A stretch of DNA of 64,000 nt from Terriglobia bacterium (GTDB lineage: Bacteria > Acidobacteriota > Terriglobia > Bryobacterales > Bryobacteraceae), in NCBI GenBank assembly GCA_025350105.1, contig JANXYJ010000014.1, positions 1 to 64,000 on the forward strand. Reading direction: 5' to 3'. Position numbers and translations under genes: made by a program. This document shows, piece by piece, positions 1 to 64,000 of this stretch. The first letter of the stretch is position 1; every line of letters begins with the position of its first letter. The notes under the pieces were generated by a model. That model saw nothing but the letters and a program-made list of their open reading frames with translations. It ran no database searches and was not told where the DNA came from.

Positions 1-445
1 CGATGCCGATGGTCTTGCCTTTCAGCATTCCACGCCCCGCTACTTCCCTCAGCACGAACGTGATCACCGCTTGATGCACGGCTTCGTCGAACAACCTTCT
101 GGTGCGCGACACCGTCACATGATCCGGCGTTGCTTCGCCCAAGCCGTAGTTCAGGAAGCGCCGCAGGCTCAGGCTATCGGCCACGCGCCAGCAGATCCCG
201 CGCTCGCTCGCGATGCCCTCGAAGAATCCGATCAGCAGCAGCCGGAAGTACACGCCTGGGGACATCGACGGGCGGCCTAGCTTCGTATGGTAGAACCGGC
301 GGCATTGCTCTTCGCAGAATGCGTCAAACTTCGCGCCGCTCAACACCGTGTTCAGCTTCTGGTAGAACGGGTGCCCGGGGGCTTCCGCTTGCTCGCTGGC
401 GTAAAACAGTTCTTCCTGTTTCTCTTCCTTGCTTCCCATCGCCAT
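1..445 (-). CDS. IS transposase, N-terminal part (IS5/IS1182-like, DUF772), cut by window edge
   Basis: The minus strand is open from an ATG at 445 to the left window edge, giving 148 codons that begin MAMGSKEEKQEE. The reading includes 'GRPSMSPGVYFRLLLIGFFEG', 'SERGI' and 'TPDHVTVSRTRR', the pattern of the N-terminal DUF772 domain of IS5/IS1182-type DDE transposases. The catalytic DDE region lies outside the window. The ORF track shows only shadows here because the frame has no stop inside the window. The gene starts about 50 bases inside a terminal repeat ending at 499, and it points away from the gene it interrupts. Family assignment between IS5 and IS1182 is uncertain; that it is a transposase is fairly sure. 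Confidence 0.8.
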   Translation of the reverse strand, partial: MAMGSKEEKQEELFYASEQAEAPGHPFYQKLNTVLSGAKFDAFCEEQCRRFYHTKLGRPSMSPGVYFRLLLIGFFEGIASERGICWRVADSLSLRRFLNYGLGEATPDHVTVSRTRRLFDEAVHQAVITFVLREVAGRGMLKGKTIGI

Positions 446-479
446 GTCTGATCTTACAGTCAAAGCTCCCTATCGCAAA

Positions 480-503
480 GTGATTTTAGACACAGGCTGC
501 TAG
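480..503. repeat. IS terminal inverted repeat and CTAG target site
   Basis: Read inward, the IS end is CAGCCTGTGTCTAAAATCAC (499 down to 480), followed by the transposase start. Immediately outside is CTAG (500-503), a 4-bp palindrome typical of the target sites used by this kind of element. The CTAG is in frame as Leu-Gly codons of the interrupted aminotransferase. The other IS end and the second CTAG copy are outside the window. Confidence 0.55.
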
Positions 504-913
504 GGTACTGTTACAGCGGAAATCTGTTCGTACTGAATCGCCTGCGGCACTTCATCCCCACCTGGAACGTGAATACGCTGGCGCAGTATTTTCTTTCCCT
601 GTTGCCGTCGACCAACGCGGTTTATCACGAGGGGAGAAAGCGGGTGATCGCAGACGTTGGCTGTCTGTATGACTCCTTGCGAACCATTCCTGGAATTGAT
701 GTTTATCCCACCGGCGCCAACTTTGTGTTGTTCAAACTGAATGGCGAAATAAACGCTACCGAGATGCAAGCACGCTTGTTGAACGAACATCGCATGTATG
801 TGCGGGACTGCTCGAATAAGATCGGGATGGACAACTTCCATATCCGTGTTGCGTCACAGGGCCGCGAAAAGGATTCCCAACTGGTGGAAGCGCTGAGAAT
901 TCTGTTGCCATGA
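500..913 (+). pseudogene. PLP-dependent aminotransferase (class I/II), C-terminal remnant
   Basis: The frame is open from the IS boundary and reads LGYCYSGNLFVLNRLRHF then PTWNVNTLAQYFL, which matches the stretch following the PLP-lysine region in class I/II aminotransferases of the HisC or threonine-phosphate-decarboxylase type. The end carries the usual small domain ('YPTGANFVLFKLNG', 'MDNFHIRVASQGREKD'). The PLP lysine and everything before it are missing, so this fragment cannot be a working enzyme. The ORF track starts it at a GTG (569), but the homologous frame runs back to the IS. Its stop overlaps the next gene's start (ATGA at 910), so the two genes were translationally coupled. The substrate is unknown. 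Confidence 0.75.
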
Positions 914-1680
914 AGCGCCCCCGGGTTGTGGTGGTTACGCGCAGGACGGAGCGCAAACAGAGACACATCGACTATGTTGGCGAGGCGCATCTAGCGCTTT
1001 TGATTGGGCTGGAGATGCTGCCGGTGATGGTTCCGGTGGTCGAAGGTTCCCTGGTCTGCCTGCCCGACTACGTGGACCAGATGAGGGGCCTGCTGGTGGT
1101 GGAAGGAGAAGACGTGGAGCCGGAACATTGCCAAGCCCGGCCGGAAAACTTAAAATACTTAGAGAAGACCCACCCGCTGAAGGACAAGATGGAAATAGAA
1201 CTGATCCGTCATGCCCTGCGAAAAAAACTGCCGATACTGGCCATCTGCCGGGGGGCGCAATTGCTAAATGTGGTTTGCGGGGGGACGCTTTATGGAGATG
1301 TGCAAAAGGAAATTGGAAACGGCGGAAAGAAATCGCCTCTGAAGCATATCGATTTGTCGCACTATGACTCCTATCGACACGTGGTTTCGATTGCCGCGGG
1401 CAGTCCGTTGAAGAAGTGGTACGGGCGTGAGAGTTTGCTGGTGAATAGTTACCATCATCAGGGTATCCGCGATTTGGCAAAGCGTTTTCAGCCGATGGCA
1501 TATGCGGCGGACCGCCTGATAGAAGGCTATTACGATCCGCGGGCAGAATTTGTTGTAGGCCTGCAGTTTCATCCCGAGCGGATGCTGGAGGAAGCAGTCG
1601 GCAATGGGCGGCTGTGGAAAGCCTTTGGCGACGCCGTGCACCAAAAGCGAAGACTTGGGTCGCTTCCTGCGCTTCTTTAA
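910..1680 (+). CDS. Class-I glutamine amidotransferase / gamma-glutamyl hydrolase family (peptidase C26)
   Basis: This is a 256-residue cytosolic hydrolase of the C26 family, which includes PuuD and other gamma-glutamyl amide hydrolases. The nucleophile elbow ILAICRGAQLLNV places the catalytic Cys near residue 113, and the His-Glu part of the triad is in GLQFHPER near residue 220. 'NSYHHQGI' is also typical of the family. The start overlaps the stop of the broken aminotransferase by four bases, so the pair probably acted in one pathway, for example removal of a gamma-glutamyl group from an amino intermediate. With the partner disrupted, expression now depends on other upstream sequence, possibly the IS. 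The exact substrate cannot be read from the sequence. Confidence 0.8.
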   Translation: MKRPRVVVVTRRTERKQRHIDYVGEAHLALLIGLEMLPVMVPVVEGSLVCLPDYVDQMRGLLVVEGEDVEPEHCQARPENLKYLEKTHPLKDKMEIELIRHALRKKLPILAICRGAQLLNVVCGGTLYGDVQKEIGNGGKKSPLKHIDLSHYDSYRHVVSIAAGSPLKKWYGRESLLVNSYHHQGIRDLAKRFQPMAYAADRLIEGYYDPRAEFVVGLQFHPERMLEEAVGNGRLWKAFGDAVHQKRRLGSLPALL

Positions 1681-1725
1681 AAAATCCTGCGCTTCTGTAG
1701 AAGTTGCGTACGGAAGACACCGGCG

Positions 1726-2127
1726 CTAGCCGTTTTCGACGCGGGTCTTTATATCCGCGTACGCCAGATCGATCAGCCTGCTTAGGGCGGCGGCGTTTAG
1801 CGGCTTTCCCGGCCGCAGCTTGACATGGCGCATGAACCGGCCGGTGCCCTGCAACAGACGGTGTGGATCCGGCAGGGAGGCGCCTTGAAAGAAGCCTACG
1901 TTGACGTGGGACGTGAAGATGTTTACATAGGCGAAGGGCGCGTCTCCCAGACAGGCTACCGGACAGCCGTCATGCAAAAGCTCTCGCACTTCATCGCCGC
2001 ATTGGCGCATCACCTGGAACCACTCGCGCGCGATTGCTCCCAATTCACCTGCATGCGCTTGCAACCACGCATCAATGGCGGGGTCGTGCTCCACTGCGCC
2101 GTTGAAGCGCAGGAGGTCCGTTTTCAT
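1726..2127 (-). CDS. DUF1801 domain protein
   Basis: This 133-residue protein has the DUF1801 (YdhG-like) pattern, with 'FAYVNIFTSHVNVGFFQGASL' in the middle and 'GTGRFMRHVKLRPG' after it. The family has a small alpha/beta fold of unknown biochemical role. An AAGGAG ribosome binding site lies nine bases before the ATG, supporting the start. It is probably monocistronic: a MITE separates it from the HD-domain gene upstream, and it converges on the C26 gene. No catalytic residues can be assigned. Confidence 0.8.
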   Translation of the reverse strand: MKTDLLRFNGAVEHDPAIDAWLQAHAGELGAIAREWFQVMRQCGDEVRELLHDGCPVACLGDAPFAYVNIFTSHVNVGFFQGASLPDPHRLLQGTGRFMRHVKLRPGKPLNAAALSRLIDLAYADIKTRVENG

Positions 2128-2194
2128 TTTCGGTTACTCCTTAAATTCCACATTCACCAGATGCACCAGGGAAGGGGAGGTCCGGATAGGTCAG

Positions 2195-2304
2195 GAGCCT
2201 GTCGGAGATAGATTTTCACGAACGTAAAATCAATCGTTTACGGAAATGTTCCGACGCCTAAGTTATTGATTTTTCGTCCAGCAACTCTTTTCTCCGACAG
2301 GCTC
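2195..2304. mobile_element. MITE-like element, 110 bp, with 14-bp terminal inverted repeats and TCAG duplication
   Basis: GAGCCTGTCGGAGA (2195-2208) is repeated in perfect inverted form as TCTCCGACAGGCTC (2291-2304). The four bases TCAG flank both ends directly (2191-2194 and 2305-2308), as expected of a target-site duplication. The AT-rich interior has no ORF and a second inverted pair (AAAATCAAT / ATTGATTTT), so the element can fold into a long hairpin. The repeat shares AGCCTGT with the IS end at 499, suggesting that a related transposase could mobilise it. Confidence 0.75.
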
Positions 2305-2325
2305 TCAGGCTGTCCCCGGTTCACC

Positions 2326-3114
2326 CTACAGCGGATGATCCGGCATCGCAATCGACCGCCAGATATGCGCTACCGCCGTATTGTCGAACCCCAAGCCTTC
2401 CGCCGGTTGCTTGAAGTGACGGCCCAATAAATCAGTGAACTCATCGAATTCCACCACGACGCCGGGCTCGAAGGAATAGAGGTCGTTCACGGTTAGTAGG
2501 CGCGGCAAATCGTACCAGGGGTGATTGCGGACCATGCTGTAGGTGGCTTCGATGTAAGGCTCTGGCTGGTAGTCCTCGCCGAACACTTCGCGGTAGAGCG
2601 CAGGGTACTGGTAGCCGAAGGCAGGGTCGGCATAAAATCGCAGGGCCTGATGATAGCGAATGGCGAAAGCGGTTTTCTCGGAAACGTACGGCTCAAAGAT
2701 CTGAGCCGACCACCAGCCGTGGTCCACGCGAATCAATTCCTGGGAGACGTCGTGTAACAGGCAGGCGAGAATTACTTCTTCCTGCATGCCGTTCTGGCGT
2801 GCACGATTCGCGCTCTGCAAAACGTGGTTGGCGGTGTGAAAAAACCGCAGACGGAAAAAATCCTTCAGCGTCGGCTTCGCCGGCATGGGCTGCAACTTCT
2901 TCACCGTCTTGCCTGCGTTGTGGAAAAGAAACCCCACGCCCTGCCGGTAGGTGCGCGTTTCGATTTGCGCTTCTACCTGGGCTGCGGTGGGAAAACGCGC
3001 AATTTTCCCCTGCAAGTGATGCTCCAGCGCATCCGCCTTGGCTTCAGACGTCAACCGGCGCACCGCGTCGTCGCCACCCAACTGGGCGATGATTTCTTCG
3101 CGATCATGGCTCAT
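2326..3114 (-). CDS. HD-domain metal-dependent hydrolase/oxygenase-like protein
   Basis: This 262-residue soluble protein has an HD-superfamily core: an upstream histidine in 'FFHTANHVLQ', the HD pair in 'ACLLHDVSQ' near residue 120, and a following 'IRYHQALRFY' histidine. The family binds one or two metal ions and includes phosphohydrolases and the mixed-valent diiron oxygenases related to PhnZ and MIOX. Which activity applies here cannot be decided from the motifs. The N-terminal 80 residues carry no recognised motif. The gene stands alone, with the MITE just past its 3' end. Confidence 0.7.
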   Translation of the reverse strand: MSHDREEIIAQLGGDDAVRRLTSEAKADALEHHLQGKIARFPTAAQVEAQIETRTYRQGVGFLFHNAGKTVKKLQPMPAKPTLKDFFRLRFFHTANHVLQSANRARQNGMQEEVILACLLHDVSQELIRVDHGWWSAQIFEPYVSEKTAFAIRYHQALRFYADPAFGYQYPALYREVFGEDYQPEPYIEATYSMVRNHPWYDLPRLLTVNDLYSFEPGVVVEFDEFTDLLGRHFKQPAEGLGFDNTAVAHIWRSIAMPDHPL

Positions 3115-3292
3115 GCTCTCAGTGTAGACCGGGTAATTTCAATTCGGGCAAGCCTATGGTTATGGAGTCACGATGCTGCGGAAGGCGGACGCGCCAGGCC
3201 CGGATAATTTTCCAGGGTTGCTTGCGGACCTGGATGAGCTTCCCGGCCCTGGAGGCCCGAGCTACTTGGAGATAGGAGCTACCTGATGATTG

Positions 3293-3712
3293 CTACTCGC
3301 CGATGATTTTCACAAGCGCGCGTTTTCTGCGGCGGCCGTCGAACTCTCCGTAGAAAATCTGCTCCCACGGGCCGAAGTCCAACTTGCCTTTTGTGATCGC
3401 TACAACCACCTCGCGGCCCATGATTTGGCGCTTCATGTGAGCATCGGCGTTGTCCTCGCCTGTGCGATTGTGCAGGTACTGAGACGTGGGCTCGTGCGGG
3501 GCTAGTTTCTCCAGCCACTGGTCGTAGTCCTGATGCAGGCCGCTTTCGTTGTCGTTGATGAAGACGGAGGCGGTAATGTGCATGGCATTCACCAGGACAA
3601 GCCCTTCCTTAACCCCAGATTCTTTTAGGCATTCCTCAACTTGGCGGGTAATGTTCACGAACCCGCGCCGGGCGGGTACTTCAAACCACAATTCACGCCG
3701 ATAACTAAGCAT
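3293..3712 (-). CDS. yjbQ: YjbQ/UPF0047 family protein
   Basis: The 139-residue protein matches the YjbQ family over its whole length: '[13 protein letters not shown]' early, '[23 protein letters not shown]' in the middle, '[19 protein letters not shown]' with the conserved histidines, and '[16 protein letters not shown]' near the end. Members form trimers with a small active-site pocket, and some have weak thiamine-phosphate synthase activity. The true physiological role is not settled. The gene is divergent from the zinc-ribbon gene, and the 73-bp gap between them must hold both promoters. Confidence 0.9.
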
Positions 3713-3785
3713 AAAGGAAGATCCTTATAGAAACGGTCTGGAGACCAGTGTAGGTTATGAAGCGGGAACTTAGAGGGTTGCACGA

Positions 3786-4199
3786 ATGAAGAGTGGGAAG
3801 CAGCGGCGCGCCGAACTGGATACGAAGAAACAAGCCCGTAAAGACCGGCGGCTTCGCAAGATGAAAACTTTCCTCGACTTGGACAGGCTTGAACAGCCAC
3901 GTGCGGCCCTACCTGAACCACTGGTGGTTAGCCGGAATCTGGCGCCGGATGGAAGCTACAGCCTTCCCGATTTCGTCTCTCGTGGCTACTACAGAGACAA
4001 ACCCTTTTCCTGCGAAGCCTGCGGCACGCGCGAAGTTTGGACCGCTACCCAGCAAAAGTGGTGGTATGAGGTTGCCAAGGGTGGAGTTTGGACAACGGCC
4101 CGACTGTGCCGCCCGTGCCGCCGGCGGAAGCGGGAGCGGAAGAACGAAGCCCGGCGGGTTCATCTGGAAGGGCTGGAGCGCAAGAAGCGGAAGGCATGA
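3786..4199 (+). CDS. Zinc-ribbon domain protein
   Basis: This basic 137-residue protein has a lysine/arginine-rich start ('KQARKDRRLRKMK'), a central zinc ribbon built from CEAC and CRPC pairs about 36 residues apart, and a basic C-terminal helix. The block PDFVSRGYYRDKPFSCEACG with 'QQKWWYEVAKG' matches the 'probable zinc-ribbon' domain (PF13451-like) of small bacterial proteins of unknown role. The composition suggests nucleic-acid binding, but that is inference. The ATG at 3786 gives the family's usual N-terminus. Confidence 0.75.
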   Translation: MKSGKQRRAELDTKKQARKDRRLRKMKTFLDLDRLEQPRAALPEPLVVSRNLAPDGSYSLPDFVSRGYYRDKPFSCEACGTREVWTATQQKWWYEVAKGGVWTTARLCRPCRRRKRERKNEARRVHLEGLERKKRKA

Positions 4200-4309
4200 A
4201 ATAGGCCCGCATCAATTTGTTACACTTTTGGTTGGGCTTGCGGTTGGTATGAAATTTTAAAGATCGTTTACTTATTGATTTCTCAACACTTAGGGAGCTT
4301 GGTTTAGGA

Positions 4310-6052
4310 ATGAAAGCAACCCATAATGCAGTCCACCGCGCGGTGATGTCCGCTGTGCTTGTCACCGTACTGGTGCTGGCTGCTATTTTTGCAACCGGCT
4401 GCGCATCCACTGCTGCTGCCACGCGGATGGCCGCCCGGCACTATTTCGTGCCTCCCGTGCCCATCATGATTCCGGCAACGGTAGCGGCGATCGATCCGCC
4501 GGAGGTGGTTCCGGCCTTGACGGTGGGGCTGTATGTGAATGAAAGCCCACAGTTTGGTAGCCGGCTACCGGTGGTTACCCGGCCCAGCGACGCGGATTTT
4601 TTGATTCGCGCCTCCGATGAACGGTTTGCGGCGGGTAAGCGCGCTTTGCAGGACGGCCGAAAACCGGATGCACGGCGCGAATTCGATAAAGCGATCGAAA
4701 CCCTGCTGACCGTGCCGGACAACGTAGCAGAACGGGCACGGGTGGAACGGCATCTGGAAGAATTGATTGAGCAAATTTACCGTTACGATATTGATGAGTT
4801 AGGTGCGGCCCAGAAGGGCTCGGGCGAAGAGGCGAACTACGAGAAATCGCCGCTCGAAGGCATTATCGATATGACGTTCCCCATCGATCCCGACTCTCGC
4901 AGCAAGGTGCGGGATGAGATTTCGAGGACGGCCTCACAATTGCCGCTGGAAGTGCCGGATCCGGTGGTGAGTTTCATCAACTACTTTTCGTCCCCGCAAG
5001 GGAAGAAGGTTTTGACGTTCGGGTTGCGGCACTCCGGACGCTATAAACCGATGATCGAAAGAATTTTGCGCGATGAAGGCGTACCGCAGGAACTGATCTT
5101 TTTGGCGCAGGCGGAGTCTGGATTCTTTCCGCGAGCGCGTTCCAATGCGGAGTGCGTCGGGCTGTGGCAGTTCCAGGGCGCCAGGGGCCGGGAGTATGGG
5201 TTGAACCAGACTCCGGCAACCGATGACCGGATGGATCCGGAAAAAGCTACGCGCGCCGCGGCCAAACATTTGCACGATCTGTATACCCATTTCGGGGATT
5301 GGTATCTGGCCATGGCGGCCTACAATTGCGGACCCGGTTGCGTGGATTCGGCGATCCTGCGAACCGGCTATGCGGACTTCTGGACGTTGCGGCGGCTGGG
5401 AGTTTTGCCTGGGGAAACCGCGAATTACGTACCCATCATTCTGGCCATGACCGTGATGGCCAAAAATCCCAAAGACTACGGTCTGGATGATGTGGAGTTT
5501 GAAGCGCCGGTGGCCTACGATACGGTTGAACTGGAATCGCCAACGCATTTGGCACTGCTGGCGGAAGCCATGGACCGGCCGGTTTCCGAATTGCGAGAAT
5601 TGAACCCCAGTCTACTAAGGCTGGTGGCGCCAGAGGGATTTGCTCTGCATGTACCCAAGGGCACCCTGCCGCAGGTGGAAGCAGCTCTGCAGGTAGTTCC
5701 GGCATCCCGGCGCGACGCGTGGCGGCTGCACCGGATGAACCCCGACGATAGTTTCCCAACAATGGCTAAGCGCTATGGCTTAGCACCGGCGGTGCTAAGC
5801 GCGGCCAATCGTGAAGTGCTTCCAGAGGCGGGGAACTGGGCTGTGATTCCGGCCGCTTACCCTGGCGATCCGGTCCCGGTAGCCAGAATGCGGACAGGAC
5901 GTTATCCGGTTCGTGCGGCGATTCGGAAACCGGCAGCCGCACCGGCCATCGCGTTAATAGCGGGGACAGCACATGCGGCAGTCACTAAGGCTCCCACCAA
6001 AACAACCCTGGCAAAAGCATCGCCGAATCCGGTGAAACGCATCGCCCGTTGA
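4310..6052 (+). CDS. Membrane-bound lytic murein transglycosylase (MltD-like lipoprotein with SLT and LysM)
   Basis: The protein cleaves peptidoglycan glycan strands to give anhydromuropeptides, acting from the outer membrane into the periplasm. It starts with a hydrophobic segment ending in a lipobox (ATG-Cys31), so it should be lipid-anchored. The SLT domain spans roughly residues 230-370, with the catalytic glutamate in 'LAQAESGFFPRARS' near residue 268, then 'GLWQFQGARGREYG' and 'AMAAYNCGPG'. Two divergent LysM-like repeats follow ('SELRELNPSL', 'MAKRYGLAPAVL'), and the tail is Ala/Lys/Pro-rich. At 580 residues it is in the MltD size range. It has its own upstream gap, and the next gene begins about 105 bases after the stop. 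Confidence 0.88.
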   Translation: MKATHNAVHRAVMSAVLVTVLVLAAIFATGCASTAAATRMAARHYFVPPVPIMIPATVAAIDPPEVVPALTVGLYVNESPQFGSRLPVVTRPSDADFLIRASDERFAAGKRALQDGRKPDARREFDKAIETLLTVPDNVAERARVERHLEELIEQIYRYDIDELGAAQKGSGEEANYEKSPLEGIIDMTFPIDPDSRSKVRDEISRTASQLPLEVPDPVVSFINYFSSPQGKKVLTFGLRHSGRYKPMIERILRDEGVPQELIFLAQAESGFFPRARSNAECVGLWQFQGARGREYGLNQTPATDDRMDPEKATRAAAKHLHDLYTHFGDWYLAMAAYNCGPGCVDSAILRTGYADFWTLRRLGVLPGETANYVPIILAMTVMAKNPKDYGLDDVEFEAPVAYDTVELESPTHLALLAEAMDRPVSELRELNPSLLRLVAPEGFALHVPKGTLPQVEAALQVVPASRRDAWRLHRMNPDDSFPTMAKRYGLAPAVLSAANREVLPEAGNWAVIPAAYPGDPVPVARMRTGRYPVRAAIRKPAAAPAIALIAGTAHAAVTKAPTKTTLAKASPNPVKRIAR

Positions 6053-6156
6053 TGCGTGGCGTTGACTTCTCATGGCATGTTCCATGTTTTCGCTTGCATC
6101 CCGCAGAAAACGCGATATTCTGGACTTCTAAATTACACTCCTACCAGGAGGGCACA

Positions 6157-6762
6157 ATGGAATTTCGTTTTGGACCTGATGAAGATGAACTTGATGAATT
6201 TGACGATCACGGTGAACTCCATATCGACGACGTAGGGGAATACGGACTCGACGATGAGGAAGACGACGATCTTCCCGTATTGGTTTCCACGTTACCCATA
6301 TCCGTGCTGGCAACACCGGTTGTGATTGTAGAAACGATGGAAATCATGGAGACAACCCCGGAAGAGGCGGCCCATGTGACCGGAGCCGAACCCGCGCCTC
6401 CGCAGCGCAAACCAGCGGTAGCTGCGAAAAAAGCTGTGGCCCAGAAGACGGCAGCAAAGAAGACGGCAGCCAAGACCGCGCCCTCCAAGAAAGTGGTTGC
6501 GAAGCCGGCAACCAAGAAAGCCGTGAACACAGCGGCATCCAAAAAAGTGGCTAAGCCAAAACCGGCAGCCAAGAAAGCAGTGATGAAGAAAACGGTAGCG
6601 AAAAAAGCAGCCACGAAGGTTGTGGCGAAGAAGGTTGTCGCGAAGAAAGTTGTGGCGAAGAAGGTGGTCGCGAAGAAAGTCGTGGCGAAAGCGCCACTCA
6701 AGAAGACTGCGGTAAAGAAGAAAGTTACCGCCAAGAAAGTAGCGGCCAAGAAAAAGAAGTAG
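6157..6762 (+). CDS. Histone H1-like Lys/Ala-rich protein with acidic N-terminus
   Basis: The ORF track starts at 6049, but an AGGAGGG ribosome binding site at 6145-6151 points to the ATG at 6157, giving 201 residues. The first 60 residues are strongly acidic ('DEDELDEFDDHGE', 'LDDEEDDD'), and the remainder is almost entirely Lys, Ala, Val and Thr, with five consecutive KKVVA-type units near the C-terminus. This two-part layout resembles bacterial H1-like nucleoid proteins and AlgP-type regulators. DNA or RNA compaction is the likely role, by inference from composition. The 15-bp coding repeat should be prone to length change. A strong terminator follows the gene. Confidence 0.75.
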   Translation: MEFRFGPDEDELDEFDDHGELHIDDVGEYGLDDEEDDDLPVLVSTLPISVLATPVVIVETMEIMETTPEEAAHVTGAEPAPPQRKPAVAAKKAVAQKTAAKKTAAKTAPSKKVVAKPATKKAVNTAASKKVAKPKPAAKKAVMKKTVAKKAATKVVAKKVVAKKVVAKKVVAKKVVAKAPLKKTAVKKKVTAKKVAAKKKK

Positions 6763-6795
6763 CCAAAGGCTGCGTATTAGAGTGGGAAGCAAAAG

Positions 6796-6828
6796 CGGGG
6801 CCGAGAACATCGGCCCCGTTCTTATTTT
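6796..6828 (+). terminator. Rho-independent terminator after the H1-like gene
   Basis: A perfect 9-bp GC-rich stem, CGGGGCCGA / TCGGCCCCG, closes a 5-base loop and is followed by TTCTTATTTT. On the other strand the stem is followed by CTTTT, so it may also stop transcription of the convergent small gene at 6860-7087. Confidence 0.88.
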
Positions 6829-6859
6829 CGTGATTGCCGTGCAGTGCTAATATTTGGCG

Positions 6860-7087
6860 TTATTCGTCTTTTTTACTGACTACGCTACGGCAGCGCTCAT
6901 ACAGACTGATCAGCGCATCCACCTGCTCATCGGCCGTTTTCAGGGCTTTCCCGCCGAATCCGGCCGTACTCGAGCTTTTCCCTAAGCCCGTTGTAGACGC
7001 GATAAAGCGCATCAGCTCTAGCGCTACTTCTTCCTTGCTCGATCCGCCGCCCGGTGGGCGGGGGGTGGTATCCTTCTCTTCGGTCAT
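6860..7087 (-). CDS. Small hypothetical protein, 75 aa
   Basis: The product begins MTEEKDTTPRPPGGGSS, a disordered Pro/Gly stretch, followed by a helical part ('KEEVALELMRFIAST', 'ADEQVDALISLYERCRSVV'). No family is recognised. It sits convergent to the H1-like gene behind a shared terminator, and has a clear coding-like composition with heptad-like spacing in the helix. It could be a small protein-binding factor. The call rests on composition and context only. Confidence 0.55.
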   Translation of the reverse strand: MTEEKDTTPRPPGGGSSKEEVALELMRFIASTTGLGKSSSTAGFGGKALKTADEQVDALISLYERCRSVVSKKDE

Positions 7088-7149
7088 ATAATCCTAAGGT
7101 AGTGCATTTCTGAGTCCGAAAATTGAGCCCGCGAAACCACTAGCTAATA

Positions 7150-7986
7150 ATGCCTGTTAACGCAGTCCGTCTGATCCGCAAAATGCGTGGCGGAGCGCAG
7201 GCTCATTTGATTGAAGCTAGCGACGGACAGCATTACGTAGTCAAATTTCTGAACAACCCGCAACATCGCAGGATTTTGGTGAACGAATGGATATCGGGTG
7301 TACTCCTGCGGTATCTGGGGCTATCCACACCAGAGGCAGCGTTGGTGGAGATTACCGGGGATTTCCTGCGCGATAACCCGGAAGTATTTATTCAGTTGGG
7401 CTCCGCCCGGCACGCGGTGATGCATGGCTGGCACTTTGGATCGCGGTTTCCGGGTAACCCAGCGCGGACGGTGGTCTATGATTTTTTGCCGGATACCCTG
7501 CTGACGCAGGTTACCAATCGGCAGGAGTTTGCGGGGCTGCTGGCGTTCGACCAATGGACCGGGAACGCGGACTCCCGGCAGGCTATATTTTTTCGGGCGC
7601 GGCTGCGCGAGTGGCTGCCGAGGTTTGAGGAGCATCCTCAAAAGCTGGGATTCGTGGCGCAAATGGTAGATCACGGTTTTGTCTTTGACGGACCAAACTG
7701 GCGCTTCGGCGATTCGCCGCTGCTGGGAGTTTACTTTCGCCCGGCGGTTTACGAAGGGGTACGAGGCCTGGACGATTTTCAACCCTGGCTGGAACGGATT
7801 GTCCATTTTCCGGAACACGTGATCGATCAGGCGATCCGGCAGATACCGTCGGCCTGGATCGATGGCGAGGAAGCGGCGTTGCAGCAATTGTTAGAACAGC
7901 TGATGACCCGTCGGCGAAGGGTTCCGGATCTGCTGGAGAACTGCCGTCAGGCGCGAGGTCATTTCTTTCCCAATTGGCCGGCCTAA
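7150..7986 (+). CDS. HipA-like kinase domain protein (HipA_2 type), stand-alone
   Basis: This 278-residue protein resembles the short HipA-like kinase family. It has an N-terminal glycine loop and Lys strand ('GGAQAHLIEA', 'HYVVKFL'), a catalytic-loop-like 'FDQWTGNADSRQ' near residue 140, and a DFG-like 'MVDHGFVFD' near residue 176. True HipA toxins phosphorylate glutamyl-tRNA synthetase and are encoded after an HTH antitoxin gene (hipB). No antitoxin is present: upstream is the small convergent gene, downstream is tsaC. It is therefore probably not a classical toxin-antitoxin pair. The substrate is unknown. Confidence 0.65.
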   Translation: MPVNAVRLIRKMRGGAQAHLIEASDGQHYVVKFLNNPQHRRILVNEWISGVLLRYLGLSTPEAALVEITGDFLRDNPEVFIQLGSARHAVMHGWHFGSRFPGNPARTVVYDFLPDTLLTQVTNRQEFAGLLAFDQWTGNADSRQAIFFRARLREWLPRFEEHPQKLGFVAQMVDHGFVFDGPNWRFGDSPLLGVYFRPAVYEGVRGLDDFQPWLERIVHFPEHVIDQAIRQIPSAWIDGEEAALQQLLEQLMTRRRRVPDLLENCRQARGHFFPNWPA

Positions 7987-8061
7987 AACTTGCGGAGGTA
8001 GGCTATCACCTTAGACGGGGAATCGTTTAAGCGGAACAATTCAGGTACACTATTCATACAA

Positions 8062-8700
8062 GTGGCTACAGACCTGCTGGTGGTTGATCCAGAGCAACCC
8101 GATCCCCTGACGATTGACAAGGCGTGCGCCGAGATCAAACGCGGTGCGGTGCTAGCCATCCCGACGGGCGCGCTTTATAGTCTGATCGCGGATCCGCTGA
8201 ACCTGCATGCGGTCGGCCGCGTGTTTGCGGCGAAAGGCCGCGAGAAAGAGCGTGCGCTTCCGTTGCTGGTAAGCGACGTGGTGATGGCCGAGGATCTGGC
8301 CAAGGACATTTCCCCGCGTTTCTATCTGCTGGCCCGCCGCTTCTGGCCGGGCCCGCTGACCATCATCGTTTCGGCTTCCTCACGGGTGCCGCTGAAACTG
8401 ACGGGCAATACGGGGCGCATCGCACTGCGTCAGCCGCGCTCGAAGATTGCGCAAGCGATTCTGGAAAAACTGGGGCAGCCGTTGATCGCCACTAGCGCGA
8501 ACCTGTCTGGCATGCCCACTTGCTCCAGCGGCATAGAGGTTTTTGGCGTGATGGACGGACGGGTGGACCTGGTTCTGGACGGGGGACAGGCGACGGGTGG
8601 GGGCGCTACCACTGTGGATATTACCGAGCCTTATTGGCGGGTGATTAAAGAGGGCATGATTACCGAGAGGGATGTAGCCGAAGTCTTGCGCGGAACCTAA
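8062..8700 (+). CDS. tsaC: Threonylcarbamoyl-AMP synthase (TsaC/YrdC-Sua5 domain)
   Basis: The enzyme makes threonylcarbamoyl-AMP from threonine, bicarbonate and ATP, the first step of the t6A37 modification of ANN-decoding tRNAs. The YrdC fold fills the protein: 'RGAVLAIPTGALYSLIADPLN' at the start, 'FAAKGREKERALPLLV', 'RRFWPGPLTIIV', 'IALRQPRS' and 'LIATSANLSGMPT'. The 212-residue length means the C-terminal Sua5 domain is absent. The start is a GTG at 8062 with no clear ribosome binding site. A TACACT element about ten bases before it suggests a very short or absent leader. Confidence 0.88.
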   Translation: MATDLLVVDPEQPDPLTIDKACAEIKRGAVLAIPTGALYSLIADPLNLHAVGRVFAAKGREKERALPLLVSDVVMAEDLAKDISPRFYLLARRFWPGPLTIIVSASSRVPLKLTGNTGRIALRQPRSKIAQAILEKLGQPLIATSANLSGMPTCSSGIEVFGVMDGRVDLVLDGGQATGGGATTVDITEPYWRVIKEGMITERDVAEVLRGT

Positions 8701-8855
8701 TGCCCATACGGGAAACGACAGAATATAAATAACTTGAATGCGTATTGTCCGACAAACGTCAGATTTATGTCATACGAAAAGCGGCCTTAAACCTAGTACT
8801 CCGGGCCGCTCAGGATCATCTGAAAGCCGGACCCCATTCTCCCGCACAATTTCCG

Positions 8856-8884
8856 TTCAATTTCCAGACAATCTGGGGTATCAT
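8856..8884 (+). promoter_or_regulatory. Sigma-70-type promoter for the candidate 6S RNA
   Basis: TTCAAT (8856-8861) and TATCAT (8879-8884) are separated by 17 bases. Transcription would begin near 8890, exactly where the terminal stem of the proposed 6S RNA starts. Confidence 0.45.
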
Positions 8885-8889
8885 CTTCT

Positions 8890-9100
8890 TGGAGCGTTCC
8901 TGCCGCGATCGTGTGCGGCCTCTAAAAATTGATCCGATAGTCAATGTCATGGAGCCCGTCTCGTTTTACGTGCCGGTGTGCAAGCTCCGGCTGGTTCACT
9001 CCAGCCATGGAGAAGCCTAAAGGTGCTCGGAGGGTTCCCCCCTTGTAATCTTCGGGGTCAATGACAGGGGCTGGGGACGGCGTGGTGGTGCGCTCCATAT
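8890..9100 (+). ncRNA. ssrS: Candidate 6S RNA
   Basis: The stretch between tsaC and ymdB has no convincing ORF but folds like 6S RNA, the global regulator that occupies sigma-70 RNA polymerase. The ends pair (TGGAGCG at 8890 with CGCTCCA at 9091-9097; GCCG with CGGC further in). An apical stem GGCTGG / CCAGCC sits on CTCC / GGAG, and the 3' side reads GGAGAAGCCTAAA, very close to the 'GAGAAGCCTTAAA' of Escherichia coli 6S RNA, followed by a GGGTTCCCC-rich strand. A promoter with 17-bp spacing is positioned upstream. Length would be about 210 bases, near the usual 180-200. A covariance-model search would be decisive. Confidence 0.6.
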
Positions 9101-9140
9101 CTATTCAAAGCCTGCGAAATCTATTCAAAAGCCTGCGAAC
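9100..9140. repeat. 20-bp direct tandem repeat upstream of ymdB
   Basis: TCTATTCAAAGCCTGCGAAA is followed directly by TCTATTCAAAAGCCTGCGAAC, two near-identical copies differing by one inserted base. They lie between the 3' end of the 6S candidate and a perfect 8-bp hairpin (CTGCCGGC / GCCGGCAG, 9148-9167) just before ymdB. Confidence 0.7.
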
Positions 9141-9188
9141 TTTGGCTCTGCCGGCGGTGGCCGGCAGTCAATGCGTTAAGCTGGGTTC

Positions 9189-9968
9189 TTGACCAACCTC
9201 CTCTTTATCGGTGATATTTTTGCTTCCCCTGGGCGAACGATTGTAGCCCGCTACCTGCGCGACATCGTCGCCGCGGAAAAAATTGATCTGGCCATCGCCA
9301 ACGTCGAAAACGCCGCAGGCGGCTTCGGCATCACACCGCAACTGGCGGACGAGTTGTTCGGCTTTGGGCTGAACGTGCTCACCACGGGAAATCACGTTTG
9401 GGATAAGCGCGAAATTTACGACTACTTTCCGCGCCAGCCTCGGCTATTGCGGCCAGCCAATTACGTGGAGGAACTGCCTGGCGCAGGCTTGATCGTGGTC
9501 AAAGCAAGAAATGGTGTGGAATGCGCCGTGATGAATCTGCAAGGGCGGGTTTACATGCCCACCATCGATTGCCCGTTTCGCAAAGCCGATAGCCTGTTGG
9601 CCTCGATTCCAGAATCGGTGAAGGTCCGGTTCGTGGATTTCCATGCGGAGGTCACCAGCGAAAAAGTGACCATGGGTTGGTACCTGGACGGCCGCGTTTC
9701 CGGAGTGGTGGGAACGCACACGCACATTCCCACCGCCGACACGCGCATTCTGCCCAACGGAACTGCGTATCAAACCGACGCCGGCATGACCGGGCCGTAT
9801 CATGGCGTGATTGGCGTGGATAAAGAGATCATCCTGCAACGGTTTCTGACGCAAATGCCGGTGCGCATGGAAGCCGCGCGGCACGGTGCGGAGCTACATT
9901 CGGTGATCATCGAAGTGGATGAGACGACGGGAAAAGCGACGGCGGTGCGGCGGTTTACGGTGAGCTAG
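9189..9968 (+). CDS. ymdB: YmdB family metallophosphoesterase (TIGR00282)
   Basis: YmdB proteins are dinuclear-metal 2',3'-cAMP phosphodiesterases that affect development and motility in Bacillus. The metal-binding motifs are visible: 'FIGDIFASPGR' at the N-terminus, 'NVENAAGG', 'TTGNHVWDKREIYDY' and 'VGTHTHIPTAD'. The length (259 aa) is that of the family. The start is a TTG at 9189 just after the GC-rich hairpin; no better in-frame start is present. It is followed by moeA about 35 bases downstream and could be cotranscribed with the molybdopterin genes. Confidence 0.92.
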   Translation: MTNLLFIGDIFASPGRTIVARYLRDIVAAEKIDLAIANVENAAGGFGITPQLADELFGFGLNVLTTGNHVWDKREIYDYFPRQPRLLRPANYVEELPGAGLIVVKARNGVECAVMNLQGRVYMPTIDCPFRKADSLLASIPESVKVRFVDFHAEVTSEKVTMGWYLDGRVSGVVGTHTHIPTADTRILPNGTAYQTDAGMTGPYHGVIGVDKEIILQRFLTQMPVRMEAARHGAELHSVIIEVDETTGKATAVRRFTVS

Positions 9969-9989
9969 GCTCTAAGACTTGACGACCGC

Positions 9990-10003
9990 GTAAACTAGTT
10001 TAC
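9990..10003. promoter_or_regulatory. 14-bp perfect palindrome abutting the moeA start
   Basis: GTAAACTAGTTTAC is a perfect palindrome lying directly before the TTG start codon of moeA. TTGACG stands six bases upstream. It could be an operator or simply a small hairpin that controls access to the start; no known binding protein is recognised. Confidence 0.35.
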
Positions 10004-11194
10004 TTGGCACTTACTTTTGAACAAGCGCGCAGTTGCGTGCTCCGCGAGGTTGGCTTAGCGATGGGGACGGAGTCCATTGGCTTGTCGGACTCCTCAGAGC
10101 GAATCCTCGCCGAGACGGTCACCGCTGACCGAGATTATCCACCGTTTCATCGTTCGGCCCGCGATGGGTTTGCGGTGCGGGCAGAGGATCTGCCGGGTCA
10201 ACTGAAAATCATCGGCGAAGTGCGGGCAGGACAGAACTTCGACGGCACGGTACATTTCAGGGAAGCGGTGGAGATTATGACGGGGGCTCCCCTGCCCCAA
10301 GGCGCGGATGCGGTGGTGATGGTGGAACACTGCGTGCGCGTGGTTGATGCAGTATTGGGCGATGTCGTTTCTATCGAAAAGACGGCGCTTTCCGGGGACA
10401 ATTTCAGTCCACGTGGATGCGAAACGAAAGCTGGCGAAATTGTTTTGGGTCCCGGGCACAAACTGGGCTATAGCGAAATCGCGCTGCTGGCGAGTGTGGG
10501 GCACGGTAAGGTGACGGTTTATCGAAAGCCGCAGGTGGCCATTATCGCGACGGGCGATGAAATTGTGCAGGTGGAGGAAACGCCGCTCAATTTTCAGATT
10601 CGCAATTCCAATGCGATGTCGCTGGCGGCGCAAGTTCGCCGCGCGGGCGGGATTCCCGACATTCTGCCTATCGCAGGTGACAACGAAGAATCCACGCGCG
10701 CGCAGGTGAAAGCGGGCTTGGCCGCCGACTTGTTGTTGCTTTCCGGAGGCGTTTCGGCTGGCAAGTATGACATCGTTGAAAAAGTATTGGCCGGGTTTGG
10801 CGCGGAGTTTTTCTTCGATCGCGTCCTGATTCAACCCGGCGCACCCGTTGTCTTCGGCAAAGTCCACGGCAAATTCTTTTTCGGCTTGCCAGGGAATCCG
10901 GCGTCGACGATGGTGACGTTCGAGATTTTCGCGCGCGCTGCGATTGAGCGGATGCAGGGCGTACTGGAACCAAACCTGGCAATCCTTCGGGCAAAATTGG
11001 TAAAACCGTTCAAGCAGAAACCGGGGCTGACCCGATTCCTCCCAGCATTGCTGACAGCCGATGGGATCGCACCGGTGAAATCGCAGGGGTCCGGTGATGT
11101 AGTGTCGCTGGCGAGGGCGAATGCTTATCTGGTTACCGATCCGAAAAGGGAAGAATGGGCGGCGGGGGAGGATATTGGAGTGCTGTTGAAATGA
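10004..11194 (+). CDS. moeA: Molybdopterin molybdenumtransferase MoeA
   Basis: MoeA inserts molybdate into adenylylated molybdopterin to complete molybdenum cofactor. All domains are present in 396 residues: the MoeA N-terminal region ('YPPFHRSARDGFAVRAEDLPG', 'IMTGAPLPQGADAVVMVEH'), the MoCF-binding domain ('VAIIATGDEI', 'LLLSGGVSAGKYDIV', 'FGLPGNPAS'), and a C-terminal beta domain. The likely start is TTG 10004, giving the family's 'ALTFEQARSCVL' beginning. It is followed by moaC and mogA, forming a cofactor run. moaA, moaD and moaE are not in the window. Confidence 0.94.
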   Translation: MALTFEQARSCVLREVGLAMGTESIGLSDSSERILAETVTADRDYPPFHRSARDGFAVRAEDLPGQLKIIGEVRAGQNFDGTVHFREAVEIMTGAPLPQGADAVVMVEHCVRVVDAVLGDVVSIEKTALSGDNFSPRGCETKAGEIVLGPGHKLGYSEIALLASVGHGKVTVYRKPQVAIIATGDEIVQVEETPLNFQIRNSNAMSLAAQVRRAGGIPDILPIAGDNEESTRAQVKAGLAADLLLLSGGVSAGKYDIVEKVLAGFGAEFFFDRVLIQPGAPVVFGKVHGKFFFGLPGNPASTMVTFEIFARAAIERMQGVLEPNLAILRAKLVKPFKQKPGLTRFLPALLTADGIAPVKSQGSGDVVSLARANAYLVTDPKREEWAAGEDIGVLLK

Positions 11195-11211
11195 GGACCG
11201 AATATAAGATC

Positions 11212-11231
11212 GCTCCCTTACGGTCGCGGCT
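11212..11231. repeat. Dispersed 20-bp repeat GCTCCCTTACGGTCGCGGCT, copy 1
   Basis: This 20-mer lies between moeA and moaC. The exact reverse complement is at 37176-37195, and a copy with one mismatch is at 39536-39555. All three are intergenic. Confidence 0.7.
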
Positions 11232-11246
11232 TGGTGCTATCCGGGG

Positions 11247-11732
11247 ATGAAAAAACTATCGCATTATGATGATCGGGGCCACGCGCGGATGGTGGATGTG
11301 TCCGCCAAAGCAGAGACCAAACGCACGGCCACAGCGCATGCCTTCGTTCGCATTGCTTCATCGGTGTTGAAAAAATTGCCGCAGAACCCAAAGGGGAATC
11401 CGTTGGAGGTGGCTCGCTTTGCGGGAATCAGTGCCGCGAAGAAAACTTCCGAACTGATTCCGATGTGCCACCCACTGATGATTTCGCACGTGGACGTCGA
11501 ATGCAAGATCGAAGCCAAGGGTGTTCGCATCACATCTACCGTCACAATCACCGGACCAACGGGCGTTGAGATGGAAGCACTGACGGCGGCGGCGGTTGCG
11601 GCGCTCACGGTTTACGACATGACCAAAGCGCTCGACAAAGGCATTGAGATTCAGGATGTCTTTCTGGTTTCGAAGACCGGCGGGAAGTCGGGTGAGTACA
11701 AACGAAGCCAGCATAGAGGGAAGAAGGCGTGA
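11247..11732 (+). CDS. moaC: Cyclic pyranopterin monophosphate synthase MoaC
   Basis: MoaC converts 3',8-cyclo-7,8-dihydro-GTP to cyclic pyranopterin monophosphate, with MoaA, early in molybdenum cofactor synthesis. The family blocks are clear: 'MVDVSAKAETKRTATA', 'AARFAGISAAKKTSELIPMCHPL' (with E in the track), 'GVEMEALTAAAVAALTVYDMTKALD' and 'LVSKTGGKSGEY'. The 161-residue length is normal. Its stop overlaps the start of mogA by four bases (GTGA), indicating translational coupling. Confidence 0.95.
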   Translation: MKKLSHYDDRGHARMVDVSAKAETKRTATAHAFVRIASSVLKKLPQNPKGNPLEVARFAGISAAKKTSELIPMCHPLMISHVDVECKIEAKGVRITSTVTITGPTGVEMEALTAAAVAALTVYDMTKALDKGIEIQDVFLVSKTGGKSGEYKRSQHRGKKA

Positions 11733-12229
11733 TCAAGGTCGCCATCATCACCATCAGCGATTCGGCCAGCGCCGGTGAGCGCGAAGACCGCTCCGGCCCA
11801 GCGTTGGTAGAGTGCGTTGCGAGTTTTGGCTGGGAAGTCTCTGAAACAAAACTGATTTCGGATGATTTTGGGGCGATTCAGGCTGCGGTGCTGGAAATGG
11901 CAGGCAGCGTGCTGGTCGTTGATCAAGGAATGGGCCATGATGTGATTGTGACTACGGGCGGAACGGGTGTGGCACCGAGGGATCAAACACCGGAGGCCAC
12001 CCGGAGCATCGCGGACCGCGAAATTGCAGGCATTGGCGAACTGATGCGCGCCGAAGGAGCAAAGAAGACCAAGTTCTCCTATTTGTCGAGAAGCACGGCG
12101 TTTACCTTGAAGCAGGTGCTGATTTTAAACCTGCCCGGATCGCCCAAAGGTGCGGTAGAGTCACTAGAGGCGGTGGCGCATCTGATTCCGCACGCGGTGG
12201 ACTTGTTACATGGGCGCACCAAACATTAG
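11729..12229 (+). CDS. mogA: Molybdopterin adenylyltransferase MogA/MoaB
   Basis: This 166-residue protein adenylylates molybdopterin before MoeA inserts molybdenum. The MoCF-binding fold is shown by 'AIITISDSASAGEREDRSGPAL', 'VIVTTGGTGVAPRDQTPEAT' and 'LILNLPGSPKGAVESLEAV'. The GTG start overlaps the moaC stop. MogA and MoaB are close homologues, and position next to moaC and moeA does not decide between the two names. Confidence 0.9.
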   Translation: MIKVAIITISDSASAGEREDRSGPALVECVASFGWEVSETKLISDDFGAIQAAVLEMAGSVLVVDQGMGHDVIVTTGGTGVAPRDQTPEATRSIADREIAGIGELMRAEGAKKTKFSYLSRSTAFTLKQVLILNLPGSPKGAVESLEAVAHLIPHAVDLLHGRTKH

Positions 12230-12318
12230 GCGACTACAGGGTATTAGGCAATGGCAGGGCACTAGGCGATTGCAGGGAACGTGCGGCGCTGCCGCCGCAT
12301 CGAACGTATAGGTGGATT

Positions 12319-13395
12319 ATGAGTACAAAAACGGGTGTGCTGGCGTTGATTCTGTCCGGGGTGGTAGCGCAACCGCAATCCCCCGCCGCCACCGACAGGC
12401 CGGATTTCGGCGTCACCACTAATATTGTGATGGTGCCGGTGACGGTGACGCAGCGCGACGGCAGTATCCTGAATGGACTGAGCGCTAACGATTTCCGCCT
12501 GCTGGACAACAACAAAGTACAAAAGATCACGCAGGATATGACCACGCACCCGCTTTCGATTGCGATGGTGATTCAGGCCACCACCAACATGGAGAGCATG
12601 TTGCCCAAGATTCAGAAGCTGAGTTCACTTTTGCAGGCTCAGGTGCTGGGGGATGAGGGCGAGGTGGCCGTGCTGGCGTTCGATCATCGCATTGAAAAGC
12701 TTGCGGATTTCACTTCCGATGAAGCGCGTCTGCAGGCGACGCTGAAGAAACTGAAGCCCGGCAGCGGCAGTGCGCGTTTGAACGACGCGGCGATTGAAGG
12801 AATTCGGTTACTGAAAACCCGCCCGGCCACCCGGCGGCGCATTCTTTTGCTGATCAGCGAGCCGCACGATAAAGGCAGCGAACTGCGGGTGCGCGAAGTG
12901 CTGAGCGAAGCTGAGTTTGCCGGCGTGGTGATCTATTCGGTGAACGTTTCTTCGATTATCGCCAACGCGACAACGTCGGCTCCGGCGACGCGTTCAATCA
13001 CGGACAACAATCCCCCGGGGTCCACGTTTCAACCGGGTCCCGGTGGAGGCATCGCCACATCCACCACGCTTTCGCAAAACAATATGGGTAACTGGGCGCC
13101 CCTGATGAAGGAGATTTATACTTCCGCCGTTGACGTATTCAAGAAGAACCCCAGCGAAATTTATACATCCTATACAGGTGGCCGCGGCTACGCGTTTGGC
13201 ACACAAAAGGAGCTGGAGCGCGCGGTTTCGGCCATCGGTGAGGAATTGCACAGCCAGTACCTGTTGACATACAGCCCCAACAATCAGGACGAGGCTGGTT
13301 TTCACAACATTGTCGTGCAGGTGCTGAAGCCGGACCTGAAAATCCGCTCGCGCGACGGCTACTATATCGCCGGTAAGCTGCGCGAAGGAAAATAA
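12319..13395 (+). CDS. VWFA-related protein of the acidobacterial type (TIGR03436-like)
   Basis: This 358-residue protein carries an early 'TTNIVMVPVTVTQRDGSIL' strand followed by 'LSANDFRLLDNN', the standard opening of the acidobacterial VWFA-related family. A VWA-like fold follows ('IAMVIQATTNMESM', 'VAVLAFDHRIEKL', 'RRILLLISEPHDKGSE'). The canonical DxSxS metal site reads QATTN, so metal binding is doubtful. The N-terminus is weakly hydrophobic, consistent with export. The C-terminal 'ELHSQYLLTYSPNNQDEAGFH' is also typical. The function is unknown; related proteins are very numerous in this phylum. Confidence 0.85.
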   Translation: MSTKTGVLALILSGVVAQPQSPAATDRPDFGVTTNIVMVPVTVTQRDGSILNGLSANDFRLLDNNKVQKITQDMTTHPLSIAMVIQATTNMESMLPKIQKLSSLLQAQVLGDEGEVAVLAFDHRIEKLADFTSDEARLQATLKKLKPGSGSARLNDAAIEGIRLLKTRPATRRRILLLISEPHDKGSELRVREVLSEAEFAGVVIYSVNVSSIIANATTSAPATRSITDNNPPGSTFQPGPGGGIATSTTLSQNNMGNWAPLMKEIYTSAVDVFKKNPSEIYTSYTGGRGYAFGTQKELERAVSAIGEELHSQYLLTYSPNNQDEAGFHNIVVQVLKPDLKIRSRDGYYIAGKLREGK

Positions 13396-13405
13396 GCGCA
13401 AACGC

Positions 13406-13936
13406 TTGCGGCACATCCCCAACATATTGAGCTTTGCGCGCCTGGCGCTGGCGCCGTATGTGTTCGTCCTACAAACGCACCGTCAATACACGCGCGTATT
13501 GTGGCTGTTTGCGATTCTAGGCATCACCGACGTCATCGACGGTTTTCTGGCACGTAAGTTCAAGGCCACCTCGCGGTTGGGCGCTTACATCGATCCGCTA
13601 GCGGACAAATTGTTGCAAAGCGGTATGTTCGTGGTGCTGGCCGTTACCGGCGTCATCGAAAAATGGCTGGCCGTGGTGGTGCTGGGCCGGGACGTGCTGA
13701 TTCTGTCGGTGGCCGGGGCGCTCTATTTGTGGACCAAAAGGCGCACTTTCCCGCCCTCCCCGTGGGGCAAAATCAGCACGTTTGTGCAGATTGTGTTCGT
13801 GATGTTCGCGGTAGGGGAGTTGGCGGGGATTGTAAATAGCACGCCCGTTATGCTCCTAAAATGGCTGGTGGTTGTGTTGGTGGTGGTGAGCACGCTGGAC
13901 TATGCCAAGATCTTCCGGACGCAACCTCAAACATGA
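13406..13936 (+). CDS. pgsA: CDP-diacylglycerol-glycerol-3-phosphate 3-phosphatidyltransferase
   Basis: PgsA makes phosphatidylglycerol phosphate in the inner membrane. The CDP-alcohol phosphatidyltransferase signature DG-x2-AR-x8-G-x3-D-x3-D is complete in 'DGFLARKFKATSRLGAYIDP' and the following LADK. Four or five hydrophobic helices fill the rest of the 176 residues. The start is an unusual TTG (13406) giving RHIPNILSFARL, the expected N-terminus. It lies ten bases after the VWFA gene, so the two may be cotranscribed. Confidence 0.9.
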   Translation: MRHIPNILSFARLALAPYVFVLQTHRQYTRVLWLFAILGITDVIDGFLARKFKATSRLGAYIDPLADKLLQSGMFVVLAVTGVIEKWLAVVVLGRDVLILSVAGALYLWTKRRTFPPSPWGKISTFVQIVFVMFAVGELAGIVNSTPVMLLKWLVVVLVVVSTLDYAKIFRTQPQT

Positions 13937-14043
13937 CCCTTACCGCAGCTCGACTGGGACTGCTAGTCCCGCTTCTGAAAAGGCTTTTTGCACCCGCAGG
14001 TCCTTTGCTACCAATCAAATAAGATGCTATCCTGGTACAATTC

Positions 14044-15348
14044 ATGCGTACAGTCGACCTGATCCACCGCAAGCGCGACGGCGAGGAACTTTCCGGCGAA
14101 GAAATCGCCTTCCTCGTTGACGGATACACCGCCGGAACCATTCCGGACTACCAAGCCTCCGCTTTCCTAATGGCCGTATTCTTTTCCGGAATGACCGACC
14201 GGGAAGTGAGCGCCCTGACGGAGTGCATGGTTTTGTCTGGCGAGAAAGTTGATCTTTCGTCGGTTCCAGGCATTAAAGTTGACAAACATTCCACCGGGGG
14301 CGTGGGCGATAAAACCAGTCTGATTTCGTCTCCCATTGCCGCGGCGGCGGGCGTGACCGTGCCCATGATTTCCGGCCGGGCGCTGGGCCACACCGGCGGA
14401 ACGTTGGACAAACTGGAATCTATTCCCGGCTTTCGCACGAATCTGACTATCGACGAATTTCGCGCGCAACTGATACAGCACAAGCTGGCGTTTATCGGAC
14501 AAACGCCGGAAGTGGCGCCGGCGGACGGAAAGTTTTACGCGCTGCGCGATTCCACGGCTACCGTCGAATCCATTCCGCTGATTGCTTCGTCGATCATGTC
14601 GAAGAAGCTGGCCGTGGGTTTAGATGCGCTGGTGCTGGACGTGAAAGTGGGCGCGGGAGCCTTCATGAAACGCCAGGTGGACGCACGACGTTTGGCGCAG
14701 ATGATGGTTGGCATTGGCCGCCGCATGGATAAGAAGGTGCAAGCCTTGATCACCGACATGAATCAGCCGCTGGGCTACGCGATCGGGAATGCACTCGAAG
14801 TGATGGAAGTTTCCCAGACCCTGCAGAATGCGGGTCCGGCGGATTTGACGCGGCTGTCGCTGGAGTTGGCCGCGCGCATGATTCACCTGGGCAAGATCAC
14901 CGCGACGCTTGATGAAGCGCGGGAGTTGGCGCAGAAGAAATTATTGGATGGCTCGGGCTACGCGAAGTTGAAAGAAGTGATTGCGGCGCAGGGCGGCAAT
15001 CCTCAAGTGCTGGATCGCTTCGAGCTGTTGCCCAACGCCACCGGGGCACGCGAAATTGCTTCGCCGCGCGCGGGCTATATCAGCGCCATCGACGCCGAAT
15101 ACATTGGCCAGGCATCGTCCATGATCGGCGCAGGCCGTGATACCAAGGAAGACGCGATCGATCCCGCAGTCGGAGTAATTCTGGAAGTGAAGGTGGGCCA
15201 GAAGGTGGATGCCGGTGGCGTTTTGTGCCGCCTGTACTACACCCGCGAAGACCGCGTGGACGAAGCTGCCCAGTTGGTGGAGGACGCTTTCCGTATTTCC
15301 TCGACGGCCCCGGAAAGCCGCGAATTGATTCTTGAAGTCGTAGGCTGA
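14044..15348 (+). CDS. deoA: Thymidine/pyrimidine-nucleoside phosphorylase
   Basis: The enzyme cleaves thymidine or uridine with phosphate to the base and (deoxy)ribose-1-phosphate. The signature region reads 'KVDKHSTGGVGDKTSLI', and the family's N-terminal helical domain ('LIHRKRDGEELSGEEIAFLVDGY') and phosphate-site 'SGRALGHTGGTLDKLESIPG' follow. The C-terminal 'ISAIDAEYIG ... AVGVILEVKVGQKVDAGGVL' domain is complete. It heads a nucleoside salvage run with nupC (14 bp later) and punA (overlapping). Specificity between thymidine and broader pyrimidine nucleosides cannot be read from these motifs. Confidence 0.93.
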   Translation: MRTVDLIHRKRDGEELSGEEIAFLVDGYTAGTIPDYQASAFLMAVFFSGMTDREVSALTECMVLSGEKVDLSSVPGIKVDKHSTGGVGDKTSLISSPIAAAAGVTVPMISGRALGHTGGTLDKLESIPGFRTNLTIDEFRAQLIQHKLAFIGQTPEVAPADGKFYALRDSTATVESIPLIASSIMSKKLAVGLDALVLDVKVGAGAFMKRQVDARRLAQMMVGIGRRMDKKVQALITDMNQPLGYAIGNALEVMEVSQTLQNAGPADLTRLSLELAARMIHLGKITATLDEARELAQKKLLDGSGYAKLKEVIAAQGGNPQVLDRFELLPNATGAREIASPRAGYISAIDAEYIGQASSMIGAGRDTKEDAIDPAVGVILEVKVGQKVDAGGVLCRLYYTREDRVDEAAQLVEDAFRISSTAPESRELILEVVG

Positions 15349-15362
15349 TAGACTTCTCGGTC

Positions 15363-16589
15363 ATGGAACGTTTCACCGGCCTGCTAGGTCTGGTTGTCGT
15401 GATGGCTTTGGCGTATCTGTTTTCGTCGAATCGTAAAGCCATTCAACCTCGTGTGATTTACTGGGGACTGGGCCTGCAAATCGGCTTCGCTTTCCTGGTC
15501 CTTAAGACACCGCTGGCCGAGTGGTTTAAAGTCGCCAGCAACGTCATCAACCGCTTAATCGGCTATTCGGTGGAAGGCAGCAAGTTCGTCTTCGGGGATA
15601 AACTGGGCGCACCCAACGACCAGTTTGGCGTGGTGTTCGCCTTTCAGGTATTGCCCATTGTCATATTCATTGCGTCGCTGTTTGCGGTTCTCTATCAGTT
15701 GGGCGTGATGCAAGTTTTCGTTCGTATGATGGCCGTGCTGATGCAAAAAGTGATGGGCACAAGCGGCGCCGAATCCACCAGCGTGGCGGCCAGCATCTTC
15801 ATGGGCCAAACAGAAGCGCCACTCACCATCCGGCCATTTCTGGCGGGGCTAACCGAGAGCGAACTGTTTACGATTATGACCAGCGGCATGGCGCACGTCT
15901 CGGGTGCCGTGATGGCGGCGTATGTCTTAATCGCGCACGTGGAAATTCGCCATTTGCTGACAGCCGTCATCATGACGTCGCCCGCGACATTGATGCTGGC
16001 AAAAATGCTGATGCCAGAAACCGGCCAACCAGCCACGATGGGCAGAGTGAAAGTGGAAGTAGAAAAACCGGGCGTCAATATCATCGATGCGGCAGCGCGC
16101 GGGGCGGGCGATGGATTGCAACTGGCGCTGAACATCGGCGGCATGCTGATCGCCTTCATCGGGCTGATCGCCATGGTGAACGGGGGATTGCAGGCTCTGC
16201 ACGGAACGTCGCTATTGGCCTGGCTTCCTGATTCGCTGCAAGGCATACTGGGCCGCATATTCTCGCCCATCGCCTGGCTGCTGGGCGTGAAGTGGAAGGA
16301 TTGCGCCGCAGTTGGCAATTTATTGGGCACGCGTTTGATCCTGAACGAATTTGTGGCGTTCGTGGATCTGGGAAAAATCGGCAACACACTCGACCCGAAA
16401 TCTTTTGTAATTGCAACCTACGCGCTTTGCGGCTTCGCCAATCTCAGCTCCGTGGCAATTCAAGTGGGCGGCATTGGCGCGCTGGCGCCGTCGCGGAAAT
16501 CGGATTTGGCCAGAATGGGTATGAAGGCCGTGGCGGCCGGCACGATGGCGAATTTCATGTCGGCTTGTATCGCGGGAATACTGCAATGA
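15363..16589 (+). CDS. nupC: Concentrative nucleoside transporter (NupC/CNT family)
   Basis: This 408-residue membrane protein imports nucleosides using a proton or sodium gradient. About ten hydrophobic segments are visible, with the CNT blocks 'FMGQTEAPLTIRPFL' and 'TSGMAHVSGAVMAAYVLI' in the substrate-binding core, and 'ATYALCGFANLSSVAIQVGGIG' near the end. It sits between the pyrimidine and purine nucleoside phosphorylases and overlaps the latter by four bases (ATGA), so transport and cleavage are coexpressed. Confidence 0.93.
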   Translation: MERFTGLLGLVVVMALAYLFSSNRKAIQPRVIYWGLGLQIGFAFLVLKTPLAEWFKVASNVINRLIGYSVEGSKFVFGDKLGAPNDQFGVVFAFQVLPIVIFIASLFAVLYQLGVMQVFVRMMAVLMQKVMGTSGAESTSVAASIFMGQTEAPLTIRPFLAGLTESELFTIMTSGMAHVSGAVMAAYVLIAHVEIRHLLTAVIMTSPATLMLAKMLMPETGQPATMGRVKVEVEKPGVNIIDAAARGAGDGLQLALNIGGMLIAFIGLIAMVNGGLQALHGTSLLAWLPDSLQGILGRIFSPIAWLLGVKWKDCAAVGNLLGTRLILNEFVAFVDLGKIGNTLDPKSFVIATYALCGFANLSSVAIQVGGIGALAPSRKSDLARMGMKAVAAGTMANFMSACIAGILQ

Positions 16590-17359
16590 AAGTTGGCGTC
16601 GTTCTAGGCAGCGGCTTGGGCGCGTTCGCAGACGCGCTGGGTCACGGTAAAGAAGACCAGCACAAAGAAACTCCGTACAAGGAGATCGCCGGTTGGCCGG
16701 TTTCCACGGCGGTGGGTCACGCGGGCAAGCTGGTGGAAGGCCGGATTGGCAATGCGGACGTGATCGTTCTTTCCGGCCGCGTACATTTCTACGAAGGCTA
16801 CTCCGCACAACAGGTAACCTTCGGCATTCGGGAACTGAAGAAGCGCGGCGTAACCAGCGTCATCCTCACCAACGCCGCCGGCGGGATCAATACTGCATAC
16901 AAGCCCGGCGAATTTGTACTGATCTCCGATCACATCAATTTGATGGGCATGAACCCGCTGATGGGACCCAATGACGATGCGCTAGGCCCGCGCTTCCCGG
17001 ATATGAGCGAAGCGTATTCAAAACGCTTGCGCAAGCTTGCTCAAGACGCCGCGGCAGAGACAGGCTGGCTTCTAAAGGAAGGCGTTTACGTCGGACTCTC
17101 CGGGCCCAGCTACGAAACCCCCGCCGAGATTCGCTACCTGCGCACCATTGGCGCGGACTTGGTGGGCATGTCCACGGTGCCGGAAACCATCGTGGCCAAT
17201 CACCTGGGGATGGAAGTGCTTGGCATTTCGTGCGTCACCAACATGGCCGCCGGAATCCTGCCACAAAAACTGGTTCACGAGGAAGTGCTGGAGACCGGCG
17301 CAGGCGTGCGCGAAACAATCATTCAGTTGTTGAAGGCGATTGTTCCCCGCTTGGCCTGA
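16586..17359 (+). CDS. punA: Purine-nucleoside phosphorylase (PNP-I, trimeric type)
   Basis: The ORF track lists a longer frame from 16292, but the ATG at 16586, which overlaps the nupC stop, gives the proper beginning MKVGVVLGSGLG and 257 residues. The enzyme phosphorolyses inosine and guanosine. Key blocks are the phosphate loop 'LGSGLGAFAD', 'LSGRVHFYEGY', 'LTNAAGGIN' and 'GPSYETPAEIRYL', with 'ADLVGMSTVPETIVANH' carrying the base-binding region. Its stop codon falls inside a 16-bp tandem repeat array, so the last residues (RLA) have been shaped by repeat slippage. Confidence 0.93.
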   Translation: MKVGVVLGSGLGAFADALGHGKEDQHKETPYKEIAGWPVSTAVGHAGKLVEGRIGNADVIVLSGRVHFYEGYSAQQVTFGIRELKKRGVTSVILTNAAGGINTAYKPGEFVLISDHINLMGMNPLMGPNDDALGPRFPDMSEAYSKRLRKLAQDAAAETGWLLKEGVYVGLSGPSYETPAEIRYLRTIGADLVGMSTVPETIVANHLGMEVLGISCVTNMAAGILPQKLVHEEVLETGAGVRETIIQLLKAIVPRLA

Positions 17360-17430
17360 ACTAAGCTTGGTTTGAACCAAGCTTGGCCTGAACTAAGCTT
17401 AGTTTGAATCAGGCTTCGCTTGAACTAAGC
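17341..17430. repeat. 16-bp tandem repeat array spanning the punA stop
   Basis: Units of the form TGAACTAAGCTTGGTT begin at 17357, 17373, 17389, 17405 and 17421, with a degenerate copy before 17357 inside punA. Neighbouring units pair as AAGCTTGGTT / AACCAAGCTT, making hairpins. The array carries the punA stop codon and reaches the stop codon of the convergent gene at 17425. Confidence 0.88.
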
Positions 17431-17775
17431 AACCAGGCGGATATCACGAATCGCCGACGTCACAATGGTGCCCGGATAGTCGGGGTGGCGAAATTCCAAG
17501 TGCATGCCGCGCCCCAAGTATGCCGTCATCAACATGGATCCACCCCAATTGCAGCCGTGAATACGCACCAGCACAGGCCGCGGGCAATATTCCGGATGAC
17601 CTGAAATCAGCGCATGGCCGTCGCCCGCCAGCACCAAAGTGTATTCACGATTGTCGGTTTCCACTTCCAAAGTGGACGCCTCCGGCAGGTCACGCAGGTA
17701 GACGCCGCCTTCGATTTCCGATCGAATCACGTTGCGATTGATCTGGTCGCTAAGATTCGGATGCGCGACAAACAT
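17425..17775 (-). CDS. Hypothetical protein, 116 aa, all-beta
   Basis: The protein has the look of a conserved cytosolic beta protein: '[21 protein letters not shown]', then '[25 protein letters not shown]' and '[13 protein letters not shown]'. No family is recognised by name. It contains no signal peptide or membrane segment. It converges on punA, its last codons adjoin the 16-bp repeat array, and it is divergent from rfaE2 with an 85-bp gap. Regular hydrophobic alternation and codon usage like its neighbours support it as a real gene. Confidence 0.6.
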
Positions 17776-17860
17776 GTGCTTAAGGTTTTATTCTACACCC
17801 AGTTTTCATACGACACTCGCCATCGCTTTACAATAGAGTTTAGGGTATCTCGCATCGATC

Positions 17861-18346
17861 ATGTCAGCCTTTTACCATCGCAGTGAACTTGTGGCGCAAC
17901 GCGCCGTCTGGCGGGCGGAAGGCAAAACCGTGGTATTCACGAACGGCTGCTACGATATTCTGCACCCCGGTCATATTCGATTACTGGAGCGCGCCCGATC
18001 CCTGGGCGATGTTCTGATTCTGGCCCTCAACACCGACGCCAGCGTAGCGCGATTGAAAGGCCCGTCGCGGCCTTTGATCGCGGAGAGCGACCGCTCCCAA
18101 ATGGCCTTGGCGCTAGAGGCAGTGGACGCCGTGACGCTTTTCGACCAGGACACGCCGCGCGAACTGATTGCCGAAGTGCTGCCCGATATTTTGATCAAGG
18201 GCGCCGATTGGGCCCACTTCATTGCTGGTAGGGAAGAAGTGGAAGCCGCCGGAGGCAAAGTGATCCTGTTGGCGCTGGAGCCCGGCTTCTCGACAACCAA
18301 CATCGAAAAAGAATTACTGGCGCGCGTTCCCGCTGTACATCCGTAG
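17861..18346 (+). CDS. rfaE2: D-glycero-beta-D-manno-heptose 1-phosphate adenylyltransferase
   Basis: This 161-residue enzyme activates heptose-1-phosphate with ATP for lipopolysaccharide core synthesis. It corresponds to the C-terminal half of bifunctional HldE. The nucleotidyltransferase motif 'TNGCYDILHPGHIRLLERAR' contains the HxGH catalytic site, and 'ALNTDASVARLKG' and 'GFSTTNIEKEL' (ISTT-like) complete the family pattern. It implies a heptose-containing outer membrane, consistent with a Gram-negative cell. The kinase half is not encoded next to it. Confidence 0.9.
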   Translation: MSAFYHRSELVAQRAVWRAEGKTVVFTNGCYDILHPGHIRLLERARSLGDVLILALNTDASVARLKGPSRPLIAESDRSQMALALEAVDAVTLFDQDTPRELIAEVLPDILIKGADWAHFIAGREEVEAAGGKVILLALEPGFSTTNIEKELLARVPAVHP

Positions 18347-18379
18347 ATCAAAACGTAAGTCAACTCGTTACCAAATTCA

Positions 18380-21300
18380 GTGACAAATCCCAGCGTCCGC
18401 GAATTGTTTCAAACATTAGGACGGCATCCTGCATTTCAGGAAATTGTCGCGAAACTCCTCCGGCGCGAAGATGGGCCGTTGGCGCTAAGCGGCCTCACGC
18501 CCACCGCCAAGGCCTTGTACGTGGTCCTACTGTGGCAGCTAACCGGGAGACCGCTGCTGGTGATCACTGACGGCAACCAAAGCGCGGAAGTCCTTACTGA
18601 ACTGGTAGCGACGATGTTTGAATTGCTGGTGGGCCGGCCAGAAAGCGGTCACCCGCAGTTGTTGCCGGCGCTAGACGTGATCCCCGGGCAAAAACTTTCT
18701 CCGCACAACGAAATCGCGGAGCAGCGCGCGATTGGGTTGTGGCGGCTGGCAGCCAAGAAAGTGCCTATCACGATTGCGCCGGTGGCTTCCTCGTTGAACC
18801 GGACGCATGCAGGGGATTACTACCGCGGTTTGGCGCTGTCCCTGCGTGTAGGCGAGGAATTGCCGCTCGACATGATCGAAGCACACCTGCAACAAATCGG
18901 CTACGAGCGCCGCGAGCCCGTGGAGATGACCGGAGAATATTCCATTCGTGGCGGCCTGCTGGATATTTACCCAGCCGAGAACGCACGGCCCTTGCGCATC
19001 GAATTCTTCGCCGACGAGATCGAATCGATTCGCAGGTTCGACGTGCAATCGCAGCGTTCCGTGATGAAGGTTACGGAAGTTACGGTACTGCCCCTGGTAG
19101 AACAGCCGCGGGACCGTCTTGGCCAGCCGGGCTGGGAGTTTAGGGCCGCACTGGATTCGCCTCGCGAAAAGACGCTATTTGATTTAGCCGACGATGCACT
19201 CATCGTCGTCGATGAGCCTGAACAGATCGCCGGCGCAGCAGAACGTTTTTGGAAGCGCTTGGATCAGCACGCCGACGATTATGATGCCATCAACTCCGCT
19301 AACTTTTTGCGTTTCGAGGAATGGGAAGAGCGTTTGCAGAAGCGTCCCCGCCTGACGTTTCGCGCACTCGATTTGGATCAAACCACGCCGCACATTGCCA
19401 CCCGGCCGGCCATGGCTTTTCACGGCAGTATGCAGGTGGCTGTGGCGGAAACCAAAACCATGGTGGAGCAAGGTTTTCGCGTCGCGTTCTTCGCGCCATC
19501 CAACGGTGAACTGGAACGCTTGGCCGACATACTGCGCGAGTATTCCATCCCGTTTCAATTGGGCTTGGCGCCGAATGAAGCGGCGTCGCCGTATCTGGCC
19601 GAACGCGCCTATCTTGCGGGTTCGGTGGCTAGCACGTTTTTGGTGCGCGGCAATGTCCGGCGCGGGACCATTTTCTCGGACTCATCGATTGCGTTTGTTG
19701 GCGTGGAGGATCTGTTCGATCCTTCTGACTTAATCGCGCGGCCTGGGCTGACGCAGAATCAGTTGAGCGCCTTCGCGGCGGACTTAGCCGATTTGAAGCC
19801 CGGCGATTTCGTGGTGCACGTCACCCATGGCGTGGGCAGGTTTCTGGGCGTGCGCGAAATTGCCCAAGGTGAACAAAAAGGCGACTTCATGTTGCTGGAA
19901 TATGCCGGTGAATCGAAGCTTTACGTACCGCTTACCCGCATGGATCTGATCGAGAAGTATAGAGGCGGCGGCGAAAACGGGCCGCCGCTCGATCGCCTGG
20001 GCGGCGCCACCTGGAGCAAACGCACCACCAGCGTAAAAGCCAAAATGCGCGACATGGCGGACGAACTATTGAAGCTCTACGCCCAGCGCCGCATGACCGA
20101 AGGTTTTGGTTTTTCGAAAGATTCCGGCTGGCAGCGCGAGTTTGAGGACGCCTTCGAATTCATCGAAACCAAAGACCAGTTGACGGCGGTGAAGGACATC
20201 AAACGCGATATGGAATCACCGCATCCCATGGATCGCCTGCTATGCGGCGACGTGGGTTTCGGTAAAACCGAAGTGGCCATGCGCGCGGCATTCAAAGCCT
20301 TGGGCGATGGCAAACAAGTGGCCGTTCTGGCGCCCACCACCGTGCTGGCCTTCCAGCATTTCGAAACCATGAAGCGGCGCTTTGCGGCTTTTCCCGTTCG
20401 CGTGGAAATGTTTTCGCGCTTCACTCAGAAGAACGCCTTAACCGCGGCGGTCGCCGATCTTGCGGCGGGTAAGGTAGACGTGGCCGTGGGCACGCACCGT
20501 CTTTTGTCGAAAGATGTCGAGTTTCACGATCTGGGCCTGGTGATTGTCGACGAAGAACAGCGCTTTGGCGTGGGACACAAGGAACGTTTAAAACAAATCC
20601 GCCACGATGTGGATGTGCTCACGATGAGCGCGACGCCGATTCCGCGTACGCTCCACATGTCCATGTTGGGCATCCGCGACATGAGTGTGATTGAGACTCC
20701 GCCCAAGGACCGTCTGGCGATTCACACCGTGGTGGCGCATTTTGATCCGGAGCTAATCCGCTCCGCCATCGATCAGGAATTGAGCCGCGGCGGACAGGTT
20801 TACTTCGTCCACAACCGAGTGGATTCAATTTTCTCGCGCGCGGCGGCGATTCAGGAACTGGTGCCGAATTGCCGCATCGGCGTTGGCCACGGACAGATGG
20901 GTGAGTCGGAACTGGAACGCGTTCTGCTCGGCTTTATGCGGCATGATTACGACGTTTTCGTCTGCACCACCATCGTCGAAAATGGCTTGGACATTCCGCT
21001 GGCGAACACCATGATCATCGAAAACGCGGAACGCTACGGCCTGTCGGAACTGTATCAGCTCCGTGGGAGAGTCGGCCGTTCCAACCGCCGCGCCTATGCC
21101 TATCTATTGGTCCCGCAAGATACCGAATTGAGTGAAATTGCCCGCAAACGCCTTGCCGCGTTGAAGGAGTTTTCAGATCTGGGCGCTGGCTTCAAGATCG
21201 CCGCGCTCGATTTGGAATTACGCGGCGCGGGCAACCTACTGGGCGGTGAACAACACGGTCACATTGCCGCCGTCGGCTTCGACATGTATCTGCGTTTGCT

Positions 21301-21787
21301 GGACGAAACAGTAAACGAACTGAAGGGCGTGGAGACTCCGCTGAAAGTTCACTCAGCATTAAATCTGGGCTTGGACATCCGCATTCCGCCGGAATATGTC
21401 GCCGACGAACACCAACGCCTGCGCGCCTACAAACGCGTGGCGGACGCAAAAAGCGCAGAGCAGGCCGAAACGATCCGCGCCGAAATGGCGGACCGCTACG
21501 GTCCGGTACCGCCCGCCGTCACCACACTGATTCAATTCGCGCTGCTGAAGACCAAAGCTGAACAGGTGGGCGTAGAAGCCATTGACCGCCGCGGTTCTTC
21601 CGTCCAAATCAAATTTCATCCCGGCTCCAAGATTCAGCCAGAACGCCTGATGGCTCTGATCACCTCGGTGGACGGCGCGCAATTCACGCCCGCCGGCGTG
21701 TTGAAATTGCCGCTCGGCGCGGGTACTGAAACTCCCGCCGGGCTGCTGGATTTCGTGGGCGCGTCGCTCACCACGCTCACTTCATAA
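18380..21787 (+). CDS. mfd: Transcription-repair coupling factor Mfd
   Basis: Mfd removes RNA polymerase stalled at lesions and recruits UvrA. At 1135 residues it is full length. The N-terminal UvrB-like region includes '[25 protein letters not shown]'; the RNA-polymerase-interacting domain includes '[16 protein letters not shown]'; the RecG-like motor has Walker A '[17 protein letters not shown]' near residue 623, '[15 protein letters not shown]' and '[19 protein letters not shown]'. The TRCF C-terminal domain ends the protein. The likely start is GTG 18380. It is followed by a surA-like gene after 27 bases. Confidence 0.96.
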
Positions 21788-21801
21788 CGCCCATTCGCCG
21801 C

Positions 21802-21807
21802 TATAAT
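21802..21807 (+). promoter_or_regulatory. TATAAT -10 box immediately before the surA-like gene
   Basis: A perfect TATAAT ends eight bases before the ATG at 21815. Transcription from it would begin at or next to the start codon, giving a leaderless mRNA. The -35 region is weak (ACTTCA at 17-bp spacing), so the assignment is tentative. Confidence 0.35.
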
Positions 21808-21814
21808 TGTACAT

Positions 21815-22963
21815 ATGCGTTTGCGAATCCTCACGGCTGCCTCCATCTGTTTGTGCTTAGCGGCAACGCTGCGCGCCGCTGAAATCATGATCATCGACGA
21901 GATCATCGCCAAGGTGAATGGCGATATTGTGACTCGTAATGACGTTGATCGCGGCAAGAAGCAGTTGGAAGGAACGCTCCGCCAGCAGGGCCTCACTGGT
22001 CCTCGTCTCGCCGAAGCCATGAAGAATGGCGAGGGCAATATTCTCCGCGAGCGCATCGATCAACTACTGCTGCTGTCCAAAGGGAAAGAGCTCAACATCA
22101 ACGTGGACGGCGAGGTCAACAAACAGCTGGCCGAAATTCAACGCTCCTCCAAAATCGCTGACCCCGAAAAATTTCAAGCGTTCGTCAAGGAACAAACCGG
22201 CCAGTCCTACGAAGACTATAAAGGTGAACTCAAAAATCAGGCCATCACCAACCGCATCATCCGCCAGGAAGTGGCCAACCGAATTCAGTTCAAACGCGAA
22301 GATCAGTTGAAGTATTACGAGGAACACAAAAGCGAGTTTCAGCGCCAGGAGCGCGTTTTTCTCCGCGAAATTCTGGTGAACGGCACAGCGGCGGATTCAG
22401 CGGCGGCGGAGAAAAAGGCTAAGGACCTTTCGGCCCGCGCCCGCAAAGGCGAAAAATTCGACGAATTGGCCCAAGCCAATTCCGATTCCCCCACGCAATC
22501 ACAGGGCGGCGACATTGGGTCTTTCGACACAGGTCAATTGCGCCCCGAAATGGAGAAGCTGGTGTGGGATCAACCGCGGGGCTACGTCACTGATCCCATT
22601 AACGTGGGCACCGGTTTCCTGATCTTAAAGGTAGACGAGCATCCCAAAGCGGGCTTGGCTGAGTTTGAAGAAGTACAACAGGACATCAGCGGCAAGCTGT
22701 TTCAGCCGCGCTTTCAGCCGGAATTGCGCAAATATCTAACCACGCTGCGCCAGAACGCATTCCTGGAAATCAAACCTGGCTACGATGACAGCGCGGCCGC
22801 GCCCGGCAAGGATACCAAGTGGGTAGATCCCGCCGAAATCCGGCCGGAGACCATCACCAAGGAAGCAGTGCTGATGAAGATGCGCCGCAAGAAACTGCTG
22901 GGCATGGTGCCCATTCCCGGCACGACGCTGGACAACACCGGAACGTCGTCCTCGCGCAAGTAA
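21815..22963 (+). CDS. SurA-like periplasmic peptidyl-prolyl isomerase (parvulin)
   Basis: The 382-residue protein has a signal peptide ('ILTAASICLCLAATLRAAE'), a SurA-type N-domain beginning 'IIDEIIAKVNGDIVTRNDV', and one parvulin domain around residues 175-280 ('VFLREILVNG', 'FDELAQANSDSPTQSQGGDIGS', 'PINVGTGFLILKVDEH'). It should act as a chaperone or isomerase for outer-membrane proteins in the periplasm. Only one parvulin domain is seen, whereas Escherichia coli SurA has two. The C-terminal segment is Lys/Asp-rich and unconserved. A -10 box close to the ATG suggests a nearly leaderless transcript. Confidence 0.88.
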   Translation: MRLRILTAASICLCLAATLRAAEIMIIDEIIAKVNGDIVTRNDVDRGKKQLEGTLRQQGLTGPRLAEAMKNGEGNILRERIDQLLLLSKGKELNINVDGEVNKQLAEIQRSSKIADPEKFQAFVKEQTGQSYEDYKGELKNQAITNRIIRQEVANRIQFKREDQLKYYEEHKSEFQRQERVFLREILVNGTAADSAAAEKKAKDLSARARKGEKFDELAQANSDSPTQSQGGDIGSFDTGQLRPEMEKLVWDQPRGYVTDPINVGTGFLILKVDEHPKAGLAEFEEVQQDISGKLFQPRFQPELRKYLTTLRQNAFLEIKPGYDDSAAAPGKDTKWVDPAEIRPETITKEAVLMKMRRKKLLGMVPIPGTTLDNTGTSSSRK

Positions 22964-23017
22964 GCGCGGCTTATCGACGCAAGGTCCGGTTTTGAGAAGA
23001 ACTCGCAAAAGTAACTC

Positions 23018-24097
23018 ATGAAAACACCCTATGTATCCGAGCTTGTGCCGGAACAGCTGATCACTGGAATTTTTCTCGTCCAAAACAAAGAGATCCGTCA
23101 GAAGAAAACCGGCGAGCCCTATCTTTCGTTGATGCTTGCCGACAAAACCGGCGAACTGGACGCCAAGATGTGGGACAACGTTCAGGAGGCGATGGACACG
23201 TTTGAACGCGATAGTTTCCTGAAGGTCAAGGGCCTGGTTCAGTTGTTTCAGAACCGCCCCCAGCTCACCATTCACCGTTTGCGCGCGGTGGAGGAAACCG
23301 AAATCGACATCTCCGATTTCCTTCCGGCGTCCAAGCGCGACCGCGATGAAATGTACGCGGAGCTGCGCGCCTGGATCACGCAGATGAGCAACCCTCATTT
23401 GAAAGAGCTGATCGAAAAAATTCTTGCGAACGAAGCGGTGGCGCTGGCGTATCGCACCGCGCCCGCGGCGAAGTCCGTCCATCATGGCTGGATCGGCGGT
23501 TTGATCGAGCACGTATTGTCGCTGTGCAAGCTCGCGCGGTTTACCGCCTCCCACTACCCGAATGTCGATTTCGACCTGTTGCTAACCGGTGTGATCCTGC
23601 ACGACATCGGCAAGATCTACGAACTCACCTACGCACGCGCACTCGGCTACAGTAACGAAGGCCAGTTGATCGGCCACATCACGATCGGAGTGCGTATGAT
23701 GGAGGACGCCGCGCGCTCCATTCCAGGCTTCCCTCCCCTGCTGCGTGACTTGGTTACGCACATGATCCTCAGCCATCACGGCGCGCTGGAATACGGTTCC
23801 CCGAAGTTGCCCGTCTTCCTGGAAGCGCAGCTTTTGCACTTGATCGACAACATGGATTCAAAGATGGAAGCCATGCGCGCCCACGCCGACAAGGACCGAC
23901 AGGCCAACGGCGTGTGGACCGGCTGGAACGCCGCACTGGCGCGGACTGTTTTGAAGAAGCAGGCATATCTGGCTGGACCAACGGAAAAAGAGAAAACCGC
24001 ACCCCCTCCGGTTAACCACAAGCCGGCACACCCGGAATCCGCAGCCTCGCCCTTCGCGGCTAAGTTGCAAGGAGCGCTGTTGGGCGATTCCGAATAG
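23018..24097 (+). CDS. yhaM: YhaM-like 3'-5' exoribonuclease (OB fold plus HD domain)
   Basis: YhaM family enzymes degrade RNA or single-stranded DNA from the 3' end using a metal-dependent HD domain. Residues 1-110 make an OB fold ('GIFLVQNKEIRQKKTGEPYLSL', 'MLADKTGELDAKMWDN'), and the HD domain follows with 'GGLIEHVLSLCKLA', 'GVILHDIGKIYEL' near residue 194 and 'DLVTHMILSHHGALEYGSPK'. The C-terminal 40 residues are Pro/Ala-rich. The gene ends three bases from the convergent lhgO stop, with no terminator hairpin between them. Confidence 0.88.
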   Translation: MKTPYVSELVPEQLITGIFLVQNKEIRQKKTGEPYLSLMLADKTGELDAKMWDNVQEAMDTFERDSFLKVKGLVQLFQNRPQLTIHRLRAVEETEIDISDFLPASKRDRDEMYAELRAWITQMSNPHLKELIEKILANEAVALAYRTAPAAKSVHHGWIGGLIEHVLSLCKLARFTASHYPNVDFDLLLTGVILHDIGKIYELTYARALGYSNEGQLIGHITIGVRMMEDAARSIPGFPPLLRDLVTHMILSHHGALEYGSPKLPVFLEAQLLHLIDNMDSKMEAMRAHADKDRQANGVWTGWNAALARTVLKKQAYLAGPTEKEKTAPPPVNHKPAHPESAASPFAAKLQGALLGDSE

Positions 24098-24100
24098 GCT

Positions 24101-25297
24101 TTAGATTCGCGACTCAATCATATTCGCGATTTCCGCTCCAATCGCCAGTGACGCCGTGGCACCTGGACTCGGCGCATTCACCAAATGTAACTCGCGGGGA
24201 CCTTCCACGAACGTGAAGTCCTCCACCAACGTGCCCTCCGCCGTCATGGCTTGGGCCCGCACGCCGGCACCGCCTTCCTCCAAGTCCTCTACCTGAACTT
24301 CCGGCACCAGTCTTTGCAGCGCCGCGCAGAACAGTTCTTTGCTCAAGGAACGGCGCACTTCATCCCAACTGACGCGTGAATACTTTTGCAGAAACTTCCA
24401 GAGACCGGCGAAACTCAGCGCGTCCGCCAAATCACCAACACGAATGTCGGTTTTGCGATAGCCTTCCCGCGAAAGCGCCAGCACGGCGTTGGGTCCTGCC
24501 TCTACTCCGCCGCGAATCATCCGTGTGAAGTGCACGCCCAGAAACGGAAAGCGCGCATCCGGCACCGGATAGATCAGATTGCGGACCAGATCTTCGCGAT
24601 CCGCACGAAGCTTAAAGTATTCGCCGCGAAACGGCAGAATGCGAATCTTCCTGGGCTGGCCCGTCAGCGCAGCAACCCGATCGGAATGTAAGCCGGCACA
24701 AGTGATAATTCGGGCGGCCGTATGCGTGCCCGCGGTACTTTCCACGCGCCACTCATTCCCTTCGCGAACCATCGCCGTCACCCGCGCGCGCACGATCACT
24801 TCCCCGCCCTTCAGTGTCACTTCACGAGAGAGAGCCCTACAGACGGCCGGATAGTCCGCGATCCCTTCCTGTGGAACTTGCACCGCCGCCACACCGGCTG
24901 CATGCGGTTCTATTTCGCGAAGCTGTTCCGCATTTAACCAACGCAAGCCCTGCAAACCATTTTGCGTTCCGCGTTCTAATAGGGTCCTCAGGCGCGGAAC
25001 TTCGTCATCGGTCACCGCGACCACAATTTTTCCGCAAACCTCGTGCGCGATGGAGTGCTGCTTACAAAACTCCACCATTTGCCGAATGCCAGCGACCGCC
25101 AGCCGGGCCTTGCGCGAGCCAGTCTTATAATACAGGCCCGCATGCAGCACGCCGCTATTGTGACTGCTTTGGTGGCGCCCCACCTCCGCTTCTTTCTCGA
25201 GCACGATGACATGCGCACCAGGAAGAGCTTGCTGCAGTCGCCACGCCGTGGCCAACCCGATCAGTCCTCCACCAACCACTACGATCCGTTGCTTCAT
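24101..25297 (-). CDS. lhgO: L-2-hydroxyglutarate oxidase/dehydrogenase
   Basis: The FAD enzyme oxidises L-2-hydroxyglutarate to 2-oxoglutarate and passes electrons to the membrane quinone pool. The dinucleotide motif 'VVGGGLIGLATAWRLQ' is at the N-terminus, and the family features 'EVGRHQSSHNSGVLHAGLYY', 'PQEGIADYPAVC' and 'PFRGEYFKL' are present. At 398 residues it is full length. Its ATG overlaps the crcB stop by four bases, tying it to the crcB-mutL unit. Confidence 0.92.
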   Translation of the reverse strand: MKQRIVVVGGGLIGLATAWRLQQALPGAHVIVLEKEAEVGRHQSSHNSGVLHAGLYYKTGSRKARLAVAGIRQMVEFCKQHSIAHEVCGKIVVAVTDDEVPRLRTLLERGTQNGLQGLRWLNAEQLREIEPHAAGVAAVQVPQEGIADYPAVCRALSREVTLKGGEVIVRARVTAMVREGNEWRVESTAGTHTAARIITCAGLHSDRVAALTGQPRKIRILPFRGEYFKLRADREDLVRNLIYPVPDARFPFLGVHFTRMIRGGVEAGPNAVLALSREGYRKTDIRVGDLADALSFAGLWKFLQKYSRVSWDEVRRSLSKELFCAALQRLVPEVQVEDLEEGGAGVRAQAMTAEGTLVEDFTFVEGPRELHLVNAPSPGATASLAIGAEIANMIESRI

Positions 25298-25671
25298 CGA
25301 TGCGAACGCTCAAGCCATACGCCTGCCCAAACGGCGATGACGCCCGCAATCACGCTGATCAGAATATTTGCCAAACCAAGCCAGGCACGGTCTTTGTCGA
25401 TCGCCTCAAAACTTTCCCACGCAAAGCTCGAAAAAGTCGTATAGCCTCCCAAAATGCCCGTCACCAGAAACAAGCGTAAATTCGGCTTTGGGTCGCCCCG
25501 TGCCATGAACCAGGACATCAGCATGCCAATGAAAAAGCAGCCGCTGAGGTTCACCAAAATCGTACCCACGGGAAAACGGCTGGAGTAACGTGCGAACAAT
25601 ACCGAACCAATAATGTACCGCGCCAACCCGCCCAGTGCCGCGCCCAGCATCACCAAAAGATATCGAGTCAT
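25294..25671 (-). CDS. crcB: Fluoride exporter CrcB/Fluc
   Basis: This 125-residue protein is a small dual-topology fluoride channel with four hydrophobic helices. The family motifs 'GALGGLARYIIG', 'GTILVNLSGCFFIGML' and 'GILGGYTTFSSFAWE' are all present. Only one copy is encoded, so the channel is probably a homodimer. The gene begins ten bases after mutL on the same strand. No fluoride riboswitch can fit in that gap. Confidence 0.93.
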   Translation of the reverse strand: MTRYLLVMLGAALGGLARYIIGSVLFARYSSRFPVGTILVNLSGCFFIGMLMSWFMARGDPKPNLRLFLVTGILGGYTTFSSFAWESFEAIDKDRAWLGLANILISVIAGVIAVWAGVWLERSHR

Positions 25672-25681
25672 TCGAAAGTTT

Positions 25682-27625
25682 TCAGATTCGGTGGAACGTC
25701 TTCAGGATATCGCGAGTGGCGTAGCGAACGGCAATCGGCCGGCCGTGCGGACAGCTCATCGGTGAAGAAGTCGCGGCCAGCGCGCGCAGCAGCCACTCGA
25801 TTTTCGCTGGTTCCAGGCGCATGTTGATCTTGATGGCGGCGCGACAAGCAATGGAAGCCGCAATCGCCGCGCGCTGATCTTCTAAAGACGCCTTGCGCAT
25901 TTCGCGTTCCGCAATCTCCAATACTTCAAAGACAACCTTTTCCACATCGCTGCCAGTTACTCCCGCGGGGGCCGATTTCACCGCGATGGTACGGTTACCG
26001 AAGGGCTCCGTATCGAAACCCAGCGCATTCAGTTCGTCCGCAATGCGAACATAGTCCAGTTGCTGCGCCGCCGTAAGTTGAATCACCATCGGCATCAGCA
26101 GGCCTTGCGTTTCCACCTTGCCCCTGCGGCGCGCCTCCAAAACCTGCTCAAACAAAATGCGTTCGTGCGCCACATGCTGATCGATGATCCACAAACCATC
26201 ACGCCCGGCGGCGATGATGAAGCTGTCATGAAGTTGGCCCAACGGGCGCAAATCGCGCAGCGCATCCAAATTGTCCAGCTGCGGAATTTCGCTATTGGGA
26301 AACAGTGGCCCGTGCGTATCGGGAATCGCGCGTACAGTGCTGGTCACGCCCGGCATGTCGGCTGGGATGGACGCATCGGAAAAGTCAAAACGCGGCACAG
26401 GAGAAGGCGGACGCCGCAACAAAAACTCAGGCAGAAGCGCCGCATCAGCCGGAGTAGCACTCGGCAGCATACTCTCCGCCGCCAGCACTCCAAAATCCGC
26501 GTTCTCCATCCGTTGCGTGAATTCGCTGTACGGCAGGTGCGTCGCTGGCTGGCCTGGCGGTTGTCCCGGCGATATCATGCGCGACACCGGCCGCTGCGCC
26601 ATCAATACATCGCGCACCGTATCGCGAACAAAATCGTGCACCAGCGACCCATGACGAAAGCGCACTTCGGTTTTCGAAGGGTGCACGTTGACATCTACTT
26701 CTTCCAAATCGCAATCGATAAACAGCAGCGCAAACGGATAATTGCCCGCGGGCATGATGTTGTAATAAGCTGCGGAAATCGCGTGCAGCAGCAGACGGTC
26801 GCGAATCAAACGTCCATTCACAAACAGATAAATGGAATTGCGATTCAGCTTATGCACATGGGGACCGCTCACAAACCCGCGCAGGCGAAAACGGCGCGCC
26901 GCAGCGGGCTCGCCTTCATCGGCGGGTAACGGCATGGCACGATCTTGCTCTCCCAAGTCCACCAGATCGTCCAGTGTCTGGCTGCCGAATACCTGATACA
27001 CCCGCTCGCGTAAGGTCTCCACGGGAGTCACGTCCAACAAATCCGATCCATTGTGGCGCAGAAAGAAACTTTTGTCGTGATGCGCCAGACTGTAGTGCGT
27101 CATCAGCGATGCGACATGCGCGATCTCGGTCTGGTCGCTGCGCAGGAATTTCTTGCGCGCGGGAACGTTGTAGAACAAATCGCGCACCGTGATGATGGTG
27201 CCGCCCGCCAGCGCCGCGTCTTCACACTTTAGAATTTTTCCGCCCGCGATTTCGATGGCCGTGCCGGTCTGTTCTTCGCGCGAGCGGGTTTCCAAACTCA
27301 AACGCGAAACCGAAGCAATCGAGGGCAGCGCTTCTCCCCGAAAACCAAGCGTGGCGATGGACAGAAGGTCTTTCACATCGGACAGTTTGCTGGTGGCGTG
27401 GCGTTCAAACGCCAGCAGCGCGTCGTCCCGCATCATGCCCGTTCCATTGTCACTCAGGCGGATCAGACGCCGTCCACCGGCTTCCACATCCAGGCGAAAC
27501 TCCGTTGCGCCTGCGTCGAGCGAATTTTCTAAAAGTTCTTTGACGACGCTCGCTGGACGCTCCACGACCTCCCCTGCGGCAATTTTGTTGGCAACGTGAT
27601 CGGAGAGAACGCGAATGCGGCCCAT
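25682..27625 (-). CDS. mutL: DNA mismatch repair protein MutL
   Basis: MutL links mismatch recognition by MutS to strand incision. The GHKL ATPase domain shows 'NKIAAGEVVERPASVVKELLEN', 'DNGTGM' and 'LGFRGEALPSIASV'. The linker is Pro-rich, and the C-terminal dimerisation domain includes 'DQHVAHERILFE', close to the endonuclease consensus DQHAxxExxxxE, and 'CPHGRPIAVRY', the zinc-ligand motif. It is therefore likely a nicking MutL, as in bacteria without MutH. It lies between the Uma2 gene and crcB with short gaps. Confidence 0.95.
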   Translation of the reverse strand: MGRIRVLSDHVANKIAAGEVVERPASVVKELLENSLDAGATEFRLDVEAGGRRLIRLSDNGTGMMRDDALLAFERHATSKLSDVKDLLSIATLGFRGEALPSIASVSRLSLETRSREEQTGTAIEIAGGKILKCEDAALAGGTIITVRDLFYNVPARKKFLRSDQTEIAHVASLMTHYSLAHHDKSFFLRHNGSDLLDVTPVETLRERVYQVFGSQTLDDLVDLGEQDRAMPLPADEGEPAAARRFRLRGFVSGPHVHKLNRNSIYLFVNGRLIRDRLLLHAISAAYYNIMPAGNYPFALLFIDCDLEEVDVNVHPSKTEVRFRHGSLVHDFVRDTVRDVLMAQRPVSRMISPGQPPGQPATHLPYSEFTQRMENADFGVLAAESMLPSATPADAALLPEFLLRRPPSPVPRFDFSDASIPADMPGVTSTVRAIPDTHGPLFPNSEIPQLDNLDALRDLRPLGQLHDSFIIAAGRDGLWIIDQHVAHERILFEQVLEARRRGKVETQGLLMPMVIQLTAAQQLDYVRIADELNALGFDTEPFGNRTIAVKSAPAGVTGSDVEKVVFEVLEIAEREMRKASLEDQRAAIAASIACRAAIKINMRLEPAKIEWLLRALAATSSPMSCPHGRPIAVRYATRDILKTFHRI

Positions 27626-27634
27626 GTGCGGTGA

Positions 27635-28174
27635 CTAGTCCGCAACCGAAGCAAAAATGGCGTCAACCGAAAGTGTTTTGTCTGCCGCGAACAGCAATGG
27701 AATGTCGCTGCCGCTGCGATAACTAATCGCATGGCCATCCGGAGTAGCCACCTTCACTTGGCGCAGATCCAGGTCGACGGTCCAGAATTCGCGGCAGCCG
27801 TTTTCCAAGCAAAGTCTTTCCTTATCGTTCATCTCCGCAACGGTGTTGGACGAAGAGAGGACTTCGATCACCAGTTCGGGCGCGCCCTGGATGTAATCTC
27901 TGGCTGCGTTCCAGCGTTCCTCGGAAACGACAGCGATATCGGCAACCCGGAAGTTTGCCGCACCAAGCTGAAATCCGATTTCTTTATCCACCACGCCCAT
28001 TTTGCCAACCGCATTTTCCAGCAAACGGCGAAGCTGCCGTTGCACCCTCGCGTGGTCCATTTTGGGCGGCGCCATTTCAATCGCTGCTCCGTGGCGCAAT
28101 TCCTGCCTGCCTTCGCGGTCGGGCAAGCGCTCGAATTCCGCGAAGGTCATCAGCCTAGTTGGGGTGGAAGCCAC
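27635..28174 (-). CDS. Uma2 family endonuclease (DUF820)
   Basis: The 179-residue protein fits the Uma2 restriction-endonuclease-like family. It starts 'MTFAEFERLPDREGRQELRHG', then 'FRVADIAVVSEERWN', 'GAPELVIEVLSSSNTVAEMNDKERLCLENGCREFWTVDL', giving the D...ExE-type metal site. Such genes are abundant in Cyanobacteria, Chloroflexi and Acidobacteria and have no settled role; many are thought mobile. It sits between rho and mutL, nine bases from mutL. Confidence 0.88.
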   Translation of the reverse strand: MASTPTRLMTFAEFERLPDREGRQELRHGAAIEMAPPKMDHARVQRQLRRLLENAVGKMGVVDKEIGFQLGAANFRVADIAVVSEERWNAARDYIQGAPELVIEVLSSSNTVAEMNDKERLCLENGCREFWTVDLDLRQVKVATPDGHAISYRSGSDIPLLFAADKTLSVDAIFASVAD

Positions 28175-28211
28175 TCGAACAAACTCCTGCCTAAATTATA
28201 AATCCCAAACT

Positions 28212-29951
<1,740 letters not shown>

Positions 29952-30548
29952 TCCAGCACCTCTCCGGCGAAATTTTCGCGGAGCATGCTGCGGCTTTGTT
30001 GCCGTTCTTTCTGCGTTTTCAGTTTGTCTACTTTCGTTGCGGCCACCAGATAGGGCCGCCCGTGGGCTTCAAGCCAGTCCTTCAGCTCAAGGTCCTTGTC
30101 CATCCAACCGCGCCGGGCATCCAGGACAATCAATGCCAAACGCAGCGTACCGCGTCCCAGCAAATAACTCTCGATCAAAGTTTTCCAAGCCTGCGTAATG
30201 CTTTTGGGCACCTTGGCATACCCATAACCGGGCAGATCGACGAAACGGTAGTCCTCGTCCACCTGGAAAAAATTTACCGCCTGCGTGCACCCCGGTCTTG
30301 CGCTGGTGCGAGCCAAAGCCGTTTTCGAGGCCCCCCGGTTGGACGATGTGCCCGACGAATTGCTCGGCGACCCTGTTCCCCCGCTGGCCAGCAACCGGTT
30401 AATCAAGCTCGACTTACCAACGTTGCTGCGTCCCAGAAACGCCACCTCCGCCTCCCCCTCTGGCGGAAATAGCTCCGGCCTTTCTGCACTTATTATAAAC
30501 CGCGCGGCCATAGTCAGTGGGCCCGTCTCAGCACGAAAACTCCGAATC

Positions 30549-32999
30549 CTAGTGCGTCGTCTTTTCTTCGCGCGAACGTTCCACAATCTCCGCCGCCGTC
30601 GACATGGCCGACAACGGAACCATTTCGATATCCCGTTCCAACGCGTATTTCAGAACTTCATCCATCGAATTGACGAAATGCAGCTTCATCTCTTTGCGAA
30701 TGTTTTCCGGCACGTCCGCCAGGTCGCGTTCATTTTCCGCCGGCAAAATCGCCTCTCGGATTCCATGGCGATGCGCGGCTAGTAACTTCTCTTTCAATCC
30801 ACCAATCGGCAACACTCGCCCACGCACCGTGATCTCGCCCGTCATGGTCACATCGGCCCGCACCGGAATGCTGGTCAACGCGCTAATAATGCTGGTGGCA
30901 ATCGTAATACCCGCCGACGGCCCGTCCTTCGGGATCGCCCCTTCCGGCACGTGCAAGTGCACGTCCATGTAGCGATAGAAATCGCGCGGCAATCCCAAAG
31001 CGTGCGCGCGGCTGCGCACATAGCTCATCGCCGCCTGCGCCGATTCCTGCATCACGTCGCCCAGTTTCCCGGTCAACGTCAGCTTGCCACGGCCTTCCAT
31101 AATGGCCGCTTCCGTGGTTAGAATCGACCCACCCACCTCGGTCCAAGCCAAGCCCACCGTAGCGCCCACCTCGTTCTTTTTCTCGGCAGCCTGTTCGCGA
31201 TACTTCTGAGGGCCAAGCAGTTGGTTCACTTTATCAGGCGTAATTGTCGCTTTGGCCGGCTTCTTCTTCGACGGCTTGTCTCCGTCTTTGTCCAAGCCTT
31301 TTTCCGATTGTGCATTCACAATCACCCGCGCCACCTTGCGGCACACATTGCCCACTTCGCGTTCCAGATTGCGGACGCCGGCTTCCCGCGTATAGTGCTG
31401 GACCAGTTCTTGGATTCCCGAATCCTCAAACTGGATCTGCTCGGCCGTTAGCCCCGTACCCTTCAATTGCTTGGGAACCAGGAACCGCTTGGCGATCTCC
31501 ATCTTTTCGATTTCGGTATAACCGGACAGCCGGATCACTTCCATGCGATCCTGCAGCGCCGCCGGAATCGTATGCATCACGTTCGCCGTGGCGATGAAGA
31601 ACACCTGGCTTAAGTCGTATTCAACATCCAGATAGTGATCCTGGAACATGTAGTTCTGTTCCGGATCCAACACTTCCAGCAATGCTGCCGACGGATCCCC
31701 GCGGAAGTCGGTGGACATCTTGTCGATCTCGTCCAGCATGAAGACCGGATTCCGCACTCCCGCCTTCTTCATCATCTGGATCACCTGCCCCGGCAGGGCG
31801 CCTATGTAGGTTCGGCGGTGGCCGCGAACTTCCGCTTCGTCGCGCACCCCGCCCAATGACAGGCGCACAAATTTTCGGCCCGTGGCTTTTGCAATGGACA
31901 TCCCCAAAGAGGTTTTACCCACACCGGGAGGTCCCACAAAGCACAAGATCGAACCCTTGGGATCTTTCACCAGGCGCCGCACGGCCAAAAATTCCAGAAT
32001 GCGTTCTTTGATTTTGTCCAGGCCGTAGTGGTCGCTCTCCAGCACTTCCTGGGCGAAGGGCAGCTCGCGGATTTCCTTGGATTTCTTCTTCCACGGCACC
32101 GCCAGCAGCCAGTCCAGATAGTTGCGCGAAACCGTGGATTCGGCCGACATCGGCGGCATCTGCTCCAACCGCTTCAACTCGGTCATGGCCTTTTCGTGCG
32201 CGTCCTTGGTCATCCCCGCGGCGTCAATGCGCTTCTTCAGTTCGTCGAATTCGCTCTTCTCACCGCGGCCCAATTCCTTTTGAATGGCCTTGATCTTCTC
32301 GTTCAGGTAATATTCTTTTTGCGCCTTTTCCATCTGGCGCTTCACGCGGCCTTGAATGGTGCGGTCCACGCTCAGTTTTTCGATTTCGATGTCCAGCATT
32401 TCCGCTACGCGGGTCAACCGGTCCACCGGATCGAAAATCTCCAGCAGTTCCTGCTTCTCTTCAATGGCCAATTGCAGATTCGCGCCCACCGTATCGGCCA
32501 GCTTTCCCGGATCCTCGCCACGGGTGGCCGCCACAATGGTGTCGTAGTTCACGTTCTGGCTAATCTTGGCGTACTGCTCAAACAGCGTGTTCACGCGGGT
32601 GAGCAGGGCTTCCATGGTCGGGCCCTGTTCAATTTTGAACTGGAACGTCTTCACGGTGGCTTTGAAAAAGCCTTCGTCCTCGGTCACCGAAAGAACCTTG
32701 CCGCGCTCCACGCCTTCCACCAAAACTTTGATGTTGCCATCGCTCTGCTTCAGGCTTTGAACAATGTTGGCCACGGTACCCACGGTGTAGATTTCATCCG
32801 GCCGCGGCTCATCAATACTAGCGTCGTGTTGGGTGGCAAGAAAAATCTTTTTGTCGCCCGCCAGCGCCTCTTCCAGCGCGCGAACGCTCGATTCACGCCC
32901 CACCACGAACGGCGTCATCATGTGCGGGAAGATCACCACATCCCGGATGGGCATCATCGGCAATCGCCGCGTATCTGATTTTTCCTTGGAAGTAAGCAT
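30549..32999 (-). CDS. lon: ATP-dependent protease Lon
   Basis: Lon degrades misfolded and regulatory proteins. Its 816 residues show the N-terminal LAN domain ('[23 protein letters not shown]'), the AAA module with Walker A '[11 protein letters not shown]' near residue 360 and '[11 protein letters not shown]', and the protease domain with the Ser-Lys dyad (Ser695 in '[10 protein letters not shown]', Lys736 in 'GGLKEKLLA'). A Lys-rich segment between AAA and protease ('[18 protein letters not shown]') is longer than usual. It is flanked by clpX upstream, across a terminator-like repeat array, and by engB downstream. Confidence 0.96.
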
Positions 33000-33013
33000 T
33001 ATGAAAGATCCTA

Positions 33014-33041
33014 ACTATATGAGATCCCAACCTGAAGGCAA
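33014..33041 (-). promoter_or_regulatory. Sigma-70-type promoter of lon
   Basis: On the minus strand TTGCCT (33041-33036) and TATAGT (33019-33014) are separated by 16 bases. The predicted start lies only about eight bases from the lon ATG, so the leader would be very short. It shows that lon can be transcribed independently of clpX. Confidence 0.42.
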
Positions 33042-33160
33042 CTCTGCGGGTTCCACTTCGGATAATAACGTGTTTGGGACAAACGCCGCTTGGGGACGAA
33101 TCGGAAGAACGCCTAAAGTATAGCGCGAACAGACCCCTCTGTCGCACCTCTACAACATTC

Positions 33161-33345
33161 AAAAGCCTAACCGGCTTTCACTTTCTTCATTCAAAAGCCT
33201 AACCGGCTTTCACTTTCTTCATTCAAAAGCCTAACCGGCTTTCACTTTCTTCAAACAAAAGCCTGACCGGCTTTCACTTTCTTCAAACAAAAGCCTAACC
33301 GGCTTTCACCTTCTTCAAACAAAAGCCTAACCGGCTTTTTCGAGC
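33161..33345. repeat. Six tandem 32-bp copies of a terminator-like hairpin between clpX and lon
   Basis: Units of AAAAGCCTAACCGGCTTTCA plus CTTTCTTCATTC start at 33161, 33193, 33225, 33257, 33289 and 33321. Each carries the inverted pair AAAGCC / GGCTTT, followed on the clpX-sense strand by TTTTGTTT, the shape of an intrinsic terminator. The last copy contains the clpX stop codon and final codons (KAG-stop), so the array is an amplification of the clpX 3' end. Confidence 0.9.
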
Positions 33346-34610
33346 AAATTCACACTGATCTTCTGCGACAGCACCATCTCTCGCGTGACTGAAAACTCGC
33401 GAACCTTCTTATAGGTGGGCAGGTAGTACATCAGATCCAGCATCAGATCTTCCAAAATCATCCGCAAGCCGCGAGCCCCCACCTTGCGTTCCATCGCTAA
33501 CTGGGCAATAGCGTCCAAAGCCTCGTCGCTGAACTTCAGCTTCACGTTCTCGTACTCAAACAGTTTTTGATACTGGCGGATAATCGCGTTCTTCGGCTTG
33601 CTCAGAATCTGCACCAAAGCTTCCTTGCTCAGATCTTCCAGCACCGCCACCACCGGCAAGCGTCCGATGAACTCAGGAATAAAACCGCTCTTAATCAAAT
33701 CCATGGGCTGCACTTGTTCCAGCATGCCCAAATCGCGGCGTCCGGAACTGCCCGCGCGAATTCGCTGTTGCTCTTTCGTCGCGGCGTCTTCGTGCTTGGC
33801 ATAGCCAATGGTCCGTGTGCCCACCCGGCGTTGAATCGTCTTTTCCAGCCCAATGAACGCCCCGCCGCAAATGAACAGAATGTTGGTGGTATCCACCGGC
33901 GTAAATTCCTGATGCGGATGCTTACGTCCACCCTGCGGCGGAACGTTCGCCACTGTGCCCTCCAGAATTTTCAGCAGAGCCTGTTGCACGCCTTCGCCGG
34001 AAACGTCGCGCGTAATCGATGGGTTCTCGTCCTTGCGGCCAATCGTATCGATTTCGTCTATATAGATAATGCCCTGCTGCGCGCGCTGCACATCCCAATC
34101 GGCATTTTGTAACAGCCGCAGGATGATGTTCTCCACATCCTCACCAACATAACCGGCTTCGGTGAGCGTCGTCGCGTCCACAATCGCAAACGGAACGTCC
34201 AGAATCTTGGCCAGCGTCTGGGCTAAAAGCGTCTTCCCCGTCCCGGTAGGACCGATCAGCAGGATATTGGACTTCGAAAGTTCTACGTCCCCCACCCGCT
34301 GCTTGTTCATCTGCAGACGCTTGTAATGGTTGTAGACCGCCACCGCTAGCTTTTTCTTGGTAGCGTCCTGCCCAATCACGTATTGGTCCAGGTATTCCTT
34401 CAACTCCAGAGGCTTAGGGAGTTTATGCGGAGCTGTCGACGACGGATCGGCACGGTCGTCTTCCAGAATCGAATTACAAACCGAAATGCACTCGTCACAG
34501 ATGTAGGCCCGCGGATACTCCGAGGGAGAGGAGATCAGCTTGCCAACCACATCCTGGCTTTTGTGACAAAACGAACATCGGAGCGATTCATCGGTGCCAG
34601 TTCGCTTCAC
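33327..34610 (-). CDS. clpX: ATP-dependent Clp protease ATP-binding subunit ClpX
   Basis: ClpX unfolds substrates for ClpP. The N-terminal zinc finger uses Cys12, Cys15, Cys38 and Cys41 ('RCSFCHKS', '[10 protein letters not shown]'). Walker A '[15 protein letters not shown]' is near residue 120, Walker B '[10 protein letters not shown]', and the IGF-type ClpP-docking region is in '[14 protein letters not shown]'-like sequence (here CGGAFIGLE). The 427 residues match the family. The final codons and stop lie in the last unit of a 32-bp repeat array. clpP is not in the window. Confidence 0.96.
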
Positions 34611-34895
34611 CCAAACCTCCTAAAAAGTAGAACACCCACACCCACTTGCAGCATGCGATGGCAACCTACGCCACTTACTTACGTCCGCGTACGACAATCT
34701 GCTGACGCTTTGATTATAGCCGGTTTAAGGACAGCGAAGCTACTCAAAGCGGGCGCTTTTGCCGCAAGCCCTTCCGCAAATCTTTCCCATTTGGCATTTG
34801 ACACTCACCCCTTCCCTATTCTGTAATAAGAGCTAACTCTTGAAGTTGGCTTAGTTGGGTTAAGCGAACTGACTTTCTTTCCATCAACTTCAACC

Positions 34896-35708
34896 ATGCC
34901 AGCCCGCAATCGCATCCATCTCGTCACCAAGACTCTGGGCGTGCTGGAAACCCTGGCCGAATGCGGTGGAACGGCTAACCTTAAGGAAATCAGCACGCGG
35001 ATTGGCTTGGTCAAAAGTTCCGTTTTCCGTATCTTATTTAGTTTAAAGGAATTAGGCTATGTTGAGCAGCGCGGTCTGAACGGCGCATATAGCCTGACGT
35101 GGAAGATGCACTCGCTCATACGGAAGGGCGCCGCCCGTTTGACCATCCTCGACCTGGCCCGCCCCCACATGTCCAAGCTCCGCGATGACCTGCAGGAAAC
35201 GGTCTGGCTGGCGGAGTGGCGGAAACGCGCTGGAGTGGTTATCGGCTCCATGGACGTGCCCCACCGGCTGCGTTTTTCTATTGATCTGGGCAGTACGGTC
35301 GGCCTGCACTCCACGGCGCTGGGGAAGGCCATTGCGGCTTACCTGCCCGCTCCCATCCTGCGGGATGCCATGGGCAACGGAAAACTCGTGCGCTTGACTG
35401 CGAAAACCATTACCACCCGGGAAGGGTTACGCGTCGAACTGCAAACCGTGCGCCAGCAGGGCTTTGCACTCAATCGCGAAGAATCGGTGGAAGGGTTGTT
35501 CGCCGTGGCGGCGCCGATTTTCGATTCACACAAGCGCGTGATGGCCTCGCTCTCCGTCGGCAGCCCCATTTTTCGCTGCCCGCGGGCCCGCCAAAAGACC
35601 GTCATCGAAGCCACCAGACAGACCGCCGAAGCCATCACCCGCGATCTGATCAACGTGGATTACGCTGGCAGCGATTCAGCCTGGACGCCGGCCGGGCTGT
35701 CCGCATAA
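34896..35708 (+). CDS. IclR family transcriptional regulator
   Basis: The 270-residue protein has an N-terminal winged helix ('VTKTLGVLETLAECGGTANLKEIS', 'GLVKSSVFRILFSLKELGYV') and a C-terminal effector domain ('LGSTVGLHSTALGKAIAAYLP', 'GFALNREESVEGLFAVAAPIF'). IclR proteins often control catabolic genes and bind small organic acids. The gene is divergent from clpX across 285 bp; the genes after it are a DUF6152 pair, a possible target. Its stop codon lies inside a 14-bp duplication. Confidence 0.9.
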   Translation: MPARNRIHLVTKTLGVLETLAECGGTANLKEISTRIGLVKSSVFRILFSLKELGYVEQRGLNGAYSLTWKMHSLIRKGAARLTILDLARPHMSKLRDDLQETVWLAEWRKRAGVVIGSMDVPHRLRFSIDLGSTVGLHSTALGKAIAAYLPAPILRDAMGNGKLVRLTAKTITTREGLRVELQTVRQQGFALNREESVEGLFAVAAPIFDSHKRVMASLSVGSPIFRCPRARQKTVIEATRQTAEAITRDLINVDYAGSDSAWTPAGLSA

Positions 35709-35729
35709 CCGGTATCGCATAACCGGTAT
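35702..35729. repeat. 14-bp tandem duplication across the iclR stop codon
   Basis: CGCATAACCGGTAT occurs at 35702-35715 and again at 35716-35729. The first copy holds the TAA stop of the IclR gene. The end of the second copy joins to AAT and so creates TATAAT (35727-35732 region), a perfect -10 sequence upstream of the DUF6152 gene. Confidence 0.8.
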
Positions 35730-35766
35730 AATGATTCGGATGAATTTTCCCGCATCACTGGGAGAA

Positions 35767-35823
35767 GCTCAAAAATGGACAGGCTCAAAAATGGAGAGGC
35801 TCAAAAATGGAGAGGCTCAAAAA
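35767..35823. repeat. 16-bp tandem repeat carrying ribosome binding site and ATG
   Basis: GCTCAAAAATGGAGAG is repeated at 35767 (one mismatch), 35783 and 35799, with a partial fourth copy at 35815. Each unit brings a GGAGAGG-like ribosome binding site and an ATG. As 16 is not a multiple of three, the ATGs are in different frames; only the one at 35807 is in frame with the DUF6152 gene. Confidence 0.88.
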
Positions 35824-36226
35824 CGTGCACACATCTCGCAACCAATTGCTGATGGCATCTCTCGCGCTGGTGATCTCCACTGCGCCCTTGCTCGCCCATC
35901 ACTCCTTTGCCGCTGAATACGACGAGAAAAAGCCGGTCACGTTGAAAGGCATCGTCACCAAAGTAGAGTGGACCAATCCCCACGCCCGCTTCTACGTCGA
36001 CGTTAAGGATGAAAACGGCGTGGTCGTCAATTGGAATCTGGAACTGGCCAGCCCCAACGTGCTTTCCCGCAACGGCTGGACCCGCAAGTCCCTTCAGGTG
36101 GGCGATCAAATTTCCGTCGCCGGATCGCGCGCCAAGGACGGCTCCAACATGGCCAATGCGCGGCAAGTTACTCTCAGCGACGGCAAGAAGATATTCGCCG
36201 GTTCCTCTGGCGGAGACGGGCAGTAA
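35807..36226 (+). CDS. DUF6152 family exported protein
   Basis: The 139-residue protein begins with a signal peptide ending near 'APLLAHHSFAAEYD', followed by the DUF6152 pattern: 'PVTLKGIVTKVEWTNPHARFYVDV', 'VNWNLELASPNVLSRNGWTRKSLQVGDQISV' and 'AKDGSNMANARQVTLSDGK'. The family is predicted as a secreted beta-barrel (OB-like) domain of unknown role and is common in Acidobacteria. The GGAGAGG site in the tandem repeat fits the ATG at 35807. A later start (MASLALV) would still keep a signal peptide. The next gene begins 31 bases on. Confidence 0.85.
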   Translation: MERLKNVHTSRNQLLMASLALVISTAPLLAHHSFAAEYDEKKPVTLKGIVTKVEWTNPHARFYVDVKDENGVVVNWNLELASPNVLSRNGWTRKSLQVGDQISVAGSRAKDGSNMANARQVTLSDGKKIFAGSSGGDGQ

Positions 36227-36257
36227 ACGACGCCCGGCAAAATATCAGGCTGATATT

Positions 36258-37073
36258 ATGACCAAACCCCTCGCCCTCGCCGCCCTCACACCGGTCGTAT
36301 CGTTGCTCACTTTCATTGTAGTATCGGCGCCCATCCTCAGCGCCCAAACCGATCCCACCACCGTCCGTCCTCCCGCTGCCACCGCGCCCGCAGGCACCGG
36401 CGGCAACCAGCGCGGCTTACCGGAGCTGACAGGGCCCGCCCCTCGCCTCGCCGACGGCAAGCCTGACTTCTCCGGCATCTGGATTGGCGGCGGACCCGTG
36501 GGCGATCTGGCTCTCGGCCTCGCCGAAGGTGAAACCATTCCGCTGCTTCCCTCCGCCGAAAAGATCATGAAGGCGCGTCAATCGAAAGATGATCCTGAAG
36601 CTAACTGTCTGCCCACAGGCGTACCCCGCGTGGCGCCCTACCCCTGGACCATCGCCACGGCGCCCGGTCTCATGTTTTTCATTTTTGAGGGCAACATCCA
36701 CAGCTACCGGCAAATTTTCATGGACGGCCGCGCCCATCCGAAAGATCCTGACCCCACCTGGTACGGCCATTCCGTGGGTAAGTGGGACGGCGATACTTTG
36801 GTCATCGATTCCATCGGCTTCAATGACAAATTCTGGTTCGACTTCCGCGGCCACCCGCATACCGAGCAACTCCACACCATCGAACGCTACACCCGCCCCA
36901 GCCTCGGGACTCTCACAAACGAAGTCACCATCGACGATCCCGGGTCATATTCGAAACCCTTTACGCTAACCTTCAACGCCCGCCTGATGCCCAAAGGCGA
37001 ACTCATGGAATACATTTGTCAGGAAAACAATCAGGACGTAAACCACATCCAGGGCGGCGCGGGCGTGCCGTAA
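36258..37073 (+). CDS. Exported hypothetical protein, partner of the DUF6152 gene
   Basis: The track's longer frame from 36009 reads through the DUF6152 gene. The ATG at 36258 gives a signal peptide (MTKPLALAALTPVVSLLTF...ILSAQ) and 271 residues. The mature protein has 'LADGKPDFSGIWIGGG' near the start, a phrase typical of acidobacterial exported proteins found beside DUF6152 genes, then 'IFEGNIHSYRQIFMDGRAHPKD' and 'WYGHSVGKWDGDTLVIDSIGFND'. No catalytic motif is recognised. Cotranscription with the DUF6152 gene is likely. Confidence 0.8.
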   Translation: MTKPLALAALTPVVSLLTFIVVSAPILSAQTDPTTVRPPAATAPAGTGGNQRGLPELTGPAPRLADGKPDFSGIWIGGGPVGDLALGLAEGETIPLLPSAEKIMKARQSKDDPEANCLPTGVPRVAPYPWTIATAPGLMFFIFEGNIHSYRQIFMDGRAHPKDPDPTWYGHSVGKWDGDTLVIDSIGFNDKFWFDFRGHPHTEQLHTIERYTRPSLGTLTNEVTIDDPGSYSKPFTLTFNARLMPKGELMEYICQENNQDVNHIQGGAGVP

Positions 37074-37175
37074 AAAGCATGCCGAAGTAGGAGGCGGGCT
37101 CGCCTCACGGTTCCCTGGCCATCAAAAGTGGCCTGTCAATCGCACCAACCACGAGACCACTCCACCCAAGCACCA

Positions 37176-37195
37176 AGCCGCGACCGTAAGGGAGC
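37176..37195. repeat. Dispersed 20-bp repeat, copy 2 (inverted)
   Basis: AGCCGCGACCGTAAGGGAGC is the exact reverse complement of the copy at 11212-11231. It lies in the gene-poor stretch before the DinB gene. Confidence 0.7.
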
Positions 37196-37551
37196 GTAAA
37201 AACCAACGATACAGGCGTTGGACAACTCCCAGGATCAGAGTGGAAGCATTAATCGAATCACGCCCGCCCCCCGAAAGCGATCTCTTCTGAAATCAGCAGC
37301 ATCCTAATTGCCCCAACTTGGGATTCGACAATCAGCCACTACCCTGCAATTAGAAAAACGTTCTGGCCAGAACGCGTCGCATGGGGCGGTGATCGCATCG
37401 CTCCCAAAAGTGTACTGATCTTTCGGAGCCTGTAAAACGGCTAGCATCGGAACCTACACGGATCGAGATGACGGAAGACCTTGGAACCGGTTTCATAACA
37501 TCCGGCACGGACCCCTAATAAGGGCGGCGGGTTTTCAGAGGGCCAAAGTAG

Positions 37552-37569
37552 CTCCGGCTTTAGCCGGAG
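37552..37569. repeat. REP-like hairpin CTCCGGCT-TT-AGCCGGAG
   Basis: An 8-bp perfect stem with a two-base centre lies in the gene-poor stretch and has no T-run after it, so it does not look like a terminator. It resembles the short palindromic elements scattered in many GC-rich genomes. Confidence 0.55.
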
Positions 37570-37866
37570 TTCATCGAAAGCGGGACAAACGAGCGGTCGC
37601 CATGAAAGCGATCATACGAGACCCCTGTTAAAAGCTGCGCAAGCAGCCAGCTAGATTTGGCTCAAACATTGGTGGCCGGATACGCACGGCGATAAGTCCG
37701 CGAAGCCCCGGCCACCTGCGACGCCTCGAACCAAGACCGTGCCGCCGTAGTGTCTCTAAAATCCCTCAAAACTAACCGTTGAAATTGGGGGACATGCGAT
37801 CCTTTCATCGATTCAACGGCCCGCTCCCCGAACCAATCCTCCGCCCACTTGTGATGTGATGGACCA

Positions 37867-38385
37867 ATGCACTTCCTGGACGAATGTCTGGCGATCTTGA
37901 CCCGCACTCCTGCAACCCTGGATACCTTTTTGCGCGACTTACCGGCTCACTTGACCAACCACAACGAGGGGCCCGGCACCTGGAGCCCCTATGACGTGAT
38001 TGGCCATCTCATACATGCCGAGAATGCAGATTGGATTCCGCGCCTCACCCTCATCCTGGAAAGTGGCACGAACCGGCCATTCCAACCTTTTGATCGCGAG
38101 GCGCAGTTCCAGCAAAGCGCCGGAAAATCTCTTCCAGAATTGCTCGATGAATTCGCAGACGCCCGTCGCAAAAGCGTCGCCCAACTCCGCGGGATGAACC
38201 TGCAGCCGGAACAACTGGAGTTAAAAGGGATGCATCCCGCGCTCGGTCTGGTCACCGCCCGTCAACTCATCGCTACCTGGACGGCCCATGATCTCGGCCA
38301 CATCTTGCAAATCAGCAGAGTGATGGCAAAACGCTACAAACACGAGGTTGGCCCGTGGGCCGAATATCTATCCGCAATGAAGTGA
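37867..38385 (+). CDS. DinB family protein
   Basis: This 172-residue protein has the four-helix DinB/YfiT fold. 'WSPYDVIGHLIHAENADW' carries the first metal-site histidine, and 'TWTAHDLGHILQISRVMAKRY' supplies the paired histidines near the C-terminus. Members are metal-binding proteins, some acting as thiol transferases using bacillithiol or mycothiol; the role here is unknown. It follows a long gene-poor stretch and is convergent with the epimerase gene. Confidence 0.85.
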   Translation: MHFLDECLAILTRTPATLDTFLRDLPAHLTNHNEGPGTWSPYDVIGHLIHAENADWIPRLTLILESGTNRPFQPFDREAQFQQSAGKSLPELLDEFADARRKSVAQLRGMNLQPEQLELKGMHPALGLVTARQLIATWTAHDLGHILQISRVMAKRYKHEVGPWAEYLSAMK

Positions 38386-38459
38386 AGAACAGCTTACCTA
38401 CGCGCTGGCCAATCGCTACACGCTGTTTTGCAAATGCGCCGCAAGGTATTGCCGGCCGT

Positions 38460-39503
38460 TTACTTGGGTGCAGGTAGAACGGGGGCGTGCTCCAACAGCG
38501 CGTCCTCGAAACTGCAATCACGGAAGTTGTGGCCCTGGTGAGCGTAGTCGGGAAAAGGTTTGGAGGATTTCTGATTGCCCGCCACATGACGAAGATACCA
38601 GGCGTAGGTTTCTTTCAAGCCGGCGGCGAAGTCGGTGGGTTTAAACTTGAGAATGCGCTGAGCCTTGGCGGTGACCTCCGTGATCGGCGGCATGTCGAGA
38701 TAAATACCGAAGTACATTTTGGGGCCCATGGGGTTGCCTCCGGCACGCAGCAAGTATTCACGGGGAATGCGAACGAACTCGGCGGGCTTGCGGCAGATTT
38801 GGGCCAGTGCTTCCACGAACTCAAATTGCGCGATGGGGCGGGGGTTGGCGATGTTGAAGGCATGGCCGGTGGCCAAGGGCTGATGGATGGCCAGCAGACA
38901 GGCGCGGACCACGTCTTTCACGTAGACGAACTGCATCAGGCGCCGTCCGTCGCCAGGAAGAATGATGCGCCGATTCAGACGCAGGCGATCCCAAAAAAAA
39001 GCTTCGCGATACATGGGATTGGCGGGACCATAAATAAACGGCGGGCGCAAGGTGACCACGGGTAGTCCCACGCGCTGGTGCAAGCGAAACAGCGCGCGCT
39101 CACTGGTAGCTTTATTGCGCACGTAAAGCTCCGGCGCATCGTCAGGGGCCAGTGCGTCGCCTTCGTGATGATTCAGCCCATCGCCGTAAGCAGCCACGCT
39201 GGACATAAAGACGTAACGATGCAAGGGCCCGCCCACGGCCTGCACGGTGCCTTCAACCTGGGCCGAGGTAGTCCCGCGTTCCCAATCGTAAACGTTGTCA
39301 AAGACAGCTTCGAAGCGTTTGCCGGCAAGCGCAGCCTTCATGGCCTTGGGATCGTTGCGATCGGCCATGATGTTTTTGACGTGCCGCCCTTGCGCGTGGG
39401 ACGGTTTGCGATGAAGAATGGAAACGGTGTGGCCGGCTTTGACAAGCTCCGCCACCAGCAACTTGCCGATGAACTGAGTTCCGCCGATGACCAGGCAATT
39501 CAT
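38460..39503 (-). CDS. NAD-dependent epimerase/dehydratase family protein
   Basis: The extended short-chain dehydrogenase fold begins MNCLVIGGTQFIGKLLVAEL, with the nucleotide motif GGTQFIG. The active-site region reads 'YVRNKATSERAL' (Tyr-x3-Lys), and 'TLRPPFIYGP' and 'RLMQFVYVKDVVRACL' follow. I chose the ATG at 39503 (347 aa); the track's start at 39545 is a GTG inside the dispersed 20-bp repeat. The substrate is probably a nucleotide sugar. It is 66 bases downstream of the inositol-phosphate synthase gene on the same strand. Confidence 0.88.
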   Translation of the reverse strand: MNCLVIGGTQFIGKLLVAELVKAGHTVSILHRKPSHAQGRHVKNIMADRNDPKAMKAALAGKRFEAVFDNVYDWERGTTSAQVEGTVQAVGGPLHRYVFMSSVAAYGDGLNHHEGDALAPDDAPELYVRNKATSERALFRLHQRVGLPVVTLRPPFIYGPANPMYREAFFWDRLRLNRRIILPGDGRRLMQFVYVKDVVRACLLAIHQPLATGHAFNIANPRPIAQFEFVEALAQICRKPAEFVRIPREYLLRAGGNPMGPKMYFGIYLDMPPITEVTAKAQRILKFKPTDFAAGLKETYAWYLRHVAGNQKSSKPFPDYAHQGHNFRDCSFEDALLEHAPVLPAPK

Positions 39504-39535
39504 GGGTGAACAAGCGTCAATGCGTTTAAAAAGCC

Positions 39536-39555
39536 GCTCCCTCACGGTCGCGGCT
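39536..39555. repeat. Dispersed 20-bp repeat, copy 3
   Basis: GCTCCCTCACGGTCGCGGCT differs from copy 1 at one position. It sits in the 66-bp gap between the inositol-phosphate synthase and epimerase genes. Confidence 0.7.
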
Positions 39556-39569
39556 CAGTTTTGGATGGC

Positions 39570-40958
39570 CTAATCGTAATATTCCAGACCAAGGTGCGTG
39601 ATGAGGTCTTCGCCGCGCATCCAACGCAAAGTGTTTTTCAACTTCATCAGCTGGATGAATACGTCGTGTTCCGGGTACAGGCCGGGGGCGTGCATGGGGG
39701 CTTTGAAGTAGAACGAAAGCCACTCCTGAATGCCGCGCATGCCGCAGCGCTGCGCCAAGTCCATGAACAAAACCAAATCGAGAACCAGCGGCGCGGCCAG
39801 AATGGAATCGCGGCACAGGAAATCGATTTTGATCTGCATGGGATAACCCAGCCAACCAAAGATGTCGATGTTATCCCAACCCTCTTTAGAATCGCCGCGC
39901 GGCGGATAGTAATTGATGCGCACGGCGTGGTAGAGATTTTCGTAAAGCTCCGGATAGAGTTTGGGCTGGAGAATCTGGTCCAGCACGCTGAGTTTGGTTT
40001 CTTCCTTGGTTTTGAAAGAACCGGGATCTTCCAGCACTTCGCCATCGCGGTTGCCCAGGATGTTGGTGGAGAACCAGCCGCTGATGCCCAGCATGCGGGC
40101 CTTGAAACCCGGCGCCAGCAGAGTCTTCATGAAGGTCTGGCCGGTTTTGAAATCCTTGCCGCAGATGGGAATGTTGAGTTCACGCGCCATGTCGAGCAGC
40201 GCGGGTGTATCGGTTGTAAGATTGGGCGCGCCGTTGGCGTAGGGCACACCGCAGCGAAGCGCGGCGTAGGCGTAGATCTGGCTGGGCGCGATATCGGGAT
40301 CGTTGTTGCGCAAGCCTGCTTCGAAAGACTCGCGGGTGGCATGAACCGCAACCGGCTTATGAAAGCTTTCAGTGGACCCGCACCAGATCATCACAATGCG
40401 GCTGCAGTTGTTGGTCTTGCGAAAGTTCTCTATGTCTTCCATCAAGGCTTCAGCCTTGTCCATCTTGGTGCCCTGGGTTTTAACGTTGGGACCGTTGATG
40501 CGCTTGACATACTCTTGATCGAACACAGCTTTCATCGGTTTGATGGCCGAAAGCGGTTCCTTCAACTGAGCCAGCAACGCGGGCTCCAGAACTTTGGCGT
40601 TAACGGCAGCTTCGTAGGCCGTGTCTTCGTAAATATCCCAACCGCCGAAGACCAGATCGTCCAGGCTGGCCAGAGGCACGAAATCCTTGATCTTGGGCGA
40701 ACGGCCGTCGGTCCGTTTACCAAGGCGTACGGTGGCCAGTTGCGTGAGCGAACCGATGGGCAGACCAAGGCCGCGTTTGACGGCCTCCACGCCAGCGATA
40801 AAGGTGGTGGAAACCGCCCCGATGCCTGGGATCAGGATACCGAGTTTACCTTCGGCGGGCGCGATCTGAACGTTATCTTTTTTCACGTCTGCGACAGGCT
40901 TCATGTCTGTAGCGACGGGCTTGACGTCTTTAGCGACGTTGGCGTTTTTATCGGCCAA
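39570..40958 (-). CDS. ino1: Myo-inositol-1-phosphate synthase
   Basis: The enzyme converts glucose-6-phosphate to inositol-1-phosphate using NAD, starting inositol or phosphatidylinositol synthesis. The fold begins 'KLGILIPGIGAVSTTFIAGVE', then 'MIWCGSTESFHKPVAVHAT', 'FKTGQTFMKTLLAPGF', 'WFSTNILGNRDGEVL' and 'CRDSILAAPLVLDLV'. Length is 462 residues. The first 35 residues hold three degenerate repeats (KDVKPVATDMKPVADVKKD) that the enzyme family does not need. The neighbouring epimerase on the same strand suggests a shared polyol or lipid pathway. Confidence 0.92.
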   Translation of the reverse strand: MADKNANVAKDVKPVATDMKPVADVKKDNVQIAPAEGKLGILIPGIGAVSTTFIAGVEAVKRGLGLPIGSLTQLATVRLGKRTDGRSPKIKDFVPLASLDDLVFGGWDIYEDTAYEAAVNAKVLEPALLAQLKEPLSAIKPMKAVFDQEYVKRINGPNVKTQGTKMDKAEALMEDIENFRKTNNCSRIVMIWCGSTESFHKPVAVHATRESFEAGLRNNDPDIAPSQIYAYAALRCGVPYANGAPNLTTDTPALLDMARELNIPICGKDFKTGQTFMKTLLAPGFKARMLGISGWFSTNILGNRDGEVLEDPGSFKTKEETKLSVLDQILQPKLYPELYENLYHAVRINYYPPRGDSKEGWDNIDIFGWLGYPMQIKIDFLCRDSILAAPLVLDLVLFMDLAQRCGMRGIQEWLSFYFKAPMHAPGLYPEHDVFIQLMKLKNTLRWMRGEDLITHLGLEYYD

Positions 40959-41145
40959 GGTGATGGATGCTCCTAACGAATCGGATTCTCAGAGGCCGTG
41001 GGCCCGGAATAGTGCGCGAGGCGCGAAGACCGGCTGAAGCAACGGGCCTGTTGAGGCAAATGAGAACGAGAAGATGATTCCAATAATGTCCTGCTTGAAA
41101 TGTCCAACTTAACCCTGTCATGGTAGCACGTTATACTAGCGGCTG

Positions 41146-41979
41146 ATGGCCAATCAGGCGGCAAATGCGGCGGCGAATCAAGCCAGTACCGGCAGCGCAG
41201 TTCAAACATTTTCGGCCTTGCTTGTGGATGACGAAAAGCTGGCCTCCGACGAACTGGCGTTCCTGCTGAAAGATTTTCCGGACGTGGAAGTACTGGCCGT
41301 GGCCCACAACGGGTTGGAAGCGGTGAAGCTGATTGCGGACCTGGAGCCGGACCTGGTGTTTCTGGACGTGCAAATGCCCGGCCTGGACGGGATGGGTGTG
41401 ATCCACAAAGTGCGCGAGCAGGCGAAAGGCGGCGGAGGCTTGGTTCCGCATTTCGTGATGGCCACGGCGTTCGACCAATATGCCGTAGAAGCGTTCCGCG
41501 TAGAGGCGTTGGACTATCTGCTGAAGCCGATTGAAAAAGAACGGCTGGCGGTGGCGGTGGAACGGGCGCGGAAAGTGCTGGTGGAAAAGGCGGCGGCCGC
41601 TGAAAAAGCGCCGGAGCTGCCTACGCCAAAGCCCTCGCTACAACGCAGCAAACTCCTGGTGAAGAGCAACCAGAGGAATTTCATCGTGGACGCCCAGGAC
41701 GTGGTCTACGCGACTATCGACGACGGGCTGATCACGGTGGTGGCGGCCAACCTGGAAGGCTACTCGAACTACCGCACGATTGAAGAGCTGCAATCGAACC
41801 TGGATCCGGATATGTTTTGGCGGGTGCATCGGTCGTACCTGGTGAACGTGAACCGGATCAAAGAAGTGATCCCGTGGTTCAAGTCCAGTTTTCAATTGCG
41901 CATGGACGATAAGAAGCAGACGGAGATTCCGGTGAGCCGCGTGCAGACCAAGCGGCTGCGGGCGCTGCTGAAGCTGTAG
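41146..41979 (+). CDS. LytTR family response regulator, orphan
   Basis: The 277-residue protein joins a receiver domain (residues 22-140; 'LLVDDEK', phosphoacceptor Asp74 in 'DLVFLDVQMPGLDG', Lys in 'YLLKPIEKER') to a LytTR DNA-binding domain (about 175-277; 'DVVYATIDDGLITVVAANLEGYSNYRTI', 'FWRVHRSYLVNVNRI'). It probably controls genes through direct-repeat promoters. No histidine kinase is next to it, so its sensor is elsewhere. A low-complexity Asn/Ala stretch precedes the receiver. Confidence 0.92.
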   Translation: MANQAANAAANQASTGSAVQTFSALLVDDEKLASDELAFLLKDFPDVEVLAVAHNGLEAVKLIADLEPDLVFLDVQMPGLDGMGVIHKVREQAKGGGGLVPHFVMATAFDQYAVEAFRVEALDYLLKPIEKERLAVAVERARKVLVEKAAAAEKAPELPTPKPSLQRSKLLVKSNQRNFIVDAQDVVYATIDDGLITVVAANLEGYSNYRTIEELQSNLDPDMFWRVHRSYLVNVNRIKEVIPWFKSSFQLRMDDKKQTEIPVSRVQTKRLRALLKL

Positions 41980-41987
41980 CTAAGAGT

Positions 41988-42110
41988 GCGGCACATACCT
42001 TAGTTTGGCCCAATGGCGCGGATTTCGATCCCGAAACACTCCATGACTGGCCTCTCTACGAACAGGCATTCAAGAAGCTGGCCCAACGCTGGGAAGCGGT
42101 AAAGGCTTAA
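41988..42110 (+). pseudogene. DUF2442 protein, C-terminal relic
   Basis: This stretch is not in the ORF track. In one frame it reads TLVWPNGADFDPETLHDW followed by about 20 more residues and a TAA at 42108. 'VWPNGADFDP' is the hallmark of DUF2442 proteins, small partners often found in toxin-antitoxin-like pairs. The start and first half of the gene are missing, replaced by the end of the LytTR gene. It is probably a deletion remnant. Confidence 0.6.
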
Positions 42111-42123
42111 GTCTGGTAAGCTC

Positions 42124-43695
42124 TCAATCCGTCTTAGGTTGGTAGACAAATACTCCATAAGGCCCGTCGACGTGCTTTACCATACGGTAGTTCTGACGAA
42201 TGGCCTCGATCTGCTCCCCGGGGAAGCGGGGAAATTCGGCGTCGATGGCAATCGGTGTGGGCGCGAAGAGATCCTCGTTCAAAATGAGAGTTTGGAACTG
42301 GCGTGTGGCCAGGGCTTCCGTCAAAGGATGAGGATCACTGAGGCCCGCGCGAACCAACATGGTGTAGATCAGCGGTTCCACCTCGATACTGCCGCGATCC
42401 TGCACCAGGGAATCATAGTGAACCGACAGCAAACGGCCTGGGCGCGTGGTGTAGGGTTTAAGCGTTTCGGTTTCCTGTTGGCGAATGGGTTCGAAGACAG
42501 CGCGCTCGCCTGCTGTGCGCAGGCTGAGCAGAATATTCAACGCAACATGCAGCAGCAACGGCATCTGCAGCAGAGTGACCCAGGTGCGGCGCGCGGAGAA
42601 GAGGCTGGGGAAGAATTCGATTTGCCCCAAGGCAGTGCCGGCGCACAGCGAAAGCACCAGCATCATTTCCATTTGATAGTTGAGGTCAGATCCAATTTTG
42701 GCGGCGGTGGCCAGGAAGATGGCGGAGGAGAGTCCGCCGTAAATGTAAATGGGCAAGGTACGGAGCAAAGCGAAACGGGCTCCGACGACGGCAATCAAGA
42801 TCACACCGGCGCCGGTCAACAGAAGGTATTGGCCCTGCTGCTGCAGCTTGAACCAGGCCATGGGATTGATGTTGGCGAAGATGGCGTTAGCGAAATACCC
42901 GCCATGAGTCATGGTATTGAGCGTGAATGCAATGGCGGCCACAGCGGCCGCGACGGAAATGGACCACAGAACGCCAACCCGAATCTTACGGTCAAACAGA
43001 AGTGAGAGCGCGATAGCTGCTGGCGCCGCCAGCGCAGTTTGCTTGGTGAAAATAGCGAGGATGACAAAGGCCCCGGCGGCCAGCAAAGACTTGGTTTGTG
43101 CCGTTTTGCGGAAACGCAGGTAAGAATGGAAAGCGGCGAGGGAGAAGCACATCGCCAAAGCGTCGGTTTGTCCCACCGTTCCCCAATACAAAAGGTTCGC
43201 AGTGGAGGCCGCCAGCAGAAGCCCGGCCAGGCGCGCAAATCTGCAGTCGGTAAGAATGCGCAGACTGCGCCAACCCAACCAAAAGGCAGCGAGTAATGCC
43301 GCGAAGGAAATCAGCCGGCCGCTTTGATAGGCGGGCACCCCGAGCCGATGGAAGTAGCCGGACAACCCGTAGAAAATGGGCCCGTACGCGGAAACCGTGA
43401 ACGGGAAGCGATTGAGATTGAAGTATAAGCCCTGGCCATGGGCAAACATGTTGGCGTGCAGCGAGACGATGGATTCGACGGGCGTAAATTCGTGCTGGGC
43501 CCACAACAATACGGCGAAATTGGCGGCCAGGCAAAAGATCACGAAACCGGCGATTAAGCGCAGAGTTTTCGCGCAAATGCGTTCGCGCGTTTGGGCGTCG
43601 GCCTCCCGATCTTTCGCCGTTGCATGCGGAACAGCTTTTAGATTCGGCGAGGCGTGAACACCCATAAGGGTGTCCATCGACACTAACCCATCCAA
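42124..43695 (-). CDS. Polytopic membrane protein, GT-C/glycosyltransferase 39-like
   Basis: The 523-residue protein has about ten hydrophobic helices between residues 50 and 390 and a soluble C-terminal part. The first periplasmic loop reads 'SLHANMFAHGQGLYFNLNRFPFTVSAYGPIFY', which resembles the acidic-residue loop of GT-C glycosyltransferases that use lipid-linked sugars, though the DE/DD signature is weak. 'WGTVGQTDALAMCFSLAAFHSYL' is also seen in this group. The function is inferred from architecture only. It is divergent from the P460 gene. Confidence 0.6.
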   Translation of the reverse strand: MDGLVSMDTLMGVHASPNLKAVPHATAKDREADAQTRERICAKTLRLIAGFVIFCLAANFAVLLWAQHEFTPVESIVSLHANMFAHGQGLYFNLNRFPFTVSAYGPIFYGLSGYFHRLGVPAYQSGRLISFAALLAAFWLGWRSLRILTDCRFARLAGLLLAASTANLLYWGTVGQTDALAMCFSLAAFHSYLRFRKTAQTKSLLAAGAFVILAIFTKQTALAAPAAIALSLLFDRKIRVGVLWSISVAAAVAAIAFTLNTMTHGGYFANAIFANINPMAWFKLQQQGQYLLLTGAGVILIAVVGARFALLRTLPIYIYGGLSSAIFLATAAKIGSDLNYQMEMMLVLSLCAGTALGQIEFFPSLFSARRTWVTLLQMPLLLHVALNILLSLRTAGERAVFEPIRQQETETLKPYTTRPGRLLSVHYDSLVQDRGSIEVEPLIYTMLVRAGLSDPHPLTEALATRQFQTLILNEDLFAPTPIAIDAEFPRFPGEQIEAIRQNYRMVKHVDGPYGVFVYQPKTD

Positions 43696-43717
43696 ACCTT
43701 AGACGTCTTGTGATAGT

Positions 43718-44323
43718 ATGACCCCAATGAAACGCTCTTCTTTGTACGGAATGGGGTGTGTAACGGGACTGGTGATTGTGCTATTCGCGCGGTCGGCGGC
43801 AACGGCACAGGACAGCGCCCAATACACTCCTCAATACAGCAACGGCACCCATTTGGTACTGCCAAAGGATTATCGGCAGTGGGTGTTCCTGTCATCGGGT
43901 ATCGGAATGACATATAGCGGGACTCCGGGCGAGAATCCGCCTTTTGAGAACGTGTTTGTGAACGCCGCCGCGCACCAGGAGTTTCTGAAAACCGGCACAT
44001 GGCCGGACAAGACGATTCTGCTGCTGGAGATTCGCAAGAGCGAAAGCAAAGTCTCCATCAACAAAGCTGGCCGCGTGCAGAGCAACGTGCAAGCGATTGA
44101 GGCCCACGTCAAGGATTCCTCACACTCTACAGATTCCGGCGGCTGGGCTTTTTATGGATTCCCCGCGGGTGGCGCATTGGGCAGACCGTTCGAAAAAACA
44201 GCGGACTGCTTTTCGTGTCACCAGCAGAACGGCGCGACGGACACGACGTTTGTACAGTTCTATCCCACGCTAGTAGAGGCCGCGAAGGCGCACGGAACTT
44301 ACAACGAGACCGAGCACAAATAG
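43718..44323 (+). CDS. Cytochrome P460 family protein
   Basis: This exported 201-residue protein has a signal peptide (to about 'SAATAQDSA') and the P460 layout: 'YRQWVFLSSGIGMTY' after the start, 'ENVFVNAAAHQEFLKTGTWPDKTILLLE' in the middle, and a C-terminal haem site 'DCFSCHQQNGATDTTFVQFYPTL' (CxxCH near residue 165). True P460 proteins cross-link a lysine to the haem and oxidise hydroxylamine; whether the cross-link lysine is present cannot be judged without a structure. It stands alone between convergent and divergent neighbours. Confidence 0.88.
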   Translation: MTPMKRSSLYGMGCVTGLVIVLFARSAATAQDSAQYTPQYSNGTHLVLPKDYRQWVFLSSGIGMTYSGTPGENPPFENVFVNAAAHQEFLKTGTWPDKTILLLEIRKSESKVSINKAGRVQSNVQAIEAHVKDSSHSTDSGGWAFYGFPAGGALGRPFEKTADCFSCHQQNGATDTTFVQFYPTLVEAAKAHGTYNETEHK

Positions 44324-44368
44324 TACTGGCCAGAGCCGGGCGCCCTGGCCAGTGGTATCGTGGCGAGC

Positions 44369-45814
44369 TTAGCTTTTACCAAGGGCCGTGGGCATCTCCG
44401 CAAATGGTACCGGCCGGCCATGCAGTGGAGCGATCTGCTGCACGTCCAGCTTCAGCCGCTGCAGATTGTCGTACAAAGTCTCGCCGAAGGTCTTGGCCAA
44501 AGGCACCAAAGCGGTTCCGGGTGCGGGCGGGGTGAAATCGTCGGCTTCTATCAGGATTTTGTCTTTCGGCAAATAACCGAACAGAATGCCGCCGTTGTGA
44601 TTGTCGCCTTGATTCAGGTACAGCTCCAGAGAACGGTCGCCTTCGGTGAGCACGTATTTATCTTTCACCGTAATGAAGGTGGCCTTCTTCGGCATGCGTG
44701 AAAGGTTGTCGGGCGAAAGTGTGCGCTGCGCTTTCCAGGCCTGTTCATAATATGCCTGATTGCCTTCGTTGGTGATGATGGTTGCGCCTTCGGCGACGTA
44801 GGTGCGAAGGCCGCTGGAATGATCGAAGTGATGATGCGTGTTGATCAAATAGCGAATGGGCTTGTTCGGTACCAGCTTCTTCACTTCGGCGATCACGGCG
44901 AGGGAACGCTCTTCGCTCAGCGGCGCCTCCACCACCGCAAGATAGGTGGGATATTCGACGAGCACGCTATTGTGACTGCCGCCGCCGATGAACCAGACCC
45001 CGTCCGCCAATTTTTGCGAAACAGCAACTTCCGCCGCAGTCTTCGCAGCTTTCACGTTATCGGGGGCCAGCAGAACCGCATTGGGAGCATTCGGCACCAC
45101 GTTGTTCACGTTCAGGTCCAGCACCATGTGACCGCCCTGGGACTGCACGATGTGCGAGGGAAACTTCACGCCCCCATAGTCTTTGTAGTCGGTGAACACG
45201 GTTTCCATTTCCATGTCGCCCAACAAGGGATGGGGCAGCCAGGTGTCTACTTTTTCCACGATGCCCTGATTGTTGATGACGCCAGTGACCTTGAAACGCC
45301 CGAAAGCACTGAAGGACACTTCGGTGCCGCCCTTCACTTTTTTCGACATCGTGTTGGTGATCAGCGCCTGCTTCAGGAAACCTTGTGGAGTAGACATCAA
45401 CTGCAGTTGGCGTTCTTCCAAAGCGGCGTTGGCGGGAACCGGGGTGGCGCCCGGTTGATTCCAGGCATACAGTCCCGCAACCATATTCACTTGCTTTTGT
45501 TCGCCTACGAAGGGAGCGCCCCCGCCCTTGGCCGGCGGAGTTTCCAGCGTGCGGACCATTTCTTCTTTCGAGGATTGACTTTCGAAGTCAATGGTTCGAG
45601 TGTACGAATTCACGTTCACCGTGGGCCAAGGCGCTTGCGGCGTGTGGCTTTGCCCCAAAGTCCCGGCCTTGCCGCTGCCGGAGTATTGCATCGATTTCAC
45701 GTTCGCCGCTCCCATGGCAACGGCTGCTTTTTGCAGAATGGCTTTTCCGCCGTCCTGCGCCAAGGCAAGCCCGGCGGGGACAACCAACAGAAGCAATCGT
45801 TTTTGTTTGAACAT
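44369..45814 (-). CDS. Exported MBL-fold metallo-hydrolase
   Basis: The track begins at 45871, but a GAGGAAA ribosome binding site precedes the ATG at 45814, which starts a signal peptide (MFKQKRLLLLVVPAGLALAQ). The metallo-beta-lactamase motif 'NTHHHFDHSSGLRTY' is near residue 330, followed by 'YLNQGDNHNGGILFGYLP' and 'IAPLHGRPV'. An N-terminal 270-residue beta-rich domain precedes it. The substrate is unknown. Two 14-bp copies of a TATAGTTCTT-containing sequence lie upstream. Confidence 0.88.
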   Translation of the reverse strand: MFKQKRLLLLVVPAGLALAQDGGKAILQKAAVAMGAANVKSMQYSGSGKAGTLGQSHTPQAPWPTVNVNSYTRTIDFESQSSKEEMVRTLETPPAKGGGAPFVGEQKQVNMVAGLYAWNQPGATPVPANAALEERQLQLMSTPQGFLKQALITNTMSKKVKGGTEVSFSAFGRFKVTGVINNQGIVEKVDTWLPHPLLGDMEMETVFTDYKDYGGVKFPSHIVQSQGGHMVLDLNVNNVVPNAPNAVLLAPDNVKAAKTAAEVAVSQKLADGVWFIGGGSHNSVLVEYPTYLAVVEAPLSEERSLAVIAEVKKLVPNKPIRYLINTHHHFDHSSGLRTYVAEGATIITNEGNQAYYEQAWKAQRTLSPDNLSRMPKKATFITVKDKYVLTEGDRSLELYLNQGDNHNGGILFGYLPKDKILIEADDFTPPAPGTALVPLAKTFGETLYDNLQRLKLDVQQIAPLHGRPVPFAEMPTALGKS

Positions 45815-45869
45815 AGTTTCCTCGCGTGCTGCTAGGACGGGAAATGCAATGCGACGCTCTCCCGCCTTC

Positions 45870-45897
45870 AAGAACTATACAGCAAGAACTATACTGC
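45870..45897. repeat. 14-bp tandem duplication upstream of the MBL gene
   Basis: AAGAACTATACAGC is followed directly by AAGAACTATACTGC, one mismatch apart. On the minus strand each copy includes TATAGT, a good -10 match, so the duplication may have doubled a promoter element of the metallo-hydrolase gene. Confidence 0.75.
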
Positions 45898-45977
45898 AAA
45901 ACAGCGCGGCAGGTTTGACGAAGGCCAGCATTAGCGTTTCCTGGTGAAAATAAACTTCTCCAGCCATGCGGCTTCAC

Positions 45978-47027
45978 TTACAGCTTCAGCAACCGGGTCA
46001 TGTTGCCACCCAGGATCGCTTCTTTCTGGGCGTCAGGGATTTCGGCTTGCAAAATTGCATCGATGGTGTCCGGCCAGACCAGCGGAATATCGGTGCCGTA
46101 AACCACTTGGGTCATTCCCATCTCGGCCACCAGATGGCGGATGCCTTCGGGCGTGAAGACCATGGAGTCAGCGAAAATTTGATCGCGCATATATTCGCGC
46201 GGGTGTTTCTTGTTGACGCACTTGGCGTTTTGGCGTACGTCGCAGGCCACGTCGGTTCGCCCCAGATACGAAGGCAGGTAACCGCCCGCGTGAGCGCCGC
46301 AGATCTTCAGGCCAGGAAAGCGGTCAAGCGTACCGTCGAAAATCAAATGACTGAGAAACAGCCCGGTTTCCAGCGGATTTCCAATGATATTGCCCAAATC
46401 GCCGGCGCCAGCGAACGCGTCCGGCTTTGCAACATTTTCGGCATTATTAGGATGCATGAACACCATCACGCCCAGTTCCTGCACCTTGGCCCAGAAGGGA
46501 TCGAACTTGGCCGCCGAAAGCGGTTCCCCTGCCAGGTGTCCTCCAATCGCTACGCCGCGCATACCTAAATTCTTGACGGCATGCTCCACCTGCTGAGCGG
46601 CCAGATCGGGAAACTGCAGCGCAGGCGAGGAAAACGCCACAAAGCGATCCGCGTGCCCGGCGCACCATTTTGCCAAGCCTTCATCGTGCACCTGCACGAT
46701 CTTCGTCGCCAGTTCGCGATCCGCCGAATACCACCAGAAAGTATTGACGTGCAGCGCTTGCAGGTCGATACCGCGTTTGTCTAATTCCTGAATGCGATCC
46801 GGGCCCAAGGCTCGGCCGCCGCCGCGCGCGTAGCGTTCAAGCGGCGTGCCCTTCACCACTTCGGCAACCTCTGCGATGGCGGCATGGGCGTGCGAGTCAA
46901 TCACCTTCACTCGCTTGCCACCGACGCGCACTTCGCGCCGTCCGTTTGACTGAGCCACGCTTTGATGGACGAGCAACGTTCCTGCCACGGCGCCCGCTGC
47001 TTTCAGAAATTGCCGACGATTGTGCAT
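45978..47027 (-). CDS. Amidohydrolase family protein (amidohydrolase_2), Tat-exported
   Basis: The protein has a twin-arginine signal ('NRRQFLKAAGAVAGTLL') and an amidohydrolase fold of the ACMSD / gamma-resorcylate decarboxylase type: 'VIDSHAHAAIAE' with the first metal histidines, 'RGVAIGGHLAGEPLS', 'VMVFMHPNNA', 'LKICGAHAGGYLPSY' and 'VVYGTDIPLVWP'. I chose the ATG at 47027, where AGGTG stands six bases upstream; the track uses a GTG nine bases earlier. It would act in the periplasm on an aromatic acid or lactone, which is inference. Confidence 0.85.
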   Translation of the reverse strand: MHNRRQFLKAAGAVAGTLLVHQSVAQSNGRREVRVGGKRVKVIDSHAHAAIAEVAEVVKGTPLERYARGGGRALGPDRIQELDKRGIDLQALHVNTFWWYSADRELATKIVQVHDEGLAKWCAGHADRFVAFSSPALQFPDLAAQQVEHAVKNLGMRGVAIGGHLAGEPLSAAKFDPFWAKVQELGVMVFMHPNNAENVAKPDAFAGAGDLGNIIGNPLETGLFLSHLIFDGTLDRFPGLKICGAHAGGYLPSYLGRTDVACDVRQNAKCVNKKHPREYMRDQIFADSMVFTPEGIRHLVAEMGMTQVVYGTDIPLVWPDTIDAILQAEIPDAQKEAILGGNMTRLLKL

Positions 47028-47096
47028 CTGGTTCACCTACTGCAGTAGGATAGCTCGAAATGTGACTACCCGCATGCGCCGGATGCCGTTCCGCAC

Positions 47097-47354
47097 TTAC
47101 TTAGCTTTGGTGCGGGTGGAATCACGCTTTCGGGAAAGGGGTTCGGGAGGCGGATGACCGGTGGATCCAGTCTGTTGTTTCTGCCGGACGGCTTGCAGCC
47201 ATTTGGGCGGACGGCCCCTGCGTTTTTCTTTTGAAGCGACCAGCCGCTCCAAGGCCGCAATCGCTTGTTCGGTCCGCGTGAGCTCATCGTGGAGTTCGCT
47301 TAAGATCTTTGGCAGGTCCACACTATCAACTCCAATCCCTTTCGGTAAGGACAT
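47097..47354 (-). CDS. Small hypothetical protein with AT-hook-like motif, 85 aa
   Basis: The N-terminal 45 residues form an amphipathic helix ('LPKILSELHDELTRTEQAIAALERLV'), followed by EKRRGRPPKWLQAV, which contains the RGRP core of an AT-hook, and a Pro/Arg-rich tail. This composition suggests a small DNA-binding protein. The family is not known by name. It lies between the amidohydrolase and the NHL genes on the same strand with its own gaps. Confidence 0.6.
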   Translation of the reverse strand: MSLPKGIGVDSVDLPKILSELHDELTRTEQAIAALERLVASKEKRRGRPPKWLQAVRQKQQTGSTGHPPPEPLSRKRDSTRTKAK

Positions 47355-47514
47355 TGAAACTCTTATGGTTAGGATACATTTGAATGATCCAGCATGGGAA
47401 TAATCAGTTCAGGGCCAATACATTGGCCGTAATCAGCGCCTTGTAAAGCCGGGTAAAACGCACCGGCTCCCCCGGTTGACGATTGAGACTCGTTCTGATT
47501 AATCCCGATCAAGT

Positions 47515-48534
47515 TTAGTGAATAATTAGCTTTTGGACCCGTAGATTACCAATCTCGCCAACATACAGCGTGTTCTCGGTCCGGCAATCAATTGCATTCA
47601 CGGTGCCGAACTCCTTCGGCAATTTGCCAGCGCGTCCAAATTTCCCGGTGATGCTGCCATCCAGCTTCATCTTGTAGATTTCGCCATCATGATCGATGTC
47701 GTTCGGAGGATTGGAATTGGAAACATACAATACCGGGTTCGCGCTCTTGGTGATGCAGAGCCCATGGGCATCGCCCACATTGGTGAAGGCTGTTTTGAAA
47801 GCGCCGTTATTGTCGAAAACCTGCACGCGCTTATTCCCGCCGTCGGCCGCATAGACGTTACCTTGTCCATCGACGGCGATGCTGCGGACATTGGCGAATT
47901 CGCCTTGCCCGGTTCCCCGCTTGCCCCAGCTCTTAATAAACTTGCCGTCTTTATCAAACTTGGCGATGCGCGCGTTGCCCATGCCATCGGCAACGAAGAT
48001 GTTGCCGGCTGCATCCCAAGCAACGTCAGTGGGGCTGTCGAACAAATCGGTGGACTGGCCGGCGCCATCGCCGGTGCTGGGCCGCGCAGGCACGGGAACC
48101 GATTCGGCTTTGCGTCCCAACAACATTACTACGCGACCCTGCGGATCGAACTTCATCACCATGTTGGTCATCTCATCCACCACCCACAGATTGTCGACGG
48201 GATCCACACGCACTTGAGCGGCAACCATAAACCCATAGGAGTCCTTGCCCATTTCGCGGACGAATTTGCCCGTGCGGTCAAATTGAAATAGCCGGGAGCC
48301 ACCATGGGCAAAAGGCCGCGCTGAACCAATCGTGATCGTGGGATGGCCCGTCCGCGTGTAAACAAAGATATCGCCGCGCGAGTTGGTGGCCACGCCGCCC
48401 ACTTCGCCTAAGTAGAGCCCGGCGGGAAGCTGCAGTGCATTCGGAACGGAATCGAAGCGAATTTCGGGAGTCTGGGCGGTAGCGGTGATCGAGAGCAGGG
48501 CAGCGGCCAGCAAAGTGTTCAGGAAATGTTTCAT
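47515..48534 (-). CDS. Exported NHL-repeat beta-propeller protein 1
   Basis: The protein has a signal peptide ('FLNTLLAAALLSITATAQT') and a six-bladed propeller with NHL motifs: 'GVATNSRGDIFVYTR', 'VRVDPVDNLWVVDEMTNMVMKFD', 'DVAWDAAGNIFVADGMGNARIAKFD' and 'SIAVDGQGNVYAADGGNKRVQVFD'. Propellers of this peptidyl-alpha-hydroxyglycine-lyase-like type may bind ligands or act as lyases; no catalytic set is identified. It ends with 'CRTENTLYVGEIGNLRVQKLII', a phrase shared with its neighbour, so the two are paralogues. Confidence 0.88.
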   Translation of the reverse strand: MKHFLNTLLAAALLSITATAQTPEIRFDSVPNALQLPAGLYLGEVGGVATNSRGDIFVYTRTGHPTITIGSARPFAHGGSRLFQFDRTGKFVREMGKDSYGFMVAAQVRVDPVDNLWVVDEMTNMVMKFDPQGRVVMLLGRKAESVPVPARPSTGDGAGQSTDLFDSPTDVAWDAAGNIFVADGMGNARIAKFDKDGKFIKSWGKRGTGQGEFANVRSIAVDGQGNVYAADGGNKRVQVFDNNGAFKTAFTNVGDAHGLCITKSANPVLYVSNSNPPNDIDHDGEIYKMKLDGSITGKFGRAGKLPKEFGTVNAIDCRTENTLYVGEIGNLRVQKLIIH

Positions 48535-48550
48535 GGTATGGTCCTCGCTC

Positions 48551-49573
48551 CTACTTCCCGTCCTTCAACAGCAGCTTTTGCACCCGCCAGGACTCGATTT
48601 CACCGGCGATAATTTCGTTCGGGTTCCGGCAATCCATCATATGAACCACTTGAAAACCGGGCGCCATTTTACCCGGATGACCGAATTTTCCCAAAACGGT
48701 TCCGTCCAATTCTGCTTTATAGATTTCGCCGGTAATGTCCCACGTCCCGGGCATATTCCCATTCGGATTTGAATTGGACAGGAATGCGTATTGATGCGGA
48801 CCCGACGATATGCATACGGTCCAGCCAACACCCAGGTTAGTGATCTGGCGAATGGGTTTCAGGTTGTTGTCTAACACCTGATACCGGAAATTCGTCCGGT
48901 CAGCCACCCACACATTGCCCTGGCCGTCCACTTGCAAACCGTGCGGCAAATTGAATTCACCCAGCGCATTGCCGGCCTTTTCACTGCCCGATTGCGCCAG
49001 AAAGCGCCCGTCCTTGTCGTACTTCACCACCCGATTATTGCAGTAGCCATCGGACACAAAAATGTTTCCTTGCGGATCCCAACCAACGTCCGTTGGCCGG
49101 CAGAAGATGTATTTCTGCGCCGGCTGATTGGGGCCGGCAGGAGCCGCCTGCACACCCAACACCGCCGGCGGCCTGCGCCCCAGCACCATCAACACTTTTC
49201 CTTCGGGGCTGAACTTGGTCACCATATTCGTGCCTTCGTCCACGGTCCAAATGTTGTCGTCTCTATCCACGCGCACCGAGTGGGCGAATTCGAATCCGTA
49301 ATAGCCCGCGCCAATTTCCTTCACGAAATTGCCAGTTTGATCGAATTCGAATAACCGCGTATTGGCGCTACGGTGATAAACGAAAATGTGCCCCTTCGAG
49401 TTCGTTGCCACGGCCACGGATTCACCCAGATATTCGCCCACCGGCAGTTTCAATAGGCCGGGTACAGAGGTATAGGGAATCTCGCGCACATTTTCGATGG
49501 TGGCTTTGCGCTGAGCAAACGCGCTGGCGGCGCACATCGCTCCAATCGCCCACGCAATCAAAATCCGTTTCAT
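48551..49573 (-). CDS. Exported NHL-repeat beta-propeller protein 2
   Basis: A signal peptide (MKRILIAWAIGAMCAASAFAQ) leads a 340-residue propeller with NHL repeats 'AVATNSKGHIFVYHR', 'VRVDRDDNIWTVDEGTNMVTKF', 'DVGWDPQGNIFVSDGYCNNRVVKYD' and 'GLQVDGQGNVWVADRTNFRYQVLD'. The C-terminal 'DCRNPNEIIAGEIESWRVQKLLL' matches the end of the downstream paralogue. The 16-bp gap to that gene indicates one transcript. Confidence 0.88.
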   Translation of the reverse strand: MKRILIAWAIGAMCAASAFAQRKATIENVREIPYTSVPGLLKLPVGEYLGESVAVATNSKGHIFVYHRSANTRLFEFDQTGNFVKEIGAGYYGFEFAHSVRVDRDDNIWTVDEGTNMVTKFSPEGKVLMVLGRRPPAVLGVQAAPAGPNQPAQKYIFCRPTDVGWDPQGNIFVSDGYCNNRVVKYDKDGRFLAQSGSEKAGNALGEFNLPHGLQVDGQGNVWVADRTNFRYQVLDNNLKPIRQITNLGVGWTVCISSGPHQYAFLSNSNPNGNMPGTWDITGEIYKAELDGTVLGKFGHPGKMAPGFQVVHMMDCRNPNEIIAGEIESWRVQKLLLKDGK

Positions 49574-49613
49574 GGAAGTCTCCTCAGCTTATGTGGCATA
49601 TAGAATTCGGCCT

Positions 49614-50813
49614 TCATTTTTTAACAAATTTTCTTACATCGCCCAGAAAATCCGCCCCATATACATTGCCGCCGGAATCCGTTGCAACGCCCTCAGCCAG
49701 GCTCGATCCACCCGCATACGGATAGGGACACGGATCGGGAATGAAAGCGCGAACCGTTCCATCCTTCGCGCTGCCGATGCGAATCCCGCGTTGCGCGCCC
49801 AAATTGTATCCGTAACCAGTTTGCGGCAGACCAAGCTGGCCCGTGTTGGTCCGTGCATCGCGCGATTCTGAATCGGCAACGTAAATCACATCGTTCTTAT
49901 CGATGAACATTCCGCTGGGCCGGCCAAACTGCAGCCACTGCGCGATAAACTTGCCGTTCTGGTCGAAAATCTGAATGCGGTTGTTCTGGCGATCGCCAAC
50001 GAAAAGCCGGCCGCGCGCATCCATCGCCAAAGTGTGCGGCACATCAAACTCCCCTGGACCCATTCCCTTTTTGCCCCAGGTCTTCAGAAACTTCCCTTCT
50101 CGATCAAACTTCATGATGCGGGAATTGCCGGTGGCGGTTCCGCCTCCACTGTGCCCGTCGGCGACGAAGATGTCGCCGTTAGTGCCGATGGCAACATCCG
50201 TTGGCGCGTCGAATTCGTCCAAACCATTACCAGCAACACCCTTCTTCCCCAGAGTCAGCAACACTTTGCCGTCCTGGGTCAGCTTGAACACCTGATGCCC
50301 GCCGTTATCGGCTAACCACAAATTCGCGTCCTTATCTACAGAAAGTTTGTGAGGGCTGACAAACATACCCGCACCAAACGACTTCAACACTTTGCCCGAC
50401 GCATCAAATTGAAAAATGGGATTGACGCCGGCATTCGCACCGCCACATGTCGTGCCGCCCGCACCCGAGGCTCCGCAACGGTCCACTACCCACAGCGTGC
50501 CGTCCGGCGCCGTCGTCACGCTGGCCGTGGAGCCCCACTTGCGCCCCTCCGGCAATTGACCCCAACTTACGCCCGCTTGGTATGGATTGGGCAGATCGTT
50601 GTGCGCGCCCAGCAGTGACACCGCCGGCAATTTCACCGGGTATTCTCCTGCGGGGAATTGCGGCGTCGGCCGCCCGGGCCCCTTGATGGCAGAAACTGGC
50701 GGCACTCCGCAAGTCTGCGCCAACGGCCCAGGAGAGCCGGATTCACTCATCAACTGGCCAGCCAAAGCGCAACACAGCCCAATCATACTTACTTGACGAT
50801 TCACAATGGTCAC
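49614..50813 (-). CDS. Exported NHL-repeat beta-propeller protein 3
   Basis: The largest of the three (399 aa) has 'MIGLCCALAGQLMSESG' as a signal-like start and NHL repeats 'KLSVDKDANLWLADNGGHQVFKLT', 'DVAIGTNGDIFVADGHSGGGTATGNSRIMKFD' and 'TLAMDARGRLFVGDRQNNRIQIFD'. Several cysteines in 'VVDRCGASGAGGTTCGGA' are not seen in the other two. It lies first in the three-gene run, 40 bases before gene 2. The final repeat ends 'GVATDSGGNVYGADFLGDVRKF'. Confidence 0.86.
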   Translation of the reverse strand: MTIVNRQVSMIGLCCALAGQLMSESGSPGPLAQTCGVPPVSAIKGPGRPTPQFPAGEYPVKLPAVSLLGAHNDLPNPYQAGVSWGQLPEGRKWGSTASVTTAPDGTLWVVDRCGASGAGGTTCGGANAGVNPIFQFDASGKVLKSFGAGMFVSPHKLSVDKDANLWLADNGGHQVFKLTQDGKVLLTLGKKGVAGNGLDEFDAPTDVAIGTNGDIFVADGHSGGGTATGNSRIMKFDREGKFLKTWGKKGMGPGEFDVPHTLAMDARGRLFVGDRQNNRIQIFDQNGKFIAQWLQFGRPSGMFIDKNDVIYVADSESRDARTNTGQLGLPQTGYGYNLGAQRGIRIGSAKDGTVRAFIPDPCPYPYAGGSSLAEGVATDSGGNVYGADFLGDVRKFVKK

Positions 50814-50968
50814 CCTCCCTCACTGGTGCAGCCATTGATTGTACAACCACTGAGCACAAAAATGATGGTGGACGAAAAAGAGCGGCTGAAGGACTCACGT
50901 CCGTTCAGCCGCCCAAGGGTGACGACAATTTCTTTGGCTTATGTTCTTTGTTGGTTTCTGCAGCCAAC

Positions 50969-51178
50969 TTACTTCTTTACCGGCGCGGCATTGGTCGCCG
51001 GCGCGGTCACGGGAGCGGTAGCAATCGCCTTCTTTACTTTGCCCACATGGCGATGCTTCTTCTCCTTCGTAGCCGTTGTGGCGGTACCGGCAGCGGGCGC
51101 CGTGGCGGCCGTCTGCGCAGCAAAAGCGCTACCGGCCAACATCAAAGCGGTCATTACGGTGGTGGTTAAGGTTTTCAT
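50969..51178 (-). CDS. Small exported Ala/Thr/Lys-rich protein, 69 aa
   Basis: A signal peptide (MKTLTTTVMTALMLAGSAFAAQ) is followed by about 47 low-complexity residues, with a basic core 'KEKKHRHVGKVKKAI' between Ala/Thr/Pro segments. An AAGGAAA ribosome binding site precedes the ATG. No family is recognised. Small basic secreted proteins like this are common in Acidobacteria. A possible role in the envelope or in binding polyanions is inference. Confidence 0.65.
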   Translation of the reverse strand: MKTLTTTVMTALMLAGSAFAAQTAATAPAAGTATTATKEKKHRHVGKVKKAIATAPVTAPATNAAPVKK

Positions 51179-51319
51179 ACATTTTCCTTTTCTTCAGTCT
51201 CTTCTCTGATCTCGGAGGGCGTCTCTGTCCTCGCTAGTACAGATGCGCCTGCTCGCCCGCAGGTTGGTGAAATTGTTTTCAGAAACGGACTTGTGTATGG
51301 AAATTAATCAGCGCGCGTT

Positions 51320-52714
51320 TTACCCTTCTGGCTCCTCAGGCAAATCTTCTGCGCGATTCTCAAAGCGTGTGAACGATCCAATAAACCGCAGCGGCACGGT
51401 ACCAATTGGCCCGTTACGCTGCTTGGCAATGATCAAATCTGCCAGCCCTTTTATATCCTCACGGTCGCGCTTGTACACTTCTTCGCGAAAGATGAACGCT
51501 ACCAGATCCGCGTCCTGCTCAATCGACCCGGAATCGCGCAGGTCGCTCAACTGCGGCTTGTGATCCCCTACGCGAGTCTCCGCCGCGCGGCTTAACTGCG
51601 ATAGCACCAGAAACGGAACATCCAGATCCTTGGCCATCAACTTCAGCCCGCGCGAAATCGCGCTCACTTCCTGGTTGCGGTTTTCCGAGCGGCCGCGGCT
51701 GCTCATCAATTGCAAATAGTCGATCACCACCAGGCTCAGTCCGTGTTCGGCTTTCATGCGGCGCAGCTTGGCGTGAACATCCATCAGATTGACGCCCGCC
51801 GTGTCGTCCAGGAAAAGCGGCGATTCCGTCAAATCGTTTAGCGCGAACTGCAGCTTGCGACGTTCATCTGCGTTCAAAAACCCTGCCCGGTATTTGTGTT
51901 GGTCCACTCGTGCGGCGGAGCACAGTAGACGCGTCAACAAACTGGCCGACGACATTTCCAGCGAAAACACCGCCACTGGCTTGCGCATCTGCGGGTGGGT
52001 GGCCACGTGCTGCGCAATGTTCATCGCCAACGCGGTCTTTCCCATGGATGGCCGCGCGGCCAGAATGATCAATTCGCCGCCATGCATTCCGCCGGTCATT
52101 TCGTCAAACTTAGTGAAGCCCGTGCTCAACCCGCTGACGCGCTGGCTAGGATCCAGAAACGCGCTAATTCCACCAGGAAATTTCTCGATAACCGTCGACG
52201 GGCTCTCCAGCTTTTCGCCCGCCCGCGCTTCGCCCAGTTTCAGCAGCGTCTCTTCGGCGCCAGCCAGAATTTCGTCGGGCTCTTCCTCGCCGATGAAGCA
52301 TCGATCAATGATTTTTTGCGCGCTGAAAATCAGCTTGCGCAGCGTGGCCTTGTCCTTGACAATGCGAATGTAGCTATCGAGATTCGAAAGCGCCGGCAGA
52401 CCTTCGTCCAGCGATACCAGATACGTAAACCCATCAACGGATTCCAACTGACCCTGCTTCATCAGCTCATTGGCCAGGGTCACGCGGTCCAGCTTCTCGC
52501 CGCGATCGTACAGGTCCTTCATCCGCGCAAAAATGCGGCGATGCTTCTCCAGACTGAAGTCTTCCGGCTCCACCGCGCCGGCAACTTGAAAATAGGTGTC
52601 TTGATTGAGAAGGATGGACCCGAGCACGAAGCGCTCGGCATCCAGATTGGCGGGAAGGCCTTTTTCAAAGGCAAGGTCCATGGTGGGCATAGCAGCTCCG
52701 ACGGGTTCCACCAA
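51320..52714 (-). CDS. dnaB: Replicative DNA helicase DnaB
   Basis: DnaB unwinds DNA ahead of the replisome as a hexamer. The N-terminal domain shows 'LPANLDAERFVLGSILLNQD', and the RecA-like motor has Walker A 'ARPSMGKTALAMNIAQH' near residue 220, 'PVAVFSLEMSSASLLTRLL', 'LVVIDYLQLMSSRGRSENR' and 'RDSGSIEQDADLVAFIFREE'. At 464 residues it is complete, and no intein is present. It is followed by the small exported protein gene and preceded by the cyclophilin gene. Confidence 0.95.
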   Translation of the reverse strand: MVEPVGAAMPTMDLAFEKGLPANLDAERFVLGSILLNQDTYFQVAGAVEPEDFSLEKHRRIFARMKDLYDRGEKLDRVTLANELMKQGQLESVDGFTYLVSLDEGLPALSNLDSYIRIVKDKATLRKLIFSAQKIIDRCFIGEEEPDEILAGAEETLLKLGEARAGEKLESPSTVIEKFPGGISAFLDPSQRVSGLSTGFTKFDEMTGGMHGGELIILAARPSMGKTALAMNIAQHVATHPQMRKPVAVFSLEMSSASLLTRLLCSAARVDQHKYRAGFLNADERRKLQFALNDLTESPLFLDDTAGVNLMDVHAKLRRMKAEHGLSLVVIDYLQLMSSRGRSENRNQEVSAISRGLKLMAKDLDVPFLVLSQLSRAAETRVGDHKPQLSDLRDSGSIEQDADLVAFIFREEVYKRDREDIKGLADLIIAKQRNGPIGTVPLRFIGSFTRFENRAEDLPEEPEG

Positions 52715-52882
52715 ATTTGGGAAACCAAATTTGTCTTAACCTAAGCATACGGAAAATCACCCTGCGAAACTACGGTGATTTTGCCCGTTTGCTTGGACCG
52801 GTTTACGCTCAGAAAAAAGCGTGGATCTCTTGTGGAAATTCACGCTCCGGTAAACCGTTTGTAAAGACCCGCTTGTAAGCGG

Positions 52883-53608
52883 CTATTTCTTGGTATCGGC
52901 GGCCGCCGGCGCGTCCGCCGGCATAATCGACGCCGAGATGATGCGATCCAGGTTGGGGAAAGAACGATCAAGATACGGCTTACCCTGTGCGGTGATGCGG
53001 CCTTGATCCGGTGATTCACCATATCCAGCGAAAAATTTGTCCACCAGATCCATTCCTTCAAGCACGGTGCCGAAGGGAGCGAAACCCTGCCCATCCAACG
53101 ACGCGTTATCGCTATAATTGATGAAAATTTGCGTCGTGCGTGTGTTGGGTCCGGCAGTGGCAAAGGTCAACGTGCCGCGTTTGTTGGATTCGAGGACGCG
53201 ATCGTCTGGAATGCGAGCGTTCTCCCAAACGGCCGTTACTTCAGGCCGGGCACTGATCCCGAACTGAGCTACAAAGCGCGGAACAATGCGGAAAAATGCG
53301 GCGTTCGTATAGAAACCGTACTTCACTAAATTGTAAAATCGATCCGAACCGAGTGGAGCCCAACCCCGATTGACCTGAATAATCACATCGCCCTTCGTGG
53401 TGGTCAACTTCACCTTATAAGTATCAGGCGCCTTGTCTTTCAGCGTGCCGGGGTTCAGCAAACTCTTCGCCGTTGGAGCAGCTTTCGGTGCAGCCTTTGT
53501 TGGCGCAGGCGTGGGAGCCTTCTTCGAAGCAGGGGTCTGGGCCAGCGCGATTCCACACGCCAGCAGCGTCAGGGTCAAAATCTTTTTCATAAGGATCTGG
53601 ACCATCAT
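52883..53608 (-). CDS. Exported cyclophilin-type peptidyl-prolyl isomerase
   Basis: After a signal peptide (MKKILTLTLLACGIALAQ) and an Ala/Pro/Lys-rich linker of about 40 residues, a cyclophilin domain begins at 'YKVKLTTTKGDVIIQV'. 'FFRIVPRFVAQFGI' carries the catalytic Arg, and 'GPNTRTTQIFINYSDNASLDGQGFAPFGTVL' completes the active-site region. The ATG at 53608 overlaps the M24 peptidase stop by four bases; a second ATG at 53590 starts directly at the signal peptide. It should act in the periplasm. Confidence 0.9.
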   Translation of the reverse strand: MMVQILMKKILTLTLLACGIALAQTPASKKAPTPAPTKAAPKAAPTAKSLLNPGTLKDKAPDTYKVKLTTTKGDVIIQVNRGWAPLGSDRFYNLVKYGFYTNAAFFRIVPRFVAQFGISARPEVTAVWENARIPDDRVLESNKRGTLTFATAGPNTRTTQIFINYSDNASLDGQGFAPFGTVLEGMDLVDKFFAGYGESPDQGRITAQGKPYLDRSFPNLDRIISASIMPADAPAAADTKK

Positions 53609-54780
53609 AACAAAACCAGTTTCTCTTGACTTTCGCCCGTCACCCGTGCGCCGTCCTCAGACACGAAGACGTCCACTTCGCAGCGAATGCCAAACTCCGG
53701 CAGGTAAACCCCGGGCTCCACCGAAAAACAGGTCCAGGGAATCACTTTGCGCTCGTCATGGGTTTCCAGATAGTCCATGTTGGCACCGGTGCCGTGCACT
53801 TCTTCGCCAATGGAGTGACCGGTGCGGTGATAGAAATAATCGGCGAGTCCGTGCCCGGTGATGTGCCCGCGCGCGGCGTCATCCACTTGATAGCCGCGCA
53901 AGTCCTGCCTGTTCCTCACGCCGTCGATCACGCGCTGCACGGCCAGGTTGCGCGCATCCCGCACAATCTCAAAAACGTTTTGATATCTGTCCGGCGGCGC
54001 TTGCCCGCAATAGCCCACCCAGCAAATGTCGTAATAAACACTATTGGGCCGATTCAACTTAGCCCATAGATCGATCAAAACGGTATCGCCGATTTTGATC
54101 TCCGCGCATTGATCTTTTGAAGGCTCGTAGTGGGGATTGGACGCGTTCGCGTTCACCGCACAATCCGGCCCATGATCTGCAATTAAACCCTCTGCCGCGA
54201 ATCGACTGCGTATGAATTCACAAACAGCAAACTCAGTAATGCGTTCCTTGATTCGCAGTCGCTCGCTGATTTGCGAAAACGCCTGCCGCCGCACTTCGTC
54301 CACTTTGCGCGCCGCCTCCAAATGCATGTCCAATTGCTCCGGCGACCAGCGCGATTCAAACGTCTGAACCAGATCGGCCGACGTCGAAACCTCAAGGCCC
54401 AAACTGCGAATTAGCTCAAGGGTTCCACCATCCACCAGCGACACGTACGGCACAGAACAATTTTGCGAATACTGCATTGCGATGCGCCGCGCACTCCCGA
54501 CGATCAGCCGCAAACCGTCCACCAGCGAACTCCAACTGGTGTAGGTCTTTCGCGCGCCTGGCAAGTCGGCAAGGGTGTGTTCTTCGATTTTGTGGACCAA
54601 TCCGTAGGGCTCGCCCGTCGCTGGTACGAAGTAGAACCACCGGCGCGTCACGGGCGAACCGGGAGTAAATTGCAATACGCGATAGCCCAAAGGGTCCCGC
54701 CGATGATGATCGAAAAACAGCCAACCGTCCAACCCGGCCTCGCGCAGAGCAGCTTGAATGGAATGAATTCTGGAGTTCAC
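53605..54780 (-). CDS. M24 family metallopeptidase (Xaa-Pro aminopeptidase-like)
   Basis: The 391-residue enzyme has a creatinase-like N-domain and a pita-bread catalytic domain. The five metal ligands can be traced: Asp in 'TVLIDLWAKLN', Asp in 'SVYYDICWVGY', His in 'TGHSIGEEVHG' or 'ITGHGLADYF', Glu in 'CFSVEPGVYLPEFG' and Glu in 'IRCEVDVFV'. It probably removes N-terminal residues before proline in the cytosol. It lies next to the end of the tail module on the same strand, and its stop overlaps the cyclophilin start. Confidence 0.88.
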   Translation of the reverse strand: MNSRIHSIQAALREAGLDGWLFFDHHRRDPLGYRVLQFTPGSPVTRRWFYFVPATGEPYGLVHKIEEHTLADLPGARKTYTSWSSLVDGLRLIVGSARRIAMQYSQNCSVPYVSLVDGGTLELIRSLGLEVSTSADLVQTFESRWSPEQLDMHLEAARKVDEVRRQAFSQISERLRIKERITEFAVCEFIRSRFAAEGLIADHGPDCAVNANASNPHYEPSKDQCAEIKIGDTVLIDLWAKLNRPNSVYYDICWVGYCGQAPPDRYQNVFEIVRDARNLAVQRVIDGVRNRQDLRGYQVDDAARGHITGHGLADYFYHRTGHSIGEEVHGTGANMDYLETHDERKVIPWTCFSVEPGVYLPEFGIRCEVDVFVSEDGARVTGESQEKLVLL

Positions 54781-54828
54781 TCCGTCAGCTTAGCGTTTTT
54801 AGCGCGCCGCAATCCAACAACCCCAAAA

Positions 54829-57816
54829 TCAGTTGCCAACCCGAATCACCCGGCGAGGCAAACGATTCAACGGCGCGCCGTAGCCAATCAAACAAAACTG
54901 GTCCAGCGCAAACAGAACCACGCTTTCCAGACCATTACCTAGCGCGTATTGCGCCTCCTTGAGCCAAGCCGCGTAGGAATCGCCAATACCCACCAGATGG
55001 CTTCGTTGACTGGCCGAAAAGGCCAAACTGGATCCCGAAGATGCCATGCCGTATAGGATGGTCTGAATGCTTTGATCCAGATTCTTGCCGAACGTAAAAC
55101 CGAAAGCTTCCGTCTTCAGGTTCGTGAGTTTCGCCGGTGTCCAATCGGAAGCTGGATAGTTGATCAATTTGTTAAACGCCGTTTGATTGACGTCGGTCGG
55201 ATACAGAACTTCAAACCTGCAATTGGGGTACGTCGCGCGCACATGGCTGATCACCGCTGACGTAAAATTGCCAATCACTTTTGGCAGATACGCAACCTCA
55301 TCCGGAACCGTTGCCGGGTCCACCGTATTCGTCGTGATGGTGGCCATCGTATGCCCGAATTGGGCTTGAAACTGGCTCTGGTTCTGCGCATCGTAAAACG
55401 GCATCCCGGAAAAAGTAACGCCCAACCCATCATTCGGAAAGTACCACCACTGCACTTCGCCAAACTGAAGAAACGGAACCAGCCCAGCCGCCACCTGCAA
55501 ATCCGCCATTCCTAAATAGACATCCTGCCAATACGCCAGACTCACCGGCGAAAAATTGGTTTGCAGCGAGGGCGTCGGTAACAGAATCGGATCGCCCGCC
55601 GGACCTACCTGCGCAATCCCAACCGCCGCCGATGGATCTCCGTTTCCCAACTCCATACTGAACGCCGCAGCCACGTCAATACCGTAATTCTGCAACGCGA
55701 TGTAGTACGCCGTGCTCCAATCGCGCGCCGCACGGTTCATGCGCGGAGACACCGTCAGGTCCGTGCGCCAGTCACCATCCACCCCTCCGGTGAATGCAGC
55801 GCCAGAAGCTGTCACGGTAAACCCGGCGCTCGTCGTCGACGCGGCAATCGTGTTCGAATTGCCGGCAGTTCCCATCACGCGGGAATGAATCGTCAGTACT
55901 CCACCGGCAGCTTCCGCCCAAAATCCTGTATAGCCGCGGCCTAATTCCAGCGCGTATACGGCCGCTATCCTGCTCGCCGTATCACCAACATGAATTAGCT
56001 TGGTCAATGCCGTTCCCGCAACCGTCACCGTCACTGAAAAGTTGGGCTGCGGGTTGCCCGTGAAGGTAACGGTTGCCGATGCGTATTGATGCCCCGTGCG
56101 AACCAACTCGTAAAACCACAACGCACCCGTATAGTGATTCGCCCTTCCAGTGAAGCCCAGACTCTGCAGGAACCACGCCGTGCGTTCCGGTGCAATGGAA
56201 ATCGAATGCAACGTATCCCAATCCGTCGCAAGCGTCGCCCTGGACGTTGCCGCAACCGTCGGCAACGTCGACGATGGAACGGCCAATTCCACAAAATCGA
56301 AATAGAAATCGCCAACGTTGGTGCTGGTCACCGTGACGGTGTGGTTCCCCACGCCATACTGCCCTAAAGGCCAACGAACCAGCGCATCTTCTCCGGAAAC
56401 CAACAAGTTCAATGTGCCGGCGGCAATCCCATCCACGGTAAACGCAACGGTCGCTCCGTTGCCGGTGAAGCGCGTCCCCACGTACAGCGTATGAGAATGC
56501 AGCGTGGTGTACCCGCATGTCACGAAATTCCCACTCATCGTCGAATGGTGAATCGTGCCTCCGGAATAGTTTCCTCGGACTTCAGACCACACCGCGTAGA
56601 CACTAACGCCTGCGGCATGCGCCGCCGCGACACTGCCGTTCATGGCGCGGGTAACGGTGAACACCGTACCTCCGCCCGCCACGCTGGTAACGATCATCAA
56701 TTCGTTGTCGATCTTCAGCAGGTCGCTCACCTGCGCCGTGCTCGGTGTGGATAGATGAATGGTGGTATCGGCAATCGCCACGCCACTGGCCAGCACCGGA
56801 GCGCTTGCCGCTACCAATGCATCGTGATACCCGACGCCCGGGGCGTTGTTTTCGATCCGCTGGCTTCCCGGACTGGCAACACTATAGACGCGATTGCTTC
56901 CCGTCACGGTCCAATTCGAAACCACCACCTGAAATTCCGTACGCACGAAGGCCGCCGCCTGCAAATCCGCGGCATAGGTCCAGCGCAACTTCCGGATGTT
57001 CGTTGTTGGGATGCTGTGCAGCGTTCCGTTGAGATCCGGAGTCAAGGTACCCTGCAACGAACTGAAGTCCAGGGAAACGCTCCATTGGGTTGGCGACGCC
57101 CCTCCGCTCAGCGTTCGTTCGACCGCATCCCAAGTTTCCGCGCCGGTCGAGTACGAATAGACGCCAACTCGATTTCCATTCACGCCCGTGGTGCTCGCCG
57201 CAAGCGTAGCGCCAGCGGTGTAATAGACCCGAACGGTTGCCCCGCTCGAGGTCGCCCGCAGAACCGTTGAAAAAGTATTGATGATGTCCCGGATCGCGGC
57301 CGCCGTCGTAGTCAGTGTGTCCACACCCAACACTTGATAGGTGTAGTGCTCCGTCAGCGTCGCCAGGCCCACATAGTCGCCGCTGGCCAGTGTGCCCGAC
57401 AAAGTGAAATCCGCAAAAGCGTTTTGATAAGCGCCTGCAACGGAGGTGGCGTGCAGCTTCAACGGCACCCAATAGATCGTCTCACTGCCGCCGGTTGGTG
57501 TGGCCCACACGCGCAGGCTGGGCCAATCCACGGTGGCGAACAGATCCGAATCGAGCGTGATGCAATTCGTACGGGTCTCTTTATATGTCAAGACCAGCCC
57601 GCTCAAGTCTCCGTCTGGCAAGTTTCTGAACGAAGGGTGTTCGTAAACGTTGTCGCGATTCCACTCCACCACGGCCCAATCGAACTGTTGCCGCCAACTT
57701 CCCGACAATGTGAACCCGTTCGCACTCGCGCTACTGAACGCCGCAATCGCAGAGGGCTGAAAATAGAAGCACTGCAAGTCTCGGTCGGGGCTTAATTTCT
57801 GAATGGATGACGGCAT
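54829..57816 (-). CDS. Large tail/fibre protein with putative glycan-acting C-terminal domain, 995 aa
   Basis: This last gene of the tail module encodes an elongated beta-rich protein. The N-terminus 'RDLQCFYFQPSAIAAFSSAS' has no signal peptide. Around residues 336-409 is a 70-residue module ('VLASGVAIADTTIHLS', 'LLKIDNELMIVTSV', 'RAMNGSVAAAHAAG') that recurs in the preceding tail-tip protein. Residues from about 740 ('YWQDVYLGMADLQVAAGLVPFLQFGEVQWWY') have the aromatic-rich look of a TIM-barrel glycosidase-like domain. It follows the tail-tip gene by 15 bases. Receptor binding or cell-wall cutting is inferred from position and composition. Confidence 0.7.
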   Translation of the reverse strand: MPSSIQKLSPDRDLQCFYFQPSAIAAFSSASANGFTLSGSWRQQFDWAVVEWNRDNVYEHPSFRNLPDGDLSGLVLTYKETRTNCITLDSDLFATVDWPSLRVWATPTGGSETIYWVPLKLHATSVAGAYQNAFADFTLSGTLASGDYVGLATLTEHYTYQVLGVDTLTTTAAAIRDIINTFSTVLRATSSGATVRVYYTAGATLAASTTGVNGNRVGVYSYSTGAETWDAVERTLSGGASPTQWSVSLDFSSLQGTLTPDLNGTLHSIPTTNIRKLRWTYAADLQAAAFVRTEFQVVVSNWTVTGSNRVYSVASPGSQRIENNAPGVGYHDALVAASAPVLASGVAIADTTIHLSTPSTAQVSDLLKIDNELMIVTSVAGGGTVFTVTRAMNGSVAAAHAAGVSVYAVWSEVRGNYSGGTIHHSTMSGNFVTCGYTTLHSHTLYVGTRFTGNGATVAFTVDGIAAGTLNLLVSGEDALVRWPLGQYGVGNHTVTVTSTNVGDFYFDFVELAVPSSTLPTVAATSRATLATDWDTLHSISIAPERTAWFLQSLGFTGRANHYTGALWFYELVRTGHQYASATVTFTGNPQPNFSVTVTVAGTALTKLIHVGDTASRIAAVYALELGRGYTGFWAEAAGGVLTIHSRVMGTAGNSNTIAASTTSAGFTVTASGAAFTGGVDGDWRTDLTVSPRMNRAARDWSTAYYIALQNYGIDVAAAFSMELGNGDPSAAVGIAQVGPAGDPILLPTPSLQTNFSPVSLAYWQDVYLGMADLQVAAGLVPFLQFGEVQWWYFPNDGLGVTFSGMPFYDAQNQSQFQAQFGHTMATITTNTVDPATVPDEVAYLPKVIGNFTSAVISHVRATYPNCRFEVLYPTDVNQTAFNKLINYPASDWTPAKLTNLKTEAFGFTFGKNLDQSIQTILYGMASSGSSLAFSASQRSHLVGIGDSYAAWLKEAQYALGNGLESVVLFALDQFCLIGYGAPLNRLPRRVIRVGN

Positions 57817-57831
57817 TGTTTTGGCCCTCGC

Positions 57832-60800
57832 CTACAGCCTGATGGTCACCGTGAGGTCGCTTCCAGGCAACGTGTTGGCTGCGCCGGGCACCGAAGTGAT
57901 GTCTAAATTAAGTTGCGCATTTGAAACCAGCGGCGGTAATCCGAAGCCATTCACGATGTTCGAAACCGTAGCTCCATCTGGGATGGTCAACGTGCAGTAG
58001 GTAGTTGCATTCTGCCTCACCGTGAGTTGAATCGATCCGCCGGCAGGCGCTTGGCCGACTGTCGCGAAGATATCGCGGGCGGCATACGTTTTTTCGATGA
58101 TGAATGGCGGCGTTGCGTTGGTTTGGATGGCCAGATATCCATCTACCTGCAACGAAATCTGCCCGCCCGCAAGCGTGCGCAGACCGTTGTCAAGCGTTGA
58201 TCCAAAAGACAGGTGGCGCACCAAACTGTTGCCGATGGAGTTTGTGACATAGAATTCCGCGGCGCCAATGCGCACATCCGGAAGATAGATGGAGTGCAGA
58301 TACCCGCCACTCGCTGGTGTTCCGAAGAACTTCGGGATGAAGGAAACGGACGTACTGGTCGGCTGCATCCGATAAACGCTGGCCCCAGCAGAGTGAATTG
58401 TGGCTGTGCTGTTGTGCACCGCCCTGGCCACATTCAATGTGGTCCCGCCGCTTTGCACACCCGTTACCATCAGCATCTCACCATCGATTTGCAAGGAATC
58501 GTTTACCGCCGCCAACGTTGTCGCGGACAGTGTGATCGTCGAATCCGCAACGGCCACGCCGCCGGCCAGCACCGGTGGCGCGGGATTCAACTCGCTCCAG
58601 GAATAGATGGTCAACGTTCCCGCGCTAATCGTATTCGTGTTGGTCAAGCTGGGAAACGAAATCCCCAATAGATCCACGCTTCCCTGCCCGGCCAAACCCA
58701 AACCAAACAGCGGCAGCGGTGCCACGTCATAGTCGACGCTGATGACACCACCGCTACCAATCTGCCAATCGGTCAAGGGATTCAGTCCGGCTGGGCTCTC
58801 CTGATCCTTGGCATTGGCCGACCGTGCTGATATCTGCACCGTTTGCCCGCCCCAATTTGGCACTTGAATTTGCACGGGGCTACTGGTGCCCACAGCACCA
58901 AAATTCCAGCCAGAATCGGCGACAACAAACAAGCTGGTTGCATCCGGTGTCGTGGTCCACGCGGGAGTAATCGTCAAGACCGTTCCCGTGTTTGCGGTGG
59001 TGGTCCGCTCTTGCCCAGCGCCAGTGCCGCGGGAAATTCGCGCCACGGCCCCAGCAAAAGTATTCGGAGTCATTCCCAATGTGCTGTTGCCAATCGTCGT
59101 GGACGTGAAGATGTCCGCGCCCACTTCCGGCTGCAACTCGCGCCGCCAGTAGATATTCGCGTGGTCATAGTTGCCGTCCGGCGGGCCCACCAGTTGTGCG
59201 GTCGAACCCGCATCGACGAACGTCGCGGCAAGAGCGTGATTCGAAGCAATGCGCAACAGTTCAGAAGGGTTTGTTCCTCGGTAGACGTTGAAACTGGTCG
59301 TACCGGGCGAAAACGTCAGGCCCAAAAGCGTCACTTGATTTGTGCTAGTCCCTGACGGAATCGAGGCCCGAACCACAAAGGACAAGCCGCTCTCGCCACC
59401 GCTCGCGTCTACCGCCGTCACGGCGTAGTACAAGTTTTGATTTCCCGCGATCGTTCCGCCCGTCGGCGCCAGCGTTGGGCTCAAACTCAACAACGGAATC
59501 GCTGCGCTTGTGCTCGACGGTTTCGTCGGGGTAATGAAGCTGACATTCAGCGCCACCGCACTGCCGGTCGCGCCTTGAATCACGCTCTCCGTGATTCCAA
59601 ACTGATCGATTCCGTGCGCATCCAGAACGCTGCCAATCAACGGCCTTGGGATGGTCGCGTCAGAGTTGCCGCCAGGCTGCCCGCCCGTCACATCGGACCC
59701 ACTCAATCCGTACCACGCATCATCGTGCCATTGCGCCGTCACTTGAACGGTTAGATAGTTTTTCGCCGGCACCAACCTCACCACTCGAAACGGTTGCCTA
59801 CTCAGCCCTTCTTTACCATAAGTGACCGTGATCAAATCGCCCGGCGCCAAGCCAACACCCCGCACACTGGTCTCGAATTCGACGAAGGTGTAACCCACCA
59901 ATGTCTTCGCCAGTTGCAATCGCAGCACCCGCGCTGCCTGATCGAAGTTCGCGACACCAACCGCCGGAAATGCCGCAGTCACTTCTCTACTGGTCAACGT
60001 CGAATCCGTAGCATCCACCAGCGACAAACTGTCCTGTTGGTATTGATTAAACTCGTCCTGAAATTCAACCGTAAGCCGGTTTGGCGTATCGGCGCCGCTG
60101 CGCGCCCACAAGCGCAGCGTCGGCTCGCCGCTCGACCTCCGTGCGATACCGCCCGTTGCTGCTGTGTCGCCAAATTCGTACGCCGGCCAACCACCGTTCA
60201 AGGTCTGTGTCCCGTTTCCGCCCGCAGCCTGCGTCGGTTGCTGCAAGGCAAACGTATTTTCCGCATCCAGCCGCAACAAACCAGTGCGGCCGTAACGGAG
60301 TAACAACATAGAACCATTGCGAATGCCCTTTACAACCTCAGCCGCGCTCCGCCGATTCTGAATCACTAGATTGCATTCAAAACGCGGAACCACCACATTG
60401 TTCCCGTACAGGTCCTTGGTCGTGATCGCCGCGCCCAGGTATTGTGCGGCGGCCGCAAAGCTCAGCAGATCCAACTCGCTCTTCAACCAACCACTTCGCC
60501 GCAGCACGTCCAGCAGCACCCAAGCCGGATTGTTCGTGAACGACTCACCCAATGACGCGCCCACGGAATCGAACGCCTCCAACTTGATTCCATTCACCAG
60601 AACGCTGATCTTTGGCAACGAATCACCATTGCTGATTTGATTCGGCAACACCACGCTCAGCATCGCCATATCGCCGTACGGATCGCCCAGCGGATTGCCT
60701 TGGCCATCGGTAAAGTTGTAATCGAACGCGCCGGTTCGCGTTCCTGCGGTAATCAGGTTGTACCATCCAGTGGCCGTCATGTTCACGCCACTTTGCCCCA

Positions 60801-61749
60801 GCGGAATCTCAACGCCATTCGCAATAACCTTAATGACGCCCGCAATCTCCCCCATTCCAAGCAGGACTTCCAATCGGGTGAGATTGCCATCATTGCGTGA
60901 AAACACAATCGGCGGCCGATACCAGGCCGTACCGTAGACCAGCGGTACAAAGTCGCTGTAGCGCGCTTGATTGTCCACCAGCGGGGAAAGGTGTGATCCC
61001 TTTTCGCCATAACTACGAACCTGAATTTGCGCAGGAACGTACTCCACTCCACCAAATCTTGCGGTTGGATGATTCGCCGCATCCACGTTAAACATTCCAC
61101 GTGCCTGGCATGCACTCCGCGTGTAATCGCAACTGGTGAAGACCGCCGCTCCATTCAGATTCCCTACTCCCGACGGCTGATCCGCGGAGTAACCGCATCG
61201 ATATGCCGCGGAATATTTACCGTTTGCCCCGCCGCTCAGCGCATCGGCTCTCTGCTGCGCGGTCGCCGGAAAAGTCCAAGGGCAGCGCCGCTCAATCTGC
61301 ACTTCCGGTAAGATTACGCGTTGCAGACTCAAACGGCTCGTGAACGTCACTCGGAATGCCGACTCCGTAATCTCTTCCGGCGGATTCCCCACACCGCGGA
61401 AGATTACCCTCAGCTCCGAAGCCGCGCTCGCGCTCGCCAAATCGTAAAACAAGAAGCTGATGGTAACTTGCGCGCCTTTGAAACCAGTCTGGCGTTCCAG
61501 TTGTGAATAGTGCGAGTCCGCATTCGCCAGCGTCGCCGTAATTTTCTGCGGTGCATCCAACCCATCGTCCGACGAAGACTGCAACACGAATAGATTGTGC
61601 TGCAGCAATCGAGCCGAGTACAGGTTACCGCCCACGGTCACCGCGTGCGTGCTCCACCGCTCCACTTGTCCGGATGAGAGCTTGCAATCGAAAAGAAACA
61701 GTGGGGTCGGCGGCGTCTCTTGTTCTTTTAGTTGATCGATGGTCGGCAT
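57832..61749 (-). CDS. Tail tip protein: gpL-like iron-sulfur region fused to gpJ-like tail tip, 1305 aa
   Basis: The first 240 residues resemble lambda minor tail protein L. Four cysteines, Cys156 ('RRCPW'), Cys185 ('YRCGYSAD'), Cys207 ('TSCDY') and Cys214 ('SACQA'), then 'FGG', follow the pattern that binds a [4Fe-4S] cluster in gpL. Residues from about 280 to 720 match tail-tip attachment proteins ('DFVPLVYGTAWYRPP', 'VEFQDEFNQYQQDSLSL', 'GDLITVTYGKEGLSRQPFRVV'). The rest has fibronectin-like ('LYYAVTAVDASGGESG', 'FNVYRG') and repeated modules. L and J are separate proteins in lambda, so this is a probable fusion. Spacing to neighbours is 15-22 bases. Confidence 0.8.
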   Translation of the reverse strand: MPTIDQLKEQETPPTPLFLFDCKLSSGQVERWSTHAVTVGGNLYSARLLQHNLFVLQSSSDDGLDAPQKITATLANADSHYSQLERQTGFKGAQVTISFLFYDLASASAASELRVIFRGVGNPPEEITESAFRVTFTSRLSLQRVILPEVQIERRCPWTFPATAQQRADALSGGANGKYSAAYRCGYSADQPSGVGNLNGAAVFTSCDYTRSACQARGMFNVDAANHPTARFGGVEYVPAQIQVRSYGEKGSHLSPLVDNQARYSDFVPLVYGTAWYRPPIVFSRNDGNLTRLEVLLGMGEIAGVIKVIANGVEIPLGQSGVNMTATGWYNLITAGTRTGAFDYNFTDGQGNPLGDPYGDMAMLSVVLPNQISNGDSLPKISVLVNGIKLEAFDSVGASLGESFTNNPAWVLLDVLRRSGWLKSELDLLSFAAAAQYLGAAITTKDLYGNNVVVPRFECNLVIQNRRSAAEVVKGIRNGSMLLLRYGRTGLLRLDAENTFALQQPTQAAGGNGTQTLNGGWPAYEFGDTAATGGIARRSSGEPTLRLWARSGADTPNRLTVEFQDEFNQYQQDSLSLVDATDSTLTSREVTAAFPAVGVANFDQAARVLRLQLAKTLVGYTFVEFETSVRGVGLAPGDLITVTYGKEGLSRQPFRVVRLVPAKNYLTVQVTAQWHDDAWYGLSGSDVTGGQPGGNSDATIPRPLIGSVLDAHGIDQFGITESVIQGATGSAVALNVSFITPTKPSSTSAAIPLLSLSPTLAPTGGTIAGNQNLYYAVTAVDASGGESGLSFVVRASIPSGTSTNQVTLLGLTFSPGTTSFNVYRGTNPSELLRIASNHALAATFVDAGSTAQLVGPPDGNYDHANIYWRRELQPEVGADIFTSTTIGNSTLGMTPNTFAGAVARISRGTGAGQERTTTANTGTVLTITPAWTTTPDATSLFVVADSGWNFGAVGTSSPVQIQVPNWGGQTVQISARSANAKDQESPAGLNPLTDWQIGSGGVISVDYDVAPLPLFGLGLAGQGSVDLLGISFPSLTNTNTISAGTLTIYSWSELNPAPPVLAGGVAVADSTITLSATTLAAVNDSLQIDGEMLMVTGVQSGGTTLNVARAVHNSTATIHSAGASVYRMQPTSTSVSFIPKFFGTPASGGYLHSIYLPDVRIGAAEFYVTNSIGNSLVRHLSFGSTLDNGLRTLAGGQISLQVDGYLAIQTNATPPFIIEKTYAARDIFATVGQAPAGGSIQLTVRQNATTYCTLTIPDGATVSNIVNGFGLPPLVSNAQLNLDITSVPGAANTLPGSDLTVTIRL

Positions 61750-61771
61750 AGGCCCCTAACGTCTCCGTCTC

Positions 61772-62572
61772 TTAAAATGCGGTGTTCGCGATAATCCGGA
61801 TGGTCGCGTCAAATACATCGCTTGACTGCGCCGTCGAGGTCAGTTGATCCGTGGCGAATCTCGCCTTGCTGAAGACGCCACTGAGTGCGCCCGTCGTCTT
61901 GTAATCAGACGGCCCCAACTGCCCCTCCAACTGCAGACCATAAACTTCGATCGCGGCCCCCGCCGGAAGTTTGATCGCAGCCATAACGCCAGCCCCTGAC
62001 CCCACTAAAGGCACGCCACTCAGTAACACTCTTTGCCAATTTGAAGTGACGGTGATGGGCTTCGCCAACACCGTCGCCCCCGCCTGCAAAGACAATGTCG
62101 CGGCACCGGCGCTCGCGCTCCGCAACCATGTGCTCCAGCAGTAGCGATATCCTTGCGGAACATTCACCACCTGCCCAATCCCCGCGCTCACCGCTGACCC
62201 GTTCGTCAGCCTCGTCGCATTCGCCCCGCCGAGCGGGTCAGAAATATTCGCCGTCAGCGCAACCGACGCGTCTTTCGCCCAAATCGCTTGCGTCAAATCC
62301 TGACTGAACGCAACCAAATTTCCCACCGGATCCAGAAACGTGAACGTTCCTAATCTTCCAGACACTTGGGAAAAAAGCGTCTCGATCGCATCCCACTCCG
62401 CGCGGGTCATCCCCTGGGCCGTCAATTCCCATAGCGATTGATCTCCGTTCGCATCGGAGTAAACATCTTGCCGTCCGTCGTCCAACAGATTAACTACCGT
62501 CCGGTACGCCGTATGCTTGGTCAGCGGATACATCGCGCAAGCCCCGGTGATGAGTTGTGGAAATGCCAGCAT
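61772..62572 (-). CDS. Second gpM-like minor tail protein with carbohydrate-binding-like extension, 266 aa
   Basis: The N-terminal 95 residues align by eye with the gene before it: 'FPQLITGACAMYPL' against 'FPLLKTGAIAQYGA', and 'FTFLDPVGNLV' against 'FSFTDPWDGTV'. After that it carries about 150 residues typical of a beta-sandwich ('RYCWSTWLRSASAGAATLSLQAG', 'TSNWQRVLLSG', 'IEVYGLQLEG'), the form of carbohydrate-binding domains on tail proteins. It starts one base after its paralogue, so both come from one message. Confidence 0.75.
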   Translation of the reverse strand: MLAFPQLITGACAMYPLTKHTAYRTVVNLLDDGRQDVYSDANGDQSLWELTAQGMTRAEWDAIETLFSQVSGRLGTFTFLDPVGNLVAFSQDLTQAIWAKDASVALTANISDPLGGANATRLTNGSAVSAGIGQVVNVPQGYRYCWSTWLRSASAGAATLSLQAGATVLAKPITVTSNWQRVLLSGVPLVGSGAGVMAAIKLPAGAAIEVYGLQLEGQLGPSDYKTTGALSGVFSKARFATDQLTSTAQSSDVFDATIRIIANTAF

Positions 62573-62573
62573 G

Positions 62574-62933
62574 CTAAGTCCTGTTCTCCTTCACCGTCAG
62601 CGCAACGCGGCCTCGTCCCGGCTCGCGAAATTCCGTGGCCAAATCATCCATCCCGAAACTGCAGTTCGCATAGACAGTTCCATCCCATGGATCGGTGAAC
62701 GAAAATTGCCCACCCCTGCCTGCCTCACCGGCAAAAAACTGTTCCAGTTGGGTAAGCTCATTCTCATCCAGCAAATCCAAGCGGATGGTCCACACGCGCA
62801 ACGCGGAGGCGTATTCCGGAATCCGTTGCTCGCTGCCATCCAGAAAGCGTACAACCTTCGTCGAAAACACTCGCGTGCGGCTCGCTCCGTATTGCGCAAT
62901 CGCGCCGGTCTTTAACAACGGGAAACTGGCCAT
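62574..62933 (-). CDS. gpM-like minor tail protein, 119 aa
   Basis: The protein reads 'FPLLKTGAIAQYGASRTRVFST', 'LDGSEQRIPEYASALRVWTIRLDLLDE' and 'GRGGQFSFTDPWDGTVYANCSF', the pattern of small siphovirus minor tail proteins of the lambda gpM/DUF2460 kind, which link the tail tube to the tip. The position, after the tape-measure-like gene and before the L/J gene, agrees with lambda order. Spacing of two bases to each neighbour shows a tightly packed operon. Confidence 0.78.
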   Translation of the reverse strand: MASFPLLKTGAIAQYGASRTRVFSTKVVRFLDGSEQRIPEYASALRVWTIRLDLLDENELTQLEQFFAGEAGRGGQFSFTDPWDGTVYANCSFGMDDLATEFREPGRGRVALTVKENRT

Positions 62934-62935
62934 CG

Positions 62936-63544
62936 TTAGACCTCCCGAATAACATCGTTCAGAACCGTGGTTTCAAGCATGGCCTGACGCACCGCGTTCG
63001 CAATGTCCTGGCTGTGATCCATGAACGATTTGCTGTCCATGGCCTGAACCTGTATCGTCACCTGCTGTCCCGCACTCGTTCCATTCGAGCCGTTCAAAGT
63101 CGAAGCGCTGGAATTCGTAATCGGCCTCGGCAAACCACCCTGTGCCGAATCGACTCCGAAAAGCCCACTCCCCGACTCACTCACGCCCGCAGATAGATTG
63201 ATCGCTGCTGGCGGGATGTAACTGCTCAATGTCGGTACCGGCGACGAACCGCCACTGAAGAGCCCTTCAATCCCGGAAATCAGCGGGGCCAACCCAAATC
63301 CGCCCAATAGACCACCGAACGTACCCAAAGTCGAAGACAGCGCCGAACCAATCGATGGTCCGCTCGATTGCCCTCCACTCTGCACTGCGCTCTGCGATAG
63401 AGCTGCGTTTCTCTCCGCCGCCAGCGCATCATTGATGGCTTTCAGTTGCTGCAATTCGTCGGCGATACTGATCAGCTGTTCAGTCCCGTTGGAGCTTCCC
63501 CGCAGCAAACCCGCCAAAATACTATTGGGATCATTGGACGCCAT
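62936..63544 (-). CDS. Short tape-measure-like tail protein, 202 aa
   Basis: The N-terminus is a charged helix ('LISIADELQQLKAINDALAAERNAAL'), the centre is a Gly/Ser/Leu-rich hydrophobic stretch ('STLGTFGGLLGGFGLAPLISGIEGLFSGG') and the C-terminus is helical again ('DIANAVRQAMLET'). This layout and its place between the tail chaperone and the gpM-like genes suggest the tape measure, which sets tail length. It is far shorter than lambda gpH (853 residues) but near the size of the tape measure in the Rhodobacter gene transfer agent (around 220). It overlaps the end of the frameshift extension by 14 bases. Confidence 0.6.
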   Translation of the reverse strand: MASNDPNSILAGLLRGSSNGTEQLISIADELQQLKAINDALAAERNAALSQSAVQSGGQSSGPSIGSALSSTLGTFGGLLGGFGLAPLISGIEGLFSGGSSPVPTLSSYIPPAAINLSAGVSESGSGLFGVDSAQGGLPRPITNSSASTLNGSNGTSAGQQVTIQVQAMDSKSFMDHSQDIANAVRQAMLETTVLNDVIREV

Positions 63545-63875
63545 TTTTCAATTCCTGCCATTCTTTTTGAATCATCAACAACGCATCCGCGTCTTTTGCT
63601 GCAAAATTTGCAAGATTTCCGCCGCCCATCTTCCAGGCGAAAAACTTTTCCACCCACTCCACGCTCTTCGGATCGATGAACGACGTTGGGCACTCCTCCG
63701 TGAACGCACTTCCTCTGCCCCAAATCACTCTCGGCGCCCCGCGCTGCTCTTGTGGCAGCCATCCACACCGCCGCGAAACTTCCAACCCCTGCCGTCGGCA
63801 CTGCTCGCACGTCCACCCAGCACGATTTACGCTCCCCGCTTCCGGAGCGCAAAAAAAATGGAATGCGACAATTAG
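63531..63875 (-). CDS. Tail assembly chaperone, -1 frame extension (GT-like)
   Basis: This frame continues directly from the slippery site and runs 114 codons to a TGA at 63531. It reads LIVAFHFFCAPEAG, then 'WTCEQCRRQG' and the track ORF that begins LEVSRRCGWLP. The track starts it at a TTG (63785), but the same frame is open back to the slippery heptamer and holds no ATG, GTG or TTG before that TTG. A start there would cut off the CxxC pair. The extension is best read as the T part of a G/GT-type chaperone, which recruits the tape measure. It overlaps the tape-measure start by 14 bases. Confidence 0.6.
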   Translation of the reverse strand, partial: LIVAFHFFCAPEAGSVNRAGWTCEQCRRQGLEVSRRCGWLPQEQRGAPRVIWGRGSAFTEECPTSFIDPKSVEWVEKFFAWKMGGGNLANFAAKDADALLMIQKEWQELKNGVQ

Positions 63876-64000
63876 TTTTTTCTTTCTTCTCCGCTCAACC
63901 CGCTCTCGGCTTTAATCCGAATCAGGATCTCCTTGGCCAACTCCATCGGGCCCCGGTCGATAAATGTATTCGGCGTCGCGTCCTCGCCATCAATCGTCAG
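63872..64000 (-). CDS. Tail assembly chaperone, zero-frame C-terminal end (G-like), cut by window edge
   Basis: The frame enters at the right window edge and reads LTIDGEDATPNTFIDRG, then 'MELAKEILIRIKAESGLSGEERKN' and TAA at 63874-63872. It is not in the ORF track because its start is outside the window. The position upstream of the tape-measure-like gene and the slippery sequence at its very end match the G protein of the lambda G/GT pair. No family can be named from 42 residues alone. Confidence 0.55.
   Translation of the reverse strand: MTIDGEDATPNTFIDRGPMELAKEILIRIKAESGLSGEERKN
63875..63881 (-). promoter_or_regulatory. Probable -1 programmed frameshift site A AAA AAC
   Basis: In the zero frame the codons are AGA AAA AAC TAA, so the heptamer A AAA AAC stands in the correct X XXY YYZ phase directly before the stop. 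GGAG lies seven bases upstream, similar to the internal Shine-Dalgarno stimulator of dnaX. A CGCTCC / GGAGCG hairpin lies about 25 bases downstream. The -1 frame then stays open for 114 codons. Confidence 0.65.

What the first reader, a model, noticed from the sequence alone, without database searches (positions are those of the whole stretch)
54829..64000. Minimal lambda-order tail module beside housekeeping genes
The order chaperone, tape measure, gpM-like (two), gpL/gpJ fusion, fibre follows lambda, packed with 1-22 bp gaps. No lysis, integrase or head gene is seen in this part, and neighbours on the left are dnaB, cyclophilin and M24 peptidase. A prophage, a gene-transfer-agent-like cluster or a siphovirus-derived tailocin would all fit.
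Basis: partly seen in the sequence, partly recalled or inferred. Interest (0 to 1): 0.8.

Follow-up and report, generated by a model that had tools for sequence, protein, structure and literature searches.

The report
Inherited phage-particle genes in Acidobacteriota
Soil bacteria of one acidobacterial family carry, and have passed down for a very long time, a compact set of genes for a small phage-like particle with a DNA-packaging motor but no genes for living as a virus, which suggests a domesticated gene-transfer particle in a bacterial group where none was known.

Summary
The tail module is real, but the window cuts it. On the same contig (C79) it continues to position 71,597 with a tail tube, chaperone, connector, P22-type capsid protein, scaffold, portal and both terminase subunits: 15 genes, 16.8 kb, one strand, no integrase on the contig. 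It is therefore not a tailocin. The same order occurs in 21 of 27 relatives examined, and the 14-gene core in 16 of 16 further genomes. A portal model finds it in 193 of 237 genomes of the family (172 at E<=1e-200), nearly always once, and it is almost absent elsewhere. Its tree follows the host RpoB+RpoC tree (6 of 7 supported host splits shared, no supported conflict). Genes are under purifying selection, the packaging ATPase and nuclease aspartates are invariant, and a -1 frameshift heptamer (A AAA AAC) is kept in all 38 informative genomes. Related true prophages in the same family have replication or methylase genes and, in one, a 999-aa tape measure. Best reading: a gene-transfer-agent-like element of independent origin, inherited vertically. 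Packaging of host DNA and its transfer are inferred, not shown. A 2025 paper probably saw the element as a 'Bryobacterales-specific provirus group'; the searches found no paper calling it a GTA.

The parts
54829..57816 (-). Fibre/tip protein, 995 aa: carbohydrate-binding-like and TIM-barrel domains (PF23845). Accessory: lost in some lineages, kept or fused in others
57832..61749 (-). gpL/gpJ-like fusion (baseplate hub), 1305 aa, Phage-tail_3
61772..62572 (-). second gpM/DUF2460-like distal tail protein (weak match) with an added C-terminal part, 266 aa
62574..62933 (-). gpM/DUF2460-like distal tail protein, 119 aa
   Evidence: 3.2e-13
62936..63544 (-). very short tape measure, 202 aa (171-219 aa in 20 sequences of relatives)
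63531..63785 (-). 'T' part of the tail chaperone, reached by -1 frameshift from the chaperone ORF
63875..63881 (-). slippery heptamer A AAA AAC, just before the chaperone stop codon
63872..64000 (-). tail assembly chaperone ('G' part), 135 aa; cut by the window's right end, reaches contig position 64279. The rest of the cluster lies beyond the window on the same contig C79 (L003 + 60000), minus strand: tail tube 64251-65432, completion-type 65446-65943, connector-type 65947-66795, capsid 66803-67714, scaffold-like 67728-68402, portal 68410-69840, large terminase 69880-71175, small-terminase-like 71172-71597
53605..54780 (-). M24 peptidase: host gene next to the cluster in this genus and several other genera (landmark, not part)

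Best explanation
A domesticated siphophage head-tail cassette that works like a gene transfer agent. When the operon is expressed in some cells, the P22-type coat with its scaffold and portal forms a small head. TerL, with a small terminase that has lost (or lacks) a sequence-recognising domain, fills it with pieces of the cell's own DNA. A short tail set by a ~200-residue tape measure, tipped by the gpL/gpJ hub and often a sugar-binding fibre, docks on relatives and delivers the DNA. Shown here: gene content, order, single copy, inheritance with the host, purifying selection, conserved frameshift site, intact packaging residues, and absence of integrase from the contig. Inferred: expression, particle formation, packaging of host DNA, release by lysis genes elsewhere, and delivery.
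For: Complete head + packaging + tail set. Same order in 21 of 27 relatives' genomes; 14-gene core in 16 of 16 further genomes. Portal model at E<=1e-100 in 193 of 237 family genomes, 70 of 76 genera. Phylum sample: 7 of 396 with the capsid, 2 of them in this genus and 5 weak. Cluster tree vs RpoB+RpoC, 20 genomes: 9 of 17 splits shared (shuffles: mean 0.21, maximum 4 in 5000 trials), 6 of 7 supported host splits shared, no supported conflict, Mantel r 0.825; nine genes singly r 0.70-0.92, 0 of 2000 permutations as high. dN/dS 0.04-0.27 where computable. Heptamer in 22 of 22 informative genomes plus 16 of 16; background 0.06 per kb per strand. TerL motif residues invariant in 25 genomes. Shared location beside M24. 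Contrast: related prophages in the same family.
Against: No particle, packaged DNA or transfer was observed. No lysis gene or regulator was found. The capsid protein alone is 74-79% identical to that of two true prophages, and one prophage copy falls inside the cluster's capsid tree, so some exchange with phages occurs. 44 of 237 family genomes lack the portal match at E<=1e-100, some by assembly gaps, some by deletion. The first tree attempt gave r 0.32 over all 20 genomes because a wrong RpoB frame was taken for one of them; corrected. The 38 heptamer genomes are related, so they are not independent events.
Confidence: 0.66

Rival explanations
1. The particle was domesticated for another purpose (for example killing or marking competitors, delivering protein, or absorbing phages), and the packaging genes are kept because the head is needed for assembly or stability.
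For: Conserved inheritance fits any useful particle. The fibre is kept or fused in frame in some genomes that lost the core, and the TerL-FIB fusion of G014/G021 is under purifying selection.
Against: TerL ATPase and nuclease aspartates are invariant in 25 genomes and dN/dS of TerL is 0.08-0.15, which points to real DNA packaging. No toxin or effector gene was recognised in the cluster by the Pfam and PHROG searches made.
Confidence: 0.19
2. A conserved but ordinary provirus lineage of Bryobacteraceae: degraded or satellite-like proviruses acquired repeatedly from one phage group.
For: Predicted as proviruses by others (PMC11924767 section 23, probable identity). True prophages with related capsids exist.
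Against: Mostly one copy, host-congruent trees, shared location in several genera, purifying selection, no integrase on the contig. In 80 IMG/VR contigs 89.9% of bases match the cluster or its flank genes, and the 8 leftover ORFs tested were of cellular type or unclear.
Confidence: 0.12
3. A siphovirus-derived tailocin (headless tail).
For: Within the window only tail genes are visible.
Against: Capsid, scaffold-like, portal and terminase genes adjoin in the same operon and are conserved in the copies examined.
Confidence: 0.02

Closest known systems
RcGTA and RcGTA-like elements (Rhodogtaviriformidae)
   Same: ~15-20 kb head-tail cluster, endogenous, vertically inherited, short tail, DUF2460-type distal tail protein and Phage-tail_3 hub (RcGTA gene content recalled; definition read in PMC9662315 sections 3, 6 (part 1), 10)
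   Different: Capsid protein is of the P22-coat family, not the HK97-MCP named for RcGTA g5; different phylum; lambda-like G/GT frameshift; no NlpC/P60 peptidase gene was recognised among the cluster proteins searched
FpGTA of Faecalibacterium (PMC12946183, section 9 read)
   Same: Operon with small terminase lacking a DNA-binding domain, TerL, portal, scaffold and capsid, found in all 12 Faecalibacterium genomes that paper examined
   Different: FpGTA is probably podovirus-like with a second locus carrying tail and lysis genes; here a siphovirus tail is in the same operon and no lysis locus is known
'Group (i)' Bryobacterales proviruses (PMC11924767, section 23 read)
   Same: Shared gene order, Bryobacteraceae hosts, includes Ca. 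Solibacter usitatus Ellin6076 and KBS 96; KBS 96 carries the element described here
   Different: Described there as proviruses; the text has no 'gene transfer'. Identity with our cluster is probable, not confirmed: the KBS 96 contig did not come back
Prophage-like regions of G080 and G177 (this work)
   Same: Capsid 79% and 74% identical, similar head gene order
   Different: Portal 34-35%, TerL 44-53%, a 999-aa tape measure (G080), DNA polymerase III beta clamp, cytosine methylases, HerA-like gene

Membership tests
Gene transfer agent (definition of PMC9662315) | Particle proteins derived from caudoviricetes | tested here: met
Gene transfer agent (definition of PMC9662315) | Genome endogenous in the host chromosome | tested here: met
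   Host genes on both sides, no integrase on the contig, also in single-contig genomes G194 and G195
Gene transfer agent (definition of PMC9662315) | Vertical inheritance and co-diversification with hosts | tested here: met
   exception: capsid tree admits one prophage
Gene transfer agent (definition of PMC9662315) | Encapsidates mostly random host DNA | not testable with these tools
   needs purified particles; the short small terminase without recognised DNA-binding domain is only suggestive
Gene transfer agent (definition of PMC9662315) | Cannot package its own whole genome (head too small) | not testable with these tools
   head size unknown
Gene transfer agent (definition of PMC9662315) | Delivers DNA to other cells | not testable with these tools
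   needs a transfer assay
RcGTA-like (Rhodogtaviriformidae) | HK97-type major capsid protein related to RcGTA g5 | tested here: not met
   capsid matches PF11651 P22_CoatProtein 4.9e-18; no match to an HK97-type Pfam family at or above its cut-off listed
Intact temperate prophage | Integrase, replication, lysogeny or lysis module with the head-tail genes | tested here: not met
   0 of 14 PF00589 matches on contig C79; neighbours are host genes; att sites were not searched for
Tailocin | Tail without head or packaging genes | tested here: not met

The most novel reading that the evidence does not exclude
A fourth or later independently domesticated gene transfer agent, from a P22-coat-type siphophage, has been kept throughout the family Bryobacteraceae (70 of 76 genera sampled) and mediates gene exchange among abundant soil Acidobacteriota; its fragments recur in public virus collections, where hundreds of contigs are filed as viruses.
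Probability: 0.6. Interest if true: 0.88.

Novelty: new member of a known kind. Interest (0 to 1): 0.76.

Why it matters
Gene transfer agents with a known genetic basis were grouped in three families from alphaproteobacteria and spirochaetes (PMC9662315), with a recent candidate in gut Firmicutes (PMC12946183). A family-wide element in Acidobacteriota would add a phylum and an independent origin, give soil microbiology a concrete vehicle of gene exchange, and mean that hundreds of 'viral' contigs in public collections are bacterial genes. Cultured carriers exist, so it can be tested directly.

Tried and rejected
Prevalence by capsid protein alone (198 of 237; 201 of 257 in the order) was replaced by the portal count, because true prophages share the capsid at 74-79%. 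Genus g33 genomes have capsid and a weaker portal match (1e-116 to 1e-183), and the four of them listed have no TerL at 1e-60; they may carry a divergent or mixed element and are outside the 172.

The 'with FIB' line and most 'ORDER DIFF' flags are artefacts: the reference set held the capsid-fibre fusion of G005. One search repeats without the fusions; there G226 still fails the order test because of an 80-residue fibre-type hit, and G194 has a fibre homologue on the other strand.

One search (RpoB alone, wrong frame in one genome) gave r 0.32 over all 20 genomes and 3 supported conflicts; one search replaces it. (IQ-TREE) failed on thread number and time, so support values are FastTree's SH-like ones. 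The dN/dS of the connector for G010-G013 came out infinite (failed) and is dropped; several other pairs had saturated dS.

The fibre's structure model is weak (mean pLDDT 69, pTM 0.44). Its best matches are phage N4 tail chains (E 2.6e-11 and 1.9e-10) and then glycoside hydrolases whose alignments have large rmsd, so only the domain type is used. No conserved promoter was seen by eye upstream of the small terminase. Amino-acid cost bias of known GTAs was not tested.

Reading that the element is new in print as a GTA rests on searches, which cover only open-licence papers. PMC5900883 (passages) lists prophages in KBS 96, Bryobacter and Solibacter without a GTA reading.
Full report
What is there. 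The window is positions 1-64000 of contig C79 (93,926 bp) of a 4.74 Mb, 206-contig genome. Reading on past the window (L003 = C79:60001-80000), the same strand carries the rest of the tail, the head and the packaging genes up to 71,597: 15 genes in 16,769 bp. PHROG and Pfam matches identify the large terminase (phrog_2, 1.7e-38), portal (phrog_145, 9.9e-51), capsid (phrog_283, 1.4e-44; PF11651 P22 coat, 4.9e-18) and a tail-tube-like protein (phrog_290, 1.7e-5). Scaffold, connector and completion proteins are named by position only.

Surroundings. To the left: M24 peptidase, cyclophilin and dnaB, then NHL-repeat, amidohydrolase and metallo-beta-lactamase-fold proteins. To the right: a DUF4139 protein, response regulator, S13 carboxypeptidase and MFS transporter, then ORFs that look by eye like degP, coaE, folD and other cellular genes. 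The genome has 14 matches to the integrase family PF00589, none on this contig. ARAGORN found no tRNA gene in the window.

Who has it. TerL was found in 37 of 61 near genomes: 21 of 23 of the genus (own included) and 11 of 14 of other genera of the family. The segments of 27 of these relatives were compared gene by gene: 21 have at least 13 of the 15 genes in the same order, the shortfall mostly at contig ends. Sixteen further genomes from long contigs, among them single-contig genomes, all have the 14 genes from small terminase to gpL/gpJ fusion. Named carriers are Bryobacterales and other Acidobacteria MAGs and the isolate KBS 96; a few records bear unlikely labels such as Arcobacter and Nevskia. 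In the family, the portal model matched 193 of 237 genomes at E<=1e-100 (121 of 148 of the best quality, 70 of 76 genera); my count from the list is 172 at E<=1e-200. In an even sample of the phylum the capsid model matched 7 of 396: the own genome, one of the same genus, and five weak ones. In the order, 3 of the 20 genomes outside the family have the capsid. In a class sample, TerL at E<=1e-60 matched 61 of 299, three of them outside the family.

Inheritance. A tree of nine cluster proteins in 20 genomes was compared with RpoB+RpoC of the same genomes. Nine of 17 splits agree (label shuffles: mean 0.21, at most 4 in 5000), 6 of the 7 host splits with support >=0.95 are also supported in the cluster tree, and no supported splits conflict. 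Patristic distances correlate at r 0.825 (all), 0.873 (family) and 0.848 (genus), above every shuffle. Each of nine genes alone gives r 0.70-0.92 with 0 of 2000 shuffles as high. The M24 neighbour, often with a Wzt-like polysaccharide-export ATPase in between, is also found next to the cluster in several other genera. Other genomes have it elsewhere, so it has also moved.

Signs of function. Pairwise dN/dS lies between 0.04 and 0.27 wherever it could be computed, lowest for the capsid. TerL keeps the residues that I recall as the Walker A glycine/lysine, Walker B Asp-Glu and three nuclease aspartates in all 25 sequences. The tail chaperone is followed by a second ORF in the -1 frame, with the heptamer A AAA AAC in the overlap in 22 of 22 informative genomes (one more has Ns) and just before the stop in most of them, and in 16 of 16 others. 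The heptamer's background is 0.06 per kb per strand. Here it lies at 63875-63881 and would give a fusion of about 250 residues. This is the G/GT arrangement of lambda (recalled) and shows that tail assembly has been under selection. The tape measure is 171-219 residues in 20 sequences. The small terminase has only about 50 conserved residues and no recognised DNA-binding domain, as reported for RcGTA TerS (PMC7947584, passages) and FpGTA (PMC12946183 section 9).

Comparison with viruses. Among 50,697 isolated-phage records the best capsid match is 25% identical and the best TerL match 34%. The 80 kept come from contigs of at most 21 kb; 89.9% of their bases match the cluster or its flank genes. 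The eight leftover ORFs tested match amidohydrolase, AMP-binding, glycosyl hydrolase, GSDH, sugar isomerase-like, glycosyltransferase-like, PALP and a below-cut-off tRNA_anti-like family. So these 'viral' contigs are largely the cluster with chromosomal flank. True relatives exist: two prophage-like regions, in G080 and G177, have capsids 79% and 74% identical to the cluster's but portals 34-35% and TerL 44-53% identical, a beta clamp, cytosine methylases and a HerA-like gene, and in G080 a 999-residue tape measure. They show what an uncurtailed phage of this kind looks like, and that the capsid alone cannot tell the two apart. One prophage capsid falls inside the cluster's capsid tree, so capsid exchange has happened or the protein is too constrained to resolve.

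Decay. Some genomes of the genus have lost most of the cluster by internal deletions that left in-frame fusions: TerL 4-92 to fibre 109-995 (G014, G021), TerL 5-263 to fibre 911-993 (G001), TerL 15-265 to fibre 618-677 at a contig end (G015), capsid 5-221 to fibre 340-994 (G005). The G014/G021 fusion is itself under purifying selection (dN/dS 0.099). The fibre is absent after the gpL/gpJ fusion in G195, G226, G233, G227, G255, G075 and G176. It looks like an accessory with a life of its own; why every fusion is in frame is not explained.

What it is called. By the definition in PMC9662315 (section 3) three features of a gene transfer agent are met (phage-derived proteins, endogenous, vertical inheritance) and three need experiments (random host DNA, incomplete self-packaging, delivery). 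It is not an RcGTA-like element by capsid family. PMC11924767 (section 23) reports a 'group (i)' of proviruses specific to Bryobacterales with shared gene order, including KBS 96 and Ca. Solibacter usitatus; this is probably the same element. I could not confirm it because the KBS 96 virus record did not come back. The searches made found no paper that calls it a gene transfer agent.

Verdict. A vertically inherited, selected, complete head-tail cassette is well supported (about 0.9). That it packages and transfers host DNA is the most likely use (0.66) but unproven.

Noticed in passing
L045:8465-10711 (G005), L077 and L078 (G021, G014), L300 (G001), L301 (G015): Internal deletions left in-frame fusions of TerL or capsid to the fibre; in all of them the frame is kept, and the G014/G021 fusion has dN/dS 0.099.
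   Followed up: partly
G010, G004, G028, G036, G255, G176 and others, just downstream of the fibre or gpL/gpJ fusion: A Wzt-like ABC ATPase (polysaccharide export type, named by eye) lies between the cluster and the M24 peptidase in many genomes, but not in the window's own genome. A link to a sugar receptor is possible.
   Followed up: partly
L468+L469 (G080) and L472+L470 (G177): Prophage-like regions with capsids 79% and 74% identical to the cluster's capsid but otherwise distant; likely the nearest living phage relatives.
   Followed up: partly
G044, between tape measure and first gpM-like gene: Extra genes inserted in the tail module, by eye a LamG-like and a right-handed beta-helix-like protein.
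   Followed up: no
window 54829-57816 and 57832-61749: The fibre and the gpL/gpJ fusion share a repeat of about 72 residues (51% identical), also matched by several tail families.
   Followed up: no
genus g33 genomes G105-G112: Capsid and a weaker portal match (1e-116 to 1e-183); the four listed in the class search have no TerL at 1e-60: a divergent or mixed element.
   Followed up: no
record titles: Two carriers are labelled Arcobacter and Nevskia soli, both apparently from metagenome binning; probably mislabelled acidobacterial bins.
   Followed up: no

Follow-up and report, generated by a model that had tools for sequence, protein, structure and literature searches.

The window analysed here, a stretch of 64,000 nucleotides from a Terriglobia bacterium of the family Bryobacteraceae, ends within a head-tail gene cluster of about 16.8 kb (Table 1). 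The cluster comprises, in this order, genes for a probable small terminase, the large terminase, the portal, a probable scaffold and the capsid, two small genes, the tail tube gene and the chaperone gene, the small terminase and scaffold labels being taken from position only. After the chaperone gene come a short tape-measure-like gene, two DUF2460-type genes, a J-like gene and the gene of a 995-aa tail protein. Wherever a contig allows reading, the gene order in relatives is identical. The matches of the terminase, portal, capsid and tail proteins are to Caudoviricete-derived particle proteins, and the capsid, which has a P22-coat-type match, is the most conserved protein (75-93% identity). 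Cellular genes lie on both flanks of the cluster, its GC content is that of the flanks, and none of the integrase, lysis or replication genes of a temperate prophage were recognised between the flanking cellular genes.

Table 1. Features of the predicted recoding site and of the surrounding cluster
Feature	Position in window	Strand	Evidence or remark
Tail tube-position gene			phrog_290 (tail), E 1.7e-5
Tail-assembly-chaperone-like gene, zero frame, 3' part in window	63872..64000	-	Reading frame; fold matches to tail assembly chaperones
Slippery heptamer A_AAA_AAC	63875..63881	-	X_XXY_YYZ phase of zero frame; TAA directly 3'
-1 frame extension, 114 codons + TGA (63533-63531)	63531..63875	-	Predicted to be entered via the frameshift; four invariant Cys (C23, C26, C37, C62)
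S1 5' arm (GUCGCAUUCCA)	63859..63869	-	Predicted 3' stimulatory stem, 5-6 nt past the heptamer
S1 3' arm (UGGACGUGCGAGC)	63803..63815	-	RNA pairing tests on relatives
Short tape-measure-like protein, 202 aa	62936..63544	-	phrog_3779 (tail length tape measure), E 1.6e-6; start overlaps the end of the extension
DUF2460 tail protein, 119 aa	62574..62933	-	PF09343, E 3.2e-13
Second DUF2460-like protein, 266 aa	61772..62572	-	PF09343, E 0.0048, below the Pfam cut-off
Tail tip / J-like protein, 1305 aa	57832..61749	-	Phage-tail_3 PF13550, E 4e-10; phrog_31, E 1.6e-17
995-aa tail-associated protein, TIM-barrel domain	54829..57816	-	PF23845, E 1.3e-10
Cellular M24 peptidase gene, cluster border	53605..54780	-	PF00557, E 4e-34; same side in many other genera

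Reading frames and protein products

The zero frame, which lies on the minus strand, has ...AGA AAA AAC TAA as its last codons, with the stop codon at 63874-63872. The initial annotation had noted an A AAA AAC in the correct phase just before this TAA, a -1 frame that is open for 114 codons with no usual start in its first 30, and the closure of that frame upstream of the site. All three observations were confirmed: the heptamer occupies 63881-63875, the first ATG, GTG or TTG of the -1 frame in the window is a TTG at 63785 (codon 31), and 5' of the site this frame has a stop 13 codons before the heptamer and is also closed farther 5'. It had also been proposed to extend the sequence to the right in order to see the gene start. 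In the remainder of the same contig (93,926 bases), an ATG was found at contig position 64279, 279 bases outside the window, which gives a zero-frame product of 135 aa. The predicted junction of the fusion protein encoded by the window is ERKN-LIVAF.

Sequence searches of Pfam, PHROGs and the PDB with either half of the gene gave no usable match and no named family. An AlphaFold model of the zero-frame product, built from the close relative L146 (pLDDT 77), has as its top fold match in the PDB the HK97 tail assembly chaperone 2ob9, but the match is weak (E 1.1, TM 0.40-0.49) and no sequence similarity was found. When this model was compared with BFVD, several proteins named tail assembly chaperone were hit with E values of 0.04-0.7, and the best match (E 3.7e-8) was an unnamed phage protein. 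A Foldseek search of the PDB with the model of the extension (pLDDT 89.5) gave no match; the four invariant cysteines of the extension suggest metal binding. The chaperone gene sits between the tail tube and tape measure genes, an order that is fixed in relatives, and its place before a tape-measure gene, as assumed in the initial annotation, is borne out by the next gene, which matches the C-terminus of the tape measure family phrog_3779. The label of tail assembly chaperone rests on this position and on a modelled fold whose resemblance is not decisive; we therefore infer the function and treat the protein as a putative chaperone.

Conservation of the heptamer and of the second frame

Searches of 237 genomes of the Bryobacteraceae-type family were carried out with each half separately. 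The first half was found in 195 and the second half in 196 of these genomes, nearly always as a single copy, and the match to the second half typically begins on the base where the match to the first half ends. For the analysis of the site, 102 genome loci with both halves were extracted; four more were left out, of which two have gaps in the assembly at the site, one is truncated by the end of its contig and one has lost the extension. The alignment of homologues, named in the initial annotation as a check on the heptamer, came out in its favour: among loci with both frames, A_AAA_AAC is in phase in 100 of 102 from genomes (the remaining two being one A_AAA_AAT and one altered site) and in 78 of 80 from IMG/VR contigs, loci that share descent and so do not amount to 180 independent events. 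The zero-frame stop follows the heptamer directly in 86/100 loci and one codon later in 12/100.

The codon that closes on the first A of the heptamer occurs in seven forms (CGA, AGA, ACA, AAA, ATA, GAA and GCA) for six amino acids, with only the A fixed. The Lys codon of the site is AAA in 100/100 loci, whereas elsewhere in these ORFs AAG occurs 280 times and AAA 109 times. Because the preceding codon varies over six amino acids and AAA is invariant despite the preference for AAG, the conservation of the heptamer acts at the nucleotide (DNA) level and not at the amino acid level. Both halves have diverged to 34-68% protein identity with those of the window, so that the survival of an unselected heptamer would not be expected.

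Two genomes from sister families have kept A_AAA_AAC, and the divergent genus g8 has A_AAA_AAT in all three loci checked. In L023 (G235) both frames are kept and AGAGAAAC stands in place of the heptamer, which is either an assembly error or a real loss. L118 (G132) has lost the extension and retained the chaperone and the capsid. A second, divergent chaperone-extension pair is present in two genomes (L323 in G118 and L324 in G127), and in the second copy of G118 the same place is taken by another classic slippery sequence, G_GGA_AAC, which is likewise in phase. Weak matches to the extension were also obtained in two distant genomes of the phylum (L325 in G363 and L326 in G399); 33-39 nt 5' of the matched part, and in phase, there is an A_AAA_AAC in L326 and an A run in L325.

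The second frame is conserved as a protein without a start of its own. A start codon for this frame in relatives had been named at the outset as an observation that would speak against a frameshift, and none is conserved: no ATG, GTG or TTG was found at a position common to all 102 loci. The tight overlap between the zero-frame stop and the -1 frame resembles that of coupled genes, and 52 of the 102 loci do have some ATG, GTG or TTG of the -1 frame within -15 to +12 codons, as might be expected if the extension were a separate gene whose translation re-initiates after the stop or begins there at an unusual start codon. However, these starts near the junction are mostly a GTG at -10, a by-product of conserved zero-frame Glu-Cys-Gly codons; 50 loci have none at all and only 12 have an ATG. 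Moreover, the conserved residues of the extension begin in the alignment at the first codon after the slip, and a separate gene would leave the fixed heptamer and a stem at canonical spacing unexplained. We regard such a gene as highly improbable.

RNA structure and the proposed frameshift

When applied to 100 loci, RNAalifold placed a stem (S1) that starts 5 nt 3' of the heptamer; the spacers most often studied are of 5-9 nt (PMC5009743). At extension codons 2 and 12, the choice of codon is restricted more than the protein sequence requires. S1 pairing is found in 93.5% of cells; the corresponding values are 83.6 +/- 0.6% for synonymous shuffles and 91.2 +/- 0.4% with synonymous codons permuted within columns. 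The genome loci served to define the stems, which were then re-tested on the IMG/VR loci, a second set that is not fully independent, as it was fetched with a query consisting mostly of near relatives of the window. S1 was better than its own synonymous shuffles in 98 of 99 genome loci and in 65 of 66 loci of the IMG/VR set. A second stem (S2), which would form a pseudoknot, was supported in 91/99 and 48/66 loci, respectively. Due to the shared ancestry of the loci, P values of the stem tests are nominal. The window itself has kept S1 (-12.0 kcal/mol, as against -6.3 kcal/mol for shuffles), with internal mismatches and an extra hairpin in the loop; the pairing of S2 as a pseudoknot was not supported against shuffles in the window's own sequence.

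Two other proposals were rejected. The GGAG pointed out in the initial annotation does lie 7 nt 5' of the heptamer in the window, but a role as a conserved Shine-Dalgarno stimulator did not hold up, since the best anti-SD pairing is no stronger than in synonymous shuffles (-4.74 vs -5.68 kcal/mol). Loss of queuosine as the reason for the choice of AAC was discarded as well: tgt, which modifies tRNA-Asn, is present in 7/7 genomes tested.

The site is a run of A, with nine or more of them in the relative L015, on which RNA polymerase could slip and yield mixed mRNAs in place of ribosomal slippage; however, we can give this scarcely any weight, as most loci have a run of just six A, neither the terminal C nor the phase varies, and slippage of the polymerase would not predict a stem that begins 5-6 nt downstream and is conserved beyond coding needs.

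From the comparison of sequences we are highly confident that the gene uses a programmed -1 ribosomal frameshift of the tail G/GT type. The initial annotation, which had proposed a -1 frameshift in a tail assembly chaperone gene, is thereby supported in its central point, the evidence being the conserved heptamer, the absent second start codon and the tape measure neighbour. As to slippage, its rate and the roles of the products, we infer that most ribosomes on the 135-aa chaperone frame would terminate at the TAA that follows A_AAA_AAC. A smaller share, held up by the stem 5-6 nt downstream, would shift back by one base on AAA AAC and read 114 further codons, which would result in a 249-aa fusion with a four-Cys C-terminal module. 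By analogy with gpG/gpGT of lambda, the short product may cover the tape measure protein, and tail tube subunits may be recruited by the long one, which would be rare.

The -1 frameshift of tail assembly chaperones is described as conserved in tailed phages by the accounts cited here (Xu, Hendrix and Duda 2004, as cited in PMC3711429; PMC5009743). The frameshift itself is therefore an expected feature of tailed-phage tails, for which the comparative evidence is unusually strong in the present case. As with lambda gpG/gpGT, the gene lies between tail tube and tape measure, a short and an extended product are predicted, the heptamer is near the end of the first frame and the direction is -1. Unlike in lambda, chaperone and extension are not recognised by Pfam or PHROGs, the extension has four Cys, and the site is an A_AAA_AAC with a conserved 3' stem, located in a vertically inherited bacterial cluster. 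The g-t frameshift of the haloarchaeal tailed virus HCTV-2 uses the same heptamer in the same gene pair (PMC5009743), but this virus is archaeal and the likeness is drawn from heptamer and gene pair. The present case provides a bacterial A_AAA_AAC site with a 3' structure. Points that weigh against the frameshift are that in E. coli A_AAA_AAC is much less shifty than A_AAA_AAG (PMC5009743), that tgt is present in the genomes tested, that two genome loci lack the exact heptamer, and that the PDB fold match is weak.

Distribution and nature of the cluster

The capsid gene is present in 198 of the 237 Bryobacteraceae-type (Acidobacteriota) genomes and in 70 of 76 genera, usually as one copy per genome. 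It is missing from 24 of 148 high-quality genomes, so losses occur. A search of 396 genomes sampled across the phylum with the extension profile gave matches in four, two of them from the window's genus; the named relatives belong to Bryobacterales, Bryobacteraceae and Solibacteraceae. Several IMG/VR contigs are 16-17 kb long, near the length of the cluster; these may represent parts of host genomes and not free phages. At least 13 genomes besides that of the window have the M24 peptidase gene next to the cluster on the same side. In g8, the most divergent genus, the cluster also adjoins this M24 gene (L308 and L309 in G046); in G046 the portal gene is immediately preceded by cellular genes, and a search of that genome for a homologue of the window's large terminase found none. 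A tree of chaperone plus extension from 24 genomes shares 12 of 21 splits with the RpoB tree and recovers all 10 starred RpoB branches. The spread of the capsid, the agreement with RpoB and the shared neighbour gene indicate vertical inheritance and co-diversification with the hosts. This distribution suggests a domesticated, vertically inherited phage-derived element, and it departs from the ordinary-phage setting that the initial annotation had assumed.

More than 100 entries in IMG/VR, where they are listed as viruses, carry the element, two genomes have an extra divergent chaperone-like copy, and the domesticated reading rests on sequence. These points would fit a temperate phage of the ordinary, widespread kind, intact or as remnants, which we nevertheless consider unlikely: 70/76 genera carry the element, as a rule in a single copy per genome, the trees agree with RpoB, the chromosomal neighbour is the same across genera, no integrase or lysis gene was recognised in the cluster, its GC content equals that of the flanks, and no close relative was found among 50,697 isolated phage records. 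A headless tail weapon of the tailocin type, in which the frameshift would serve tail building only, is very improbable; tail genes do dominate the window and the tape measure is short (mostly 166-250 aa in relatives), but portal, large terminase and major capsid are kept, with the capsid as the most conserved protein of all at 75-93% identity.

A domesticated element of this kind may be a gene transfer agent (GTA). By definition, GTAs have Caudoviricete-derived particle proteins and are endogenised, mostly vertically inherited and co-diversifying with their hosts; their particles hold mostly random host DNA, are too small for their own genome and deliver this DNA to other cells (PMC9662315). 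The parts of this definition that can be tested on sequence describe what was found here, and we call the cluster a candidate and not a member. Like GTAs such as RcGTA, it is a phage-derived head-tail cluster, endogenised and vertical, in which no integrase or lysis genes were recognised (PMC9662315); it differs from them in its P22-coat-type capsid match and in the bacterial phylum, and it is known from genes alone. We consider the chances evenly balanced that it is an undescribed GTA of the Bryobacteraceae-type Acidobacteriota that was domesticated independently of the known ones, and in which the host keeps the frameshift signal (heptamer and RNA structure) under selection for particles. 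Because the gene sits in a vertically inherited head-tail cluster, the frameshift is probably maintained for the assembly of a domesticated particle, possibly a gene transfer agent.

What deserves attention is that a family of soil bacteria has kept, in the majority of its genomes, a head-tail cluster with one gene order and an intact recoding signal. If the particles carry host DNA, there would be a gene transfer agent in Acidobacteriota, a phylum for which none is described in the open-licence literature searched. That selection still acts on a translational signal required for assembling the tail speaks for continued production of particles.
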